Source of the DNA: Pseudomonas chlororaphis subsp. piscium
Lineage (GTDB): Bacteria; Pseudomonadota; Gammaproteobacteria; Pseudomonadales; Pseudomonadaceae
Direction: 5' to 3'
Assembly: GCF_003850345.1 (NCBI RefSeq)
Contig: NZ_CP027707.1
Coordinates: 6,067,001-6,131,000, forward strand
Length of the DNA: 64,000 bases
The notes beneath the pieces are model-generated. The model was not told the origin of the DNA. It saw only the letters and a program-made list of their open reading frames with translations, and did not search any database. This document shows positions 1 to 64,000 of the stretch, in pieces (the first letter of the stretch is position 1; each line of letters opens with the position of its first letter). The position numbers were made by a program, and so were the translations under genes.

Positions 1-513
1 GTTTTCGCGGTGGCCCTGGTGATGTTCTATCCGCCGTTGCAGGAACGCCTGATGACCATGTTCTCGGCGACCAACGCCAGTACCGAAGTACGTTTCGAGG
101 AATACGAGAAATTCCCCGAGGCGATGATGCGCTACCCGCTGGGCATCGGCTTCAAGGTCGATCCGCCGGTACCGGGCACCGACCTGCCGGGTATCTCCAA
201 CCTGTGGCTGAACTTCATCTACAAGATCGGTATTCCGGGGATGCTGCTGTTCATCGCCGTCACCCTGATGTGGTGGCGCGAGGTGCGCCCACTGGCGCCG
301 ATCCGTCAGATAACCGCTGACAACGCACTGTGGCTGGGCTGCATTTCCGGCCTGCTGGCGGCGTTGCTGACGGGTCTGTTCGACCACTACTTCAGCTTCA
401 CTTTCGTGCTGATCGGTCTGTTCTGGCTGTTGATGGGCATGAGCCTGCAACAGGTCCGGTTACGCCCGGCCATCACCCTCCCCCCCATCAACCCCAAGGA
501 TCGCCAAGCATGA
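1..513 (+). CDS. Exopolysaccharide polymerase / O-antigen ligase-like membrane protein, 3' part only
   Basis: The reading frame is open from the first base, so only the C-terminal 170 residues are visible. They show the end of one membrane segment, a periplasmic loop with the pattern RYPLGIGFKV...GISNLWLNF that is typical of Wzy/O-antigen ligase (Wzy_C) proteins, then two hydrophobic segments (about residues 75-98 and 115-150). Such proteins join repeat units of a surface polysaccharide on the periplasmic side of the inner membrane. The stop codon overlaps the start of the acetyltransferase gene (ATGA), so the genes are co-transcribed. With the flippase that follows this looks like the tail of an exopolysaccharide cluster; a PslJ-type role is possible but not shown. 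Confidence 0.75.
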   Translation, partial: VFAVALVMFYPPLQERLMTMFSATNASTEVRFEEYEKFPEAMMRYPLGIGFKVDPPVPGTDLPGISNLWLNFIYKIGIPGMLLFIAVTLMWWREVRPLAPIRQITADNALWLGCISGLLAALLTGLFDHYFSFTFVLIGLFWLLMGMSLQQVRLRPAITLPPINPKDRQA

Positions 514-1331
514 AACACCGTATTTTCCATTCTGCGGATCTGCCGGAACGCCTGCCTGCCCTGGCCTCGGAGCTGGGCGTCAGCCACGATGAACTGCTCG
601 AGGCCTACAGCTGGGGGCTGAACAACGACGTGCTGTTCGTCGAGGGCGACGGCGAGCAGGCGCGCTACAGCATCTCCTCGGTGGACATCGAACAGATCAT
701 CGAACATCCCCTGGCCCGAAGCCTGTATCGCCGCTTGAAGCAGGACATCCCCACCACCCTGGTGCCGCGCTACGGCAAGAACCTGGCCACCCTCAAGGAC
801 CGCTGGTTGCGGGCCTGGGAACAGGCCTACAACATCCTGATCAACAAGATCCCCAGCCATCACGTGCGCATCGCCTGGCTACGCCTGGGCGGCGCGAAAA
901 TCGGCAAGGGCTCGACCATCTGGCGCAACACCGAGGTGCTGGGGGTGGAAAACCTGGTGATCGGCGATGACAGCGTGGTCGCCTGGCATTGTCAGGTCGA
1001 CGCCCGGGCCGGGCTGATCATCGGCGATCATGTGACGATCGCCTCTCACGTGCTGATTCTCGCCGGCGGCCATGACCCGATGAGCCCCGAGTTCTGGTCG
1101 ATATCCGCGCCCATCTACATCGATGACTACGCCTGGATCGCCACCCGGGCGCTGATCGCCCATGGCTCGCATATCGGTCGCGGGGCGGTAGTGACCGCCA
1201 ACACCCTGGTGGCCAAGGCCGTTCCCCCCTACAAGATCATCGGTGGCAGCGGTGCCAAACCCATGGGCGAGCGCCCTCACGACCTGAACTACAAGGTGGG
1301 TGGCAAAGGCCTGTTCACCCTGTTCTATTGA
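510..1331 (+). CDS. Left-handed beta-helix (hexapeptide repeat) O-acetyltransferase
   Basis: 273 residues. The N-terminal ~110 residues are alpha-helical and not recognisable to me. From about residue 125 the sequence shows hexapeptide repeats ([LIV]-G-x4, as in LRLGGAKIGKGSTIW, NLVIGDD, LIIGDHVTI, IGRGAVVTANTLV) and the segment GGHDPMSPEFW with the His expected in the active site of WcaF/CatB-type acetyltransferases. The protein probably O-acetylates the sugar repeat unit made by this operon, using acetyl-CoA in the cytoplasm. The start overlaps the upstream stop by four bases, and its own stop shares one base with the flippase ATG, so translation is coupled on both sides. The acceptor sugar cannot be told from sequence. 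Confidence 0.8.
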   Translation: MKHRIFHSADLPERLPALASELGVSHDELLEAYSWGLNNDVLFVEGDGEQARYSISSVDIEQIIEHPLARSLYRRLKQDIPTTLVPRYGKNLATLKDRWLRAWEQAYNILINKIPSHHVRIAWLRLGGAKIGKGSTIWRNTEVLGVENLVIGDDSVVAWHCQVDARAGLIIGDHVTIASHVLILAGGHDPMSPEFWSISAPIYIDDYAWIATRALIAHGSHIGRGAVVTANTLVAKAVPPYKIIGGSGAKPMGERPHDLNYKVGGKGLFTLFY

Positions 1332-2737
1332 TGCTCGGCAGCACCCTGCTACTGACCCTGGCGACCCTCGCCGGGCTGCTCGCCGGTTTTGCCCGCGAAT
1401 GGCTGCTGGTGGCGGCCTGGGGCGCGGGCAGCCGCAGCGATGCCTTCCTGGTCGCGGTGTTCATTCCCGAAGCCCTGCGCATGACCCTGGCGGCCGGTAT
1501 CCTGGCGGCCGCGGCCCTGCCGCTCTATCAGGAGCGCGACGCCCAGCGCCAGCACGCCTGGCTGGCCGGCCTGAGTCCGCGCCTGCTGGGCCTGGGACTG
1601 GGGCTGTATGCCCTGCTGGCCTTGAGCGCACCACTGTGGATCCGCCTGATCGGTCCCGGGCTCGACAGCGCAGCCCAGGCCGAAGCCGCCGCCAATCTGC
1701 GCAGCCTGGCCGCCTGTATCCCCGGCCTGCTCCTGCATGCGCTGTTCAGCATTCCGCTGCACGCCCGGCAACGTTTTGTCCTGCCGGGGCTGGGCTCGCT
1801 GCTGTTCAACCTGCCACCGGTGCTTTATCTGTTTTTCTACGGCCAGGCGAGCCTGGGCTCCGGCCTTTCGCTGGCGTTTTTTCTCGGCAGCCTGCTGATG
1901 TGCCTGTCGCTGGTGCCGGCGATCTGGCAAATCGGCTGGCGCCCCTGGCAGATCCGCGGGGACGTTGGAGCCAGCCGTGAATTGCTCGTGCGCCTCGGCC
2001 CGCTGCTGACCAGCAACCTGGCCAGCCAGGGCCTGGCGCTGGTGGAACGGGTGGTCGCCAGCTACCTGGGCGAAGGCGCGGTGACCTGGGTCAACCTGGC
2101 GCGCAAGCTGATCAACCTGCCGTTGATTGCCTTGATGAGCCTGAACCAGGTCCTGCTCGGTTTGATGAGCGGCAAGTCCGGCGATCAGCGCCTGGGGCTG
2201 TTGCATCGCGGGCTCGACGCCGCGACCCTGCTGAGCCTGCCAGCCGCCCTCGGCCTGGTGGGCGCCAGCCCGGCGCTGATCCACTGGTTGCTACCCGCCC
2301 AGAGCGCCGACGGGCCGCTGCCAGCGCTGCTGGGCTGGTTCGCCGTGTCCCTGGTGTTCGGCGCCTGGAACGCCATGCTCGCGCGCTACGCCTATGCCGC
2401 CGGCGATACCCGAACGCCGCTGTACTGCGAACTGCTCGGCAGCCTGCTCAACGCCTTGCTGCTGGCGGGCTTGCCGCTGATTACGGGGTTGAATGCGATT
2501 CCCCTGGCCGCCCTCGGCGGCGTGATTCTGACCAACCTGTTGCTGATGCAGCGCCAACAGTTGCTCAGCCTCATCAGTTGGCCGGCGCGCTGGGCCGTCA
2601 GCGCCATTCTGCTGGGTGCCGCGGCGCTGCTGTTGCATCCGCTGCTGAATGTCTGGCTGCAACTGGGGCTCAGCACAGTGGCCGGGCTGCTCCTGCTGAT
2701 CGCCCTGGGCCTCTGGCTGAAACCCTGGCGGGCCTGA
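1331..2737 (+). CDS. Polysaccharide repeat-unit flippase, MviN/Wzx type
   Basis: 468 residues, nearly all hydrophobic helices (about 12-14 segments), with the MOP-superfamily look (FAREWLLVAAWGAGSRSDAFLVAVFIPEALR near the start, matching the MurJ/MviN N-terminus). A separate housekeeping murJ lies at 31760-33298, so this copy is more likely to export the lipid-linked repeat unit of the exopolysaccharide. PslK of the Psl pathway is also MviN-like and of about this length, as I recall. The ATG at 1331 shares its A with the preceding TGA; a TTG three bases upstream is a less likely start. It is the last gene of the operon; I see no clear terminator before the next gene at 2853. Confidence 0.8.
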   Translation: MLGSTLLLTLATLAGLLAGFAREWLLVAAWGAGSRSDAFLVAVFIPEALRMTLAAGILAAAALPLYQERDAQRQHAWLAGLSPRLLGLGLGLYALLALSAPLWIRLIGPGLDSAAQAEAAANLRSLAACIPGLLLHALFSIPLHARQRFVLPGLGSLLFNLPPVLYLFFYGQASLGSGLSLAFFLGSLLMCLSLVPAIWQIGWRPWQIRGDVGASRELLVRLGPLLTSNLASQGLALVERVVASYLGEGAVTWVNLARKLINLPLIALMSLNQVLLGLMSGKSGDQRLGLLHRGLDAATLLSLPAALGLVGASPALIHWLLPAQSADGPLPALLGWFAVSLVFGAWNAMLARYAYAAGDTRTPLYCELLGSLLNALLLAGLPLITGLNAIPLAALGGVILTNLLLMQRQQLLSLISWPARWAVSAILLGAAALLLHPLLNVWLQLGLSTVAGLLLLIALGLWLKPWRA

Positions 2738-2852
2738 AGGAGCGGCAGAGGGTTGACCTGATGTCACACTTATCCGTTATAAGTGCAGTCAGCCCCCGCC
2801 GACCCGGCAGAGTGTATTTCTTGGATCAGCGTTTGGACGCTAAGCTTGGACT

Positions 2853-3482
2853 ATGGATGACTCAGATTACCTGCGCCTGCTCACTATTCAGGCCGAACAA
2901 GCCAATGCGTTCCTGTCCAATGCGCGCAAATGGGAGCGTGAGCGTTGGGTCTGCCAACGCCTGCTGCAAGGCTTGAACATCCCCTACCGTGCCGACGAGT
3001 TCACGCCCGCTGGGCAGGAACCGCCGGACGTACTGTTTCGCGAAGCCTGTTTCGAGGTGTTCTTCGTGCTGGACGAAGGCCGCCGCCTCAACGACGAATG
3101 GCGCGACGAATTGCAACGGCGCCGCAGTGCCTTCTCCCTCAGCCAACTGGTGCGGCGCGAGGCCAAGCCCAAGCGCATTCCGGCCAACGAACTGTTGCTC
3201 AGGCTGGCCCCGACCCTGCGCAAGAAAGCCCACAACTACAAAGAACGTGGCATGGACCTGGGGGAGCTGGACATCATCGCCTTCGCCAGCCTCAAGCGCG
3301 AAGTGCTCGACCTCAACAGCCACTTCCCGCCACCGACCGAGTATCTGCGCCAGGGCTGGCGCTCGTTGTCGCTGGTCGGGCCGACCTTCGCCCGCGTGCT
3401 GTTCGCCCATCCCGACGCGCCGGACTTCCTGCGCGGCAACCTGGGGCGCAGCATCCTCTTCGACGTCGGTATCAGCCTGTAG
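2853..3482 (+). CDS. DUF1780 family protein
   Basis: 209 residues, soluble, no signal peptide or membrane segment. I recognise it as the DUF1780 family, which I know mainly from Pseudomonas. Visible features are a highly charged N-terminus (SNARKWERERWVCQRLLQGL), an acidic/hydrophobic core (FREACFEVFFVLDEGRRLNDEWRDELQRRR) and GELDIIAF. The E..F.V..DE.R pattern is reminiscent of restriction-type nuclease folds, but I cannot demonstrate catalytic residues and the function is unknown. It stands alone between the polysaccharide operon and the DUF3094-ndh pair, 115 bp after the flippase stop. Confidence 0.75.
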   Translation: MDDSDYLRLLTIQAEQANAFLSNARKWERERWVCQRLLQGLNIPYRADEFTPAGQEPPDVLFREACFEVFFVLDEGRRLNDEWRDELQRRRSAFSLSQLVRREAKPKRIPANELLLRLAPTLRKKAHNYKERGMDLGELDIIAFASLKREVLDLNSHFPPPTEYLRQGWRSLSLVGPTFARVLFAHPDAPDFLRGNLGRSILFDVGISL

Positions 3483-3691
3483 GCCGCCTGGAGCGGAATT
3501 TCCCGGCCCCCTTCAGGCCATCGTGGCATGGCGCAAACACCCTGCGAGTGTTACAAAGCGCAATCACTCGCGCGATGACAAGGTCCGCATCCGCGAGCAG
3601 CTACGCTCCGTTCCATGCCGCATAGCCCGACAAGATGGCACTGCGCTGTAACCTTCATACTTTTCGCAACGTCTAGCTGACGAGGCTTTTT

Positions 3692-3865
3692 ATGACCAGC
3701 CGCCTGAACCCCGACGACCAACGCCATGTCGAAGAATACCTGCAACTGGCCCAGCACCGAGTCGAGCGCCGGCCCTTCCGGCCGTGGATGCTCCTCGTGA
3801 TAGTCGTGACCATCACCATTGGCCTGGGCTTGCTGAGCCGACTTATCAGTTACCTGACGCTATGA
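3692..3865 (+). CDS. DUF3094 family small membrane protein
   Basis: 57 residues. It has a polar N-terminus (TSRLNPDDQRHVEEYLQ) and a single hydrophobic helix at about residues 33-53 (WMLLVIVVTITIGLGLLS), so a one-pass inner-membrane peptide is likely. I recognise the family as DUF3094, found upstream of ndh in Pseudomonas. It ends 60 bp before the ndh ATG, so the two are probably one transcript and a role at the membrane next to NADH dehydrogenase is a reasonable but untested guess. An ACGAGG-type ribosome binding site precedes the ATG. Confidence 0.8.
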   Translation: MTSRLNPDDQRHVEEYLQLAQHRVERRPFRPWMLLVIVVTITIGLGLLSRLISYLTL

Positions 3866-3925
3866 GCTGCATCGCGCTCGCTCGGGTAACCGTACCGATT
3901 TCTTTTAGCCTTGCGAGATATCCCC

Positions 3926-5224
3926 ATGACTCATCGTATTGTCATCGTTGGCGGCGGCGCCGGCGGTCTGGAGTTGGCTACCCGTCTGGGTAAGACTCTG
4001 GGCAAGCGCGGTACCGCCAGTGTGATGCTGGTCGACGCGAACCTGACCCACATCTGGAAGCCCCTGCTGCATGAAGTGGCTGCCGGCTCGCTGAACTCTT
4101 CCGAAGACGAACTCAACTATGTCGCCCAAGCCAAATGGAACCACTTCGAGTTCCAGCTGGGCCGCATGAGCGGGCTCGACCGTCAGCAGAAGAAAATCCA
4201 GCTGGCCGCCACCTACGACGAAAACGGCCTGGAGCTGCTGCCGGCCCGCGAGCTGGGGTATGACACCCTGGTGATCGCCGTGGGCAGCACCACCAACGAC
4301 TTCGGCACCCAGGGCGCCGCCCAGCACTGCCTGTTCCTCGACACGCGCAAGCAGGCCGAGCGCTTCCATCAGCAACTGCTCAACCACTACCTGCGCGCCC
4401 ACGCCGGGCAGACCGATGTGGTCGAGCAGATCAGCGTGGCTATCGTCGGTGCCGGCGCCACGGGCGTCGAACTGGCCGCCGAGCTGCACAACGCCGCCCA
4501 TGAGCTGGCGGCTTACGGCCTGGACCGGATCAAACCGGAAAACATGCACATCACCCTGATCGAGGCCGGGCCACGGGTACTGCCAGCCCTGCCGGAGCGG
4601 ATTGGTGGGCCGGTACACAAGACTCTGGAAAAACTCGGGGTCAAGGTGATGACCAATGCCGCGGTCAGCGAGGTGACCGCCGACAGCCTGATCACCGCCG
4701 ATGGCCAGGTAATTGCCGCCAGCCTGAAAGTCTGGGCCGCCGGGATTCGCGCACCGGGTTTCCTCAAGGACATCGACGGCCTGGAAACCAACCGCATCAA
4801 CCAGCTGCAAGTCTTGCCGACCCTGCAGACCACCCGCGACGAGAATATCTTCGCCTTTGGCGACTGCGCCGCCTGTCCGCAACCGGGCACCGATCGCAAC
4901 GTTCCGCCGCGGGCCCAGGCGGCTCACCAGCAGGCATCGCTGCTGACCAAGTCGCTGAAACTGCGCATCGAAGGCAAGGCCCTGCCGGAGTACAAATACA
5001 CCGACTACGGTTCGCTGATTTCGCTGTCGCGTTTTTCCGCCGTGGGCAACCTGATGGGCAACCTGACCGGCAGCGTGATGCTCGAAGGCTGGCTGGCGCG
5101 GATGTTCTATGTGTCGCTGTACCGCATGCACCAGATGGCGCTCTACGGCCCGTTCCGCACCGCCATGCTGATGCTCGGCAGCCGGATCGGCCGCGGCACC
5201 GAGCCACGCCTCAAGCTGCACTGA
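3926..5224 (+). CDS. ndh: Type II NADH:quinone oxidoreductase
   Basis: 432 residues. It oxidises NADH and reduces ubiquinone at the cytoplasmic face of the inner membrane without pumping protons. Two dinucleotide-binding folds are visible: the FAD site near the N-terminus (IVGGGAGGLELATRLG, residues about 6-20) and the NADH site in the middle (IVGAGATGVELAAEL, about 172-186). An FAD-contacting segment (NIFAFGDCAA) lies in the C-terminal half, followed by the hydrophobic/amphipathic tail (LMGNLTGSVMLEGWLARMFYVSLYRMHQMALYG) typical of NDH-2. I chose the ATG at 3926 because the protein then begins MTHRIVIVGGG; a TTG at 3911 is possible. A strong terminator follows. Confidence 0.93.
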   Translation: MTHRIVIVGGGAGGLELATRLGKTLGKRGTASVMLVDANLTHIWKPLLHEVAAGSLNSSEDELNYVAQAKWNHFEFQLGRMSGLDRQQKKIQLAATYDENGLELLPARELGYDTLVIAVGSTTNDFGTQGAAQHCLFLDTRKQAERFHQQLLNHYLRAHAGQTDVVEQISVAIVGAGATGVELAAELHNAAHELAAYGLDRIKPENMHITLIEAGPRVLPALPERIGGPVHKTLEKLGVKVMTNAAVSEVTADSLITADGQVIAASLKVWAAGIRAPGFLKDIDGLETNRINQLQVLPTLQTTRDENIFAFGDCAACPQPGTDRNVPPRAQAAHQQASLLTKSLKLRIEGKALPEYKYTDYGSLISLSRFSAVGNLMGNLTGSVMLEGWLARMFYVSLYRMHQMALYGPFRTAMLMLGSRIGRGTEPRLKLH

Positions 5225-5250
5225 ATCTGAGCCTGTAGACCAGGACAGAG

Positions 5251-5277
5251 TGCCCCGAGCGATCGGGGCATTTTTTT
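5251..5277 (+). terminator. Rho-independent terminator of ndh
   Basis: The hairpin TGCCCCGA-GCGA-TCGGGGCA is followed by seven T. It lies 27 bp after the ndh stop. A near-copy with the same arms lies at 10058-10089, on the other side of the fimbrial cluster. Confidence 0.9.
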
Positions 5278-5376
5278 GCGCCCTGTTCAACACGGACTCA
5301 GGCAAACAGGCAGGCTGTTAAAGATCGAAGCTCTTAGATATTTCCCGCACCCCACCTCCAACTTTCCGAGCAGCTT

Positions 5377-5390
5377 TAAGATTAGTCTTA
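5377..5390. promoter_or_regulatory. TAAGA-N4-TCTTA palindrome, copy 1 (RcsB-box-like)
   Basis: Sequence TAAGATTAGTCTTA, with perfect 5-bp arms. It is the distal copy, about 480 bp before the fimbrial subunit start. Binding by an RcsB-type regulator is inferred from the motif only. Confidence 0.4.
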
Positions 5391-5721
5391 ACTCTAAAAT
5401 AGAAGAGCCGCCTGACTTAGCCCCCACATCCAAAAGTTGCTCCCTCCGGGCGTACCGAATACATACGCCTACCTCCGCGCCACCTCTTACTGCGTTATGT
5501 AGATAGCGGGCCCGATAGTATTCAAGACGCCACTCATGCTCTATCTAGTTGCATTGATAGTTTGTCCCGCACGCTTAAACCTTCGACTAAAACCTGACCA
5601 ACACAAGGATTAACCCATTAAAAACAGCTGCTTATATAAAAAAATAGAAGATTTTGGCGGCGATCATCCCGTTTAGCTGCCGACAGGCATTCCGACAATT
5701 TTATGCTATCCGATCAAATTT

Positions 5722-5735
5722 TAAGAATCTTCTTA
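5722..5735. promoter_or_regulatory. TAAGA-N4-TCTTA palindrome, copy 2 (RcsAB-box-like)
   Basis: Sequence TAAGAATCTTCTTA, with 6-bp arms. It differs by one base from TAAGAATATTCTTA, the core I remember for the enterobacterial RcsAB box. It abuts a possible -35 element (TTGAAA). The surrounding 20 bp are nearly repeated at copy 3. Confidence 0.5.
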
Positions 5736-5798
5736 TTGAAATATTATCAGGCAAAAAAGTATTAGCAGTCATTCAAAGCCATAGAACAATCAATAGTT

Positions 5799-5812
5799 TA
5801 AGAATGGTCTTA
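5799..5812. promoter_or_regulatory. TAAGA-N4-TCTTA palindrome, copy 3 (RcsB-box-like)
   Basis: Sequence TAAGAATGGTCTTA, 77 bp centre-to-centre from copy 2 and 58 bp before the subunit ATG. Copies 2 and 3 share the extended context TTTAAGAAT-N2-TCTTATTG. Confidence 0.5.
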
Positions 5813-5870
5813 TTGTAACGACCGAAGTGAAGACACAAGATTGCACCTCCAACTTTAGCAGGTACATGAA

Positions 5871-6464
5871 ATGTCCAAACTTCTCAAAAGCATCATCTCC
5901 ATGGCTATCGCTGGCGCGGTCAGCACTTCCGCTCTCGCGGCAGATGGCACTATCAACTTCACCGGTGACATCGTCGCCGCCTCCTGCAAAATCGACGGCG
6001 GTTCCGGCACCAACGTTGGTGGTGAAAAGGGCAAGCAGAACATCGACGTCAACCTCGGCAAGGTCAGCAGCGACTCGCTCGCTGGCTCCGCAGAAGGCGG
6101 CATCGTCGGCGGTAAGGGCATCAACCTGAACCTGGATTGCGGCGGCACCGCAGAGGGCCTGAAGTCCGTCAAGCTGCAGTTCGACCCGATGAGTGGCTCC
6201 GGCATCGACAGCAAGAACGTCTCGCTGCTGAAAGTCACCGGTGGCGCAGAAGGCGTGGGTATCGGTCTTTACAACAGCAGCAACAAGCTGGTGAACCTCG
6301 GCGCGAACGAAACCATCGATGGCGCACTGGTAGCAAACAAAGAAGGTGAAACCACCACCTACACCGCCAACCTGAACCTGCGTGCAGGTTATGTGGCGAA
6401 CGGCTCGCCGATCAAAGCAGGTCCTGCGAACGGCACCCTGCCGTTTACCTTGACTTACGAGTAA
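5871..6464 (+). CDS. Chaperone-usher fimbrial major subunit
   Basis: 197 residues, secreted pilin of the type 1 (FimA-like) class. A signal peptide ends at about residue 23 (STSALA). The mature N-terminus (ADGTINFTGDIVAASC) has the alternating hydrophobic pattern of a donor strand. Two cysteines (C39 and C90) would form the conserved disulfide of the pilin Ig fold. The C-terminus (LPFTLTYE) ends in a beta strand with a penultimate Tyr, the usual chaperone-recognition motif. It is first in a three-gene operon with chaperone and usher; 50 bp separate it from the chaperone gene. No second pilin or adhesin is present, so this subunit may form the whole fibre. It probably belongs to a Cup-like system, but I cannot assign a named one. 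Confidence 0.87.
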   Translation: MSKLLKSIISMAIAGAVSTSALAADGTINFTGDIVAASCKIDGGSGTNVGGEKGKQNIDVNLGKVSSDSLAGSAEGGIVGGKGINLNLDCGGTAEGLKSVKLQFDPMSGSGIDSKNVSLLKVTGGAEGVGIGLYNSSNKLVNLGANETIDGALVANKEGETTTYTANLNLRAGYVANGSPIKAGPANGTLPFTLTYE

Positions 6465-6514
6465 CCCGCGCCAAAGGGAGGGGCCTGCGCCCCTCCCTCC
6501 GACCTGGAGCCGCT

Positions 6515-7240
6515 ATGAAAGCCTCACTATTGACACGTCTTGCGCTCGCCAGCGCGATGACGCTTTTTGCGTCGATGGCCAGTGCCGGCATTACGCTGGA
6601 TGGCACACGCGTCATCTTCGCTGCGCCAGCCAAGGAAACGTCCGTCGTCGTCAGGAACCAAGGCTCGAATGACATCATGGTCCAGTCCTGGGTCGAGCCA
6701 GACACCAACGGGCCCGCGACCGACGTACCGTTCGCCATTACCCCTCCCCTGGTTCGCCTTGGAGGCAACAAGCAGCAGATCCTGCGCATCCTCTATCAAG
6801 GCCAGGGGCTGCCTACCGACAAGGAATCCGTGTTCTGGCTGGCCGTGCAGGAGATTCCGCAAAAAGCCAAGGACGAGAACACTCTGCAGATCGCCATACG
6901 GCAGCGCGTGAAACTGTTCTACCGCCCGGCCAACCTGCCGGACACCGCGGCGAATGCAGCCAAGAGCCTGCAATGGAAGCTGGTGGAACAAAACGGCAAA
7001 GCCGCGCTTTCCGTGACCAACCCTTCCGCGTACCACGTGTCCTTTTCTGGTAGCACCGTGACGCTGCGCAATGGCAAGGACAAGGGCACCGCCACCGCAG
7101 AAATGCTGGCACCAGGAGCAACACGCACCGTCGAGATCAAAGGCTCGGCTGGCATGAGGTCCGGAGCCACAACAGTGGAATTCGACAGCATCAACGATTA
7201 CGGCGGGCTGGACCGAGTCACCAGCAAACTTTCCAACTAA
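6515..7240 (+). CDS. Periplasmic fimbrial chaperone, PapD/FimC family
   Basis: 241 residues. A signal peptide ends at about residue 24 (FASMASA), then two Ig-like domains. Family features are visible: the Arg in GTRVIF and the Lys in RQRVKLFYRP that anchor the subunit C-terminus, and the ESVFWLAVQEIP segment of domain 1. The chaperone folds and caps fimbrial subunits in the periplasm by donor-strand complementation and hands them to the usher encoded next (109 bp downstream). An upstream GACCTGGAG can serve as ribosome binding site. Confidence 0.9.
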   Translation: MKASLLTRLALASAMTLFASMASAGITLDGTRVIFAAPAKETSVVVRNQGSNDIMVQSWVEPDTNGPATDVPFAITPPLVRLGGNKQQILRILYQGQGLPTDKESVFWLAVQEIPQKAKDENTLQIAIRQRVKLFYRPANLPDTAANAAKSLQWKLVEQNGKAALSVTNPSAYHVSFSGSTVTLRNGKDKGTATAEMLAPGATRTVEIKGSAGMRSGATTVEFDSINDYGGLDRVTSKLSN

Positions 7241-7349
7241 CGGAAAACAGCCATCACTCGTGTCGCTCGCTAGAGCGCACCGCTTTATCTCCGACTTTTT
7301 AATCAGGTCAGTGCCTCGGACATCCGATGCACGATCGAAAGGATTCCGC

Positions 7350-9842
7350 ATGCCCATTCTTCAGAGAGAGCTCAGCTTCAGGATCGCCCGACGGGCGTGC
7401 GCGACCTGCCTCATGGCACTGGGGCTGGCCTCGAAGCTGTCCGCCGCAGAGGCCGAGTTCGCCGACTCCTTTCTGAAAATGGAGGGCACTCCGGTGGACC
7501 TCAAGTTTTTTGAGAAAGGCAGTGCAGTTCCGCCAGGCACCTACAGCGTTGACCTCTACCTGAACAACGTGCTGATCAAGCGCCAGGAAATCACCTTCGC
7601 CGCCGATGCCTCCGGACAGGTCAAACCCGCCATCTCGCTCGGGCTGCTCAAAGAGCTTGGACTCAACGCGGGCAAAGCCCAGCAGGATGGACTCATCGCC
7701 GCGGACGCCAAGGATGAGCAGCCGTTCGACGTCAGCGCCCAGATCGCCGGCGCCGCGGTGGACTTCGACGTCACCAACCTGGCATTGCAGTTCAGCATTC
7801 CGCAGGCATACGTCCAGCGTTATTCCCGCGGTTACGTCGACCCATCGGTTTGGGACGACGGCATCACGGCCTTCTACAGCGACTACCAGGCCAACTTCAA
7901 CCGCAATACCAACCAGGGCAGGAAGAGCGACTACCACAACCTGAACCTGCGCAACGGTTTCAATATCGCCGGCTGGCGCTTTCGCAACGAATCCGCCTTG
8001 ACCGGCGGTACCGGTACAAAAAGCGAGTTCAAGAGCAACCGCACCTATCTGGAGCGCGATGTCCGGCGCCTGAAAGGCAAGCTTTCCCTGGGCGAGCTGT
8101 ACACCCCAGGCGAGATCTTCGACAGCGTGCGTTTTCGCGGTGCACAGATCGCTTCGGACCTCGGTATGCTGCCTGACAACGAGATCGGCTACGCGCCCGT
8201 GATCCGTGGCATCGCTGAATCCAATGCCACTGTAGAAGTACGGCAAAACGGCTACGTGATCTATTCCGCGTCGGTGCCGCCTGGCGCCTTCGAGTTCACT
8301 GACATCTATCCCAGCGGTTCCAACGGTGACCTGCAGATCAAGATCATCGAAGCAGATGGCCGGGTACGCGAATATCAGCAGTCCTATGCCTACCAGCCGG
8401 TCATGACCCGGCGCGGCAACCTTCGCTACAGCGTCACCGCCGGTGAATATCGCTCCAACGACCAACCGTCGCCGTCGTTCACCCAGGGCACAGCCGTCTA
8501 CGGTGTGACCGATAACCTCACCGGTTATGGCGGCGCGCTGCTCGCGCAAGACTATCGCGCCGTCAACATTGGTGCGGGCGTGAACTCCAGCCTCGGCGGT
8601 ATTTCTTTCGACGTCACCAGCAGTGAATCGAAGACCCAGAACGGCAGGAGCAACAAGGGTCACAGTGCGCGCTTCCTGTACTCCAAGACGCTGAACGCCA
8701 CCGATACCACCTTCACCATGGCCGGCTACCGCTATTCCACCGAAGGCTATCGCAGCTTCAGCCAGCACGTGGACGACCTCATGTATCAGGACCGTGCCGG
8801 CTTCAGCGCCCAAAAGAGCCGAATCAACCTCCGGGTGAACCAGAGCCTGTCACAACGAGGCTCGTTGTACCTCAGCATGGATGAAACCAACTACTGGAAT
8901 CAGCAGGGCCGTACGCGTAACTGGCAATTTGGTTATGGCAGCAGCATTGCCAGCGTCAGCTACAACCTGGCGGTGTCACGCACCCAGAGCGACCCCATGA
9001 ACGGTGGTTCGGATACACAACTTACCGCCAGCATCAGCCTGCCGCTGGGAGGGAGAAGCAGTTCTCACCGCCTCTCCAGCAACGCCATCAGCTCGAGCAA
9101 GGGCGACTCCTCGCTGCAGTCGAACGTGTCCGGCTACCTGGACGACCAGGCCACCCTCAGCTACTCGGCACAGGCCGGCCACAGCAAAAGAAACGGCAGT
9201 ACAGCCGGCGCCGGCCTGGACTGGGATACCCCCGTCGCCAAGCTGCGTGGTGGCTACAGCCAGGGTCGCGATGACAAGCATATCGACCTGGGTGCTTCTG
9301 GTTCCCTGCTGGTGCATAGCGGTGGAATCACCCTTGGCCAGCCACTTGGCGAGACCTTCGGCCTACTGGAAGTTCCAGATGTCGATGGCGTCGGGGTATC
9401 CGGCTGGAACGGCGTACGCACCAATGGTAAGGGTTACGCGGTGGTGCCCTATATGCAGCCTTATCGCTACAACTGGGTGAACCTGGACACCCAGACCCTG
9501 GGGACCGATACCGAGATCAACGAAACCTCCAAGGTGCTGGTGCCGACCCGTGGCGCCATCGTCAAGACAACTTACGCCGCACAGACCGGTCGCCGCCTGC
9601 AGTTCGTCCTGCGCGCGGAGCAAGGCAGCACCATCCCCTTCGGCGCCCAAGGGTACGACGAGGAAGGCAAGCCCCTGGGTATGGTCGACAACCTGTCGCG
9701 CCTGCTGGTCTTCGGCGTTGCCGACAAGGGCCGACTGGAGATTCGCTGGGCCGAGGGCTCCTGCACAGTGGACTACACACTACCGGCAGCAAACAAGGAA
9801 TTGGCTTACGAACGCGTGGATGGCCTTTGCCGGGCTTTGTGA
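7350..9842 (+). CDS. Outer-membrane fimbrial usher, PapC/FimD family
   Basis: 830 residues. The signal peptide lies at about residues 10-30, followed by the N-terminal chaperone-binding domain (FADSFLKMEGTPVDLKFFEKG...GTYSVDLYLNN), a 24-strand beta-barrel region with plug, and C-terminal domains that include GAQGYDEEGKPLGMVDNLSR and end with a Cys pair (EGSCTVDY, DGLC). The usher forms the outer-membrane pore through which subunits are secreted and polymerised. I chose ATG 7350 because AAAGGA lies just upstream and the protein then begins with a short basic stretch and a hydrophobic core; an in-frame GTG at 7260 would add 30 unlikely residues. It is the last gene of the cluster. A GC hairpin (about 9853-9872) without a T run follows, and the 9873-10057 stretch shows no adhesin or other gene. 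Confidence 0.9.
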   Translation: MPILQRELSFRIARRACATCLMALGLASKLSAAEAEFADSFLKMEGTPVDLKFFEKGSAVPPGTYSVDLYLNNVLIKRQEITFAADASGQVKPAISLGLLKELGLNAGKAQQDGLIAADAKDEQPFDVSAQIAGAAVDFDVTNLALQFSIPQAYVQRYSRGYVDPSVWDDGITAFYSDYQANFNRNTNQGRKSDYHNLNLRNGFNIAGWRFRNESALTGGTGTKSEFKSNRTYLERDVRRLKGKLSLGELYTPGEIFDSVRFRGAQIASDLGMLPDNEIGYAPVIRGIAESNATVEVRQNGYVIYSASVPPGAFEFTDIYPSGSNGDLQIKIIEADGRVREYQQSYAYQPVMTRRGNLRYSVTAGEYRSNDQPSPSFTQGTAVYGVTDNLTGYGGALLAQDYRAVNIGAGVNSSLGGISFDVTSSESKTQNGRSNKGHSARFLYSKTLNATDTTFTMAGYRYSTEGYRSFSQHVDDLMYQDRAGFSAQKSRINLRVNQSLSQRGSLYLSMDETNYWNQQGRTRNWQFGYGSSIASVSYNLAVSRTQSDPMNGGSDTQLTASISLPLGGRSSSHRLSSNAISSSKGDSSLQSNVSGYLDDQATLSYSAQAGHSKRNGSTAGAGLDWDTPVAKLRGGYSQGRDDKHIDLGASGSLLVHSGGITLGQPLGETFGLLEVPDVDGVGVSGWNGVRTNGKGYAVVPYMQPYRYNWVNLDTQTLGTDTEINETSKVLVPTRGAIVKTTYAAQTGRRLQFVLRAEQGSTIPFGAQGYDEEGKPLGMVDNLSRLLVFGVADKGRLEIRWAEGSCTVDYTLPAANKELAYERVDGLCRAL

Positions 9843-10057
9843 ACACCGTAGACGCCCCTCGCAACGAGGGGCTGGCCACAGAGATATAATCTGATCACTC
9901 CCACATTGCGCTTATTGGCATGAGCCTGGCCAAGCCAGCGCTCCCAGCCAGTACATCCCCCTGCTCACCTCATCTACATCGAATATGTCCGCCAGGCAGC
10001 GTACAGCGGCGAAACAAGGGGCGCCAAGGGATACCTACTGAACAAATCTCCCCAAAC

Positions 10058-10089
10058 AAAAATGCCCCGAATGATCGGGGCATTTTTTT
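10058..10089. terminator. Bidirectional terminator at the right end of the fimbrial cluster
   Basis: AAAAATGCCCCGA-ATGA-TCGGGGCATTTTTTT has T runs on both strands. It can stop transcription coming from the usher gene and also from the tRNA operon. The arms and the T tract match the ndh terminator at 5251-5277. Confidence 0.85.
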
Positions 10090-10128
10090 GCATCGCGCCA
10101 AAGACACAACCGACGCCGAATTTCGGGC

Positions 10129-10165
10129 AAAAAAAATCCCCGTATCTTTCGATACGAGGATTTTT
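10129..10165 (-). terminator. Terminator of the tRNA operon
   Basis: The stem AAAAATCC(C)CGTATC / GATACG(A)GGATTTTT has a TTTC loop. Read on the minus strand it follows the last tRNA by a few bases and ends in a run of T. Confidence 0.8.
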
Positions 10166-10170
10166 CAGTA

Positions 10171-10247
10171 TGGTCGGGGTAAGGGGATTCGAACTCCTGA
10201 CATCCTGCTCCCAAAGCAGGCGCGCTACCGGACTGCGCTATACCCCG
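10171..10247 (-). tRNA. tRNA-Pro (anticodon TGG), copy 1
   Basis: 77 nt cloverleaf on the minus strand. The acceptor stem is CGGGGTA/TACCCCG, the anticodon loop TTTGGGA, the T loop TTCGAAT, and CCA is encoded. It is identical to the copy at 10422-10498. The T stem (AGGAG/CCCCT) contains one A-C mismatch. It is the last of four tRNAs in the transcript. Confidence 0.97.
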
Positions 10248-10340
10248 GTAAAAAAAAGACACCTTTTAAAGGCGCCTTCTGCGAACAGAGCTTTTGGCGT
10301 CTGATCTTAAGATTCGATTCCAGCGAACTGGTTTCAAAAA

Positions 10341-10416
10341 TGGTGGGTCGTGTGGGATTCGAACCTACGACCAATTGGTTAAAAGCCAACTGCTCTACCA
10401 ACTGAGCTAACGACCC
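10341..10416 (-). tRNA. tRNA-Lys (anticodon TTT)
   Basis: 76 nt on the minus strand. The acceptor stem is GGGTCGT/ACGACCC, the anticodon loop CTTTTAA, the T loop TTCGAAT, and CCA is encoded. It lies between two identical tRNA-Pro genes. Confidence 0.97.
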
Positions 10417-10421
10417 AAATA

Positions 10422-10498
10422 TGGTCGGGGTAAGGGGATTCGAACTCCTGACATCCTGCTCCCAAAGCAGGCGCGCTACCGGACTGCGCTATACCCCG
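10422..10498 (-). tRNA. tRNA-Pro (anticodon TGG), copy 2
   Basis: 77 nt on the minus strand, the same sequence as copy 1 including the A-C mismatch in the T stem and the encoded CCA. It lies 5 bp from the tRNA-Lys gene, so the transcript is processed from one precursor. Confidence 0.97.
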
Positions 10499-10507
10499 GC
10501 TTGAAAT

Positions 10508-10583
10508 TGGCTCCGTGACCAGGACTCGAACCTGGGACCCAATGATTAACAGTCATTTGCTCTACCGACTGAGCTATCACGGA
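10508..10583 (-). tRNA. tRNA-Asn (anticodon GTT)
   Basis: 76 nt on the minus strand. The acceptor stem is TCCGTGA/TCACGGA, the anticodon loop CTGTTAA, the T loop TTCGAGT, and G-CCA is encoded. It is the first tRNA after the promoter at 10686-10713. Confidence 0.97.
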
Positions 10584-10685
10584 ACTGAACATTTCAATTT
10601 ACAACTTTTACAGCAGGCTTTTATTTCTAGAAGCCTCCTCGTTGACCCTGCCCGTATCGCTACGTTCGTGTCTCTGAGGCGCGCT

Positions 10686-10713
10686 ATTCTACAATCTTAA
10701 AAACCTCTGTCAA
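10686..10713 (-). promoter_or_regulatory. Sigma-70 promoter of the tRNA operon
   Basis: On the minus strand TTGACA, a 16-bp spacer and TAGAAT are followed by AGCGCGCC. The consensus -35, near-consensus -10 and GC-rich discriminator are those of a strong stable-RNA promoter under stringent control. It lies about 100 bp before tRNA-Asn. Confidence 0.8.
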
Positions 10714-10845
10714 CCCCCTAAATTGCTTTCAAGACAATGATTTGCAACTTATTTCAGTTTTTTCCTCGGGGAGGAAAAAGCCTTGGGGTGACGTACTGCG
10801 GGGCGCACTTTACAAGCCTTTGCCTTACAGTTCAACGCCCTATGC

Positions 10846-10872
10846 AAAAAAAGGCCTCGCAATGCGAGGCCT
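10846..10872 (-). terminator. Terminator of clpB
   Basis: On the minus strand AGGCCTCGC-ATT-GCGAGGCCT is followed by seven T. It lies 26 bp beyond the clpB stop. Confidence 0.9.
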
Positions 10873-10897
10873 CCTTCATAACGACGCCCTATTTGGC

Positions 10898-13462
10898 TCA
10901 GGCGAAGACGATTTCGTCGTTTTCCACCTTGGCCGTCACAGTGGCCCCCGGCAGGAAACTGCCAGACAGAATCAACTGCGCCAGCGGGTTCTCGATCCAG
11001 CGCTGGATCGCTCGCTTGAGCGGACGCGCGCCATAGACCGGGTCGTAACCCACGGCAATCAGTTTGTCCAAGGCCTCGCCACTCAGCTCCAGCTTGAGCT
11101 CGCGCTCGGCCAGCCGGCCACGCAGGCGACCCAACTGGATCTCGGTGATGCCGGCGATCTGATCCCGGGCCAATGGCTCGAAGATCACCACTTCGTCGAT
11201 CCGGTTGATGAACTCCGGACGGAAATGGGTCGACACCGCATCCATCACCGCCGCCCGCTGGGCTTCGCGATCCCCTACCAGCTCCTGGATCTGCGCCGAA
11301 CCCAGATTGGAGGTCATGACGATCACCGTATTACGGAAATCCACGGTACGCCCATGACTGTCCGTCAGGCGGCCGTCTTCCAACACCTGCAGCAGAATGT
11401 TGAACACGTCTGGATGGGCCTTCTCGACCTCGTCCAGCAGGATCACCGAATAAGGCTTACGCCGCACCGCCTCGGTCAGGTAACCGCCCTCCTCGTAGCC
11501 GACGTAGCCTGGAGGCGCGCCGATCAACCGAGCCACGGAATGTTTCTCCATGAATTCGGACATATCGATCCGCACCATCGCCTCTTCGGTATCGAAAAGG
11601 AATTCGGCCAGCGCCTTGCACAGCTCGGTTTTACCCACACCAGTCGGGCCGAGGAACATGAACGAGCCACTTGGCCGGTTCGGATCGGACAACCCGGCGC
11701 GGGAACGCCGCACGGCGTTGGCCACCGCCACCACGGCTTCGTTCTGGCCGATGACGCGCTGGTGCAGCAGGCTTTCCATTTTCAGCAGTTTGTCACGCTC
11801 GCCTTCGAGCATCTTCGACACCGGAATACCGGTCCACTTGGACACGACTTCGGCGATTTCCTCTTCGGTCACCTTGCTGCGCAACAGCTGGTTCTCGCTT
11901 TGGCCATGCTGGTCGACCATCTGCAGGCTGCGTTCCAGGTCCGGGATCACCCCGTACTGCAACTCGGCCATGCGGTTCAGGTCGCCCTTGCGGCGCGCGG
12001 CTTCCAGTTCCTGACGGGACTGCTCGATTTTCTGCTGAATCTGCGCCGAACCCTGCACTTCGGCTTTCTCCGAGGCCCAGACTTCTTCCAGATCGGCGTA
12101 TTCGCGCTCCAGGCGGGTGATCTCTTCCTGGAGTTTCTCCAGGCGCTTGATCGCCGCTTCGTCGTCTTCCTTCTTCAGGGCCTGGGATTCAACCTTCAGT
12201 TGAATCAGGCGCCGCTCCAGACGGTCCAGCACCTCCGGCTTGGAGTCGATCTCCATGCGGATACGGCTGGCGGCTTCGTCGATCAGGTCGATCGCCTTGT
12301 CCGGCAGCTGCCGGTCGGTAATGTAGCGATGGCTGAGCTTGGCCGCGGCAATGATCGCGCCGTCGGTGATCGCCACCTTGTGGTGCACCTCATAACGCTC
12401 CTTCAGGCCACGCAGGATGGCGATGGTGTCTTCTTCGCTCGGCTCATCCACTAGGACTTTCTGGAAGCGCCGCTCGAGGGCTGCGTCCTTCTCTATATAT
12501 TGGCGGTACTCGTTGAGCGTGGTGGCGCCGACGCAATGCAGCTCGCCCCGGGCCAGGGCCGGCTTGAGCATGTTGCCCGCATCCATCGAACCTTCGCCCT
12601 TACCGGCGCCGACCATGGTGTGCAGTTCGTCGATGAACAGAATGATCTGCCCTTCCTGCTTGGACAGCTCGTTGAGCAGGGATTTCAGGCGTTCTTCGAA
12701 CTCGCCGCGGTACTTGGCACCAGCGATCAGCGCGCCCATGTCCAGGGACAGCAGGCGCTTGCCTTTCAGGCCGTCCGGCACTTCGCCATTGATGATGCGC
12801 TGGGCCAGGCCTTCGGCAATCGCGGTTTTACCCACGCCAGGCTCACCGATCAGCACCGGGTTATTCTTGGTCCGACGCTGCAGCACCTGGATGGTCCGAC
12901 GGATTTCGTCGTCACGGCCAATCACCGGGTCGAGCTTGCCGTCTTCGGCGCGCTTGGTCAGGTCGACGGTGTATTTATCCAGGGCCTGGCGCGACTCCTC
13001 GACGTTGGCGTCATTCACCGCCTCGCCGCCACGCAGGTTATTGATCGCATTTTCCAGCGCTTTCTTGCTGACACCCTGGCCCAGCAGCAATTTGCCGAGC
13101 TTGCTGTTTTCGTCCATGGCCGCCAGCAGCACCAGCTCGCTGGAGATGAACTGGTCGCCTTTCTGTTGCGCCAGGCGATCGGCCTGGTTCAGCAGGCGCG
13201 CCAGATCCTGCGACATATTCACGTCGCCGGTGGGGTTCTGGATTTTTGGCAAGTGATCGAGCTCTTTGCTCAACTCCTTGCGCAGGCTGTTCACGTCGAA
13301 GCCCACTTGCATCAGTAGCGGCTTGATCGAACCGCCCTGCTGTTCGAGCAGGGCCTGCATCAAGTGTGCAGGCTCGATGGCCGGATGATCGAGGCCGACC
13401 GCCAGGGATTGAGAGTCGGATAATGCCAGCTGCAGCTTGCTGGTTAATCGGTCTATACGCAT
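10898..13462 (-). CDS. clpB: ATP-dependent disaggregase ClpB
   Basis: 854 residues, the usual length. A hexameric AAA+ chaperone that, with DnaK, threads proteins out of aggregates after heat stress. Domains in order: Clp N-domain (1-150), first ATPase (Walker A GEPGVGKT near 206, Walker B ILFIDE), the long coiled-coil M domain (about 410-525, recognisable by heptads such as [20 protein letters not shown]), second ATPase (GPTGVGKTE near 606) and the C-terminal domain. The start codon ATG at 13462 has AAGGAAGG upstream. A sigma-32-type promoter lies about 75-100 bp upstream. Confidence 0.97.
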
Positions 13463-13534
13463 TAGTCACCTTCCTTTTGAGCAGGTCGGAGCGATGGACA
13501 CACCTAAATAGAGAAACCTGCCAGATACCCCTGT

Positions 13535-13562
13535 AGATGCGGTCGATTCTGGAAGATTCAAG
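13535..13562 (-). promoter_or_regulatory. Sigma-32 (heat-shock) promoter of clpB
   Basis: On the minus strand CTTGAAT, 13 bp, then CCGCATCT. This fits the RpoH consensus CTTGAAA-N11-16-CCCCATNT with one mismatch in each element, and it lies about 75 bp upstream of the clpB start, as expected for this gene. Confidence 0.75.
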
Positions 13563-13592
13563 CCTGTCGAGCTTGACACAGGTCAGAAGAGT

Positions 13593-14318
13593 CTAGCGTT
13601 CCAGCCAGATCAGGGAAGCGAAGCGCCCGGTACGCGAGCTGCGGCGGTAGGAATAGAAACGTGGATCGCTCACAGTGCAGAAACCACCGCCATACACGGC
13701 CGTGACGCCGTATGCCGCCAGGCGCAGGCGGGCCAGTGTATAGATGTCAGCCATGAGCTTGCCGGGATTGTGGCTCGGCACAAAGGCCTGATCGGTTTGC
13801 GGCAGGTGCCGGACGAACGCGTCACGGACTTCCGGCCCGACCTCGAAGGCTTGCGGACCGATGGCCGGCCCCAGCCAGACCAGTACATCCTCAGGCGCAA
13901 CCTTCAGGCTATCGAGTGTCGCCTCCAGCACCCCGGCCGCCAACCCGCGCCAGCCGGCATGGGCCGCTGCCACACGAGTACCGGCGCGGTCGCAGAACAG
14001 CGCCGGCAAGCAATCGGCGGTCATGGCGCTACAGGCGATGCCCGGCGTGGCCGTCCAGCTGGCATCGGCGGTGGCGACGACGAACGGATCCGCCTCGACC
14101 ACATCAATGCCGTGAACCTGCTTCAGCCAGGCTGGCTCTATAGAGAAACGATCGGTCAGGCGACGGCGGTTTTCGGCCACCGCCTCTGGGTTGTCATCGA
14201 CATGATCGCCCAGGTTGAGGCTGTCGAACGGCGCCAGGCTGACGCCGCCCGCACGGGTGGTGACGCAGGCTTTGACCCCGGCCGGCGCGGGCCAGTCAGG
14301 AATCAGCCAGTCACTCAT
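13593..14318 (-). CDS. pgeF: Peptidoglycan editing factor / purine nucleoside phosphorylase family (YfiH)
   Basis: 241 residues, cytoplasmic, of the Cu-oxidase_4/YfiH family. Members remove nucleosides or wrongly incorporated L-Ser from muropeptide precursors; which activity dominates in Pseudomonas is not settled by sequence. Metal-site residues expected for the family are visible: His in KQVHGIDV (about 71), Cys in MTADCLPALF (about 107), His in VAAAHAGWRG (about 124) and the GGGFCTVSDPRFYSYRR tail. The start overlaps the rluD stop by four bases, so it is translationally coupled to rluD. Confidence 0.9.
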   Translation of the reverse strand: MSDWLIPDWPAPAGVKACVTTRAGGVSLAPFDSLNLGDHVDDNPEAVAENRRRLTDRFSIEPAWLKQVHGIDVVEADPFVVATADASWTATPGIACSAMTADCLPALFCDRAGTRVAAAHAGWRGLAAGVLEATLDSLKVAPEDVLVWLGPAIGPQAFEVGPEVRDAFVRHLPQTDQAFVPSHNPGKLMADIYTLARLRLAAYGVTAVYGGGFCTVSDPRFYSYRRSSRTGRFASLIWLER

Positions 14319-15277
14319 CCGACAAAGGCCTCGCGATCCTGCTTGAGCAGGGTCAGCAGCCAGACGAAGTCTTCCGGCAGCGGCGATTCCCAGCTCATGC
14401 GTTCACCAGTGGTCGGATGATCCAGCTCCAGGAAACGCGCATGCAGCGCCTGACGCGGGAAGTGTTTCAGGGATTCGACCATGGTCGGGTTCGCCGCCGG
14501 CGGAATGCGGAAGCGACCGCCGTAGGCCGGATCGCCGACCAACGGGAAGTTGATGTGCGCCATGTGCACGCGAATCTGGTGGGTACGACCGGTTTCCAGC
14601 TTGACCCGCACATGGGTGTGGGAACGGAAACGCTCGAGCACGCGGTAATGGCTGACGGCCTGCTTGCCACCTTCCATCACGGCCATGCGCTGGCGCTGCT
14701 GGCCATGCCGGCCGATCGGCGCATTGATCTTGCCACCGGCGGTGACCACGCCGATCACGATGCATTCATAGATGCGGCTGACGCTGCGGTTCTGCAACTG
14801 GGCAACCAGCTGGGTCTGCGCCTGAATGGTCTTGGCCACCACCATCAGACCGGTGGTGTCCTTGTCCAGGCGGTGGACGATGCCGGCGCGCGGCACATTG
14901 ATGATGTCCGGGACATGGTGCAGCAGGGCGTTGAGCAGCGTGCCATCGGCGTGACCGGCGGCGGGGTGGACCACCAGGCCGGCAGGCTTGTTGATGACCA
15001 GGATATCGTCGTCTTCATAGACGATATCCAGCTCGATGTCCTGAGCGATCCATTCTCCCTGAGCTTCCTGCTCGGCGGTCAGCTCAAGAACCGCGCCGCC
15101 ATGGACGATGTCTCGCGGGCGGATAACCGCTCCATCCACAGTCAGGCGGCCGTCTTTGATCCAGGCGGAAAGGCGCGAGCGCGAGTGCTCAGCGAATAAT
15201 TGGGCGGCGACTTGATCGAGGCGTTGGCCGCCCAGTTCGGACGGCACCTCTGCGCGAAGTTCAATTTTATCGGACAT
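14315..15277 (-). CDS. rluD: 23S rRNA pseudouridine synthase RluD
   Basis: 320 residues. It makes pseudouridines in helix 69 of 23S rRNA (positions 1911, 1915 and 1917 in E. coli). It has an N-terminal S4 RNA-binding domain (QRLDQVAAQLF...SRLSAWIKDGRLTVDG) followed by the RluA-type catalytic domain with GIVHRLDKDTTG, whose Asp (D138) is the nucleophile, and GRTHQIRVHMAHI. I chose ATG 15277 (MSDKIELRAEVPSEL) over an in-frame GTG at 15298, because family members begin this way. bamD is divergent, sharing a ~150-bp intergenic region, and pgeF follows in the same operon. Confidence 0.95.
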   Translation of the reverse strand: MSDKIELRAEVPSELGGQRLDQVAAQLFAEHSRSRLSAWIKDGRLTVDGAVIRPRDIVHGGAVLELTAEQEAQGEWIAQDIELDIVYEDDDILVINKPAGLVVHPAAGHADGTLLNALLHHVPDIINVPRAGIVHRLDKDTTGLMVVAKTIQAQTQLVAQLQNRSVSRIYECIVIGVVTAGGKINAPIGRHGQQRQRMAVMEGGKQAVSHYRVLERFRSHTHVRVKLETGRTHQIRVHMAHINFPLVGDPAYGGRFRIPPAANPTMVESLKHFPRQALHARFLELDHPTTGERMSWESPLPEDFVWLLTLLKQDREAFVG

Positions 15278-15429
15278 GCTCAGACTAGGCGTCGGCACAG
15301 CCTTTGGTTTCGGCTGCGCGCTTGTGGTTAAATACGGCGTCTTTTGCCCCGAGGCTTTTTCAACGGGGCGCTCATCATAACAGGACGGCCCCGCCCAAGA
15401 CAGCGGCCGTCATAGGGACGCAAGCCGCC

Positions 15430-16452
15430 ATGCAAGTGAAACACCTGCTGCTGATCGCCATCCTCGCACTGACCGCTGCTTGCTCATCGAAGGAAGTCGT
15501 TGACGAAAACCTGAGCGAGGTCGAGCTGTACCAGCAGGCGCAGACCGACCTGGACAACAACAGCTATACCAGCGCCACCGCCAAGCTCAAGGCCCTGGAG
15601 TCGCGTTATCCGTTCGGCCGCTACGCGGATCAGGCACAGCTCGAACTGATCTATGCCAACTACAAGAACGCCGAGCCGGAAGCCGCCAAGTCCGCCGCCG
15701 AGCGTTTCATCCGTCTGCATCCACAACACCCGAACGTGGACTACGCCTACTACCTCAAGGGCCTGACCTCCTTCGACCAGGACGTCGGCCTGTTGGCGCG
15801 CTTCCTGCCGCTGGACATGACCAAGCGTGACCCGGGTGCCGCCCGCGACTCCTACAACGAGTTCGCCCAGCTCACCAGCCGCTTCCCGAACAGCCGCTAC
15901 GCGCCGGACGCCAAGCAGCGCATGATCTACCTGCGCAACCTGCTGGCCTCCTACGAAATCCACGTGGCCGACTACTACCTGACCCGTCAGGCCTATGTAG
16001 CCGCCGCCAACCGTGGCCGTTACGTGGTGGAAAACTTCCAGGAAACCCCGTCGGTGGCCGATGGCCTGGCAGTGATGACCGAGGCTTACCAGCGTCTGCA
16101 CCTGGACGAACTGGCCGCTACCAGCCTGGAAACCCTGAAGCTCAACTACCCCGATCACCCGAGCCTGGTCGACGGCCAGTTCGTGCCACGGGTCGCCGAG
16201 GCGGACAACCGCTCCTGGCTGAGCAAGGCCACCCTGGGCCTGATCGAGTCCCGTCCACCGCTGCCGCCGGGAGAAACCCGCGCCAACCAGGACGTGATGA
16301 AGCAATACCAAGACGCCAAGGACGCGATTCCGGCCGAGCTCAAGCCTAAAGACGCCAATGGCGACGCTGTCGAAGAAGAACAGCACGAAGCCGAAGGCAA
16401 CAACAGCGACCGCTCGTGGTTCAGCTACATGACCTTCGGCGTGTTCGACTGA
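15430..16452 (+). CDS. bamD: Outer-membrane assembly lipoprotein BamD
   Basis: 340 residues. It is part of the BAM complex that inserts beta-barrel proteins in the outer membrane, on the periplasmic side. A lipoprotein signal ends in the lipobox LTAAC (Cys18 is the lipidated residue), followed by TPR repeats ([33 protein letters not shown] is the first). The protein is longer than E. coli BamD (about 245 residues) by a C-terminal tail rich in charged residues, as in other Pseudomonas. The ATG at 15430 is chosen because the signal peptide then starts directly. A terminator follows. Confidence 0.95.
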
Positions 16453-16468
16453 CACCGCCGCGGTTACC

Positions 16469-16500
16469 AAAAAGGGAGACTTTCGAGTCTCCCTTTTTTT
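16469..16500 (+). terminator. Terminator of bamD
   Basis: AAAAAGGGAGACT-TTCG-AGTCTCCCTTTTTTT: a perfect stem with a UUCG loop and a T run, 17 bp after the bamD stop. Confidence 0.93.
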
Positions 16501-16586
16501 GTCCGCGGGTTTCAGCGCTGATTACACTGTGCGCCCGGCATGAGCTTGGCTAAACTGCCGGTTCCTCACTCACATAGCTGGCTACC

Positions 16587-16820
16587 ATGCTTCGTTTACT
16601 GTTCTGGATCGCCCTGATTGCCGCTGCGGTATGGCTCTGGCGCAAATTCAAGCAGCCCGCCTCCGGCACCGCTGCGCCCCGCGAACCCAGCACCACGCCG
16701 ATGGTGCGCTGCGCCCATTGCGGCGTGCACCTGCCCCGTGACCGGGCCCTGAGCCTTGAGCAGCAGTGGTATTGCAGCCAGGCCCACCTGGAGCAAGGCC
16801 CGATCTCCCGCGAGCGCTGA
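16587..16820 (+). CDS. PP0621 family protein, membrane-anchored zinc-ribbon-like peptide
   Basis: 77 residues. There is one N-terminal hydrophobic helix (LLFWIALIAAAVWLW, residues 4-18), then a basic linker and a small domain with CAHCGVHLP and a later WYCSQAHL. The Cys pairs resemble a half zinc ribbon. The family (PP0621) is known to me only as conserved in gammaproteobacteria and lies between bamD and pilS-pilR in Pseudomonas; here pilS is absent and pilR follows after 273 bp. Function unknown. Confidence 0.75.
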   Translation: MLRLLFWIALIAAAVWLWRKFKQPASGTAAPREPSTTPMVRCAHCGVHLPRDRALSLEQQWYCSQAHLEQGPISRER

Positions 16821-17093
16821 GCCTCGACCGACAGCGGTGCATATAACGTCAAAAGCACGTTGTTTGCATCGCTGAATAATTCGCTACAAAAAACCGTCGC
16901 CCCCTCCTCCCCTCACCTCCGACCGGCAACCCTCGGGAAACCGGGGCTCTCCCCCTGCGCAGCATCCTGAACCCGGCCAAACAGCCCGGCCTTGAGCGGG
17001 GCGAACAGTCTCAAGCCTGCCTAGACTTCAGGACACGCCAGGATGGCGGGTGCTCTCGCACCTCTTTCGCTCACGGATGAAGCAGTAAGCGGC

Positions 17094-18422
17094 ATGAGCC
17101 CACGGCAAAAAGTCCTGATCGTCGATAACGATCCAGGCATTCGCGAATATCTGGAAATCAGCCTCGGCCGGATGCAACGCCATACCCGCAGCGCCCGCAC
17201 CTTGGGCGAAGCGCGTCGCTGGCTGGCCCGGGAGGGTTTCGACCTGTGCCTGAGCGACCTGCATCTGCCCGACGGCACAGGGCTGGAATTACTCGAGCAT
17301 ATCCAGCACCGTCGGCTGCGAATGCCGCTGGCAATACTCAGCACCTGCGCCCGCCAGGAAGCCGCGGCCCAGGCCCTGAAGGCCGGTGCTATCGACTTTC
17401 TGAGCAAACCCGTGGCCCTGGCCCGCTTGCGCGAACTGCTGAACAGCGCCCTGCTCGGATCGACGCCAGCGCCCCCTGCTACCGGCCCCTTGCTCGGCGA
17501 TTCGGCCGCCATGCACAAACTGCGCGGACAGATCGACAAACTGGCCCAGAGTCAGGCCTCGGTCTATATCAGCGGTGAGTCCGGCAGCGGCAAGGAATTG
17601 GTCGCCCGTGCCATCCACGACCAGGGATCACGGGCCAGCCGCGCCTTCGTGCCGATCAACTGCGGAGCTATTCCGCCGGAACTGATGGAGAGCGAGTTTT
17701 TCGGCCATCGCAAAGGCAGCTTCAGCGGTGCCATCGAAGACAAGCCCGGTTTGTTCCAGGCAGCGCACGGCGGCACCCTGTTTCTCGATGAGGTGGCCGA
17801 TCTGCCGCTGGCGATGCAGGTCAAATTGCTCCGTGCGCTCCAGGAGAAGGCCGTGCGCTGTGTCGGTGGGCAGCAGGAGGTCCAGGTCGATGCGCGCATT
17901 CTCTGCGCCACCCACAAGGCGCTGCAGGCGGAAGTGCGTGCCGGGCGTTTTCGTCAGGACCTCTACTACCGCCTGAACGTGATCGAGCTGCCGGTGCCAC
18001 CGCTACGGGCACGCAAGGACGATATCGAACCCTTGGCCATAACCATCCTCGAGCGCCTGGCGCAGGGCGACGGCCAACAGCTGGCACGGCTTCAGCCAAG
18101 CGCACTGTTGGCGCTCCAGGGTTACGACTTTCCCGGCAATGTGCGCGAACTGGAGAACCTGCTCGAACGGGCGCACACCCTGTGCGAGAGCCGGCAAATC
18201 GAAGCACGCGATCTGCGCCTGACGCCAAACGGCGCCCACCCGGCCATCGCGCCCGACCCGGCACAGGTGATCGACCTTGAGAAACATCTGCAAGAAGTCG
18301 AGCGCCGGCTGATCCTCCAGGCCCTGGAGCACACCCGCTGGAACCGCACCGCGGCGGCCCAGCGTTTGAGCCTGTCGTTTCGTTCGATGCGCTACAGGCT
18401 GAAGAAACTCGGCCTGGATTAG
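17094..18422 (+). CDS. pilR: Type IV pilus sigma-54 response regulator PilR (no PilS partner here)
   Basis: 442 residues. In P. aeruginosa PilR activates pilA with sigma-54 after phosphorylation by PilS. Receiver domain 6-118: phospho-acceptor D55 and K105 are present, but the acidic pocket reads D11-N12-D13 instead of the usual two or three acidic residues. AAA+ domain about 130-365: Walker A GESGSGKE at 161-168; the sigma-54 contact loop reads G208-S-F-S-G-A213 instead of GAFTGA. A C-terminal Fis-type helix-turn-helix follows (WNRTAAAQRLSLSFRSMRYRLKKLGL). The expected upstream pilS is missing: 16821-17093 is non-coding. ATG 17094 is preferred over 17043 because family members begin just before the KVLIVD motif. 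It converges on thiO with a 4-bp overlap. Confidence 0.88.
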   Translation: MSPRQKVLIVDNDPGIREYLEISLGRMQRHTRSARTLGEARRWLAREGFDLCLSDLHLPDGTGLELLEHIQHRRLRMPLAILSTCARQEAAAQALKAGAIDFLSKPVALARLRELLNSALLGSTPAPPATGPLLGDSAAMHKLRGQIDKLAQSQASVYISGESGSGKELVARAIHDQGSRASRAFVPINCGAIPPELMESEFFGHRKGSFSGAIEDKPGLFQAAHGGTLFLDEVADLPLAMQVKLLRALQEKAVRCVGGQQEVQVDARILCATHKALQAEVRAGRFRQDLYYRLNVIELPVPPLRARKDDIEPLAITILERLAQGDGQQLARLQPSALLALQGYDFPGNVRELENLLERAHTLCESRQIEARDLRLTPNGAHPAIAPDPAQVIDLEKHLQEVERRLILQALEHTRWNRTAAAQRLSLSFRSMRYRLKKLGLD

Positions 18423-19519
18423 ATTCGCCCACTGGGCGCATAAGGCGCCGGATCGATGATCGGCTCCCGTCCCAGCATCAGGTCGGCGAACAGCTGGCAG
18501 GACGCCGGTGCCAGGACCAAGCCATTGCGGTAATGCCCGCAATTCAGCCACAGCCCAGCCAGCCCCGGGACAGGGCCGATATAGGGAATGCCCTCGGGCG
18601 AGCCCGGACGCAGCCCCGCCCAATGCCCCACCACCTCGGCCTGCGCCAGCGCCGGGATCAGTTCGATGGCCGAAGCCTTCAGGCTTTCCAGGGCCGATGA
18701 GGTCGGGGTCTTGTCGAAGCCTTCGTGCTCCAGGGTGCTGCCGATCAGGATGTGGCCATCGCGCCGGGGAATCGCATAACGTCCCTTGGCCAGGACCATG
18801 CAGGAAAGAAACTCCGAGGAGCACTTGTAGAGGATCATCTGGCCTTTGACCGGCTCCACCGGCAATGCCAGGCCGAGGCTCTTGAGCAATTCGCCGCTCC
18901 AGGCCCCTGCCGCCAGCACCACCTGATCGCCACGAATTTCGCCCAGGGAGGTCTGTACCCCGAGGACCCGCTCCCCTTCGCGGATAAACCCGCTGACTTC
19001 GCACTGCTCGTGAATGGTCACCGCCGGCAACGCCGCCAGGGCGGCCTTCAGCGATTTGACCAGGCGCGGATTGCGCACGTTGGCCACGTCGGCCATGTAG
19101 ATCGCCCGCGAAAAACCGCCGCCCAGCACCGGCACCGCGTCATGGGCCGCCGAGATATCCACAGCGCTCAATGGCCGCTGTTCGCGCCGGGCCCAGGCCA
19201 GCGCTTCGGCTTCGTCGTCGAGGTCCAGCCAATACAGGCCGGTGGTGTGCACTTCGGGATCGACCCCGGTGGTGGCGAACAGGCGTTCGGCCAGCTGTGG
19301 ATAAAAATCCTGCGACCAATGCGCCAGCGCCGTGACCGCTGGGCTGTAGCGCCAGGGGTACAGCGGCGAGACGATCCCGCCACCGGCCCAGGAGGATTCC
19401 TGGCCGACATTCGAGCGCTCGAGCAGCACCACCTGCTGCCCGGCGGACGCCAGGTTGAACGCGGTCAGCAGGCCGATCACTCCACCGCCGACAATCACCA
19501 CTTGCTGTTGCTTTGCCAT
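18419..19519 (-). CDS. thiO: Glycine oxidase ThiO (FAD-dependent amino acid oxidase)
   Basis: 366 residues. It oxidises glycine to iminoglycine for the thiazole moiety of thiamine. The N-terminal FAD motif VIVGGGVIGLLTAFNLA (residues 8-24) is followed by a DAO-family body with GGGIVSPLYPWRYSP and the C-terminal GLRPGSPEGIPYIGPVPG. It follows pilE by 54 bp on the same strand and may be read from the minor pilin operon, although its job is unrelated. Other thi genes are not in this window, so a broader D-amino-acid oxidase role remains possible. Confidence 0.88.
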   Translation of the reverse strand: MAKQQQVVIVGGGVIGLLTAFNLASAGQQVVLLERSNVGQESSWAGGGIVSPLYPWRYSPAVTALAHWSQDFYPQLAERLFATTGVDPEVHTTGLYWLDLDDEAEALAWARREQRPLSAVDISAAHDAVPVLGGGFSRAIYMADVANVRNPRLVKSLKAALAALPAVTIHEQCEVSGFIREGERVLGVQTSLGEIRGDQVVLAAGAWSGELLKSLGLALPVEPVKGQMILYKCSSEFLSCMVLAKGRYAIPRRDGHILIGSTLEHEGFDKTPTSSALESLKASAIELIPALAQAEVVGHWAGLRPGSPEGIPYIGPVPGLAGLWLNCGHYRNGLVLAPASCQLFADLMLGREPIIDPAPYAPSGRI

Positions 19520-19573
19520 AGTCCAGTCCAGGAAGAAAAAACACCGGGCACCGCCAGCACCCGAGAAGGTTGC

Positions 19574-19975
19574 TCAGCGTCCCCAGCAGTCTTTGCTGGT
19601 CACCCCGTCAGCCATATTGTTGTTACCCATGGCACCGGTGTGGCCAAGGGTGAACTCGCCGCACTTGTCGCCGGCCATCATGCTCTCGCTTTTCGGCGTC
19701 GCGGTCAGGGTGAAGCTCTGGTCGGCCAGGACTGGCGTGATGCTGTAGTCATCGTTGCCGGTGCTGAGGCCCGGAGCGTTGCTGTAGACACCGCCCTTGG
19801 AATGAAAGCGCTCGAGGCTCTGCGCCTGTTCCGACAGCAGGCCGGCAATCTGCGTGCGATGGGTTTTCTTCACGTACTCGGTGATGCTGGGAAGGCTCAG
19901 GGTGACGACGAGCCCGATGATCGCAATCACGATCATGATTTCGATCAGGGTAAAACCTTGGTTGGATCTACGCAT
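19574..19975 (-). CDS. pilE: Type IV minor pilin PilE
   Basis: 133 residues. The prepilin leader MRRSNQG is cleaved before Phe by PilD; the mature N-terminus FTLIEIMIVIAIIGLVVTLSLP carries Glu5 and the hydrophobic assembly helix. A small globular domain with two Cys near the C-terminus (GDKCGEF, KDCWGR) would form the D-loop disulfide. It is the last gene of the minor pilin operon, 13 bp after pilY1. Minor pilins prime pilus assembly and carry PilY1 at the tip. Confidence 0.9.
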   Translation of the reverse strand: MRRSNQGFTLIEIMIVIAIIGLVVTLSLPSITEYVKKTHRTQIAGLLSEQAQSLERFHSKGGVYSNAPGLSTGNDDYSITPVLADQSFTLTATPKSESMMAGDKCGEFTLGHTGAMGNNNMADGVTSKDCWGR

Positions 19976-19988
19976 GCCTCACTCTCAC

Positions 19989-22900
19989 TTACTGTATTTG
20001 TCGCCACATGATGCGGCGGCTGCCACCGCCCGGTTTCTCGACCAGGGAGGCAATACCGCCGCCGGAATCGCTGACAATTTTGCGGGTAGCGCGGTTAAGG
20101 ACACCGCTCAACGCAGGAATGCCGCCGGTAAAGATGACACCACTGGAAGGCGCGTCCAGGCCATCGACCACTTCATCGCCATTGGTGTCGAGCACCGCGT
20201 CATCGAGCATCTTACCGCTGAATGCGTCCAGCTCGACCAATTTGCCGTTGCCCGCGCTGGAACAAGGATCGCCCGCCTCGACAGCCGCGGTGCTGAAGAC
20301 AATGCGACCCGCCACCAGCGTGGCCGGGTTGATGACCCGCTCACCGCTCGACGCCTCTCCCAGCGGCAGGTACCAGCCCTTCTCGGTCGGATAACTGACG
20401 TCCGCTTGGCTGCTGGTGATATAGGAACCCGCACTGCCGGCAAACAGCCCGGTGATCGCTTGCGCCTGCAGATCAGCCACGGTAACCCGGCCCACCCCGC
20501 CCGGGGCATCCCAGACCGCGTAGAAGCCCTGGGCATCCTTGTTGCGCTTGTCGGCCAGTTCGCTGAGTTTGCCGGTACCGAACAGCACCAGCTTGCCGCC
20601 CTCGGGATGATCCACCAGTAACGGCTGCGCTGTGATCGGCTGAGTCGCGCCACCGGGAGCGCTGAACAACGGAGCGCCGCCAAAGGCCGGGCCCCAGCTG
20701 TCCGGCGCCGGAGCGCTCAAATCGAACTTCCACAGATGCCCCTGGAGATCGCCGCCATAGGCCGCCTGGACCACATTCTGGCTGTCCACCCGCAACTTCA
20801 CCGAAGACAAGCCGTTCTCCTGCCCATTGCCGTCGACCAGGACTTTCCTGATCAGCGAACCGTCGCGAATATCCACCACATACAGGGCGGCCACCCCGGA
20901 ATGGCTGCCATAACCATTGCCGATGAAGGCCGCCCAGCGCCCGTCGGCCAAGCGTGCCACTTCCGGGCGGGCGTAGGCATAACCCAGATCATTGAGCGGG
21001 TGGTTGATATCGGCTACCCCAGGCGCGGCGATTTCCCACAGCGCCTGGGGCGTATTGCCGGCCTGGCCAAACAGTTGCACCGCGTAAAACGTCTTGCCGC
21101 CGGCCCCCGTGCCCGCCAGCGCCAGGGTTGCCCAGGCCGTGCCGAGCTGGGCATCGACTACCGCCACCGGACCATCGGCCAAGAACCGGTGACGATCGCC
21201 ATTGGCATAACCGGGATCGGTGATGTGCTGCAGCAGCGGTAAGACACTGGAAGGCATATAGGCGTAGCGACGCCGGCCATTCGCCGGGTCGATCAGCGAA
21301 AGCAGGCCGTCATTGGCGTTGACCAGCAGGCTCGGGGTCATGCCTTGGGCCTTGCTCGCCAGGTAGGCGCTATAGCCGCTGTCGCCCTGCAGATCGGCGG
21401 CGTCCTGCGCGGTCGGCGCCGCCATGACCAGCGGCGAGTTGACGATATCCCCCAGCAGGAGGGTACGCACCTTGAGCCCAGCCCGGTTCACCCCCTGGCT
21501 CCAGGCCAATAGATCGGCCGCGGTGATGCCGGGAGGCAAGTTCTGAGCGAGCACGGCCTGCTGCGCGCCGGACAACTGGTCATGGCGCAAGGCAACGGCG
21601 GTCCGGTTGGCGCTGTTCCAGGTCTGGAAGATCCCGGGCGACGCACTGGGTACTAACGTCGAGTCCGTACTCCATAGCGGCGAACCGGTATCGATCGCGC
21701 CGGCGGGGCTGATGCCGTATGCCCTGATGGTGCCGTGCCAATCGACGGGATCATAAGATGCCTGGAAATAACTCGAACCGCTGGCCAGCCCGGCGGCACC
21801 GGCTGTGGCACTGCCTGCCTGGGCCGCGGAAGCCGAAACCTCGCCCAGGGCCGAGGCCAGTGCGACATCGAGCCCAGCCTTGTCAGTCACCGGATAGAAC
21901 TTGCCCCGACCATAGGTTGCCGCATCCACCAGCATCGGGTACTGCGCGTTGAGACCGATGGTGTAAGTATTCATATGCTGTTGCGCGAAACCCGCCGAAT
22001 CCCAGCTTTTACCCGCGATATCCAGGCCTGCTGCACGCATATCGATATCCACCGCCAGCTTGGCGATGTCATCCAGATACAGGCTGCTGCCCTCCTCGTT
22101 GCCGCCGGGATTAATGCCGTCATTGGGCACCCCGTCCCAATCGGGCAGGCGGGTAGCCCCCTGGGGTTCACGGGAGGGGAAACTGTGGTCGTAGCTGGGC
22201 AGCCCATCGGTCACCACCAGGCCGTAATTGCGCTGGCAGCGATACTCGATCGGGCTGCCATAGGTGGACGGCGTGCTGTTGTAGTAAGGCGTCAAGCCAC
22301 GAAAATAACGACTGATCTCGTAATAGGTTTCCGCCAGCGGCGCCTCGGCGGAGGCCCTGAGCCCACCGATAGCGGACAGTAATGCCTGGTAGTTGCTGTC
22401 GGCCTGAGCCTGGCTGACCTGATCGCCGACCGGTGCCAGATCGCTGATGGCGCGCACGATGCGCCCACCCGGCGCCAAATCGCCGCCCGTTGGCGGGTTG
22501 AAGCTCGCCAGGCCGATGCGCAGCGCACGGTTGTCAGCCACCAGACTGCTGGCGGCCTCACGAACCAGGTTCATCCGGTCCTGAACGGGAATCGAGCCAT
22601 CGGTGAAGTCGCGGTCACGGCCGTCGGCCAGGGCAAGCAGATAGGCCAAATAGGCAGCCGAATAACGGGTGCTGCCACGCCCTGCCGGATCAGGCAGCTT
22701 GAGGCACTGTGGCCGGGCATTGTCGCGGTAGAACCCGACATAACCGCTGGCGCAGCCCGCCTGGCTCAGCGTTGAAAGGGCAATCGACTCTGTACTCAAA
22801 CTGGCTCCAGACAGGCATTCGCCCGCCTGCATCCGGCAGGGCCGGACCGGCGCCCGCGCCAGCCCGGGATCGAAGCCCGGGGCATAGACAATGCTGCTCA

Positions 22901-23060
22901 TGCTCTGCGAATCGTCGAGCAGCAGCATTACATTCGGCGCCACCGCCGCCGCATTCGCCAAGGGCGCCTGGGCCGGGGTGAAGCCGTAGGCCGGGGCACT
23001 CAGATACAGGCCCAGTAAAGCGCCAGCCAGCAATCCTCTAGGCCTTTCAGTACTTGGCAT
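19989..23060 (-). CDS. pilY1: Type IV pilus tip adhesin / assembly factor PilY1
   Basis: 1023 residues. A signal peptide ends at about residue 26 (SAPAYG). The N-terminal half holds a von Willebrand A domain: the MIDAS-type motif D49-x-S51-x-S53 lies in LLLDDSQSMS. The C-terminal half is the beta-propeller domain with a calcium-binding DTNGDEVVD loop near residue 965. PilY1 sits at the pilus tip, regulates extension and retraction with calcium, and in P. aeruginosa signals surface contact. The start overlaps pilX by 14 bp. P. aeruginosa has pilY2 between pilY1 and pilE; none is seen here. Confidence 0.93.
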   Translation of the reverse strand: MPSTERPRGLLAGALLGLYLSAPAYGFTPAQAPLANAAAVAPNVMLLLDDSQSMSSIVYAPGFDPGLARAPVRPCRMQAGECLSGASLSTESIALSTLSQAGCASGYVGFYRDNARPQCLKLPDPAGRGSTRYSAAYLAYLLALADGRDRDFTDGSIPVQDRMNLVREAASSLVADNRALRIGLASFNPPTGGDLAPGGRIVRAISDLAPVGDQVSQAQADSNYQALLSAIGGLRASAEAPLAETYYEISRYFRGLTPYYNSTPSTYGSPIEYRCQRNYGLVVTDGLPSYDHSFPSREPQGATRLPDWDGVPNDGINPGGNEEGSSLYLDDIAKLAVDIDMRAAGLDIAGKSWDSAGFAQQHMNTYTIGLNAQYPMLVDAATYGRGKFYPVTDKAGLDVALASALGEVSASAAQAGSATAGAAGLASGSSYFQASYDPVDWHGTIRAYGISPAGAIDTGSPLWSTDSTLVPSASPGIFQTWNSANRTAVALRHDQLSGAQQAVLAQNLPPGITAADLLAWSQGVNRAGLKVRTLLLGDIVNSPLVMAAPTAQDAADLQGDSGYSAYLASKAQGMTPSLLVNANDGLLSLIDPANGRRRYAYMPSSVLPLLQHITDPGYANGDRHRFLADGPVAVVDAQLGTAWATLALAGTGAGGKTFYAVQLFGQAGNTPQALWEIAAPGVADINHPLNDLGYAYARPEVARLADGRWAAFIGNGYGSHSGVAALYVVDIRDGSLIRKVLVDGNGQENGLSSVKLRVDSQNVVQAAYGGDLQGHLWKFDLSAPAPDSWGPAFGGAPLFSAPGGATQPITAQPLLVDHPEGGKLVLFGTGKLSELADKRNKDAQGFYAVWDAPGGVGRVTVADLQAQAITGLFAGSAGSYITSSQADVSYPTEKGWYLPLGEASSGERVINPATLVAGRIVFSTAAVEAGDPCSSAGNGKLVELDAFSGKMLDDAVLDTNGDEVVDGLDAPSSGVIFTGGIPALSGVLNRATRKIVSDSGGGIASLVEKPGGGSRRIMWRQIQ

Positions 23061-23523
23061 AGACGCTCTCCAGCACGCTGCGCGAGTGGCCAGCCAACCC
23101 GACGGCAGTCACCCGATACAGGGTCGCCGAAGTGTTGCTCGGCACATTGACCGCCCCCAGCGTCGTGCCGATGTTCTGCACACCGTAAAAGCCGTTAGCG
23201 GTAGCGATCCAGGTCACGCCCGAATGACTGTTATGGCCCGCGGCGCTGATGACCGCGGATTCGCCGGGTGGCGCGCACTGGCCGCTGGTACAGACCAGCA
23301 ACGAATAGCTGTCCTGCTGCACCGCGCTCTCGCCAATGCGCAGGGCCATCTCCGCCGCCTGGAACGACTGGTTGCGCAGCCACAGGCCGCCGGACATCTT
23401 TTCCTGCAAGGTGGCGTTCTGCATCGACGAAATGCCGATCAAGGTCAGCAGCAACAGAAACACCAGGCTCATCAGCAGCGCCATGCCGCGCTGCGCCCCC
23501 GGAGCCGTTCGATACGAAGTCAT
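23047..23523 (-). CDS. pilX: Type IV minor pilin PilX
   Basis: 158 residues. It starts TSYRTAPGAQRG and continues with the hydrophobic helix MALLMSLVFLLLLTLIGISSMQN. As in other PilX proteins the mature N-terminus lacks the Glu5 of major pilins (MALLM instead of FTLIE). The rest is a globular domain that carries two Cys. ATG 23523 is chosen; a GTG at 23538 that overlaps the pilW stop (GTGA) is an alternative start giving 163 residues. PilX is part of the tip-priming complex with PilV, PilW, FimU and PilY1. Confidence 0.88.
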   Translation of the reverse strand: MTSYRTAPGAQRGMALLMSLVFLLLLTLIGISSMQNATLQEKMSGGLWLRNQSFQAAEMALRIGESAVQQDSYSLLVCTSGQCAPPGESAVISAAGHNSHSGVTWIATANGFYGVQNIGTTLGAVNVPSNTSATLYRVTAVGLAGHSRSVLESVYAKY

Positions 23524-23534
23524 CGGCAACTCAC

Positions 23535-24245
23535 TCACAACAGGCGATTACGCAAGGCGGCCACCACATTGAACGTCTGCGGCCGCACGCGCGCCTGGGG
23601 ATCGCTCAGGGTCAGGCTCAAACGCACGCTGCGGACCCGCGCCGGGTCGCCTGGATCGCGGCTGTAACTGGAGGCCGCGACATCCGTGGCTGTGCTGGCG
23701 ATGCCGAACGACACATCGAAAGCGCTGACATTGTTCACCAGCACCGCCTGACTGGAGCCGGTACCGGTGCCCATCAGCAGTTGATCGTTCTTCAGGCTGT
23801 ACACCAGGCGCCGCACCGCAAACGCCTGCTGCCCCGTGGGGGCCTTGCGGGCTCCGGTGTAGGCGGTGGCGCTGTTGCGGCAATCGCTCAACACGGTCCA
23901 GGTCGGGGCGCCACCGCTGTCGCCGATATCGGCCGTGACCAGCGTCAGCCGGTGGTTGACGTTGTCCCAACGGATCGGTGTTTGTGCATGGCCGGCGAAG
24001 TCCGAGGCGGTGCTGGAATCGGCGATGCTCTGCAGACAGCCGAACATGCCGACCATGCGTATTTCCTGGAGCATCTTGCTCAACACGAAGCGCGCGTCTT
24101 CTTGCAGGCCGGCCGAGGCGTTCTGGCTGAGGTAGGTGTTTTTGGCCGAGATGAAAATCTGCGTCACACCCAAGGCCACGATCAGGCTCAACGCCAGCGC
24201 CACCAGCATCTCGATCAGGCCGAAGCCTCGGTCCCCGCGCCTCAT
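23535..24245 (-). CDS. pilW: Type IV minor pilin PilW
   Basis: 236 residues. The prepilin motif RRGDRG|FGLIEMLVALALSLIVALGVTQIF has Glu5. A larger globular domain follows, with Cys in GMFGCLQS and LSDCRNS. It is a core minor pilin of the PilVWX-FimU complex. The start overlaps the pilV stop by four bases (ATGA), so expression is coupled. Confidence 0.9.
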   Translation of the reverse strand: MRRGDRGFGLIEMLVALALSLIVALGVTQIFISAKNTYLSQNASAGLQEDARFVLSKMLQEIRMVGMFGCLQSIADSSTASDFAGHAQTPIRWDNVNHRLTLVTADIGDSGGAPTWTVLSDCRNSATAYTGARKAPTGQQAFAVRRLVYSLKNDQLLMGTGTGSSQAVLVNNVSAFDVSFGIASTATDVAASSYSRDPGDPARVRSVRLSLTLSDPQARVRPQTFNVVAALRNRLL

Positions 24246-24694
24246 TGCTTGCCCCCCGGATCCACCGCCACCCGGCTGCTCAAGACAAAGCTGCGGGAGC
24301 CTTCAGGCTGGGCAGAGGCATGGGCGGCGCGGGAGTCATCCCAGGTGATGCTGATGGTGAACACACCCTGCTTGAGGCTGATATGACCCTCGGCGGTCGG
24401 CCCACCAAAGCTCTCGATATTGCGCTTGAAGTCATAGAGGTCCTGGTCCCGGACCACGCTGAAATTGCCGGTATCGGGCGCCGCCACGGTGTAGTCCGCG
24501 GCGCTGTTGGCGCGGATGCGATCGAGCATGTCATAGGCAATGAAGCTGGCCTGACTGGTCATCAATGCACTGTCGGTGTAGCGCAGGGCATTGAGCTGGA
24601 CCGCCGCCGCGCCGAGCAGGCCCACGCCGAGAATCAGCACCGCCACCAGCACCTCGATCAGCGTCATCCCGGCCTGCACGCTCCTGCCCGTCAT
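24242..24694 (-). CDS. pilV: Type IV minor pilin PilV
   Basis: 150 residues. The prepilin sequence is TGRSVQAG|MTLIEVLVAVLILGVGLLGAAAVQ, with Glu5. I chose ATG 24694, which overlaps the fimU stop (ATGA) and has GGGGAG upstream; an in-frame start at 24733 inside fimU would give an unusually long leader. It belongs to the minor pilin priming complex. Confidence 0.9.
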   Translation of the reverse strand: MTGRSVQAGMTLIEVLVAVLILGVGLLGAAAVQLNALRYTDSALMTSQASFIAYDMLDRIRANSAADYTVAAPDTGNFSVVRDQDLYDFKRNIESFGGPTAEGHISLKQGVFTISITWDDSRAAHASAQPEGSRSFVLSSRVAVDPGGKQ

Positions 24695-25161
24695 TTGCAC
24701 TCCCCGCCTACCGCTATCCGTCCGTTCAGGCACAGCGTGATCGTCCTGTGTTGCCCGCCCAGCACATAGGTCATGACCGGCGGGACCGCTGCCGATACGC
24801 CGCCGAGCGCGTTGAATCCGATGCTGTCGAATTCAGAGGTTAGCGTCAGCCGGGCGCCGCGACTGACCGCGGGAACAACCCGCAATACATTCGTCGCCGT
24901 TCCGTCGCCTTGATAAATCGACAGCCCCCGGCTCCAGTCCGAATCCACCGCAGCCGGGCGCAGGTGAACCGGCAAGCCGCTGTCGATCGCCTCCAGACGC
25001 GCGTAATTCAAGCTGCGCAGCAGTTCGCTGATGTCGCTGTCGGCCTTGGCGCGCTGCGCCATCTGACTGAACGCCGGAACCACCAGGGTCAACAAAACCG
25101 CCGAAACTGCCAGGGCCACCAGCAATTCGATCAGCGTGAACCCCTCTGTGCGGTAACGCAT
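24691..25161 (-). CDS. fimU: Type IV minor pilin FimU (GspH/FimT family)
   Basis: 156 residues. The prepilin sequence is MRYRTEG|FTLIELLVALAVSAVLLTLVVPAF. The body has the GspH fold signature RSLNYARLEAIDSGLPVHLRP and SRGLSIYQ, and a C-terminal Cys pair (TLCLNGR, GGECK). It is the first gene of the operon fimU-pilV-pilW-pilX-pilY1-pilE. The promoter must lie in the 133-bp divergent region shared with the fimT-like gene, which holds a perfect palindrome. Confidence 0.88.
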   Translation of the reverse strand: MRYRTEGFTLIELLVALAVSAVLLTLVVPAFSQMAQRAKADSDISELLRSLNYARLEAIDSGLPVHLRPAAVDSDWSRGLSIYQGDGTATNVLRVVPAVSRGARLTLTSEFDSIGFNALGGVSAAVPPVMTYVLGGQHRTITLCLNGRIAVGGECK

Positions 25162-25247
25162 GCCATCCCCTTGAGCGGCCAGCGGCTATAACTGGCTCTA
25201 GCACTTCGAACCTTCATAGACCGAGGGTTCGCGGTTTTGCTCAATGG

Positions 25248-25266
25248 CCGGACAAGGATTGTCCGG
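25248..25266. promoter_or_regulatory. Perfect palindrome CCGGACAA-GGA-TTGTCCGG in the fimU-fimT divergent region
   Basis: It has 8-bp perfect arms and a 3-bp centre. It lies about 87 bp upstream of the fimU start and 29 bp upstream of the fimT-like start. There is no T run, so a terminator is unlikely; an operator for a dimeric regulator is the natural reading, but the protein is unknown. Confidence 0.45.
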
Positions 25267-25294
25267 ACCTGTCGCGCTCCATGGAGGGAGAACC

Positions 25295-25819
25295 ATGCTG
25301 CAGAAGGGTTTCGGCCTGATCGAAATAATCGTCGGCCTGGCGCTCGCCAGCCTGCTGATGCTGTTCGCCACCACCTCATTCGGGGAGTTATTCCAGTCGG
25401 CACGCCGGCTGGATGCCGCGCAGATGCTTGCCAGCGGTATCCGCAATGCGCGCACCGAAGCCATCCTGCGCCAGCAGCAGACGGTCATTCACGGGTTGAA
25501 CGACGACTGGAGCCAGGGCTGGCGGATCATTCTGGATATCAGTGGCGAGGGTTCGCAGGACAGCGATAACCCGGTGCTGCTTGAACGCCGCGTGGACGCC
25601 CGGGTGGCGATTGTCGGCAATCGCCCGGTGCAGCATTTCGTGCGTTTCAGTGGCCTGGGCGATCCGCAGCTGCCCAGCGGCGCCTTTCAGGCCGGGACGC
25701 TGCACATCTGCGCGGCCGATCCGGGAACGAGCCAACACCAGGTGGTGCTTTCTCGCAGTGGGCGGGTCAGCCTGCGCAGCGACAAGGCCGCGCAGGCGTT
25801 ATGCGACAGGCAGGGCTGA
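25295..25819 (+). CDS. fimT: FimT-like type IV prepilin (GspH family)
   Basis: 174 residues. The prepilin sequence is MLQKG|FGLIEIIVGLALASLLMLFATTSF with Glu5. The body again shows the GspH pattern (GIRNARTEAILRQQQTVIHG, WSQGWRIILD) and a Cys pair near the C-terminus (HICAAD, ALCDRQG). ATG 25295 is preceded by a very good GGAGGGAG site. It is transcribed divergently from fimU and runs head-on into ispH with no gap. FimT proteins in other gammaproteobacteria bind DNA for uptake; that function is not shown here. Confidence 0.82.
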   Translation: MLQKGFGLIEIIVGLALASLLMLFATTSFGELFQSARRLDAAQMLASGIRNARTEAILRQQQTVIHGLNDDWSQGWRIILDISGEGSQDSDNPVLLERRVDARVAIVGNRPVQHFVRFSGLGDPQLPSGAFQAGTLHICAADPGTSQHQVVLSRSGRVSLRSDKAAQALCDRQG

Positions 25820-26767
25820 TCAGAGCAGCGAACGAACGCGCAGCTCTTTGGGCATTGAGAAGGTGATGTTTTCTTCGCGGCCGGCCAGTTCGTCGGCACC
25901 GGTGGCGCCCCAGGCGTGCAATTGCTCGATCACGCCCCGCACCAGCACCTCGGGAGCCGAAGCCCCGGCGGTGATGCCGATACGCTCGACGCCGTCGAAC
26001 CAACTGCGCTGCATATCCTCGGCACCGTCGATCAGGTACGCCGGCGTGGCCATGCGCTCGGCCAGCTCACGCAGGCGGTTGGAGTTGGAGCTGTTCGGGC
26101 TGCCCACCACCAGCACCACATCGCATTCGTCGGCCAGTTGCTTGACCGCGTCCTGACGGTTCTGGGTGGCGTAGCAGATATCGTCCTTGCGTGGCCCGCC
26201 AATGGCCGGGAAACGCTCGCGCAGGGCATCGATGACCCGGCTGGTGTCGTCCATCGACAAGGTGGTCTGGGTCACGAACGCCAGCTTTTCAGGGTTGCGC
26301 ACCTGCAGGTTGGCGACGTCTTTCTCGTCCTCCACCAGGTAGATCGCGCCGCCATTACTGGCGTCGTACTGGCCCATGGTGCCTTCGACTTCCGGGTGGC
26401 CGGCATGGCCGATCAGGATGCATTCGCGACCGTCGCGGCTGTAGCGGGCCACTTCGATATGTACCTTGGTCACCAGTGGGCAGGTCGCGTCGAAGACTTT
26501 CAGGCCACGGCCCGCCGCTTCGCTGCGCACGGCCTGGGAAACGCCGTGGGCGCTGAAGATCACGATGACGTCATCCGGCACCTGGTCCAGCTCCTCGACA
26601 AAGATCGCTCCGCGAGCGCGCAGGTCTTCGACGACAAATTTGTTGTGCACCACTTCATGACGCACGTAGATCGGCGGCCCGAAGACCTCCAGGGCGCGAT
26701 TGACGATTTCGATCGCGCGGTCCACGCCAGCGCAGAAGCCACGGGGGTTGGCGAGTTTGATTTGCAT
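25820..26767 (-). CDS. ispH: 4-hydroxy-3-methylbut-2-enyl diphosphate reductase IspH
   Basis: 315 residues. It is the last enzyme of the MEP isoprenoid pathway and makes IPP and DMAPP with a [4Fe-4S] cluster. The three cluster cysteines are visible: C12 in [12 protein letters not shown], one in [11 protein letters not shown] (about 96) and one in [11 protein letters not shown] (about 197). The HGV and [10 protein letters not shown] segments are also conserved. It is the last gene in the run ribF-ileS-lspA-fkpB-ispH, with a 123-bp gap holding a REP-like element before fkpB. Confidence 0.96.
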
Positions 26768-26816
26768 GCTGTGCCTCGTGTCTTGCGGGCAAGGAATATT
26801 CGGTGCAACCGCTTCG

Positions 26817-26887
26817 CGATTGCTCGCACGCCAGCTCGCGCCTACAGCACCCCTGGGGAGACTGTAGACGCAAGCCGGCTGGCGATG
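26817..26887. repeat. REP-like imperfect inverted repeat between fkpB and ispH
   Basis: CGCGATTGCTCGCACGCCAG and, about 40 bp on, ACGCAAGCCGGCTGGCGATG form imperfect inverted halves around CCTACAG / CTGTAGA. The composition is that of Pseudomonas intergenic palindromes. Confidence 0.5.
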
Positions 26888-26890
26888 CCT

Positions 26891-27343
26891 TTAAAGCGCC
26901 TTAACGTCGATGATCTCGACATCAAAGGTCAAGGTTTTACCGGCCAACGGATGGTTGAAGTCAACCGTCACCTGGGCGTCGTCAAAAGCTTTGACCACAC
27001 CTGGCAGCTCGGTATTGGCCGCATCGTTGAAGATCACCAGCAGGCCTTCGGACAGTTCCATATCCTGGAACTGCGAACGCGGGATGATCTGCACGTTTTG
27101 CGGGTTCGGCTGGCCAAAGGCGTTTTCCGGCTCGATGGTCAGGTTACGCTTGTCGCCCGCCTTGAAGCCGAACAGGGCCGCTTCAAAACCTGGCAACAGG
27201 TTGCCGTCACCGACCTTGAAGGTCGCCGGGGCCTTGTCGAAGGTGCTGTCCACCGTGTCGCCGTTCTCCAGGCGCAATGCGAAATGCAAAGTGACTTCCG
27301 TGTTCTGGCCGATGCGTTGTTCAGCCAATACCTGTTCAGTCAT
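26891..27343 (-). CDS. fkpB: FKBP-type peptidyl-prolyl isomerase FkpB (SlpA)
   Basis: 150 residues. It is of the SlyD-like FKBP class: NTEVTLHFALRLENGDTVDSTFDKAPATFKVGDGNLLPGFEAALFG is the FKBP half, with an insert-in-flap domain (PENAFGQPNPQNVQIIPRSQF) and the closing strand NHPLAGKTLTFDVEIIDV. It catalyses cis-trans prolyl isomerisation in the cytoplasm. The true start is ATG 27343 ([12 protein letters not shown]), overlapping the end of lspA by 8 bp. Confidence 0.93.
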   Translation of the reverse strand: MTEQVLAEQRIGQNTEVTLHFALRLENGDTVDSTFDKAPATFKVGDGNLLPGFEAALFGFKAGDKRNLTIEPENAFGQPNPQNVQIIPRSQFQDMELSEGLLVIFNDAANTELPGVVKAFDDAQVTVDFNHPLAGKTLTFDVEIIDVKAL

Positions 27344-27848
27344 GAACGGCTTCTCCGGTTTTCTTGCTTTTGAACATATCCAGCGCAAGCATCACCGCAC
27401 CCACGCTGATGGCGCTGTCGGCGAAGTTGAACGCCGGGAAATACCAGCGGTTCTGCCAATGCACCAGGATGAAATCGATCACATGGCCCAGGGCGATGCG
27501 GTCATACAGGTTACCCAGCGCGCCACCCAGCACCAGTGCCAGGGCGACCGCCAGCCAGGTTTCGTTGCGCCCCAGGCGCTTGAGCCAGACCACCAGCACC
27601 GCGCTGACCACCACCGCGATCAGGGCGAACAACCAGCGCTGCCAGCCCGAGCTGTCGGCCAGGAAGCTGAACGCCGCACCAGTGTTGTAGGCCAGGGTCC
27701 AGCTGAAGTAATCCGGGATCACCACGATCTGCTGGTACATCGACAGCGAGCTTTCGAAGTGCAGCTTGCTGGCCTGGTCGATGACCAGCACCAGCACGCT
27801 CAACCACAGCCAGCCCAGACGGCCGAAACGGCCCGCGGCATTAGGCAT
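27336..27848 (-). CDS. lspA: Lipoprotein signal peptidase (signal peptidase II)
   Basis: 170 residues, four membrane helices. An aspartic protease of the inner membrane that cleaves signal peptides of prolipoproteins (for example BamD in this window). Catalytic-site blocks visible: [38 protein letters not shown] and FNFADSAI, which hold the two catalytic Asp residues. The start ATG 27848 overlaps the ileS 3' end by 8 bp; upstream in-frame extensions would lie in ileS. Confidence 0.95.
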
Positions 27849-30672
27849 AGTGACGAACCTCGCCTTCGCCGCTGATGTTGTCGACGCAGCGGCCGCAGAT
27901 TTCCGGGTGCTCAGGGTGCACGCCGACATCTTCACGGCAGTGCCAGCAACGGGCGCACTTGGCGAAGCTCGACTTGACCACTTTCAGCTTGAGGCCGGCG
28001 ACTTCGGTTTCCACAGCATCCGCCGGGGCCTGCACGAAAGGCGCGACGCTGGCGGTGGAGGTGATCAGCACGAAGCGCAGCTCGTTGCTCAGCTTGGCCA
28101 GGTCGGCACTCAGCGCTTCTTCGGCATACAGGGTCACTTCGGCTTGCAGGTTGCCACCGACGGCCTTGGCCGCGCGCTGGATCTCCATTTCCTTGTTGAC
28201 CGCGACCTTGACCGCCATGATCCGCTCCCAGTAGGCACGGTCCAGCTCGAAGCCTTCCGGCAGCTCGCTGAGGCCCTGGTACCAGGTGTTGAGCATCACC
28301 GACTCGTTGCGCTCGCCCGGCAGGTACTGCCACAGCTCGTCGGCGGTGAAGGCGAGGATCGGCGCGATCCAGCGCACCAGCGCTTCGGAGATGTGGAACA
28401 GCGCGGTCTGGCACGAACGACGAGCCTTGCTGTTGGCGCCAGTGGTGTACTGGCGGTCCTTGATGATGTCCAGGTAGAAACCGCCCAGTTCCTGCACGCA
28501 GAAGTTGTGCACCTTGGAGTAGACGTTCCAGAAACGGTATTCGCCGTAGTGCAGTTCCAGCTCGCGCTGCAGCAGCAGGGTACGGTCCACGGCCCAACGG
28601 TCCAGGGCGAGCATTTCCTCGGCCGGCAGGATATCGGTGGCCGGGTTGAAGCCGCTCAGGTTGGAAAGCAGGAAGCGCGCGGTGTTGCGGATACGCCGGT
28701 AGGCGTCGGCGCTGCGCTGCAGAATCTGGTCGGAAACCGCCATTTCACCGGAGTAGTCGGTGGCCGAGACCCACAGGCGCATGATGTCGGCGCCCAGGGT
28801 GTCGTTGACCTTCTGCGGCGCGATCACGTTGCCCAGGGACTTGGACATCTTGCGGCCGTTCTCGTCGACGGTGAAACCGTGGGTCAGCAGTTCGCGATAC
28901 GGCGCATTGCCATCGATCGCGCAGCCGGTCAGCAGGGACGAGTGGAACCAGCCGCGGTGCTGGTCGGAACCTTCCAGGTACAGGTCGGCACGCGGACCGC
29001 TGGCGTGGCCCATCGGGTGCGAGCCGCGCAGTACGTGCCAGTGCGTGGTACCGGAATCGAACCAGACGTCCAGGGTGTCGCTGATCTTGTCGTATTGCGG
29101 GGCTTCATCGCCCAGCAACTCGGCCGCGTCCATCTTGAACCAGGCTTCGATGCCTTCGTGCTCGACGCGCTTGGCCACTTCTTCCATCAGTTCGACGGTA
29201 CGTGGGTGCAGGTCACCGCTTTCCTTGTGCAGGAAGAACGGGATCGGCACGCCCCAGTTGCGCTGACGGGAGATGCACCAGTCCGGACGGTTGGCGATCA
29301 TCGAGTGCAGGCGCGCCTGGCCCCAGGCCGGAACGAACTGAGTCTCTTCGATGGCCTGCAACGCGCGCTGGCGCAGGGTGTTGCCGCTGGTCGGCTGTTT
29401 GTCCATGCCGACGAACCACTGCGCGGTGGCGCGGTAGATCAGCGGGGTCTTGTGGCGCCAGCAGTGCATGTAGCTGTGGCTGATGGTTTCGGTGTGCAGC
29501 AGCGCACCGACTTCAGTCAGCTTGTCGACGATGGCCGGGTTGGCCTTCCAGATGAACTGGCCGCCGAAGAACTCCAGCGAGGTGGCGTATACGCCATTGC
29601 TCTGTACTGGGTTGAGAATGTCGTCGTTGACCATGCCGTAACGCTTGCAAGTCACGAAGTCGTCTTCACCGTAGGCTGGCGACGAGTGAACCACACCGGT
29701 ACCGGCGCCCAGCTCGACGTATTCAGCCAGGTAGACCGGCGACAGACGATCGTAGAACGGGTGACGGAAGTTGATCAGCTCCAGCGCCGAACCCGGGGCG
29801 GTGGCGATGACCGAGCCTTCCAGGTTGTAGCGGGCCAGGCAGGACTCCACCAGCTCTTCGGCCAGGACCAGCAGCTTGTCGCCAGCATCGACCAGGGCGT
29901 AGTTGAACTCAGGGTGAACGTTCAACGCCTGGTTGGCCGGGATGGTCCACGGAGTGGTGGTCCAGATCACGATCGAAGCCGGCTTGCTCAGCTTGGCCAG
30001 GCCAAAGGCGGCGGCCAGCTTGTCTGCATCAGCGATCGGGAAGGCCACGTCGATGGTCGAGGATTTCTTGTCCTGGTACTCGACTTCCGCTTCAGCCAGG
30101 GCCGAACCGCAGTCGAAACACCAGTTCACCGGCTTGAGGCCCTTGAACACGAAACCACCCTTGACCATTTCCGCCAGGGCACGGATTTCCCCGGCTTCGT
30201 TGGCAAAATCCATGGTCTTGTACGGGTTGGCCCAGTCGCCCAGCACGCCCAGGCGGATGAACTCGGCCTTCTGGCCCTCGATCTGCTCGGTGGCGTAGGC
30301 GCGGCACAGCTCACGGGTCTTGTCCGAGGACAGGTTCTTGCCGTGGGTGACCTCGACCTTGTGCTCGATCGGCAGGCCGTGGCAGTCCCAGCCCGGAACA
30401 TAAGGCGCGTCGAAGCCCGCCAGGGTCTTCGAGCGGATGATCATGTCCTTGAGAATCTTGTTGACCGCATGACCGATGTGAATCGAGCCGTTGGCGTAGG
30501 GCGGACCGTCGTGAAGAACGAACTTCGGACGATCCTTGCCAATTTCGCGCAACTTACCGTACAGGCCAATGCTGTCCCAGCGCTGCAGAATCTGCGGTTC
30601 GCGCTGAGGCAGGCCGGCCTTCATTGGGAAGGCGGTGTCCGGAAGGTTTAGCGTGGCTTTATAGTCGGTCAT
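27841..30672 (-). CDS. ileS: Isoleucyl-tRNA synthetase
   Basis: 943 residues. Class I synthetase with the HIGH motif in [14 protein letters not shown] (about residues 65-68), KMSKS in [12 protein letters not shown] (about 607), an editing domain (CP1) in between and a C-terminal zinc finger ([12 protein letters not shown]...ICGRCVDNI). It belongs to the bacterial mupirocin-sensitive type by its length and zinc finger. It is in an operon with ribF upstream (13 bp gap) and lspA downstream. Confidence 0.97.
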
Positions 30673-30685
30673 TTAAGGCTCTTCA

Positions 30686-31630
30686 TTAGCGATTGGCGCT
30701 ATGGATACGTGCAACTTCGGCACGGGCGGCGGCGACATCCGCATTGATCGCCGTCTTCAGCGCCTCCAGAGAGGCGAAACGCTGCTCTTCACGCAGCTTG
30801 TGGTGGAAAACCACCGTCAAACGCCGGTCATACAGATCGCCGGCAAAATCTAAAAGATGGACTTCCAGGTGGGCCTTGCCATCACCTGCTACCGTCGGCC
30901 GCACGCCAATGTTAGCAACGCCCGGCCAGGTCTTGCCGTCGATATCGACATTGACCAGGAACACCCCGGACAGCGGTACACGACGGCGTTTGAGCTGCAC
31001 ATTGATGGTTGGCGTACCCAACTGGCGCGCCAGCTTCTGCCCGTGCAGGACCCGCCCGGCGATGCGGAACGGGCGACCGAGCAGACGCTCGGCCAATACG
31101 AAATCGGCAGCCGCCAGCGCATTGCGGACCTGGGTGCTGCTGACGCGCAGGCCATCCAGTTCGACGGTCTGCGCGGCCTCGACGGTAAAGCCGTGGGTGA
31201 TGCCGGCTTTTTGCAGGAAATCGAAGTCACCAACCCGGTCGCAACCGAAGCGAAAATCGTCGCCGACTTCCAGATGCTGCACACCCAGGCCGTCGACCAG
31301 GATGGTCTCGACGAATTCACTGGCGCTGAGCTTGCTCAAACGCTGGTTGAACGCCAGGCACAGGACCCGGTCGACGCCCTCCTCGGCCAGCAGCTGCAGC
31401 TTGTCGCGCAAGCGTGCCAGACGGGCCGGAGCGGTATCCGGAGCAAAGAATTCGCGCGGCTGCGGCTCGAATATCACCACGCAGCTGGGCACGCCCAACT
31501 CAAGCGCACGCTCACGCAGCCGGCCCAGGATAGCCTGGTGACCACGGTGAACACCGTCGAAGTTGCCAATAGTGGCGACACAGCCCCGATGCTGGGGGCG
31601 CAGGTTGTGGAGGCCTCGGACCAGCTGCAT
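30686..31630 (-). CDS. ribF: Bifunctional riboflavin kinase / FMN adenylyltransferase
   Basis: 314 residues. It makes FMN and then FAD. The N-terminal nucleotidyl-transferase half has GNFDGVHRGHQAIL (HxGH-like) and SSTQVRNAL; the C-terminal flavokinase half has GRVLHGQKLARQLGTPTINV and GVANIGVRPTV. The start ATG 31630 (MQLVRGLHNLRP) is the usual Pseudomonas start. It follows murJ by 129 bp on the same strand. Confidence 0.95.
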   Translation of the reverse strand: MQLVRGLHNLRPQHRGCVATIGNFDGVHRGHQAILGRLRERALELGVPSCVVIFEPQPREFFAPDTAPARLARLRDKLQLLAEEGVDRVLCLAFNQRLSKLSASEFVETILVDGLGVQHLEVGDDFRFGCDRVGDFDFLQKAGITHGFTVEAAQTVELDGLRVSSTQVRNALAAADFVLAERLLGRPFRIAGRVLHGQKLARQLGTPTINVQLKRRRVPLSGVFLVNVDIDGKTWPGVANIGVRPTVAGDGKAHLEVHLLDFAGDLYDRRLTVVFHHKLREEQRFASLEALKTAINADVAAARAEVARIHSANR

Positions 31631-31759
31631 AACGCGCTTCTTGCTCATAAAGTGGTCGATTATAACCACACCCGACGGCCGGTGACAGGCAACAGCACGC
31701 GCCAAAGTGATCGAACCGACAAAACCACTGCCTCGCCGGTGTTCAAGTGCCCCAGGACC

Positions 31760-33298
31760 TCAGTGCAACGCCTTGCGATTGAAGTCGCGCAGGCGGAAGC
31801 CGAGCAACGCCAGCATGCCGAAATAAGCCACCACACCCGCCACCACCAGCACGCCCAGACGCAGGAAGCGCGCAAGCATGTGGCCCTGGTCCCAGGCCGG
31901 CATGAACTGCATCAGCCCCAACAGCACCGCCGTCATCACGCTCACCGCGACGATCAGCTTGAGGGAAAACTTGCCCCACCCAGGCTGCGGCAGGAACATC
32001 TGCTGCTTGCGCAGTTGATAGAACAGCAAACCAGCGTTGATACAGGCCCCGGCGCTGATCGCCAGCGCCAGGCCCGCATGTTTCAGCGGACCGATGAACG
32101 CCAGGTTCAGCAGTTGCGTGACGATCAGGGTGAAAATCGCGATTTTCACCGGGGTACGGATGTTCTGCTGGGCATAGAAGCCCGGCGCCAGCACCTTGAT
32201 CACAATGATCGCGAGCAAGCCGACCGAATACGCGACCAACGCACGCTGGGTCATCGATGCATCGAAGGCGCTGAACTGGCCGTACTGGAACAGCGATACC
32301 GTCAGTGGCTCGGCCAGAATCCCCAGCGCCAGCGCGCAAGGCAGCACCAGCATGAAGCACAGGCGCAGGCCCCAATCGAGAATCCGCGAATATTCATGCC
32401 GATCCTTGTTGGCGTAAGTCTTGGCCAGCGTCGGCAGCAGGATAGTGCCCAGCGCCACACCCAAAACCCCCGAAGGCAGCTCCATCAGGCGATCGGCGTA
32501 ATACATCCAGGATACCGAACCGGCCACCAGGAACGAGGCGAAGATGGTGTTGATGATCAACGAAATCTGGCTTACCGAGACCCCGAGAATGGCCGGCAGC
32601 ATCTGCTTCAGCACCCGCCAGACCCCGGTGTCGCGCAGGTTCAGGCGCGGCAGCACGAGCATGCCGATCTTCTTAAGATGCGGCAGCTGATACAGCAACT
32701 GCGCCAGGCCACCCGCCAGCACCGCCCAGCCCAGGGCCATGACCGGCGGATCGAAATAAGGTGTCAGGAATACCGAAAAGACGATCATGGCGATGTTCAG
32801 CAATGTCGGCACGAACGCAGGGACCGAAAAGCGGTTCCAGGTATTGAGGACCGCCCCCGCCAGCGAGGACAACGAGATCAGCAATATATAAGGAAAGGTC
32901 ACGCGCAACAGATCGGTGGTCAGCGTGAATTTTTCCGGGGTATCGACAAAACCTGGCGCCGTCACCCAGATCACCCAGGGCGCGGCAAGGATCCCCAGCG
33001 CCGTGACCAGTGCCAGTACCAACGTCAGCAGGCCGGAGACATAGGCAATAAAGGTCCGGGTCGCTTCCTCACCCTGCTGGCTTTTGTATTCCGCCAGGAT
33101 CGGCACAAAGGCCTGGGAGAAGGCGCCCTCGGCAAAGATGCGGCGCAGCAGGTTGGGCAGCTTGAAGGCGATGAAGAAGGCGTCCGTCGCCATGCCGGCG
33201 CCGAACGTACGCGCAATGATGGTATCGCGCACGAACCCCAGAACCCGGGAAATCATGGTGATAGAGCTGACAGCGGCCAACGACTTGAGCAAGTTCAT
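31760..33298 (-). CDS. murJ: Lipid II flippase MurJ (MviN)
   Basis: 512 residues with about 14 membrane helices. It flips lipid II to the periplasmic side for peptidoglycan synthesis. N-terminal signature: [21 protein letters not shown] followed by [30 protein letters not shown]; the conserved Arg and Asp residues of the MurJ cavity occur in this stretch. The true start is ATG 33298; an in-frame upstream extension would be non-homologous. rpsT is divergent. The second MviN-like protein at 1331-2737 is the polysaccharide flippase. Confidence 0.95.
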
Positions 33299-33551
33299 GA
33301 AAAGGTTTTTTGCCTGTAGATAAACAGCAGGCGAACAATGCGCCCACTTGTGCGATACTCCGCGCCGCAACAGCACAGAGCCAAAGCTCGCGAGTTTACA
33401 GGTCAAGCGCCGGAAATAAATATCCCGCCTCTTCAGATCCAACCACTCAGCGGAACGCATCAGCTGCCCTTGACAAGCCTTCAACTCATCGGCATGATTC
33501 GCGGCCTATTTTGTTTGCTATTTCCCAAAAAGTCTTTCGAGGAGCTCGACG

Positions 33552-33830
33552 GTGGCCAACTCACCTTCCGCCAAAAAACGTGCAAAACAGGCTGAGAAGC
33601 GTCGCAGCCACAACGCCAGCCTGCGTTCCATGGTTCGTACCTACATCAAGAATGTAGTTAAAGCCATCGACGCAAAAGACGCTGAAAAAGCGCAAGCTGC
33701 TTATGTTCTGGCCGTGCCAGTTATCGACCGCATGGCCGATAAAGGCATCATCCACAAGAACAAAGCTGCTCGCCATAAAGGCCGCCTGAATGGCCACATC
33801 AAGGCTCTGAAGCTTGCTGCTGCAGCCTAA
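33552..33830 (+). CDS. rpsT: 30S ribosomal protein S20
   Basis: 92 residues, highly basic N-terminus ([22 protein letters not shown]) as in all S20 proteins; it binds 16S rRNA early in 30S assembly. It begins with GTG after a strong GAGGAG site. A rare start codon is also used in E. coli rpsT and is linked to autoregulation there. A terminator follows directly. Confidence 0.98.
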
Positions 33831-33843
33831 GCGACACGCTTGT

Positions 33844-33873
33844 TAAAAAACCGACCTCAGGGTCGGTTTTTTA
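33844..33873 (+). terminator. Terminator of rpsT
   Basis: AAAAAACCGACC-TCAG-GGTCGGTTTTTT starts about 14 bp after the rpsT stop: a perfect GC stem with T run. Confidence 0.92.
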
Positions 33874-33983
33874 TTGCCTGCGATTTGCTGTTTTTGACTA
33901 CCGAACCATTACCACAAGCAATCGAACATCGACCGGCAGCCCCTGCAGGGCATAACCACTGCAGGAGCAAGCCTTGAAGGCCG

Positions 33984-34448
33984 TTACGGGTTCTGCGCCC
34001 AAGGCAGGATCGGAATCGCCGTCACCGCGTTCTGCGGACTGCCCTCGATCAGCCGATCGCTATAGACCAGATACACCAGGGTATTGCGCTTCTTGTCGAG
34101 GAAACGCACCACCTGCATGGTCTTGAACACCAACGAAGTGCGCTCCTTGAACACCTCTTCGCCATCCTTGAGCTCACCCTTGAAGCTGATCGGGCCGACC
34201 TGGCGACAAGCGATGGAGGCCTCGGCGCGATCCTCCGCCAGTCCCAACCCGCCCTTCACGCCACCGGTCTTGGCGCGCGACAGGTAGCAGGTCACGCCCT
34301 CCACCTTCGGATCATCGAAAGCCTCGACCACAATGCGGTCGTTGGGCCCGACAAACTTGAACACCGTCGACACCTGGCCGATCTCTTCAGCGGAGGCCAG
34401 CAGCGGCATCGCCAGCAGCAACCCCAACAATCCTTTTGCTACGCGCAT
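33984..34448 (-). CDS. creA: CreA family periplasmic protein
   Basis: 154 residues. A signal peptide ends at about residue 20 ([10 protein letters not shown]). The mature part ([43 protein letters not shown]) is the CreA family signature; the two Cys (VTCYLS and IACRQV) may form a disulfide. Function unknown; in E. coli creA lies with creBCD, while here it stands just 10 bp downstream of proB and is likely read with it. Confidence 0.88.
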
Positions 34449-34458
34449 TGGTTTTTCC

Positions 34459-35577
34459 TTAGACCAGAATCAGGTTGTCACGATGAACCAGCTCAGGCTC
34501 GGCCATGTACCCCAGCAAACCGACAATCGCATCAGAGGACTGACCGATGATTTTTTGCGCCTCCAGGGCGCTGTAGTTGGCCAGGCCGCGGGCGATTTCA
34601 CGCCCGTCCGGCGCCACGCACACCACCATTTCACCACGGCGGAAGCTGCCCTGAACCAGCTTGACCCCCACCGGCAGCAAGCTCTTGTTACCCTGGGACA
34701 AGGCCGACACCGCACCATCGTCCAGCACCAGGGTGCCACGGGTTTGCAGGTGCCCAGCCAGCCATTGCTTGCGCGCCGCCAGCATGCCGCGCTCAGGCGA
34801 CAGCAAGGTACCCAGGCGCTCACCCGCTTTCAGGCGATCCAGCACGCGCTCCAGACGCCCACCGACAATGATGGTGTGCGCCCCGGAGCGGGCCGCCAGG
34901 CGCGCCGCGCGCAGCTTGGTCTGCATGCCACCGCGCCCCAGCGCACCACCGGTACCGCCCGCCACCGCGTCCAGCGCAGGATCGTCGGCGCGCGCCTCGT
35001 AAATCAGCTGGGCATCGGGATTGTTACGCGGATCGGCATCGAACATGCCGTCGCGGTCAGTGAGAATCACCAGCAGATCGGCCTCGACCAGGTTGGCCAC
35101 CAGGGCCGCCAGGGTGTCGTTGTCACCGAAGCGGATCTCATCGGTAACCACGGTGTCGTTTTCATTGATGACCGGAATCACCTTGAGCTCGACCAGCGCA
35201 CGCAAGGTGCTGCGGGCGTTCAGGTAACGCTTGCGATCGGACAGGTCGTCATGGGTCAGCAGGATCTGCGCGGTATGCAAGCCATGCTCGGCAAAGCTCG
35301 ACTCCCAGGCCTGCACCAGGCCCATCTGACCAATGGCCGCGGCCGCCTGCAGTTCATGCATCGCACTCGGTCGTGCGGTCCAGCCCAGACGGCTCATGCC
35401 GGCCGCGACCGCGCCGGAGGAAACCAATACCAGCTCGACGCCAGCCTCATGCAAGGCCACCATCTGCTCGACCCAAACGCCCATTGCCGCGCGATCCAGC
35501 CCTTTGCCGTCCGCCGTCAGCAGTGCGCTGCCGATCTTCACGACCCAGCGCTGCGCACCTGTCACCTTACTCCGCAT
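34459..35577 (-). CDS. proB: Glutamate 5-kinase
   Basis: 372 residues. First step of proline synthesis (glutamate to glutamyl-5-phosphate). The N-terminal amino-acid kinase domain ([12 protein letters not shown] near 10-21, [47 protein letters not shown]) is followed by a C-terminal PUA domain (about 280-360). The start ATG 35577 ([11 protein letters not shown]) is chosen; a longer in-frame start has no support. Upstream lie a tandem repeat and the obgE terminator. Confidence 0.96.
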
Positions 35578-35637
35578 CTTCTTCAACCTTAGCTTGAGAG
35601 CCACGCGACCGAGCGCGCCCATAAGTTATTCGTGGCT

Positions 35638-35684
35638 ACGTTTCTTGATACTAAGCTTCTTGATACTACGTTTCCTGGATACTA
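35638..35684. repeat. Three tandem imperfect 15-16-bp repeats upstream of proB
   Basis: On the plus strand CGTTTCTTGATACTA, AGCTTCTTGATACTA and CGTTTCCTGGATACTA follow each other without gap. On the proB strand the unit reads TAGTATCAAGAAACG. It lies 60-107 bp upstream of the proB ATG, between it and the obgE terminator. Confidence 0.75.
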
Positions 35685-35708
35685 AAACGCCGCTCAGTGA
35701 GCGGCGCT
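35684..35708 (-). terminator. Terminator after obgE
   Basis: On the minus strand GCGCCGCTCA-CTGAGCGGCG is followed by TTTTAG. It lies about 20 bp beyond the obgE stop. The T run is short. Confidence 0.7.
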
Positions 35709-35727
35709 TGTAGTTTACTGCAACGAA

Positions 35728-36990
<1,263 letters not shown>

Positions 36991-37101
36991 CTAAGACATA
37001 AGACTCTTGCAAAAATGAGCGCAGCGACCCCGATCAACGGCCATAACATCCAGCGCTGGCAGCCCATACAAACAGTTTTGCAAGAGACTCACCCCACAAA
37101 C

Positions 37102-37133
37102 GAAAAAGCCCCGTCGCAAGACAGGGCTTTTCC
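37102..37133 (-). terminator. Terminator after rpmA
   Basis: On the minus strand AAAAGCCCTGTC-TTGC-GACGGGGCTTTTT, one G-T pair in the stem, in the 195-bp gap before obgE. Some readthrough to obgE is likely. Confidence 0.8.
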
Positions 37134-37146
37134 AGCGATCGCGCAA

Positions 37147-37404
37147 TTAAGCTGCGACAACGCTCACGTAACGACGACCGAAGGCGCCTTTTACTTCAAA
37201 CTTGATCACGCCTTCGATTTTCGCGAAGAGGGTGTGATCTTTACCCATGCCAACGCCGTAGCCAGCGTGGAATTGGGTGCCGCGCTGACGCACGATGATG
37301 TTGCCGGCCTTGATGACCTGGCCGCCATACATCTTCACGCCAAGGCGTTTGGCTTCTGAGTCGCGACCGTTACGGGTACTACCACCAGCTTTTTTGTGTG
37401 CCAT
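37147..37404 (-). CDS. rpmA: 50S ribosomal protein L27
   Basis: 85 residues. The N-terminus [23 protein letters not shown] is the flexible tail that reaches the peptidyl transferase centre. Complete, second gene of rplU-rpmA. Confidence 0.98.
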
Positions 37405-37439
37405 GAGTTCAATTCTCCTAGTGAGGAATTAGGCTGAAA

Positions 37440-37751
37440 TTAAGCCTGAATACCGGTGATTTTGATCTCGGTGAACCACTGGCGGTGGCCCATACGCTTC
37501 ATGTGGTGCTTACGGCGACGGAACTTGATGATGCGGACTTTATCGTGACGACCTTGGGAGATCACTTCAGCCTTGACGGTTGCGCCAGCAACAACAGGTG
37601 CGCCGATGTTCACGTCGTCGCCATTGGCAACCAACAGAACGCGGTCAAAAGTCACGGATTCGCCAGTGGCGATTTCCAGTTTTTCGATCTTCAGGTATTC
37701 ACCTTCAGCGACCTTGTATTGCTTACCGCCGGTAACGATTACTGCGTACAT
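37440..37751 (-). CDS. rplU: 50S ribosomal protein L21
   Basis: 103 residues, [21 protein letters not shown] start and the basic [22 protein letters not shown] end, all typical. The start ATG 37751 is chosen; in-frame upstream sequence is leader. ispB lies divergently, about 240 bp away, so promoters for both sit in 37752-37992. Confidence 0.98.
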
Positions 37752-37992
37752 GGTATTTCTCCGATAATCCTGCTCACCCAGCTCTTTATAAGAAGAGGTA
37801 TTGGCTGGCATGGCTGCATGGGGCTGGAACGGCCCAAGTGCAATTGCGTAAGGCAGGTGCTGCCCAGGAAGTTCAGGGTGCGCGATTGTACGCAAGCTGT
37901 CTTGGCGATGCAAGGGGCCGTCCATCGCGCCTTGACAGCCCCGGACGTGGGTCCTAGCATGCCGCGCAACCCTTCTGGAGCACCTGTCGCTG

Positions 37993-38961
37993 ATGCAACC
38001 CCAAGCTTTCTACCGCGCGGTGGCGGACGATTTTAGCGCCGTCGACGGCATCATCAAGAAGCAGCTGACCTCCCGAGTACCGCTGGTATCGAAAATCGGC
38101 GACTACATTACCTCGGCCGGGGGTAAACGCCTGCGTCCTTTATTGGTGCTGCTATGTGGCAAGGCCCTGGGTCGCGAAGGCGACGACCTGCGCCTGCTGG
38201 CCGCCACCATCGAATTCCTGCACACCGCCACCCTGCTGCATGACGACGTGGTCGACATGTCCGGCATGCGCCGTGGCCGCTCGACCGCCAACGCCATGTG
38301 GGGCAACGCCCCGAGCGTGCTGGTGGGCGACTTCCTGTACTCGCGCTCCTTCGAAATGATGGTCGAGCTGGGCTCGATGCCGGTGATGAAGATCCTTTCC
38401 CAAGCCACCCGCATCATTGCCGAAGGCGAAGTGCTGCAGCTGTCGAAAGTCCGAGATGCCAGTACCACCGAAGAAACCTACATGGAAGTCATCCGCGGCA
38501 AGACCGCGATGCTCTTCGAGGCCTCGACCCACAGCGCCGCCGCCCTGGCCGGCGCCACCGAAGAGCAGAGCGAAGCCCTGCGCACCTTCGGCGATCACCT
38601 GGGCGTGGCCTTCCAACTGGTGGACGACCTGCTCGACTACCGTGGCGACGCGGAAACCCTGGGCAAGAACGTTGGCGACGACCTGGCCGAAGGCAAGCCG
38701 ACCCTGCCGCTGATCTACACCATGCGCGAAGGCACGCCGGAACAGGCGGCCCTGGTGCGCCAGGCGATCCAGAAAGGCGGTATCGAGGATCTGGAAAGCA
38801 TTCGCGCTGCCGTGGAAGCCTCCGGCTCCCTGGACTACACCGCGCAACTGGCCCGCGACTATGTCGCTCGCGCCATCGCCTGCCTGGAAGCCCTGCCGCC
38901 GAGCGAATACCGCGACGCGTTGGTGGAACTGAGCGAATTCGCTGTAGCCCGCACGCACTAA
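37993..38961 (+). CDS. ispB: Polyprenyl (octaprenyl/nonaprenyl) diphosphate synthase
   Basis: 322 residues. It makes the side chain of ubiquinone. The first aspartate-rich motif is [20 protein letters not shown] (about residues 81-85) and the second is [20 protein letters not shown] (about 209-213). Pseudomonas ubiquinone is Q9, so the product here may be nonaprenyl diphosphate; length specificity is not readable from sequence. Confidence 0.95.
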
Positions 38962-38965
38962 AATT

Positions 38966-39015
38966 CGATCGCAAGCCCGCTCCTGCCCTGCGCAGGAGCG
39001 GGCTTGCTCGCGATG
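38966..39015. repeat. REP-type palindrome after ispB
   Basis: ATCGCAAGCCCGCTCCTGC and GCAGGAGCGGGCTTGCTCGCGAT form an almost perfect inverted repeat. The GC-rich form with TCGC...GCGA ends is common between Pseudomonas genes. It may also help end ispB transcription. Confidence 0.75.
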
Positions 39016-39106
39016 CTTTCTCGCCCAATCCCCCGCGATCCCCCTTCCCCGTGCAAAACCTTATATAATGTGCGCTTTTTAGCCTTCCTGAATCCGAGGA
39101 GCCTTA

Positions 39107-39448
39107 GTGAGCACGTTGCCACCCTGCCCGAAATGCAATTCCGAATACACCTATGAAGACGGCACCCAACTGGTCTGCCCGGAATGCGCCCACGAATGGT
39201 CCGCCAATGGCGAGGCCGAGGCCGCATCCGATGAAACCGTGAAAAAAGACTCGGTCGGCAATGTCCTGCAAGACGGCGACACCATCACCGTGATCAAGGA
39301 CCTCAAGGTCAAGGGCACCTCGCTGGTGGTCAAGGTCGGCACCAAGGTCAAGAACATCCGCCTGTGCGATGGCGACCACGACATCGACTGCAAGATCGAC
39401 GGTATCGGCCCGATGAAGCTCAAGTCCGAGTTCGTTCGCAAGGTCTGA
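39107..39448 (+). CDS. yjdM: Zinc-ribbon protein of the YjdM/PhnA family
   Basis: 113 residues. It starts with GTG after GAGGAGCC. The N-terminal zinc ribbon [25 protein letters not shown] (residues 7-31) is followed by an SH3-like domain ([41 protein letters not shown]). Family members are called PhnA or YjdM but phosphonate metabolism is not supported by context. Single gene; a GC hairpin without T run lies at about 39463-39483. Confidence 0.88.
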
Positions 39449-39610
39449 TATTCCGGCTATCGCCCCGTGCCAGGCACGGGGTGAAGCCCTCCCCGCCCCT
39501 GCCAAATTCCCCTCATTTCCCGCCACATATCAAAAGGCCAGCCCTTTTGACCCACAACAATTTCCACACAGAAAAAAGCAGAAACCGCCAATAGGTACTT
39601 GCTATTCATT

Positions 39611-39631
39611 GAATAAGAATTATTCTCATTG
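39611..39631. promoter_or_regulatory. Fur box over the promoter of the 39656 gene
   Basis: The core GAATAA-GAA-TTATTC is a perfect inverted repeat; on the minus strand the site reads AATGAGAATAATTCTTATTC, a good match to known Fur boxes. It overlaps a possible promoter TTGCTA-16-TATTCT, so iron-bound Fur would block transcription. Confidence 0.65.
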
Positions 39632-39655
39632 AAACCCATCAAGGAGATGAGACTC

Positions 39656-39928
39656 ATGACTTATTTGATCGACGCATGGCTGGACCGCCCACACCCTTAC
39701 CTGCGAATCCTGCATCGGGAAACCGGGGAAGTCTGTGCGGTACTGGAAGAAGAAGCCTTGAACGAGCTGCAGGATCAGGGCGACCTGGACCTCAACGGCC
39801 TGAGTTCCAGCGAGCCGGTGGTGCTCAAGGAACTGGTACGCAACCTGTTTCTGTTCTGCTATGCACGGGCCTTGCGCCCTGCCGGAACAGCCGAAGGGCA
39901 AGGCCTGAGCGCAAAAATACGCCTATGA
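39656..39928 (+). CDS. Small conserved Pseudomonas protein, probably iron-regulated
   Basis: 90 residues, no signal peptide or membrane segment. It begins MTYLIDAWLDRPHPYLRILH; a C-terminal stretch KELVRNLFLFCYARAL follows. I recognise it as the PA4570 type, which I remember as strongly induced by iron starvation in P. aeruginosa; the Fur box just upstream agrees. ATG 39656 has AAGGAGATG at good distance. Function unknown. It carries a single Cys and no metal-binding motif. Confidence 0.75.
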   Translation: MTYLIDAWLDRPHPYLRILHRETGEVCAVLEEEALNELQDQGDLDLNGLSSSEPVVLKELVRNLFLFCYARALRPAGTAEGQGLSAKIRL

Positions 39929-40026
39929 CCCCGCCTAAACCCTCTGCCAAGGCAGACCTGCTCACGATCCGTGCACCGCAAACACGGCACATGGATCGCG
40001 AGCACGCTCAGCCCGGCAGCTGAGGC

Positions 40027-40644
40027 TTACAGAACGTCGAGCAGCTCGACGTCAAACACCAGAACGCTGTGCGGCGGGATACTGCCCACGCCTTGCGCGC
40101 CGTAAGCCAGCTCGCTCGGCACGTACAGACGCCATTTGCTACCGGCATTCATCAGTTGCAGCGCCTCGGTCCAGCCAGCGATCACGCCGCCGACCGGGAA
40201 TTCCGCAGGCTGGCCGCGCTCGTAGGAGCTGTCGAACACAGTGCCGTCGATCAGGGTGCCGTGGTAGTGGGTACGCACGCTGTCTTCACGGGATGGCTTG
40301 GCGCCTTCGCCCTGGGTCAGCACTTCGAACTGCAGGCCGGAGGCCAGAGTGGTGATGCCTTCACGCTTGGCGTTTTCAGCCAGGAAAGCCAGGCCCGCGC
40401 CGGCAGCGGCTTCAGCCTTGGCAGCGGCTTCGGCCTGCATGATTTCGCGGATCACCTTGAAGCTGGCGGACATTTCTTCCTGGCCTACACGGCTAGGCTT
40501 GCCGGCGAACGCGTCGGTCAGGCCGGCCAGGATGGCGTCCAGGCTCACGCCCGGTGGCGGGTTGTCACGCAGCTGGTCGCCCAGCTGACGGCCGATACCG
40601 TAGCTGACGCGGGTTTCGTCGGTGGACAGATTTACTTCGGACAT
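40027..40644 (-). CDS. fklB: FKBP-type peptidyl-prolyl isomerase, FklB/Mip-like
   Basis: 205 residues. The N-terminal dimerisation region (SEVNLSTDETRVSYGIGRQLGDQLRDNPPPGVSLDAILAGL) and a connecting helix (ASFKVIREIMQAEAAAKAEA) are followed by the FKBP domain (about 95-205: VRTHYHGTLIDGTVFDSSYERGQPAEFPVGGVIAGWTEALQLM...GSIPPHSVLVFDVELLDV). No signal peptide is seen with ATG 40644, so it is probably cytoplasmic like E. coli FklB. Confidence 0.92.
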   Translation of the reverse strand: MSEVNLSTDETRVSYGIGRQLGDQLRDNPPPGVSLDAILAGLTDAFAGKPSRVGQEEMSASFKVIREIMQAEAAAKAEAAAGAGLAFLAENAKREGITTLASGLQFEVLTQGEGAKPSREDSVRTHYHGTLIDGTVFDSSYERGQPAEFPVGGVIAGWTEALQLMNAGSKWRLYVPSELAYGAQGVGSIPPHSVLVFDVELLDVL

Positions 40645-40772
40645 GACACTGCTCCGCTGTGCGGACGGCTCGGAAATCCGCCGTGCGTACACAGCGCATC
40701 CCGGGACGCCCGGAACCAAAAGGGCGAGCAGACTAGCACAGATGCCACGGCGATGAACGTGCGTCCCGCCTG

Positions 40773-41075
40773 TCAGACCGAGCGGACGGCGAGGGGCACC
40801 CGCAGGCTGTCATCGCTATCGGCCGAGAGGCCGCACATCTCGTCATGCACTGAGGCGTGGATCAGGTTGAAGGGTAACTTGGGAAAGGCGTGCAGCACTT
40901 CCCGGGCATGCTCCACCGAACGCAGATGCAACATCTGACCGTGGGCGTCGCTCAAGGGGTAGGCCGCCCCATGCATCCGTGCCTCGAGCAGATAGATGCC
41001 GCCTTCGAGAGAGATCAGGTTCAGCTCGTCGATTTTTCCGGCGACGGCATAAGCATTCAACTCGTGCAGGTTCAT
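40773..41075 (-). CDS. DUF6482 family protein
   Basis: 100 residues, soluble. It starts MNLHELNAYAVAGKIDELNLISLEGGIYLLEA; the middle has HLRSVEHAREVLHAFP. I recognise it as the DUF6482 family known from Pseudomonas. Function unknown. It stands alone between fklB and the YqhA-like gene on the same strand, 128 bp after fklB's start region. Confidence 0.75.
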   Translation of the reverse strand: MNLHELNAYAVAGKIDELNLISLEGGIYLLEARMHGAAYPLSDAHGQMLHLRSVEHAREVLHAFPKLPFNLIHASVHDEMCGLSADSDDSLRVPLAVRSV

Positions 41076-41210
41076 GAGTGCACCTCGCGCAGTTCAAGCC
41101 CGTGACTTTTACAGGGATATGCCTCGGCCGGTAAAAGCACAAGCCACAAACGACGCCGCCCGTCCGTTTCACAACGGCCGGGCGGCGCGGCTACAGCGGT
41201 GATCAGGCGA

Positions 41211-41699
41211 TCAGTGCTTGGTCAGCTTGTCCAGATAGCCCATGGCGAAAGCCGAAATCACGAAGGTCATGTGAATGATCACGTACCACATCAGGTACTG
41301 CGGCTCGATGTTCTTCGCGTCCATGAATACCCGCAGCAGATGGATCGAGGAGATCGCCACGATGGACGCAGCCACCTTCATCTTCAGCGAGGAGGAGTCC
41401 ATCTTGCCCAGCCAGCTGAGCTTTTCCTTGTCCTCGTCGATGTCCAGTTGAGACACGAAGTTCTCGTAGCCGGAGATCATCACCATCACCAGCAGGCCGC
41501 CCACCAGCGCCATGTCGATCAACGACAGCAGCACCAGGATCAGATCCGACTCGGCCATGGAGAACACGTTGGGAATGACGTGAAAGACTTCCTGGAAGAA
41601 CTTCAAGGCCAGGGCGAGCAGCCCCAACGACAGACCAAAGTAGATCGGCGCCAGCAGCCAGCGCGAGGCGTACATTGCATTCTCGATAAAACGTTCCAT
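41211..41699 (-). CDS. yqhA: TIGR00645/YqhA family inner-membrane protein
   Basis: 162 residues with three to four membrane helices (about 10-32, 52-75, 105-127, 135-155) and an acidic loop in between ([14 protein letters not shown]). It belongs to the YqhA family (UPF0114), found widely in bacteria. Role unknown. The gene is single. Confidence 0.87.
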
Positions 41700-41858
41700 T
41701 GAATCTCACACAGGTCTGAAAACGGCGGCGAGTATATCAGCCGGCCAAAAGCCCATAAACCGCAACCAAATCCATTACCTGCGCGTCTGCCAAAGCGTTT
41801 TCTGCTAGTGTCGGAAACACTTGAACAGCTCAATGACATCGGACAGGAAGCCTGGAGA

Positions 41859-43691
41859 ATGGATTTGCGATTGCCTTTGGCGGGTACCGGCCTGTGTATC
41901 GCGGTACTGCTCAGCAGCGGCTGCTCGCCCAGCGACGAGAAGCAGCAAGTCAGCCTGGAACAGAAAACCGCACAGTTCGAACAATCCCTGGACGCCATCC
42001 AGGACCCCAAGCTCAAGGACGCCATCGCCGACCTGGGCGGTTCGCTGCTACTGCTCGAACGCGCGCAACTGCGGCTCAAGAACAAGCCCATCGAGACCGA
42101 ATACGGCGATGACGCCCTGGCCCTGCTCAAGCACTACCCCAGCCCGCAGGCCCTGGTCGACACCTACCTCAACGGTCTGTTCGTACTGCGCAAGACCTCC
42201 AATTCCGACTACCTGACCGACCTGCAGCCGGTGTTCCCCTTCAGCTTCAACATGCCGGCACAATTCCCATTCCCCCATGGCCTGGAATGGCAGTCCGTGA
42301 CCCTGAGCAACGGCAAGGTCATCGCCTTCCAGCCCGAATGGTCGGAAACCAATCCCGGCATCCAGCTGAGCCCGTCCAGCTCCAACCTGACCAATCCGGA
42401 TGACCTGACGGTGACCTACCCATTCATCGAAGGCCTGGAAATCGAAAACAAGAACCAGCCCCAACCCGTGACGCTGCAAGGCAAGGCCGAAGTGATCGCG
42501 CCACATCAGGTTCTCACCTTCGAGCTGAGCAAGGCCAATATCGGCCAGCAACGCAGCGACAAGAACGTCAGCGTGAAACTGCTGTCCCTGGACAAGAACA
42601 GCGCCGAAATCGAGTTGACCAACAGCGCCCCACTGCCGCCCGAGCTCAGCGAGACACCGCTCAACCCATTGCTAGTGCAGGCACGCGACACTACCGGCCA
42701 GATCCTTTCGCGCTCCGGTTCGATCAACGAGAACAGCCAACAGATCGCCTTCTACGCCAAGCAGCTCGCCGAAATGCAGAAGCAGAAGGCCTGGAGCCAA
42801 GCGTTCGAGCAGCAGCTTGAAGAGGAGCGCAAAACCTTCGAGCGCGAGCAGCACAGCCATTACACCAAGGTGTATTTCAACGGCCTGATCGACAAGCTCG
42901 AAGTCAACGTGCTGGATTTCTCCGCTGCCACCGTCACCCGTAAAGACCTCAATCTGCCGGTGCGCCGCTTCGACCCTCTGACCACCGACAGCAAGATCCA
43001 GCCCCTGCCCATGCCGGTAGTGGTGTATGACGATCAGGCGCCTAACTACCTCAAGGGCGCCAACCTCGACGAAGAAACCTTGAAGAAAAGCGTGGTCGTG
43101 CATCAATCCACCGAGGACGCCAGCGCGGCGCGGATCGAGTTCGACCACCCGAAAACCTTCAATGACGAGTTGCTGGGCACGTCCTTCTCTACCAGCGACA
43201 GCCCGGTGACCTTCTTCACCCAGAACGAAAATGGCAAACGCGGCGAGCCCATCGAACTGCCATCGGAGGCGGTCGAGGTCGATCCGTTGCGTAGCTCGAT
43301 CACTTACGACCTGACCCTGTTTCCGGAAACCCCGGCTTACGCCGTCGGTGCGATCCCACTGTTTCTGGCCAGCATCGAGAAGAAAGCCTTGCCGGTCAGC
43401 CAACTGCCCAAAGGGCTGGAGCTGCGGGGCAATGCGCTGATCGTCGACCAACGCCTGTTCCCGGCCGAGGCCTGGCGCTTCTATGCCAAGGACGGCAGCG
43501 GCCAGTATTTGAAGGAAATTCTTGCGGTCAGCCATGAGGCGCCGGCAAAGGGTCCGGCCTCGTTCGACGTGCATTACTTCTATGGGCAGCCCAGCGAACT
43601 GGAAACCTACCAGCGCAGCGAGCTCAACACCGTCGAATATGGCTTTGAGGTCAAGCTCGACAAGCTGGAGAACCCACCACCCGCCGAGTAG
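41859..43691 (+). CDS. Large lipoprotein of unknown function
   Basis: 610 residues. With ATG 41859 the protein starts MDLRLPLAGTGLCIAVLLSSGC, a lipoprotein signal with lipobox LSSGC (Cys22), followed by Ser and Pro. No Asp at +2, so outer-membrane sorting is likely. The body is rich in Asp, Lys and Gln, with several beta-rich stretches (PVTLQGKAEVIAPHQVLTFEL, NVSVKLLSLDKNSAEIELTN) and a possible coiled coil at about 300-345 (AKQLAEMQKQKAWSQAFEQQLEEERKTFEREQ). I recognise no domain. It is a single gene divergent from the YqhA-like gene; an in-frame start at 41808 would put the signal peptide inside. Confidence 0.72.
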   Translation: MDLRLPLAGTGLCIAVLLSSGCSPSDEKQQVSLEQKTAQFEQSLDAIQDPKLKDAIADLGGSLLLLERAQLRLKNKPIETEYGDDALALLKHYPSPQALVDTYLNGLFVLRKTSNSDYLTDLQPVFPFSFNMPAQFPFPHGLEWQSVTLSNGKVIAFQPEWSETNPGIQLSPSSSNLTNPDDLTVTYPFIEGLEIENKNQPQPVTLQGKAEVIAPHQVLTFELSKANIGQQRSDKNVSVKLLSLDKNSAEIELTNSAPLPPELSETPLNPLLVQARDTTGQILSRSGSINENSQQIAFYAKQLAEMQKQKAWSQAFEQQLEEERKTFEREQHSHYTKVYFNGLIDKLEVNVLDFSAATVTRKDLNLPVRRFDPLTTDSKIQPLPMPVVVYDDQAPNYLKGANLDEETLKKSVVVHQSTEDASAARIEFDHPKTFNDELLGTSFSTSDSPVTFFTQNENGKRGEPIELPSEAVEVDPLRSSITYDLTLFPETPAYAVGAIPLFLASIEKKALPVSQLPKGLELRGNALIVDQRLFPAEAWRFYAKDGSGQYLKEILAVSHEAPAKGPASFDVHYFYGQPSELETYQRSELNTVEYGFEVKLDKLENPPPAE

Positions 43692-43723
43692 GACTCAGCG
43701 GTAGGGGGAAACGGGAAATCGCG

Positions 43724-44035
43724 TCAATGGCGGCAGCGTTCGCCATTGATCTGCCGTAGTTGCGCCTGAAGGTGCAGGCACCAGATCTGCGGGTCGTCGG
43801 CCAGCTCATAGCCGTGGGTGGTCAGGCTTTCGACGATGGAATCAAGGATGGATTCGGCCACGCTGGGACCGCAGAAAGGTCCCTGGGCCTTGATGGCCGA
43901 AGGTTGCTCACCGGCCATTCCAGCCGCGAACAGTAGGGTCCACATTCCGTTATCTCCCGCCAGCGGGCGGATACTGCACTCGATACGGGTGACCAGGCCA
44001 AGACACTGGCGGGTAAGGCAGAGGTTGCGCGACAT
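43724..44035 (-). CDS. Hypothetical protein conserved in Pseudomonas
   Basis: 103 residues. It begins MSRNLCLTRQCLGLVTRIECSIRPLAGDNGMWTLLFAAGMAGEQ. Several Cys; no signal or membrane segment. The second half (SVAESILDSIVESLTTHGYELADDPQIWCLHLQAQLRQIN) looks helical. It lies just after the Lon-like gene in the same direction, as PA4575 does with PA4576 in P. aeruginosa, as I recall. Function unknown. Confidence 0.65.
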   Translation of the reverse strand: MSRNLCLTRQCLGLVTRIECSIRPLAGDNGMWTLLFAAGMAGEQPSAIKAQGPFCGPSVAESILDSIVESLTTHGYELADDPQIWCLHLQAQLRQINGERCRH

Positions 44036-44244
44036 GGCGGCGACCCTCGGTAGATCCGGTATTCAGCCCTCATGTGAAGACTGTTTCGATCCAGTGACGA
44101 CTGTCGTTCTCCTGCCCTGAGAATAGGAAGAAAAGACTGAGAAGCAAAGTTGACCGGCTGAACAGGCGCCGAATGGTCTATTCGCAAAATTGACGCCAGC
44201 GGACCGGCGCCGCGACGAAGGCCGAGCCCTCGCCGCGGCATGGC
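44036..44244. other. 209-bp gap with two imperfect 28-bp direct repeats
   Basis: GCAAAGTTGACCGGCTGAAC... (44144-44171) and GCAAAATTGACGCCAGCGGA... (44184-44212) both end in GGCGCCG. Each holds a TTGAC that could serve as -35 on the plus strand. No gene is seen. Confidence 0.4.
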
Positions 44245-46683
44245 TCATGCCGGCTTGGTTTGCGCCAATGCTTCTTGCGCCTGCTCTTTTTCCGCTTCCT
44301 TGAGATCGTCCTCGCTGATCATTTCCGCGATAACCCGCAGACGCTCCACCACCCGCGCGTTGACACTGCCTTCCGGGAACTGGCCATCCGCATCCGGCTC
44401 GCCCGCGGGCTCGCCGACCAGCAGACTCAGGGCCTCGTCAGCCTGGCGCACGGCATACACGTGGAATTTCCCGGCGCGGACCGCCGCCAGCACCTTCTCG
44501 TCGAGCATCAGGGTGGCGACGTTGGCGTGAGGAATGATGGCGCCTTGCTCGCCCGTCAGGCCCCGCGCTTCGCAGAGGCGGAAGAAGCCTTCGATCTTCT
44601 CGTTGACCCCGCCAACCGCCTGCACCTCGCCGAACTGGTTGATCGATCCGGTAATGGCAAAGCATTGCTTGAGCGGGGTTTTCGACAAGGCCGAGATCAG
44701 CGTGCACGCCTCGCCCAGCGATGCACTGTCACCGTCGACGTAACCGTAGGATTGCTCCAGGGCGATGCTCGCCGAGATTGCCAGGGGGAATTCCTGGGCA
44801 TAACGGCTGCCCAGATAGCCGGTGAGAATCATCACGCCCTTGGAGTGAATCGGCTGGCCGAGATTGACCTCGCGCTCGATGTCGACGATACCGCTGCCTC
44901 CCGGATACACCGTGGCGGAAATCCGCGCCGGAATACCAAAGGCCGAGTCGCCCACTTCCAGCACCGTCAGGCCGTTGCACTTACCCACGGCAGCACCATC
45001 GGTGTCGATCAGAATGATCCCCGCCAGCATGTCGTCGAGAATCCGCGCCGAGACCCGCCCGGTGCGCGTGGCCTTGGCCTTGAGCGCCCGTTCGATGTGC
45101 CCGGCATCGGTCATCTCGTCCGAAGCCAGGTGACGGATGAAGTCCGCCTCGCTGACCAGCTGGAACAGGTCGCCAATACGCGCCGACAAGCGCCCCTGGT
45201 GTTCCGCCAACCGGGCGCTGTAGGTCGCCAGGCGCGCCACTGCGTCCGCGGTCAGCGGCGCCATGCCTTCTTCAGAGGTGCGGGTTTTCAGCAGCTGGGC
45301 GAACTGTTCGAGGCTCTCGTCCACCATCGGGATGTCTTCGTCGAAATCCACCAGCACGCGGAACATTTCCTGAAAGTCCGGATCCAGGTCCTGCAGCGTG
45401 TAGTACAGCTGGCGGGCACCGATGATCACGACCTTGACCTGCAACGGGATGTGTTGCGGGGTCAGGGTCACGGTGGCCAGGCGCCCCAGTTCGCCCAGCG
45501 GCGACTCCATCTTCAGCTTGCGCGATTGCAGGGCACGCTTGAGGGCATCCCAGACAAAGGGTTCGCTAAGCATCTTCTCGGCTTCGAGAATCAGGAAACC
45601 GCCGTTGGCCCGATGCAGGGCACCCGGACGCAGCTGCCGGTAAGTGGTGTAGAGCGCGCCCTGGTCGGTGCTGTATTCGATGCGGCCAAACAGGTTGTCG
45701 TAGGTCGGGTGCGGCTCGAACACCACTGGCGCGCCGCCACTGGCCGGGTGACCGACCACCAGGCTCGGGCCGTACTGTTCTTCCAGCAGCTTGCGGGCCA
45801 CGGCGTCGGTCTTGCTGTCGTCCACCAGTTGCTCGACCACGGTCTTGAGCAGGTACACCTGCATGGCTTGCAGGTAGCCGCACACACCGGCGTTTTCCGC
45901 GTACTTCTCGGACAGCGGCGCCAGCAGCGGCTGCAAGGCCAGGGTGATGGTTTCTTCGTTGAGGTGACGCAGTTGGTTGCTCGACTCGCGCTTCCACTGC
46001 GGCAGGCTCGCCAGCTCTTCGTTGAGGCGCTCTTCCAGGACGGAAATGTCCTCATGGAAACGCTCGCGATCGGCCTCGGGCAATTGCGCGAACTCGGCCT
46101 CGTCCAGCGCCTTGCCGTCGATCATCGGGGTGAAGGCGATATTGCTGCTGTCGCGGTACAGCGCGACGTCCTTCTCCAGCGCCAGGCGCTCGATCACATC
46201 GAGGGCACGGTCGTAACGCTGGTTGAAAGCGCGATCGATGGCGCTTTTCTTCTGTTGATAGGAGGGATGCTCGAAGACTGCCGGAAAGGTCGCCAGCAGG
46301 TTGTCGATCAGGCCGTTGATGTCACTGATGAACGCACCCGCGGCCCCCGAAGGCAGCTCCAGCGCGCGAGGCTCGCGCGGCTCATCGAAATTGTTGACGT
46401 AGACCCAGTCGGACGGGGTCTGCAGGCGTTTGCCCTCAGCCTTCAGGTAGCGTTTGACGAAAGAGAAGCGGCCAGTGCCGGGCTCGCCCATGACAAAGAC
46501 GTTGTAACCGGGGCGCGGCATGGCCACACCGAACTGCAAGGCTTCGACCGCACGTTCCTGGCCAAGCACACCGCGAAAGGGCTCCAGATCATTGGTGGTC
46601 GAGAAGCTGAACTGTTCAGCGGAAAACGGACGGGTCAGCGCTTCGGGCGCTAGACGCAAGCTGGCAGCAACAGGATCAGGCAT
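44245..46683 (-). CDS. Lon-like ATP-dependent protease (LonB type, AAA_32)
   Basis: 812 residues. The N-terminal AAA-like domain has a Walker A written GEPGTGR-FSF, with Arg in place of the usual Lys. A helical insert (about 150-300) and the rest of the ATPase domain follow. The C-terminal Lon protease domain has the catalytic Ser in VDGDSASLG (S653) and Lys in GGVNEKIEG (K696), with the 43-residue spacing of Lon. It corresponds to PA4576. The protein probably degrades selected substrates; none is known. No Lon N-terminal (LAN) domain is present. It is followed by a small conserved gene in the same direction. Confidence 0.9.
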   Translation of the reverse strand: MPDPVAASLRLAPEALTRPFSAEQFSFSTTNDLEPFRGVLGQERAVEALQFGVAMPRPGYNVFVMGEPGTGRFSFVKRYLKAEGKRLQTPSDWVYVNNFDEPREPRALELPSGAAGAFISDINGLIDNLLATFPAVFEHPSYQQKKSAIDRAFNQRYDRALDVIERLALEKDVALYRDSSNIAFTPMIDGKALDEAEFAQLPEADRERFHEDISVLEERLNEELASLPQWKRESSNQLRHLNEETITLALQPLLAPLSEKYAENAGVCGYLQAMQVYLLKTVVEQLVDDSKTDAVARKLLEEQYGPSLVVGHPASGGAPVVFEPHPTYDNLFGRIEYSTDQGALYTTYRQLRPGALHRANGGFLILEAEKMLSEPFVWDALKRALQSRKLKMESPLGELGRLATVTLTPQHIPLQVKVVIIGARQLYYTLQDLDPDFQEMFRVLVDFDEDIPMVDESLEQFAQLLKTRTSEEGMAPLTADAVARLATYSARLAEHQGRLSARIGDLFQLVSEADFIRHLASDEMTDAGHIERALKAKATRTGRVSARILDDMLAGIILIDTDGAAVGKCNGLTVLEVGDSAFGIPARISATVYPGGSGIVDIEREVNLGQPIHSKGVMILTGYLGSRYAQEFPLAISASIALEQSYGYVDGDSASLGEACTLISALSKTPLKQCFAITGSINQFGEVQAVGGVNEKIEGFFRLCEARGLTGEQGAIIPHANVATLMLDEKVLAAVRAGKFHVYAVRQADEALSLLVGEPAGEPDADGQFPEGSVNARVVERLRVIAEMISEDDLKEAEKEQAQEALAQTKPA

Positions 46684-46717
46684 CGGGCTTCCTTACATCA
46701 GGCGGGGCAGATGGGGC

Positions 46718-46746
46718 ATTCTGGCGCCGGGTACAGCGGCTGGCAA
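46718..46746 (-). promoter_or_regulatory. Possible sigma-70 promoter of the Lon-like gene
   Basis: On the minus strand TTGCCA, 17 bp, CAGAAT. Overlapping the -10 is CCCCATCT, which equals the sigma-32 -10 consensus, but I see no CTTGAAA at the right distance. Confidence 0.4.
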
Positions 46747-46956
46747 GGCGCGAGAAAGCGAAAGCGCGGACAGACCCCAGGCGCTACGCAGACAGCATAA
46801 AAACCGTCTATTTCAAGGAATGTCATGCAAAAAAACACGGAACCCTTGGAATCTGCCTAAACTCCAAGCTGCGCGGCTGGACTAATAACCGGCCCACTGG
46901 CGCCGACATGGGCCAGAACCCTTGTCCATTGGTTTGCACACAAAGAGAACAAAGCT

Positions 46957-47445
46957 ATGAAACGGATTCTTCTCGGTACTCTCTTCACCGCTGTTTCCAT
47001 CAATGCAATGGCCCAGGCGCCAGGCGGTCCGGATTGTGGGTGGGGCAACCTGCTGTTCGAAGGGCAGCGCGGCACTCCGGCTCACTTCCTGGCCTCCACC
47101 ACCAACGGCACCTCCGGTAACGCGACCTTCGGTATGACTTCCGGCACCAACGGCTGCTCGACCAACAGCGCGCTGACTTACGGCGGCAAATCCTGGTTTG
47201 CCATGAATGGCATGATGAACGAGCTCTCCGAAGACATGGCCAAAGGTGAAGGCGAAGCGCTGACCACCTACGCCGTGGTTCTGGGCGTCGCTCCTGAAGA
47301 CCGCGCGCACTTCGCCGCCGTCACCCACGAGCACTTCCAGCAGATCTTCAGCAAAGCCGACGTGACCGCGGACGATGTGCACACCAACACCCTGGCCGTG
47401 CTGAAAAACGATGCACGCCTGGCCAAGTACGCCACCCCGGCTTAA
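46957..47445 (+). CDS. DUF3015 family secreted protein
   Basis: 162 residues. A signal peptide ends at about residue 19-20 (VSINAMA|QAPGG). The mature start PGGPDCGWGNLLFEGQRGTPAHFLASTTNGTSGNATFGMTSGTNGC is typical of DUF3015, with a Cys pair likely to form a disulfide. Periplasmic. Function unknown. A strong terminator follows, so the gene is monocistronic. Confidence 0.87.
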   Translation: MKRILLGTLFTAVSINAMAQAPGGPDCGWGNLLFEGQRGTPAHFLASTTNGTSGNATFGMTSGTNGCSTNSALTYGGKSWFAMNGMMNELSEDMAKGEGEALTTYAVVLGVAPEDRAHFAAVTHEHFQQIFSKADVTADDVHTNTLAVLKNDARLAKYATPA

Positions 47446-47454
47446 TCTCGACCC

Positions 47455-47488
47455 GCCCGCTCTTTTCGAGGAGCGGGCTTTTGTTTTT
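47455..47488 (+). terminator. Terminator of the DUF3015 gene
   Basis: GCCCGCTC-TTTTC-GAGGAGCGGGC (one-base bulge possible) followed by TTTTGTTTTTC, 10 bp after the stop. Confidence 0.85.
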
Positions 47489-47539
47489 CGGACATGACCC
47501 CTCCCGGATCTTTGTTTTTTCCGACTCAAGTTGCCCACC

Positions 47540-49393
47540 ATGCTCAAACGCCTTGCCTCCCTGGCGCTCTGTGTCTGCGCCCCGCTGTCCGCCGCGCCAC
47601 ATATCGACCACTCACGTTTGCAGCAACTGGCCAACGATCCGTTCTGGATTTCCCTTGGCCACTACGAAACCGCCAAGCTCGGTGGCTGGCGCAGTTATGT
47701 CAGCGACCCGAAGTTTTTCCTCGCCGGCAACGGCGCCGAACACCCGGACGCCGAGCTCAAGGCCACCCTTGACGCGCTCTACGCCCCTGCCAGCAGCGGC
47801 AACCAGCATGCCCAATGCGTGTACCCCGCCCGCACCCGCTGGCTCAAGGCCCAGTTGAACCTGAGCGATCTGCCGACGGTGGACTGCAATGAGTTCAACC
47901 AGTGGTTCAAGGACGTCGCGCCCCACAGCACGGTGATGATTTTCCCGGCGGCCTACCTGAACAGCCCGTCGTCGATGTTCGGCCATACCCTGCTGCGCAT
48001 CGACCAGGCCGACGTGCAAAGCAACCACACCGCCCTGCTCAGCTACGCGATCAACTTCGGCGCCTATATCGAAGGCTCGGACAACAGCATTCTCTACGCC
48101 TGGAAAGGCCTGATGGGCGGCTACCCCGGGCTGTTCGCCCTGGTGCCCTACCAGGAGAAGCTCTCGGAGTACCGCAGCCTGGAGAACCGCGACCTGTGGG
48201 AGTACCGGCTGAACCTGACCCAGGCCGAAACCGAACGCATGGTCGAGCACGTCTGGGAACTGAAGCAGATCAAGTTCGACTACTTCTTCTTCGACGAGAA
48301 CTGCTCCTACCGCTTGCTCGAACTGCTGCAAGTGGCACGCCCCAGCCTGCGCCTGACCGAACAGTTCCCGCTGACGGCAATTCCCACCGACACCGTCAAG
48401 GCAGTCAAGGAAGCCGGCCTGGTGGAGAAGATCGAGTACCGCCCGTCCCGCGAACGTGAGCTGCTGGAGCGCGCCAAGCCGCTGAGCAACGACGAACAGC
48501 AATGGGTGCTGAAGGTCAGCGCCAACCAGCAACAGTTGCACGAGCCAGCCTTCAAGGCCCTGTCACGGGACCGCCAGGCGCTGATCATCGATGCGGCCTA
48601 TCGCCTTGAGCGCTACCGGGCCAACGGCCAGGAACGCGACCCGCAACGGGCGCAGCGCAGTTTCGAGCTGTTGCGGGCGATCAACCGCAACCCGCCGCCC
48701 GAACTGTCCATCGCCCGCCCTGGCCTGCCGGAAGACGGCCATGAGTCGCGCACCTGGCAGGTCGGCGTGGGTACCCGCGGTGATCAGGCCTTTGGCGAAT
48801 ACGGGCTGCGCATGGCCTATCACGACCTCAACGACAACGCCGAAGGTTTCCCCCTGGGCGCACAGATCGAAATCCTGCAGATGAAGCTGCGCCAGTACGA
48901 AGGCAACCACTGGCAGCTGCAGCAACTGGACCTGGCGACCATCCGTTCGCTGACGCCGCGCAACGATCTGCTGCAACCCTGGTCCTGGCAGGTCACCGGG
49001 GGCCTGGAGCGGGTGCCGGGCAAACACGACGATGAAACCCTGGTCAGCCATGTCAACGGTGGTGGCGGCGGCACCTGGCAGCTCAGCGAGAATATGCTCG
49101 GCTTCGCCCTGGGCACCGTACGCGTCGAGCACAACGCCGATTTCGCCGCCTTCATCACCCCGGCGGCCGGCTTCAACACCGGCCTGCTGTGGAAAAACCC
49201 GCTGGGCAACTTCAGCGTCGAGGCCAAGGGCGATTACTTCACCAACGGCGAGGTGCGCCGCAGCCTGAGCCTCAACCAGCAATGGGAGCTGTCGCGCAAC
49301 CTGGGCCTGCGCCTGAGCGCCCAGCGCGAGTTCAGCCACCTGGCCACGGCGGAAAACGAGGTGATGCTGGAACTGAAGTGGTACCACTACTGA
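47540..49393 (+). CDS. DUF4105 (Lnb N-terminal type) protein fused to a C-terminal barrel-like domain
   Basis: 617 residues. A signal peptide ends at about residue 19 (CVCAPLSA). The first ~370 residues are the DUF4105 domain, a Cys-His papain-like fold: PSSMFGHTLLRID carries the His (about 149) and FDENCSYRLLELL the Cys (about 254). In enterococci a DUF4105 enzyme (Lnb) moves an acyl chain to the N-terminus of lipoproteins; the activity in Pseudomonas is unknown and Pseudomonas also has Lnt. The last ~220 residues are alternating beta strands ending in VMLELKWYHY, like an outer-membrane barrel. Start ATG 47540 rather than TTG 47531. A small lipoprotein gene follows on the same strand. Confidence 0.82.
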   Translation: MLKRLASLALCVCAPLSAAPHIDHSRLQQLANDPFWISLGHYETAKLGGWRSYVSDPKFFLAGNGAEHPDAELKATLDALYAPASSGNQHAQCVYPARTRWLKAQLNLSDLPTVDCNEFNQWFKDVAPHSTVMIFPAAYLNSPSSMFGHTLLRIDQADVQSNHTALLSYAINFGAYIEGSDNSILYAWKGLMGGYPGLFALVPYQEKLSEYRSLENRDLWEYRLNLTQAETERMVEHVWELKQIKFDYFFFDENCSYRLLELLQVARPSLRLTEQFPLTAIPTDTVKAVKEAGLVEKIEYRPSRERELLERAKPLSNDEQQWVLKVSANQQQLHEPAFKALSRDRQALIIDAAYRLERYRANGQERDPQRAQRSFELLRAINRNPPPELSIARPGLPEDGHESRTWQVGVGTRGDQAFGEYGLRMAYHDLNDNAEGFPLGAQIEILQMKLRQYEGNHWQLQQLDLATIRSLTPRNDLLQPWSWQVTGGLERVPGKHDDETLVSHVNGGGGGTWQLSENMLGFALGTVRVEHNADFAAFITPAAGFNTGLLWKNPLGNFSVEAKGDYFTNGEVRRSLSLNQQWELSRNLGLRLSAQREFSHLATAENEVMLELKWYHY

Positions 49394-49487
49394 CCCCCGG
49401 TAGCATTCTTACTGCGCTTTCACAAACCACTGACGAATCCCCTTCTAGACTTTCTCTATCAGCCGTTGAGCGGTGCGGGAGTCAGAG

Positions 49488-49844
49488 ATGTGGCGGTATG
49501 CGGTAGTGGCAGCGTTGCTGGCGTTGATGGCCGGTTGTGAGACGACCCACGAGCAGTTGCTCAAGCAGGGTTATCCACCGGCCTTCGCCGACGGCTTCGA
49601 TGATGGCTGCGCCAGCGGTCGCCAGGCCGCCGGGGCGATCAACGGCGAATTTCGCAAGAACGTGCCGCGCTACCTCAAGGACCCGCAATACGCCGAGGGC
49701 TGGAGCGACGGTTTTCGCCAGTGCCAGGCCATGCTGGAAAACCAGGATCGCAATGACTATCGGCAGCGTCACTGGGACGAACGCGAACGTGCCTGGCAAC
49801 AGGAAAAAGACCGCGACGCCGCGCGAGCCTATCGCTCGCAGTAA
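49488..49844 (+). CDS. Small lipoprotein
   Basis: 118 residues. The signal peptide MWRYAVVAALLALMAGC ends in the lipobox LMAGC (Cys17), then ETTHEQLLKQGYPPAFADGFDDGCASGRQAAG. Two more Cys (DDGCAS and FRQCQA) and a charged helical C-terminus. It lies 94 bp after the DUF4105-barrel gene and may act with it. I do not recognise a family. ATG 49488 is preferred to 49473, which would add charged residues before the signal. Confidence 0.78.
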   Translation: MWRYAVVAALLALMAGCETTHEQLLKQGYPPAFADGFDDGCASGRQAAGAINGEFRKNVPRYLKDPQYAEGWSDGFRQCQAMLENQDRNDYRQRHWDERERAWQQEKDRDAARAYRSQ

Positions 49845-49915
49845 GTCGTTTTCAGACATGGCCCGAAACCAAAAGGCTGCGACCATGGCCCAAACTCCAT
49901 TACGGGAAAACTCCC

Positions 49916-51762
<1,847 letters not shown>

Positions 51763-51809
51763 TTATTGTCGTTAACGGAGATTTGCCCGGGACTTTAGCA
51801 ACTCGAACA

Positions 51810-51900
51810 GCACCATGACAGAGCAAAATGTCGCAGTTATGAATTTAAATGGTGCAATTGATATAAATTTTTCGCCATTTTCAGCATTTAATGCACCATT
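51810..51900. promoter_or_regulatory. GCACCAT repeats in the gdhA upstream region (NtrC-like sites)
   Basis: AATGGTGCA (51848-51856) and TGCACCATT (51892-51900) form perfect 9-bp inverted arms, and a third GCACCAT lies at 51810-51816, about 66 bp upstream of the gdhA start. TGCACCA-N3-TGGTGCA is the NtrC consensus. No sigma-54 promoter with correct spacing is seen. Confidence 0.5.
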
Positions 51901-51953
51901 CAGGGGATCAGAATCACAAGAAACGCCCCATGTTGGCGAGCCCAAAAAACAGG

Positions 51954-51987
51954 CAAAAAAAACGGAGCCCGAAGGCTCCGTTTCTTT
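51954..51987 (-). terminator. Terminator of ettA
   Basis: On the minus strand AAACGGAGCC-TTCG-GGCTCCGTTTTTTTT: a perfect stem with UUCG loop and T run, 18 bp after the ettA stop. Confidence 0.92.
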
Positions 51988-52004
51988 CAAGCAACAGACC
52001 CGAA

Positions 52005-53669
<1,665 letters not shown>

Positions 53670-53743
53670 GATGAACCTAGCGTCAGTGACTGATGAATGA
53701 AGAGCGGGCGAAGCCCGGGCCAGGCCATGCGCGGCGCCGGCAT

Positions 53744-53757
53744 TTGATCGCGATCAA
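53744..53757. promoter_or_regulatory. Perfect Anr/FNR-type dyad TTGAT-N4-ATCAA between ettA and morA
   Basis: TTGATCGCGATCAA lies inside the larger near-palindrome GGCAT-TTGATCGCGATCAA-TGCC. It lies 75 bp upstream of the ettA start and about 198 bp upstream of the morA start. Promoter elements at the usual -41.5 distance are weak on both strands. Confidence 0.45.
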
Positions 53758-53954
53758 TGCCTGCGTACGGAAAAAGCCTGATTGTCTGGAGCTGGAGCGC
53801 TCCCGCGTAACCAGCAAAGCTACCTCAATGGCCGGGCAAGGTCCAGCCAGCCAGGGCTGGCACTTTGCCACAACTCAAGGCATGCTAGCCGCCCTTCGGG
53901 CGTCCGGCTTATAGTGCACGTCGCGCCAGTCCAGCCAAACCGCAGGATCACAGT

Positions 53955-56900
53955 TTGTCCAATGCCACTCCGCCCTCTTCCCTGCGCGCACCTGCGCCTG
54001 CGTCCGGCTCGCCCCTGCGCGGCACCCTGAAAGGCGTGCTCGCGACCCTGGTCCTGCTGCTGCTCGCCCTGCTGTTCTGGCAACTGCTCGACCAACTGCA
54101 ACAGACCCGCAAAGACCAGCGTCAACACGCGATCGACTACAACGCCGACCTGGCCGAACACATCAGCCTCAACCTGGCGCTCAATGCGCAGATCGCCCTC
54201 AACCTGCTGCCGATCGTCGAGCCGCCACAGGATGCCGAGCAGCAACAACTGCTGCTGAAAAAGCTGCAACTGTCCCTGCCCGACCTGCAAAGCATCGCGC
54301 TGCTGGATGCCAAGGGCCAGCTCGTCAGCGACAGCGACGCCGACGGCCAGGACGCCGCGTGGCTCGCCGAGCTGACCAACCGCAGCCGCGGCCAGCGCTA
54401 TTACTACAGCAACGCCAGTGACGGCGCGTTGGTACAACTGCTGCTGCACCAGCCCAGCGGCGCACTCAAGAGTTACTGGGTACTGCGCCTGGCACCGACT
54501 TTTGTCCAGTCCCTGAACCCCAGCCCCGACCAGGGCTTCCAACCGACCTGGGTCATTGAAAATCGCCAGAACCAGAAAACCCTCAGTCGCGACGACGGCA
54601 GCAGCACCCCGGTGACCACCGACGAAATAGCCAACAGCGTGCTGGTCGCGCCGCTGGGTAACAGCGACTGGCAACTGCGTGGCCTGTTCGACGAGCGCGC
54701 GGTGATCGAGCAACTGCTGCCGGCGTTTATCGCCAAATGCCTGCTGGGGCTCGCATTCTCCCTGCTGCCGGTGATTGCGCTGCTGAACATGCGCCGCCGC
54801 CAGCGTCAGCTGCACGAAGGGCGTCGCCGCTACCAGGACATTTTCGAAGGCACCGGGGTCGCCCTCTGCGTCCTGGATATCTCCGGGCTGCCGGCGTTTC
54901 TCGACAAGGCGCAACTGCACGACAGCGAACAGCTCAAGGCCTGGCTGGAACACAACCCACAGCAGCGGCAGCTGTTGCTTGAAGAACTGCGCATCACCGA
55001 AGTCAATCAGGTGGCCTTGCGGCTGCTCAATGTCGACTCCTGCGAACAGGCCTGGAAGCTGCTGATCGAAGGCAGCCCGCTTAACAGCAGCGCCATCGGC
55101 AACCAGTTGCTGGAGACCGTGGTCAACCAGCACAAACAGCTGGAGCTGGAGATCCGCCTCTGCGACGCCCAGGGCCACGACCAGCACCTGTGGCTGGTGC
55201 TGCGCCTGCCGGAAGATCCCGCCGACTATCGGGCGGTGATCCTCAGCATCAGCGACATCACCAGCCGCAAGCTCATCGAGCTGTCGCTGCTGGAGCGCGA
55301 AGGCTTCTGGTCGGACGTGGTGCGTACCGTGCCGGACCACCTTTATGTGCAGGACGTCATCAGCCAGCGGATGATCTTCAGCAACCACCACCTGGGCCAG
55401 ACCCTCGGCTACAACAAGACCGAGCTGCACCAGATGGGCGAGTACTTCTGGGAAATCCTCCTGCATCCGGAGGACGCAGACCTCTATCACCGCCTGCGCC
55501 AGGAACAACGGCAGGCCGGCTACCTGCAATTGCTGCAATGCCATTTGCGCTTTCGCCACCGCAGTGGCCAATGGCGCTGTTTCGACATCCGCGAACAGGC
55601 CCTGGCGCGGGACAAATACGACCAGGTCACGCGCATCATCGGCGTGGCCAAGGACATCACCGACCAGATCGAGGCCAGCGAATCCCTGCGCGACAGCGAA
55701 CGCCGCTATCGCATGCTCGCCGAAAGCATCAGCGACGTGATTTTCTCCACCGACAGTAAGATGGCCCTCAACTATGTCAGCCCCTCGGTGCAGTCGGTGC
55801 TGGGCTATGACGCCGAATGGATCTTCCAGAACGGCTGGCAATCGACCATCGCCAACCCGCAACAGCTGACCGGCATCTATGCCCTGATGGAGCGGATCAG
55901 CAAGGCCCTGGACAAACCCGAGCAACTGGCGCAATTGCGCAACCAGGTGCAGACCCAGTTGTTCCTGTTCGACTGCCTGCGGGCCGACGGGCGCAAGATT
56001 CCGATCGAGTTGCGCCTGGTGCTGGTGTGGGACGAGCACGGCGCCTTCGAAGGCGTACTCGGGGTCGGCCGCGATATCAGCCAGCAGCGCCGCGCGGAAA
56101 AAGACCTGCGCATGGCGGCCACGGTATTCGAGCACTCGACCTCGGCGATCCTGATCACCGACCCGGCGGGCTACATCGTCCAGGCCAACGAGGCATTCAG
56201 CCGGGTCAGCGGCTACGCGGTATCCCAGGTGCTCGACCAGTTGCCGAACATGCTCACCGTCGACGAACAGCAGGAAGCCCACCTGCGTTATGTGCTCAAG
56301 CAGTTGCACCAGCACAGCACCTGGGAAGGCGAGGTCTGGCTCAAGCGCCGTAACGGCGAACACTATCCGGCCTGGGTCGGCATCACCGCGGTGCTCGATG
56401 ACGAAGGCGACCTGGCCAGCTATGTGTGCTTCTTCACCGACATCAGCGAACGCAAGGCCAGCGAGCAGCGCATTCACCGCCTGGCCTACTACGACGCCCT
56501 GACCCACCTGCCCAACCGCACGCTGTTCCAGGACCGCCTGCATACCGCCCTGCAATCGGCGGAACGGCAGAAGTCCTGGGTGGTGCTGATGTTCCTCGAC
56601 CTGGACCGCTTCAAGCCGATCAACGACTCCCTGGGCCACGCCGCGGGCGACCGCATGCTCAAGGAAATGGCCACCCGCCTGCTCGATTGCGTCGACAATG
56701 ACGACACCGTGGCGCGCATGGGCGGCGATGAGTTCACCTTGCTCCTGCAACCGCGGACCAGCCGCGAGATCGCCCTGAACCGCGCGATCCACGTCGCCGA
56801 ACAGATTCTCGCCAGCCTGGTGAAACCGTTCGTGCTCGAAGGCCGTGAGTTCTTCGTCACCGCCAGTATCGGCATCGCCCTCAGCCCGCAGGACGGCAAC

Positions 56901-57794
56901 GAGCTGAGCCAGCTGATGAAAAACGCCGACACCGCGATGTACCACGCCAAGGAACGCGGCAAGAACAACTTCCAGTTCTACCAGGCCGACATGAACGCCA
57001 GCGCCCTGGAGCGCCTGGAGCTGGAAAGCGACCTGCGCCATGCCCTGGAACAGCAGGAATTCATCCTGTACTACCAGCCGCAGTTCAGCGGCGACGGCAA
57101 GCGCCTGACCGGTGCCGAGGCCCTGCTGCGCTGGCGCCATCCGCGGCGCGGGCTGGTACCGCCGGGAGACTTCATCCCGGTGCTCGAAGAACTGGGGCTG
57201 GTGGTGGATGTCGGCGACTGGGTGATCAGCGAAGCCTGTCGCCAGCTCAAGGCCTGGCACCAGGCCAAGGTCCGGGTGCCGAAGGTCTCGGTGAACATCT
57301 CGGCCCGCCAGTTCTCCGACGGCCAGCTGGGCATGCGGATCGCCACCATCCTCAAGGACACTGGCCTGCCGCCGGCCTGCCTGGAGCTGGAACTGACCGA
57401 AAGTATCCTGATGCGCGAAGTCAGCGAAGCGATGCAGATCCTCGACGGCCTGAAAAACCTTGGCCTGAGCATCGCGGTCGACGACTTCGGCACCGGCTAT
57501 TCATCGCTGAACTACCTCAAGCAGTTCCCCATCGACGTGTTGAAGATCGACCGCACCTTCGTCGACGGCCTGCCGTCCGGCGAGCAGGACGCGCAGATCG
57601 CCCGCGCTATCATCGCCATGGCCCACAGCCTGAACCTGGCGGTGATCGCCGAGGGCGTGGAAACCCACGAACAACTGGACTTCCTGCGCGAGCACGGCTG
57701 TGACGAAGTCCAGGGCTATCTGTTCGGCCGGCCGATGCCGGCCAACAGCTTCGAAGGGCAGTTCAGCAACGACGCGCTGTTCATGTTCGATTGA
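53955..57794 (+). CDS. morA: MorA-type diguanylate cyclase/phosphodiesterase (PAS-GGDEF-EAL)
   Basis: 1279 residues. Inner-membrane protein: helices at about 28-48 and 255-275 enclose a ~205-residue periplasmic domain. Four PAS-type domains follow (about 290-410, 445-565, 580-705, 715-835), then GGDEF (MGGDEFTLL at about 921-929) and EAL (GAEALLRW at about 1052-1059). EAL metal and catalytic residues look complete ([47 protein letters not shown]). The usual RxxD inhibitory site before GGDEF reads DNDD. MorA sets motility and biofilm by c-di-GMP. It starts with TTG after AGGATCACAG; glyA follows as in P. aeruginosa. Confidence 0.92.
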
Positions 57795-58002
57795 AATTGT
57801 GCGGCGTTTGCCGGTGACGTTATCGCGGGCAAGCTCCGCGCCAGGGAATATGTGCTCGGTTTGCCCGTGACGTTCTGTGCACAAACGCCGCTTATCCCGT
57901 CATGAAAGCCACTTGTCTGCGACATGATGTCCTTTCATATGCCATCTAAAACCCGTTGGGTTAGAATGCCCCCCTTTTCTGCCCCGATCCTTGAGGACCG
58001 CC

Positions 58003-59256
58003 ATGTTCAGCCGTGATTTGACTATTGCCAAGTACGACGCCGATCTCTTTGCCGCCATGGAGCAAGAAGCCCAGCGCCAGGAAGAGCACATTGAGCTGAT
58101 CGCTTCGGAAAACTACACCAGCCCTGCGGTGATGGAAGCTCAAGGCTCGGTGCTGACCAACAAGTACGCCGAAGGTTACCCAGGCAAGCGTTACTACGGC
58201 GGCTGCGAATACGTCGACGTGGTTGAGCAACTGGCCATCGACCGCGCCAAGGAACTGTTCGGCGCCGACTACGCCAACGTTCAGCCGCACGCCGGCTCGC
58301 AAGCCAACGCCGCCGTTTACCTGGCGCTGCTGTCGGCTGGCGACACCATCCTGGGCATGAGCCTGGCCCACGGCGGTCACCTGACCCACGGCGCCAGCGT
58401 TTCCTCCTCCGGCAAGCTGTACAACGCCATCCAGTACGGCATCGATGCCAACGGCCTGATCGACTACGACGAAGTCGAGCGTCTGGCGGTCGAGCACAAG
58501 CCGAAAATGATCGTGGCCGGTTTCTCTGCCTACTCGCAGGTTCTGGACTTCCCACGCTTCCGCGAAATCGCCGACAAGGTCGGTGCCTATCTCTTTGTTG
58601 ATATGGCTCACGTTGCGGGACTGGTCGCCGCTGGCGTCTACCCGAACCCGGTGCCTTTCGCCGACGTGGTCACCACCACCACCCACAAGACCCTGCGCGG
58701 TCCACGTGGCGGCCTGATCCTGGCTCGCGCCAACGCCGACATCGAGAAGAAGCTGAACTCCGCGGTATTCCCGGGTGCCCAGGGCGGCCCGCTGGAGCAC
58801 GTGATCGCGGCCAAAGCGATCTGCTTCAAGGAAGCGCTGCAGCCTGAGTTCAAGGCCTACCAGCAACAAGTGGTGAAGAACGCCCAGGCCATGGCCGGCG
58901 TGTTCATCGAGCGCGGTTTCGACGTGGTTTCCGGCGGTACTCAGAACCACCTGTTCCTGCTGTCGCTGATCAAGCAGGAAATCTCCGGTAAAGATGCCGA
59001 TGCCGCTCTGGGCAAGGCCTTCATCACCGTGAACAAGAACTCCGTGCCAAACGACCCACGCTCCCCGTTCGTCACCTCCGGCCTGCGCTTCGGTACTCCG
59101 GCAGTGACCACTCGCGGCTTCAAGGAAGCCGAGTGCAAGGAACTGGCTGGCTGGATCTGCGACATCCTGGCCGACCTGAACAACGAAGCGGTGATCGACG
59201 CCGTTCGTGAGAAAGTCAAAGCCATCTGCAAGAAGCTGCCGGTATACGGCGCCTGA
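58003..59256 (+). CDS. glyA: Serine hydroxymethyltransferase
   Basis: 417 residues. PLP enzyme converting serine and tetrahydrofolate to glycine and methylene-THF. PLP Lys lies in [16 protein letters not shown] (about residue 229). N-terminus [37 protein letters not shown] and [12 protein letters not shown] are typical. Start ATG 58003; an ATG 12 bp upstream is less likely. Terminator directly after. Confidence 0.97.
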
Positions 59257-59274
59257 TTCGCAGAGTGTTGCATG

Positions 59275-59306
59275 AAAAGCCCGGCCTTAGCGCCGGGCTT
59301 TTTTTC
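59275..59306 (+). terminator. Terminator of glyA
   Basis: AAAAGCCCGGC-CTTAGC-GCCGGGCTTTTTTT, 18 bp after the glyA stop. Confidence 0.92.
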
Positions 59307-59332
59307 GCCTGCGAATTGTCTGGCCCGGGACT

Positions 59333-59433
59333 TGTAGCCGCTGCCGAAGGCTGCGATAAGGCCGAAGGCCTTCCTGCGATCTTCAGAGTGTCGCGGCCGT
59401 GCCGGCCGATCGCAGCCTTCGGCAGCGGCTACA
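59333..59433. repeat. Inverted pair of REP sequences (REPIN-like) between glyA and the DctA-type gene
   Basis: TGTAGCCGCTGCCGAAGGCT and, 50 bp on, its inverted copy AGCCTTCGGCAGCGGCTACA, each continuing to GCGAT/ATCGC. The arms are 25 bp and perfect. The inner part holds GGCCGAAGGCC. Together with the glyA terminator it fills most of the 354-bp gap. Confidence 0.88.
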
Positions 59434-59446
59434 GGACCAGCACCAC

Positions 59447-59543
59447 TGGTCAGACCGGTCATGCCAATTTTCGGATCTGCCCTTGTATTCACGGGGAAAT
59501 CGGGCATAGACTGCGCCTGCACTGGACATACCGGTAAGACCAC
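59447..59543. promoter_or_regulatory. Two FadR-type operator candidates (GGT-N3-ACC) before the DctA-type gene
   Basis: TGGTCAGACCG at 59447-59457 and CGGTAAGACCA at 59532-59542. Each is one base from TGGT-N3-ACCA, the core of FadR-subfamily operators. The regulator would be the FadR-like protein encoded at 61008-61712. Confidence 0.45.
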
Positions 59544-59610
59544 AATAATTAAGTCCCGAATCTGATGCGCTCCGCGCACGGCAGCCGGGACACCGACCAG
59601 GATTCCCCTC

Positions 59611-60924
59611 ATGCTCAGATGGTGCTCGCGTTCGATTTTCCTCCAGGTAGTCCTAGGACTGATGCTCGGCATCGTGTGCGGACTGACACTCCCCGAATAC
59701 TCCTCGCAACTCAAGCCACTGGGCGATGCCTTTATCAAGCTGATCAAGATGCTGATCGGCCTGATCGTCTTCTGTGTGGTGGTCAGCGGCATCTCCGGCG
59801 CCGGCGACCTGAAAAAGGTCGGACGCATCGGGCTCAAATCCGTCATCTACTTCGAAGTCCTGACCACCATCGCCCTGGTGATCGGCCTGGTCTTCGCCTT
59901 CACCACCGGCATCGGCAGCGGCGCCAATATCCATCTGGAGCAGCTGTCCGCCGCCGACATGGGCGACATCGCCCAGCGCAGCCAGCACATGCACGGCACC
60001 TCTGAGTTCCTGATGGGGCTGATCCCCAATTCGGTACTGGGCGCCTTCGCCGAAAACAACATCCTGCAGGTGCTGCTGTTCTCCGTGCTGTTCGGCAGCG
60101 CGCTGAACCTGGTGGGCGAAGCCGCTTCCGGCATCTCGCGGCTGATCAACGAACTCAGCCACATCATCTTCCGCATCATGGGCATGATCGTGCGCCTGGC
60201 GCCGATCGGCGTGTTCGGCGCCATCGCCTTCACCACCAGCAAGTACGGCCTGGACTCGCTGCAGCACCTGGGCAGCTTGGTGGGCCTGTTCTACCTGACC
60301 TGCTTCGCGTTCGTGGCCATCATTCTCGGCGTGGTGATGCGCTGTTCCGGCCTGCGCATGCTGCCCTTCCTCAAATACCTGCGCGAAGAGCTGCTGATCG
60401 TCCTCGGCACCGCCTCCTCCGACGCCGTACTGCCACAGATCATGCGCAAACTGGAACACCTAGGCATCGGCAGTTCCACGGTCGGCCTGGTCATCCCGAC
60501 GGGCTACTCGTTCAACCTCGACGGTTTCTCGATCTACCTGACCCTGGCTATCGTCTTCATCGCCAATGCCACCGGTACGCCGTTGTCGATGTCCGACCTG
60601 CTGACCATCCTGCTGGTGTCGCTGATCACCTCCAAAGGCGCCCACGGGATTCCCGGTTCGGCGCTGGTGATCCTGGCCGCCACCCTGACGGCGATCCCGG
60701 CCATTCCGGTGGTGGGCCTGGTACTGGTGCTGGCGGTGGACTGGTTCATGGGCATCGGCCGGGCGCTGACCAACCTGATCGGCAACTGCGTCGCCACCGT
60801 GGCCATTGCCCGCTGGGAAAGAGACATCGATATTCAACGGGCCAACAAAGTCCTGAGCGGCCAGCAGGGTTATGGTTTCCAACCGCGAAAACCGCTGCCC
60901 GGCGCGCAGCAGCAGGAGTTCTGA
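59611..60924 (+). CDS. DctA-type dicarboxylate/cation symporter paralogue
   Basis: 437 residues, eight membrane helices plus two re-entrant hairpins. Blocks of the DAACS family: serine-rich hairpin LGTASSDAVLP (DctA has GTSSSESALP), PTGYSFNLDGFSIYLT (NLDGTS in DctA), TSKGAHGIPGSAL, and D-WFM-x3-RALTNLIGN with the Asp and Arg of the binding site. It imports C4-dicarboxylates or an acidic relative with cations. The Thr-to-Phe change in NLDGxS suggests another substrate than true DctA. It is followed by two GntR-family genes. Confidence 0.85.
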   Translation: MLRWCSRSIFLQVVLGLMLGIVCGLTLPEYSSQLKPLGDAFIKLIKMLIGLIVFCVVVSGISGAGDLKKVGRIGLKSVIYFEVLTTIALVIGLVFAFTTGIGSGANIHLEQLSAADMGDIAQRSQHMHGTSEFLMGLIPNSVLGAFAENNILQVLLFSVLFGSALNLVGEAASGISRLINELSHIIFRIMGMIVRLAPIGVFGAIAFTTSKYGLDSLQHLGSLVGLFYLTCFAFVAIILGVVMRCSGLRMLPFLKYLREELLIVLGTASSDAVLPQIMRKLEHLGIGSSTVGLVIPTGYSFNLDGFSIYLTLAIVFIANATGTPLSMSDLLTILLVSLITSKGAHGIPGSALVILAATLTAIPAIPVVGLVLVLAVDWFMGIGRALTNLIGNCVATVAIARWERDIDIQRANKVLSGQQGYGFQPRKPLPGAQQQEF

Positions 60925-61007
60925 GCCATGCCTTGTGCCTGTCGCCGGCAGGCACAACAATCAGCGCCTGCCATGGGCCTCATCCGCCATATTCCAGGGA
61001 GTGAACA

Positions 61008-61712
61008 GTGATCACCTCGTCAACGGTTGTAAATTCAGTGGTAGAAAAGCTGCGGGCGGCCTTGGCCCGTGGCCAATGGCGCTCCGGCGACATGCTGCCG
61101 GGGCAACGTGAATTGGCCGAACAGCTGGGCATCAGCCGCCCGAGCCTGCGCGAAGCGGTGACTGTTCTGGAAACCCTGGGCCTGGTGCGTTCCATGCCCG
61201 GCAAAGGCGTGGTGGTGCTGGAGGCCAGCCTCAACGAACAACCGGCCAGCGACAGCGGCGTGGCGGGCGCCAGCCTCGAGGATGTGCTGCAACTGCGCTA
61301 CACCCTCGAGCCGTTCATCGTCGGCCTGGTGGCGCAATCCATCAGCAGCAAGGAAGTGGGCCAGTTGCGCCTGACCCTGATGGACATGCGCGAGGCCCTG
61401 GACGCCAACGACAGCGAAGCCGGGATGAACGCCTACATCGCCTTCCATGAAGAGCTGTTCACCCTGACCTCCAACCCGATCTTCCAGAACGTGGTGCAGC
61501 AGACCAGCAACGCCCTCAAGCAGAGCGCGGAGATCCTGCGCAACTCGCCGGAGCACCTGGCCGAACGCCTGGAAGAAAACGAAGCGGTGGTCCGGGCGAT
61601 CCGCAACAAGAACAGCGCGCTGGCCAGTGCCGAAATGCGCCGGCACATCCTCAAGGAAGGCCAGCGCATGGGCATCGAGCTGAACATCCCGGACGACCAT
61701 CTGGGCAACTAA
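61008..61712 (+). CDS. GntR-family regulator, FadR subfamily
   Basis: 234 residues. It starts with GTG. N-terminal winged helix (VVEKLRAALARGQWRSGDMLPGQRELAEQLGISRPSLREAVTVLETLGLVRSMPGKGVVV, residues 8-67), then an FCD domain (about 90-225) with the helix LQLRYTLEPFIVGLVAQ and metal-type residues in AYIAFHEELFTLTSN and EMRRHILKEGQ. It lies 83 bp after the DctA-type gene and probably controls it. Confidence 0.88.
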   Translation: MITSSTVVNSVVEKLRAALARGQWRSGDMLPGQRELAEQLGISRPSLREAVTVLETLGLVRSMPGKGVVVLEASLNEQPASDSGVAGASLEDVLQLRYTLEPFIVGLVAQSISSKEVGQLRLTLMDMREALDANDSEAGMNAYIAFHEELFTLTSNPIFQNVVQQTSNALKQSAEILRNSPEHLAERLEENEAVVRAIRNKNSALASAEMRRHILKEGQRMGIELNIPDDHLGN

Positions 61713-61757
61713 GCCGCACCCACACTTTCGTATCGGTAACCGGACTGGAGACAGGCC

Positions 61758-62468
61758 ATGGCCAGCTACGCCTTGAACAAACTTGCATTCCCCCTCCCCG
61801 GTGCCCTGCCACGGCGCCGCACCGGCGAGAAAAAACTGCTGGTCGACGATGTCTATCCGCAGATTTTCGATGCCATTCTCGAACAACGCATCGCCCCCGC
61901 CAGCCGTTTCACCGAGGACAGCCTCGGCGAAGTGTTCGGGGTCAGTCGCAGCATCATTCGCCAGGTCCTGGCGCGCTTGTCCCACCAGCAGGTGATTATC
62001 CTGCGGCCCAACCACCGGCCCCAGGTGGCGGCACCGGACCACGAACAGACGCGGCAGATCCTGCACGCCCGCCGCCTGACGGAAATCACCCTGGTCAGGC
62101 TCGCCTGCCAGCAACCGGCACCGCGCAACCTCAAGCGCCTGCGGGAATTGATCGCCGGTGAGCGCGACTGCATCGACCGCGGCTTGCGTGGCCCGGCGAT
62201 CCGCCTGTCCGGCGAGTTCCACCTGCAATTGGCCGAAGTGGCCGGCAACGCGCCGCTGGCGCATTTCCTCGGCAGCCTGGTGCCGCTGACGTCACTGGCG
62301 ATTGCCCACCATGAAAGCCGCACCTGCAGCCATTGCGCCTGGCAGGAGCACGCGGCGATTGTCGATGCCATTGAAGACGGTGACGTAAAGGCCGCGGTCG
62401 CCTTGATGACCGGGCACCTGGATCACCTGGAGGAAAGGTTGCTCAAGGCCAGCGCGGCCTCACAGTAA
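61758..62468 (+). CDS. GntR-family regulator with FCD domain
   Basis: 236 residues. A ~25-residue basic/proline-rich extension (PLPGALPRRRTGEKK) precedes the winged helix (VYPQIFDAILEQRIAPASRFTEDSLGEVFGVSRSIIRQVLARLSHQQVIILRPNHRPQV). FCD part about 100-230: RRLTEITLVRLA, GEFHLQLAEVAGN, and H-rich AIAHHESRTCSHCAWQEHAAIVDAIEDGD with likely metal ligands. It lies 45 bp after the other GntR gene. The effector is unknown. Confidence 0.85.
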   Translation: MASYALNKLAFPLPGALPRRRTGEKKLLVDDVYPQIFDAILEQRIAPASRFTEDSLGEVFGVSRSIIRQVLARLSHQQVIILRPNHRPQVAAPDHEQTRQILHARRLTEITLVRLACQQPAPRNLKRLRELIAGERDCIDRGLRGPAIRLSGEFHLQLAEVAGNAPLAHFLGSLVPLTSLAIAHHESRTCSHCAWQEHAAIVDAIEDGDVKAAVALMTGHLDHLEERLLKASAASQ

Positions 62469-62475
62469 TCTGCGT

Positions 62476-62524
62476 TTCACGAGCACGCTCGCTCCTGCAG
62501 ACCGGAGCGAGCTTGCTCGCGATG
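62476..62524. repeat. REP-type palindrome after the second GntR gene
   Basis: CACGAGCACGCTCGCTCCTG and CGGAGCGAGCTTGCTCGCGA are imperfect inverted halves around CAGAC. Same class as the element at 38966-39015. Confidence 0.7.
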
Positions 62525-62549
62525 ACCTCACAACAAAGCTGTAACGAAA

Positions 62550-63521
62550 CTACTGCGCCGCCATCCGAGCGAACCCGGCACGGATCTTCTCTTCCGGCAG
62601 ATCGTCGGCAATAAACACAATCACACTCTCCCGTGCCTCGCCTTCGGCCCACTCGGTATCCCAGTCGAAACCGTACAGTTTGAGCACACCCTGGAACACC
62701 AGGCGCCGCGGCTCACCGGCAATATTCAGCACGCCCTTGTAGCGCAGCAGCTGCTTGCCATGCTCTTCCAGCAGTTCGTTCATGAACTCGCTGAGCCTGT
62801 CGATATCCAGCGGCGCGTCGGTACGCAGCACCAGGCTGGAAATACGATCGATGGAAGGCGCCTTGCTCACCGGGCGCAGGCTGACACCGCCCCCCAGGTC
62901 GGCATTCAGGTTGAAGCCGCGCACATCCAGCAGCTCGGCCAGGTCGATGCGGCCATGCTCGACCACACGGATCGGCGCACGGCGGTTGATCCGGGTCAGG
63001 CGCTCACTCAGCGCGTTGAAGGTCGGCTCGTCCACCAGGTCGCGCTTGCTCACCAGCAGGCGGTCGGCGAAGCCGATCTGGGCCTGGGCGATGGTCTGGG
63101 TCAGGTGGTGCTCGGCATGCTTGGCGTCCACCAGGGTGATGATGCCGTCGAGGATGTAACGCTCACGCAGCTCTTCGTCGATGAAAAAGGTCTGGGCCAC
63201 GGGCGCGGGATCGGCCAGCCCGGTGCATTCGATCACCAGACGGTCGAAGGCAATTTCGCCGCTGTCCAACCGCTCGAGCAGCAGGTACAGCGCCTTGGTC
63301 AGATCTGTGTGAATGGTGCAGCAGACGCAGCCATTGGACAGCGTCATCACTTGCACCGGCTCGTCGCCCAGCAACTGGGTGTCGATGCCGGCATCGCTGA
63401 ATTCGTTTTCGATCACGGCGATTTTCAGGCCGTGCTCGGCCTTGAGCAGATGGCGCAGCAAGGTGGTCTTGCCGGCGCCGAGGAAGCCGCTGAGAACGGT
63501 GACGGGGATTGGGGCTAACAA
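62550..63521 (-). CDS. yjiA: CobW/YjiA-family GTPase, zinc metallochaperone-like
   Basis: 323 residues. G1 loop GFLGAGKTTLLRHLL near the N-terminus, the metal-binding SNGCVCCTI (CxCC), GTPase motifs ECTGLADP and SKRDLVDE, and a C-terminal CobW_C domain (LRYKGVLNIAGEPRRLVFQGV...). The TTG at 63521 is chosen because GGGAG lies at good distance; an in-frame ATG at 63536 is the alternative. It lies downstream of the YbdD and cstA genes, the usual triad. Confidence 0.88.
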   Translation of the reverse strand: MLAPIPVTVLSGFLGAGKTTLLRHLLKAEHGLKIAVIENEFSDAGIDTQLLGDEPVQVMTLSNGCVCCTIHTDLTKALYLLLERLDSGEIAFDRLVIECTGLADPAPVAQTFFIDEELRERYILDGIITLVDAKHAEHHLTQTIAQAQIGFADRLLVSKRDLVDEPTFNALSERLTRINRRAPIRVVEHGRIDLAELLDVRGFNLNADLGGGVSLRPVSKAPSIDRISSLVLRTDAPLDIDRLSEFMNELLEEHGKQLLRYKGVLNIAGEPRRLVFQGVLKLYGFDWDTEWAEGEARESVIVFIADDLPEEKIRAGFARMAAQ

Positions 63522-63548
63522 AACGAAATCTCCCATGGGCAGAAAAGA

Positions 63549-63620
63549 CTGTAGGAGCCAAGCCAGTCGGCGATAGCGTCCTGAAGATCGCTATCGCCGG
63601 CAAGCCGGGCTCCTACAGTG
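63549..63620. repeat. Inverted repeat (REP-like, CTGTAGGAGCC type) between yjiA and ybdD
   Basis: CTGTAGGAGCC...GGCGATAGCG and CGCTATCGCC...GGCTCCTACAG form long arms with small mismatches around TCCTGAAGAT. This is a common intergenic palindrome type of fluorescent pseudomonads. Confidence 0.8.
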
Positions 63621-63643
63621 GGGTGTTGCTCAATGGTCGTGCT

Positions 63644-63841
63644 TCAACAGCATTTCGGCCCGGCTTTGCCGCCGTACCGCGCTTCCTGGCGTTCCCGGAA
63701 GAACGCCTCGTACGACATCACCGGTTTGTCCGGGTGCTTGGTCTGCATATGCTCGACGTAGTTGTCGTAGTCGGGCATGCCGACCATCAGGCGCGCGGCC
63801 TGACCGAGGTATTTACCGAGGCGACTCAGGTCATTGAACAC
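63644..63841 (-). CDS. YbdD/YjiX family small protein
   Basis: 65 residues: [20 protein letters not shown], then [35 protein letters not shown] and an end in Cys-Cys (GGKAGPKCC). It matches the YbdD/YjiX family that always accompanies cstA-like genes and is needed with them for pyruvate or peptide uptake in enterobacteria. It follows cstA by 15 bp. Confidence 0.92.
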
Positions 63842-63856
63842 GATTGCAATCCTCGA

Positions 63857-64000
63857 TTACGCATCCGGCAGTGCATGGAATGGCGATTCTTTATCCGTGC
63901 GTTCTTTTTTACCCCAGGCGGAGATACCCACCTTGAGTGCGTAGAACAGGATGCTGAATACCACCAACAGGAACAGCACCGTCAGCGTGGCGTTGGTGTA
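63857..64000 (-). CDS. cstA: Carbon starvation protein CstA, 3' end only
   Basis: The last 47 codons on the minus strand, ending TAA. They encode a final membrane helix (TLTVLFLLVVFSILFYALKVG) and a charged tail (WGKKERTDKESPFHALPDA). With the YbdD gene directly behind, this is the C-terminus of CstA/BtsT, a pyruvate or peptide carrier of the inner membrane. The rest is outside the window. Confidence 0.8.
   Translation of the reverse strand, partial: YTNATLTVLFLLVVFSILFYALKVGISAWGKKERTDKESPFHALPDA

Follow-up and report, generated by a model that had tools for sequence, protein, structure and literature searches.

The chaperone-usher fimbriae encoded in the DNA analysed here, a stretch of 64,000 bases of the Pseudomonas chlororaphis subsp. 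piscium genome that we call the window, are in our opinion likely to be under CupD-like control. Their putative operators, two RcsB-type palindromes in the leader of the fimbrial genes (boxes 2 and 3), would be used in trans by an unlinked PvrSR-RcsCB operon, which would act mainly through box 3. Comparison at the sequence level brings out the boxes, their footprint in orthologous leaders, the operon itself, a recognition helix common to its RcsB and to related RcsB proteins, and a further box at the start of the operon.

The initial annotation had pointed to three copies of the palindrome TAAGA-N4-TCTTA upstream of the subunit gene, and a scan of the window found all of them as exact matches. 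Box 1, TAAGATTAGTCTTA (5377..5390, no strand assigned), lies 494 bp before the ATG, has no TTG immediately 3' and is of doubtful status. The distal box 2, TAAGAATCTTCTTA (5722..5735, + strand), and the proximal box 3, TAAGAATGGTCTTA (5799..5812, + strand), start 149 and 72 bp before the ATG, respectively; as already noticed, their starts are 77 bp apart and they have the flanks TTTAAGAAT..TCTTATTG in common. The window holds exactly these three matches (expected number 0.00, 100 shuffles) and no other site within one arm mismatch, in agreement with the earlier impression that there was no further copy. Dinucleotide shuffling of the 646-base leader, whose G+C content is 44% vs 62% for the window, gave a mean of 0.00145 matches in 20,000 trials, with at least one match in 29 of them and at least two in none. 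The pattern is not scattered at random over the single-contig genome of 7,065,155 bases either, where it occurs at seven places and, read backwards, at none. The core TAAG-N6-CTTA by itself is not enriched (20 places vs 37 backwards), thus the rare element is the complete pair of TAAGA/TCTTA arms; the broader TARGA-N4-TCYTA is enriched as well, with 21 places vs 2 backwards.

Possible -35 hexamers follow directly 3' of box 2 (TTGAAA, 5736..5741, + strand) and of box 3 (TTGTAA, 5813..5818, + strand). The first of these is the possible -35 that the initial annotation had noticed next to box 2. A sigma-70 promoter scan passed no match on the + strand. No convincing -10 accompanies the hexamer of box 3, the candidate CAAGAT, 23 nt after the box, being poor. 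The search for RNA elements in the leader returned only a sub-threshold AgvB match (18.4 of 56 bits, E 0.75) in the terminator-like stretch after ndh, and a search of plasmid records with the leader gave no match. Box 2 had also been described as one base away from the RcsAB core; this is correct with respect to TAAGAATATTCTTA, but the consensus printed in PMC12388358, TAAGAATATTCCTA, is missed by two of 14 letters, and by three of 14 in box 3. The enterobacterial RcsAB/RcsB box, printed as TAAGAATATTCCTA or TaAGaatatTCcta (PMC12388358, PMC4325325), belongs to a homologous regulator, whereas the form in the window, TAAGAATNNTCTTA, is more symmetric. Each of boxes 2 and 3 is one of 14 letters off TAAGAATCGTCTTA, the box of rcsB-linked cup leaders described below.

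Downstream of these boxes lie the genes of a fimbrial subunit (197 aa, 5871..6464, + strand, PF00419), a periplasmic pilus chaperone (241 aa, 6515..7240, + strand, PF00345 and PF02753) and an outer-membrane usher (7260..9842, + strand, PF00577, PF13954 and PF13953), all of them above the Pfam cut-offs, as is expected of a chaperone-usher cluster. The 860 aa of the usher correspond to the longest frame, and the actual start codon probably lies further inside it. The cluster occupies a slot between ndh and a tRNA cluster plus clpB. Orthologs in the same slot were found in P. chlororaphis PCL1601 (subunit 67%, chaperone 74% and usher 74% identical; ndh 98%, clpB 99%) and in genome G443 (61%, 72% and 70%; clpB 99%, ndh 98%). 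When ndh was fetched from 12 related genomes, the window genome counted, a subunit gene lay at most 1.5 kb downstream of it in three; in G433, which from its coordinates is the NFIX28 genome, and in G153 the tRNAs come directly after ndh. Other relatives of the subunit (41 of 115 genomes in one search, 33 of 37 in another) are more distant or, where examined, stand in other surroundings. Across the loci, the fimbrial proteins of 5871-9842 are 61-74% identical and the flanking ndh and clpB products 97-99%, and the slot is empty in NFIX28, which suggests that the fimbrial genes form a fast-diverging or replaced cassette adjoining tRNA genes.

Comparison of the leader with those of related strains, proposed as a check by the initial annotation, was possible with these two orthologs besides the window. 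The leaders are scrambled, only 176 of 645 columns being identical across the three orthologous loci, yet both orthologs have kept boxes 2 and 3, at which 17 of 20 (5719-5738) and 16 of 20 (5796-5815) columns, respectively, are the same in all three. Box 1 did not pass this comparison: 6 of 20 columns are conserved and the box is present in one of the three loci. The starts of boxes 2 and 3 relative to the ATG are -149/-72 in the window, -151/-75 in PCL1601 and -147/-74 in G443, with spacings of 77, 76 and 73 bp. A TTG comes after each box, within TTGAAA, TTGATA and TTGAAA after box 2 and TTGTAA, TTGTCA and TTGTCC after box 3, in the same order of genomes. The only other conservation peak of comparable height in the leader is the terminator-like stretch after ndh. 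Both their letters and their conservation in orthologous leaders support boxes 2 and 3 as RcsB-type operators, with binding as a prediction.

The regulator would have to be encoded elsewhere, as the initial annotation had stated for want of an rcs gene nearby. None of the 39 GerE (LuxR-type HTH) matches of the genome falls inside the window, so that no LuxR-type regulator is encoded there, and an RcsB within a PvrSR-RcsCB operon was found 2.48 Mb away from the fimbrial genes. An RcsB-type operator with its regulator encoded at a distance is supported in the sense that it fits this sequence evidence. The operon (3,584,206-3,592,261 of the genome) comprises four genes in the order kinase, PvrR, Hpt kinase and RcsB: a hybrid kinase of 942 aa without Hpt, an EAL response regulator above the cut-off of the NCBIfam PvrR equivalog NF052596 (696.7 vs 580 bits), a kinase of 1078 aa with Hpt and, as the last gene, rcsB (3,591,614-3,592,261). 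The best solved relative of this RcsB in the PDB is RcsB (E 1.4e-43). It stays below the cut-off of the enterobacterial RcsB equivalog (170 of 235), so 'RcsB' is here a family-level name; both kinases are likewise below the enterobacterial RcsC equivalog cut-off (486.9 and 422.6 of 920). There is no fimbrial subunit gene within 1.5 kb downstream of the operon, to which we refer as the orphan operon. Among 931 plasmid records searched with RcsB none reached 60% identity, and no Pseudomonas appeared among the 30 matches listed.

The same orphan operon is present in PCL1601 and G443. It is also found in relatives without a fimbrial subunit gene in the ndh-clpB slot and must therefore have other targets. 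In all nine genomes read, a box stands 49-50 bp before the first gene of the operon; its letters are TAAGGATCGTCCTA, which departs from the arms by one letter, in four of them (among these the window genome), TAAGAATTGTCTGA in another four and TAAGAATCGTCTGA in one.

A connection between this type of regulator and this type of box is provided by loci in which the two are neighbours. A total of 398 genomes of the genus were searched with the orphan RcsB, scoring up to seven candidates per genome, and the best 30 relatives were read. A cup subunit gene adjoins rcsB in 22 of these 30, and a box lies between them in all 22 (19 of the form TAAGAATCGTCTTA, two TAAGAATCGTCTGA and one TAAGATTCGTCTGA); the remaining eight, without adjacent cup genes, have no box at the corresponding place. 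The recognition helix NRSSKTISAQKISAMRKLE occurs in six of the eight orphan RcsBs, that of the window genome among them, and in 17 of the 22 linked ones, the rest differing by one or two residues. In every one of the 22 linked leaders the box is followed 23 nt on by T-A-n-n-n-T, a geometry that would suit an activator placed just upstream of the -35; the window leader does not reproduce it, as it has CAAGAT at this distance from box 3 and GTATTA from box 2. On a matrix made from the 22 linked boxes, which themselves range from 22.3 to 29.4 bits, box 2 scores 24.7, box 3 23.9 and box 1 20.9 bits, and the next best site of the window 7.7 bits. The ortholog boxes are weaker on it (18.7 bits for the proximal one of PCL1601; 14.6 and 20.7 for G443). 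Outside the best 30, the rcsB-linked locus L267 carries TAAGAATCGTCTGA. In 12 genomes of the clade the pattern TAAGAATNNTCTKA has 1 to 8 matches per genome, and in the window genome, G115, G443 and G433 together seven of 11 such sites fall within chaperone-usher leaders. Cup loci do not have the box as a rule, since 14 of 30 fimbrial loci (L023-L052) have any site with up to two arm mismatches in the 1500 bp upstream.

The resemblance to P. aeruginosa PA14 is close in several respects. There, a predicted operon has pvrS before pvrR and rcsC before rcsB; PvrS raises cupD expression, RcsC acts in phosphorelay and as phosphatase, RcsB requires its phospho-acceptor Asp, and overproduction of RcsB increases pvrR nearly fourfold (PMC3842833). 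The cupD genes and pvrS-pvrR-rcsC-rcsB of PA14 are carried on PAPI-1 (PMC3842833, PMC2696094), with the same order of regulator genes as in the orphan operon and a PvrR-type phosphodiesterase in both. Furthermore, both leaders present a pair of RcsB-type sites spaced by about 80 bp, with GAA at -158/-78 in PA14 and at -146/-69 here, a comparison by position and not base by base. Unlike in PA14, the operon is here 2.48 Mb from the fimbrial genes, and these are three instead of the five of cupD1-5 (PMC3842833). We thus describe the cluster of the window as CupD-like in its control but do not call it CupD, a name that goes with five genes and an adjacent regulator.

According to the mechanism that we propose, the RcsB encoded in the unlinked pvrS-pvrR-rcsC-rcsB operon would, once phosphorylated, bind box 3 as a dimer, and the same protein would also occupy box 2, 77 bp further up. 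From its position immediately upstream of the -35, bound RcsB would contact RNA polymerase and turn the fimbriae on. In addition, the orphan RcsB would bind the box at the start of the operon that encodes it and increase PvrR in this way; as a c-di-GMP phosphodiesterase, PvrR would limit the fimbriated state, in line with what is reported for cupD of PA14. Since the GAA at -78 of PA14 cupD1 is essential and that at -158 is not (PMC3842833), and the GAA of box 3 is at -69 and that of box 2 at -146, we predict that activation goes mainly through box 3, and box 2 might be auxiliary or belong to a second promoter. RcsB binding, phosphorelay, activation and feedback are all inferred from these comparisons, and so is the choice of the orphan RcsB among several, because the genome also encodes RocA1, a second RcsB (locus L018) and the RcsB-family regulators of loci L255 and L258.

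That one of these other regulators acts on the leader has to be weighed. If the boxes were operators of RocA1, encoded at the roc1 locus (about 1.2513 Mb), the cluster would be Roc-controlled and cupC-like, which we consider unlikely. CupC is encoded by a three-gene cluster, as the fimbriae of the window are. RocA1 is RcsB-like (171.7 bits with the RcsB model, below the cut-off of 235) and conserved in PCL1601 (94%), and the roc1 junction of this genome holds one of the seven exact boxes: it contains the stop codon of the RocS-like kinase, 93 bp before the ATG of the RocR-like EAL gene. RocA1 of P. aeruginosa acts in trans on cupC, and the binding sequences of the three RocA regulators are very much alike (PMC12051241), so that the Roc systems of cupB and cupC resemble our proposal in having RcsB-family regulators acting in trans on cup genes and an EAL partner, RocR. 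The letters of the boxes argue against RocA1. In 80 named Pseudomonas roc1 loci (L103-L182, the best 80 of 144 found, with rocA1 at 7001 in most), the rocS-rocR junction carries TARGAN4TCYTA exactly in 73 and with at most one mismatch in all 80, and the remaining 1,138,135 positions of these loci have no exact match and 24 with at most one mismatch. The consensus is TA(G/A)GACNNGTC(C/T)TA, of the form TARGACNNGTCYTA, with C6 in 78 and A3 in 14 of these best 80 loci, while C6 is found in none of the seven boxes of the window and its two orthologs. On the roc1 matrix, on which roc boxes score from 5.0 to 27.1 bits, boxes 2 and 3 reach 11.3 and 13.3 bits, compared with 24.7 and 23.9 on the matrix of rcsB-linked boxes; the difference is less clear-cut for box 1, with 15.3 vs 20.9. 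The roc1 box would thus show the form of an RcsB-family operator in the genus in a version different from that of the window. It lies mostly 73-95 bp before the start of the rocR match, which suggests a conserved Roc operator with feedback on RocR; the best match in L179, TAGGAAAATTCCCA, may not be the true box. DAP-seq in P. aeruginosa lists the roc1 locus among the RocA targets (PMC12051241).

The second RcsB (L018, 4,678,761-4,679,399), whose best solved relative is also RcsB (E 1.5e-33), is encoded next to a microcin-like gene and another cup cluster, and boxes are found at its own neighbours (TAAGAATTGTCTTA, TAGGATTAATCTTA and a one-mismatch site of the TAAGAATATTCTTG type). It was our initial favourite as controller of the fimbriae, but it was demoted because PCL1601, which keeps boxes 2 and 3, has no close relative of it, the best being 38% identical. 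Of the 15 other genomes searched, only two, those of P. protegens 14B2 and P. spelaei, had relatives at 56-60%, and we now regard this option as improbable. We give little credit to binding by another LuxR-type regulator with a TAAG half-site, such as GacA, an EvgA-like fimbrial regulator or the RcsB-like proteins of L255 and L258. EvgA-type regulators do adjoin the closest unlinked homologues and have their own palindromes there (TAGGACTAGTCCTA, TAGGAATAGTCCTA, TAGGAATCATCCTA), but these have G3/C12 and the boxes of the window A3/T12. Moreover, this pairing is weak, since the best that L020 offers is two mismatches, L021 has a single one-mismatch site, and L216, L217, L219 and L221 have no box with at most one mismatch. 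The consensus of GacA is TGTAAGN6CTTACA, and all seven boxes of the window and its orthologs miss three or four of its 12 letters; this, together with the unenriched TAAG-N6-CTTA core, makes GacA disfavoured. Finally, palindromes might arise by chance in so AT-rich a leader, which may well explain box 1. As the origin of boxes 2 and 3, chance is hardly credible and we consider it ruled out by the leader shuffles, none of which gave two matches, and by the footprint, with two boxes in register in all three orthologs. Control by the orphan PvrSR-RcsCB operon is the reading that we retain.

The genome contains related sites at other loci. Besides the roc1 junction, the exact sites outside the window are located before a double-glycine, microcin-like frame (named by eye) near the second RcsB-like gene and the second cup cluster, before the gene of a MocR-type (GntR/aminotransferase) regulator and at the 5' end of a gene of PadR type; two of the four are at loci of RcsB-family regulators. 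At L018:6300-6760 (about 4.6743-4.6748 Mb), next to the second RcsB, TAAGAATTGTCTTA precedes a type I export operon and the microcin-like frame. The RcsC-like kinase adjoining this RcsB (L018:11429-14760) reads as two frames that overlap (11429-13612 and 13285-14760), perhaps because of a frameshift. Five of the 21 TARGAN4TCYTA sites, all of them TAGGA-N4-TCCTA, adjoin VgrG-type type VI secretion genes (Phage_GPD domain in five of five), at 855447, 2653257, 2823259, 4917536 and 4956379 (L222, L226, L227, L232 and L233), and may be under one common regulator. Boxes also occur at pilus-chaperone loci elsewhere: TAGGAATCGTCCTA at L257:5269 (genome 1565268; PapD domains), TAAGAATCCTCTTA at L371:7118 in PCL1601 and TAAGAATCCTCTGA at L370:8188 in G443.

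A wider reading, which we put forward tentatively and with considerable doubt, is that TARGA-N4-TCYTA is a Pseudomonas-wide operator of the RcsB family in which positions 3, 6 and 12 would act as an address: A3/A6/T12 for cup-type RcsB, mostly G3/C6/C12 for RocA1 and G3/C12 for EvgA-like regulators. In this clade, such a code would let the orphan PvrSR-RcsCB drive unlinked fimbriae, and the wider sites would extend to VgrG-type type VI spike genes, a second pilus-chaperone locus and a microcin-like gene, as one family of surface-lifestyle switches. We lowered our confidence in the code somewhat because the rcsB-linked loci L070 and L071, outside the best 30, carry TAGGAATCGTCTGA with G3.

It is established that cup fimbriae are controlled by RcsB-family regulators, in trans too in the case of RocA1 and cupC, and the mechanism is known from P. 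aeruginosa. Regarding an unlinked pair of PvrSR-RcsCB and cup genes, none was found in titles and abstract openings among the papers listed from the open-licence literature on P. chlororaphis and on PvrR/RcsB; in passages of one of these papers (PMC3390384), chaperone-usher clusters are mentioned for strain SS101 only. The footprint and the predicted partner of a fimbrial leader are new in the sense that these searches of the open-licence literature did not find them in print.

We think that the value of this analysis lies in matching, by means of the operator sequence, a fimbrial cluster and a two-component operon that are both orphans, a pairing that would yield predictions testable at the level of single bases. 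The clade is mostly plant- and soil-associated, and adhesion matters in these habitats. Moreover, the roc1 box, present in 73 of 80 species-level loci (best 80 of 144), could be used to seek targets of RcsB-family regulators across the genus.
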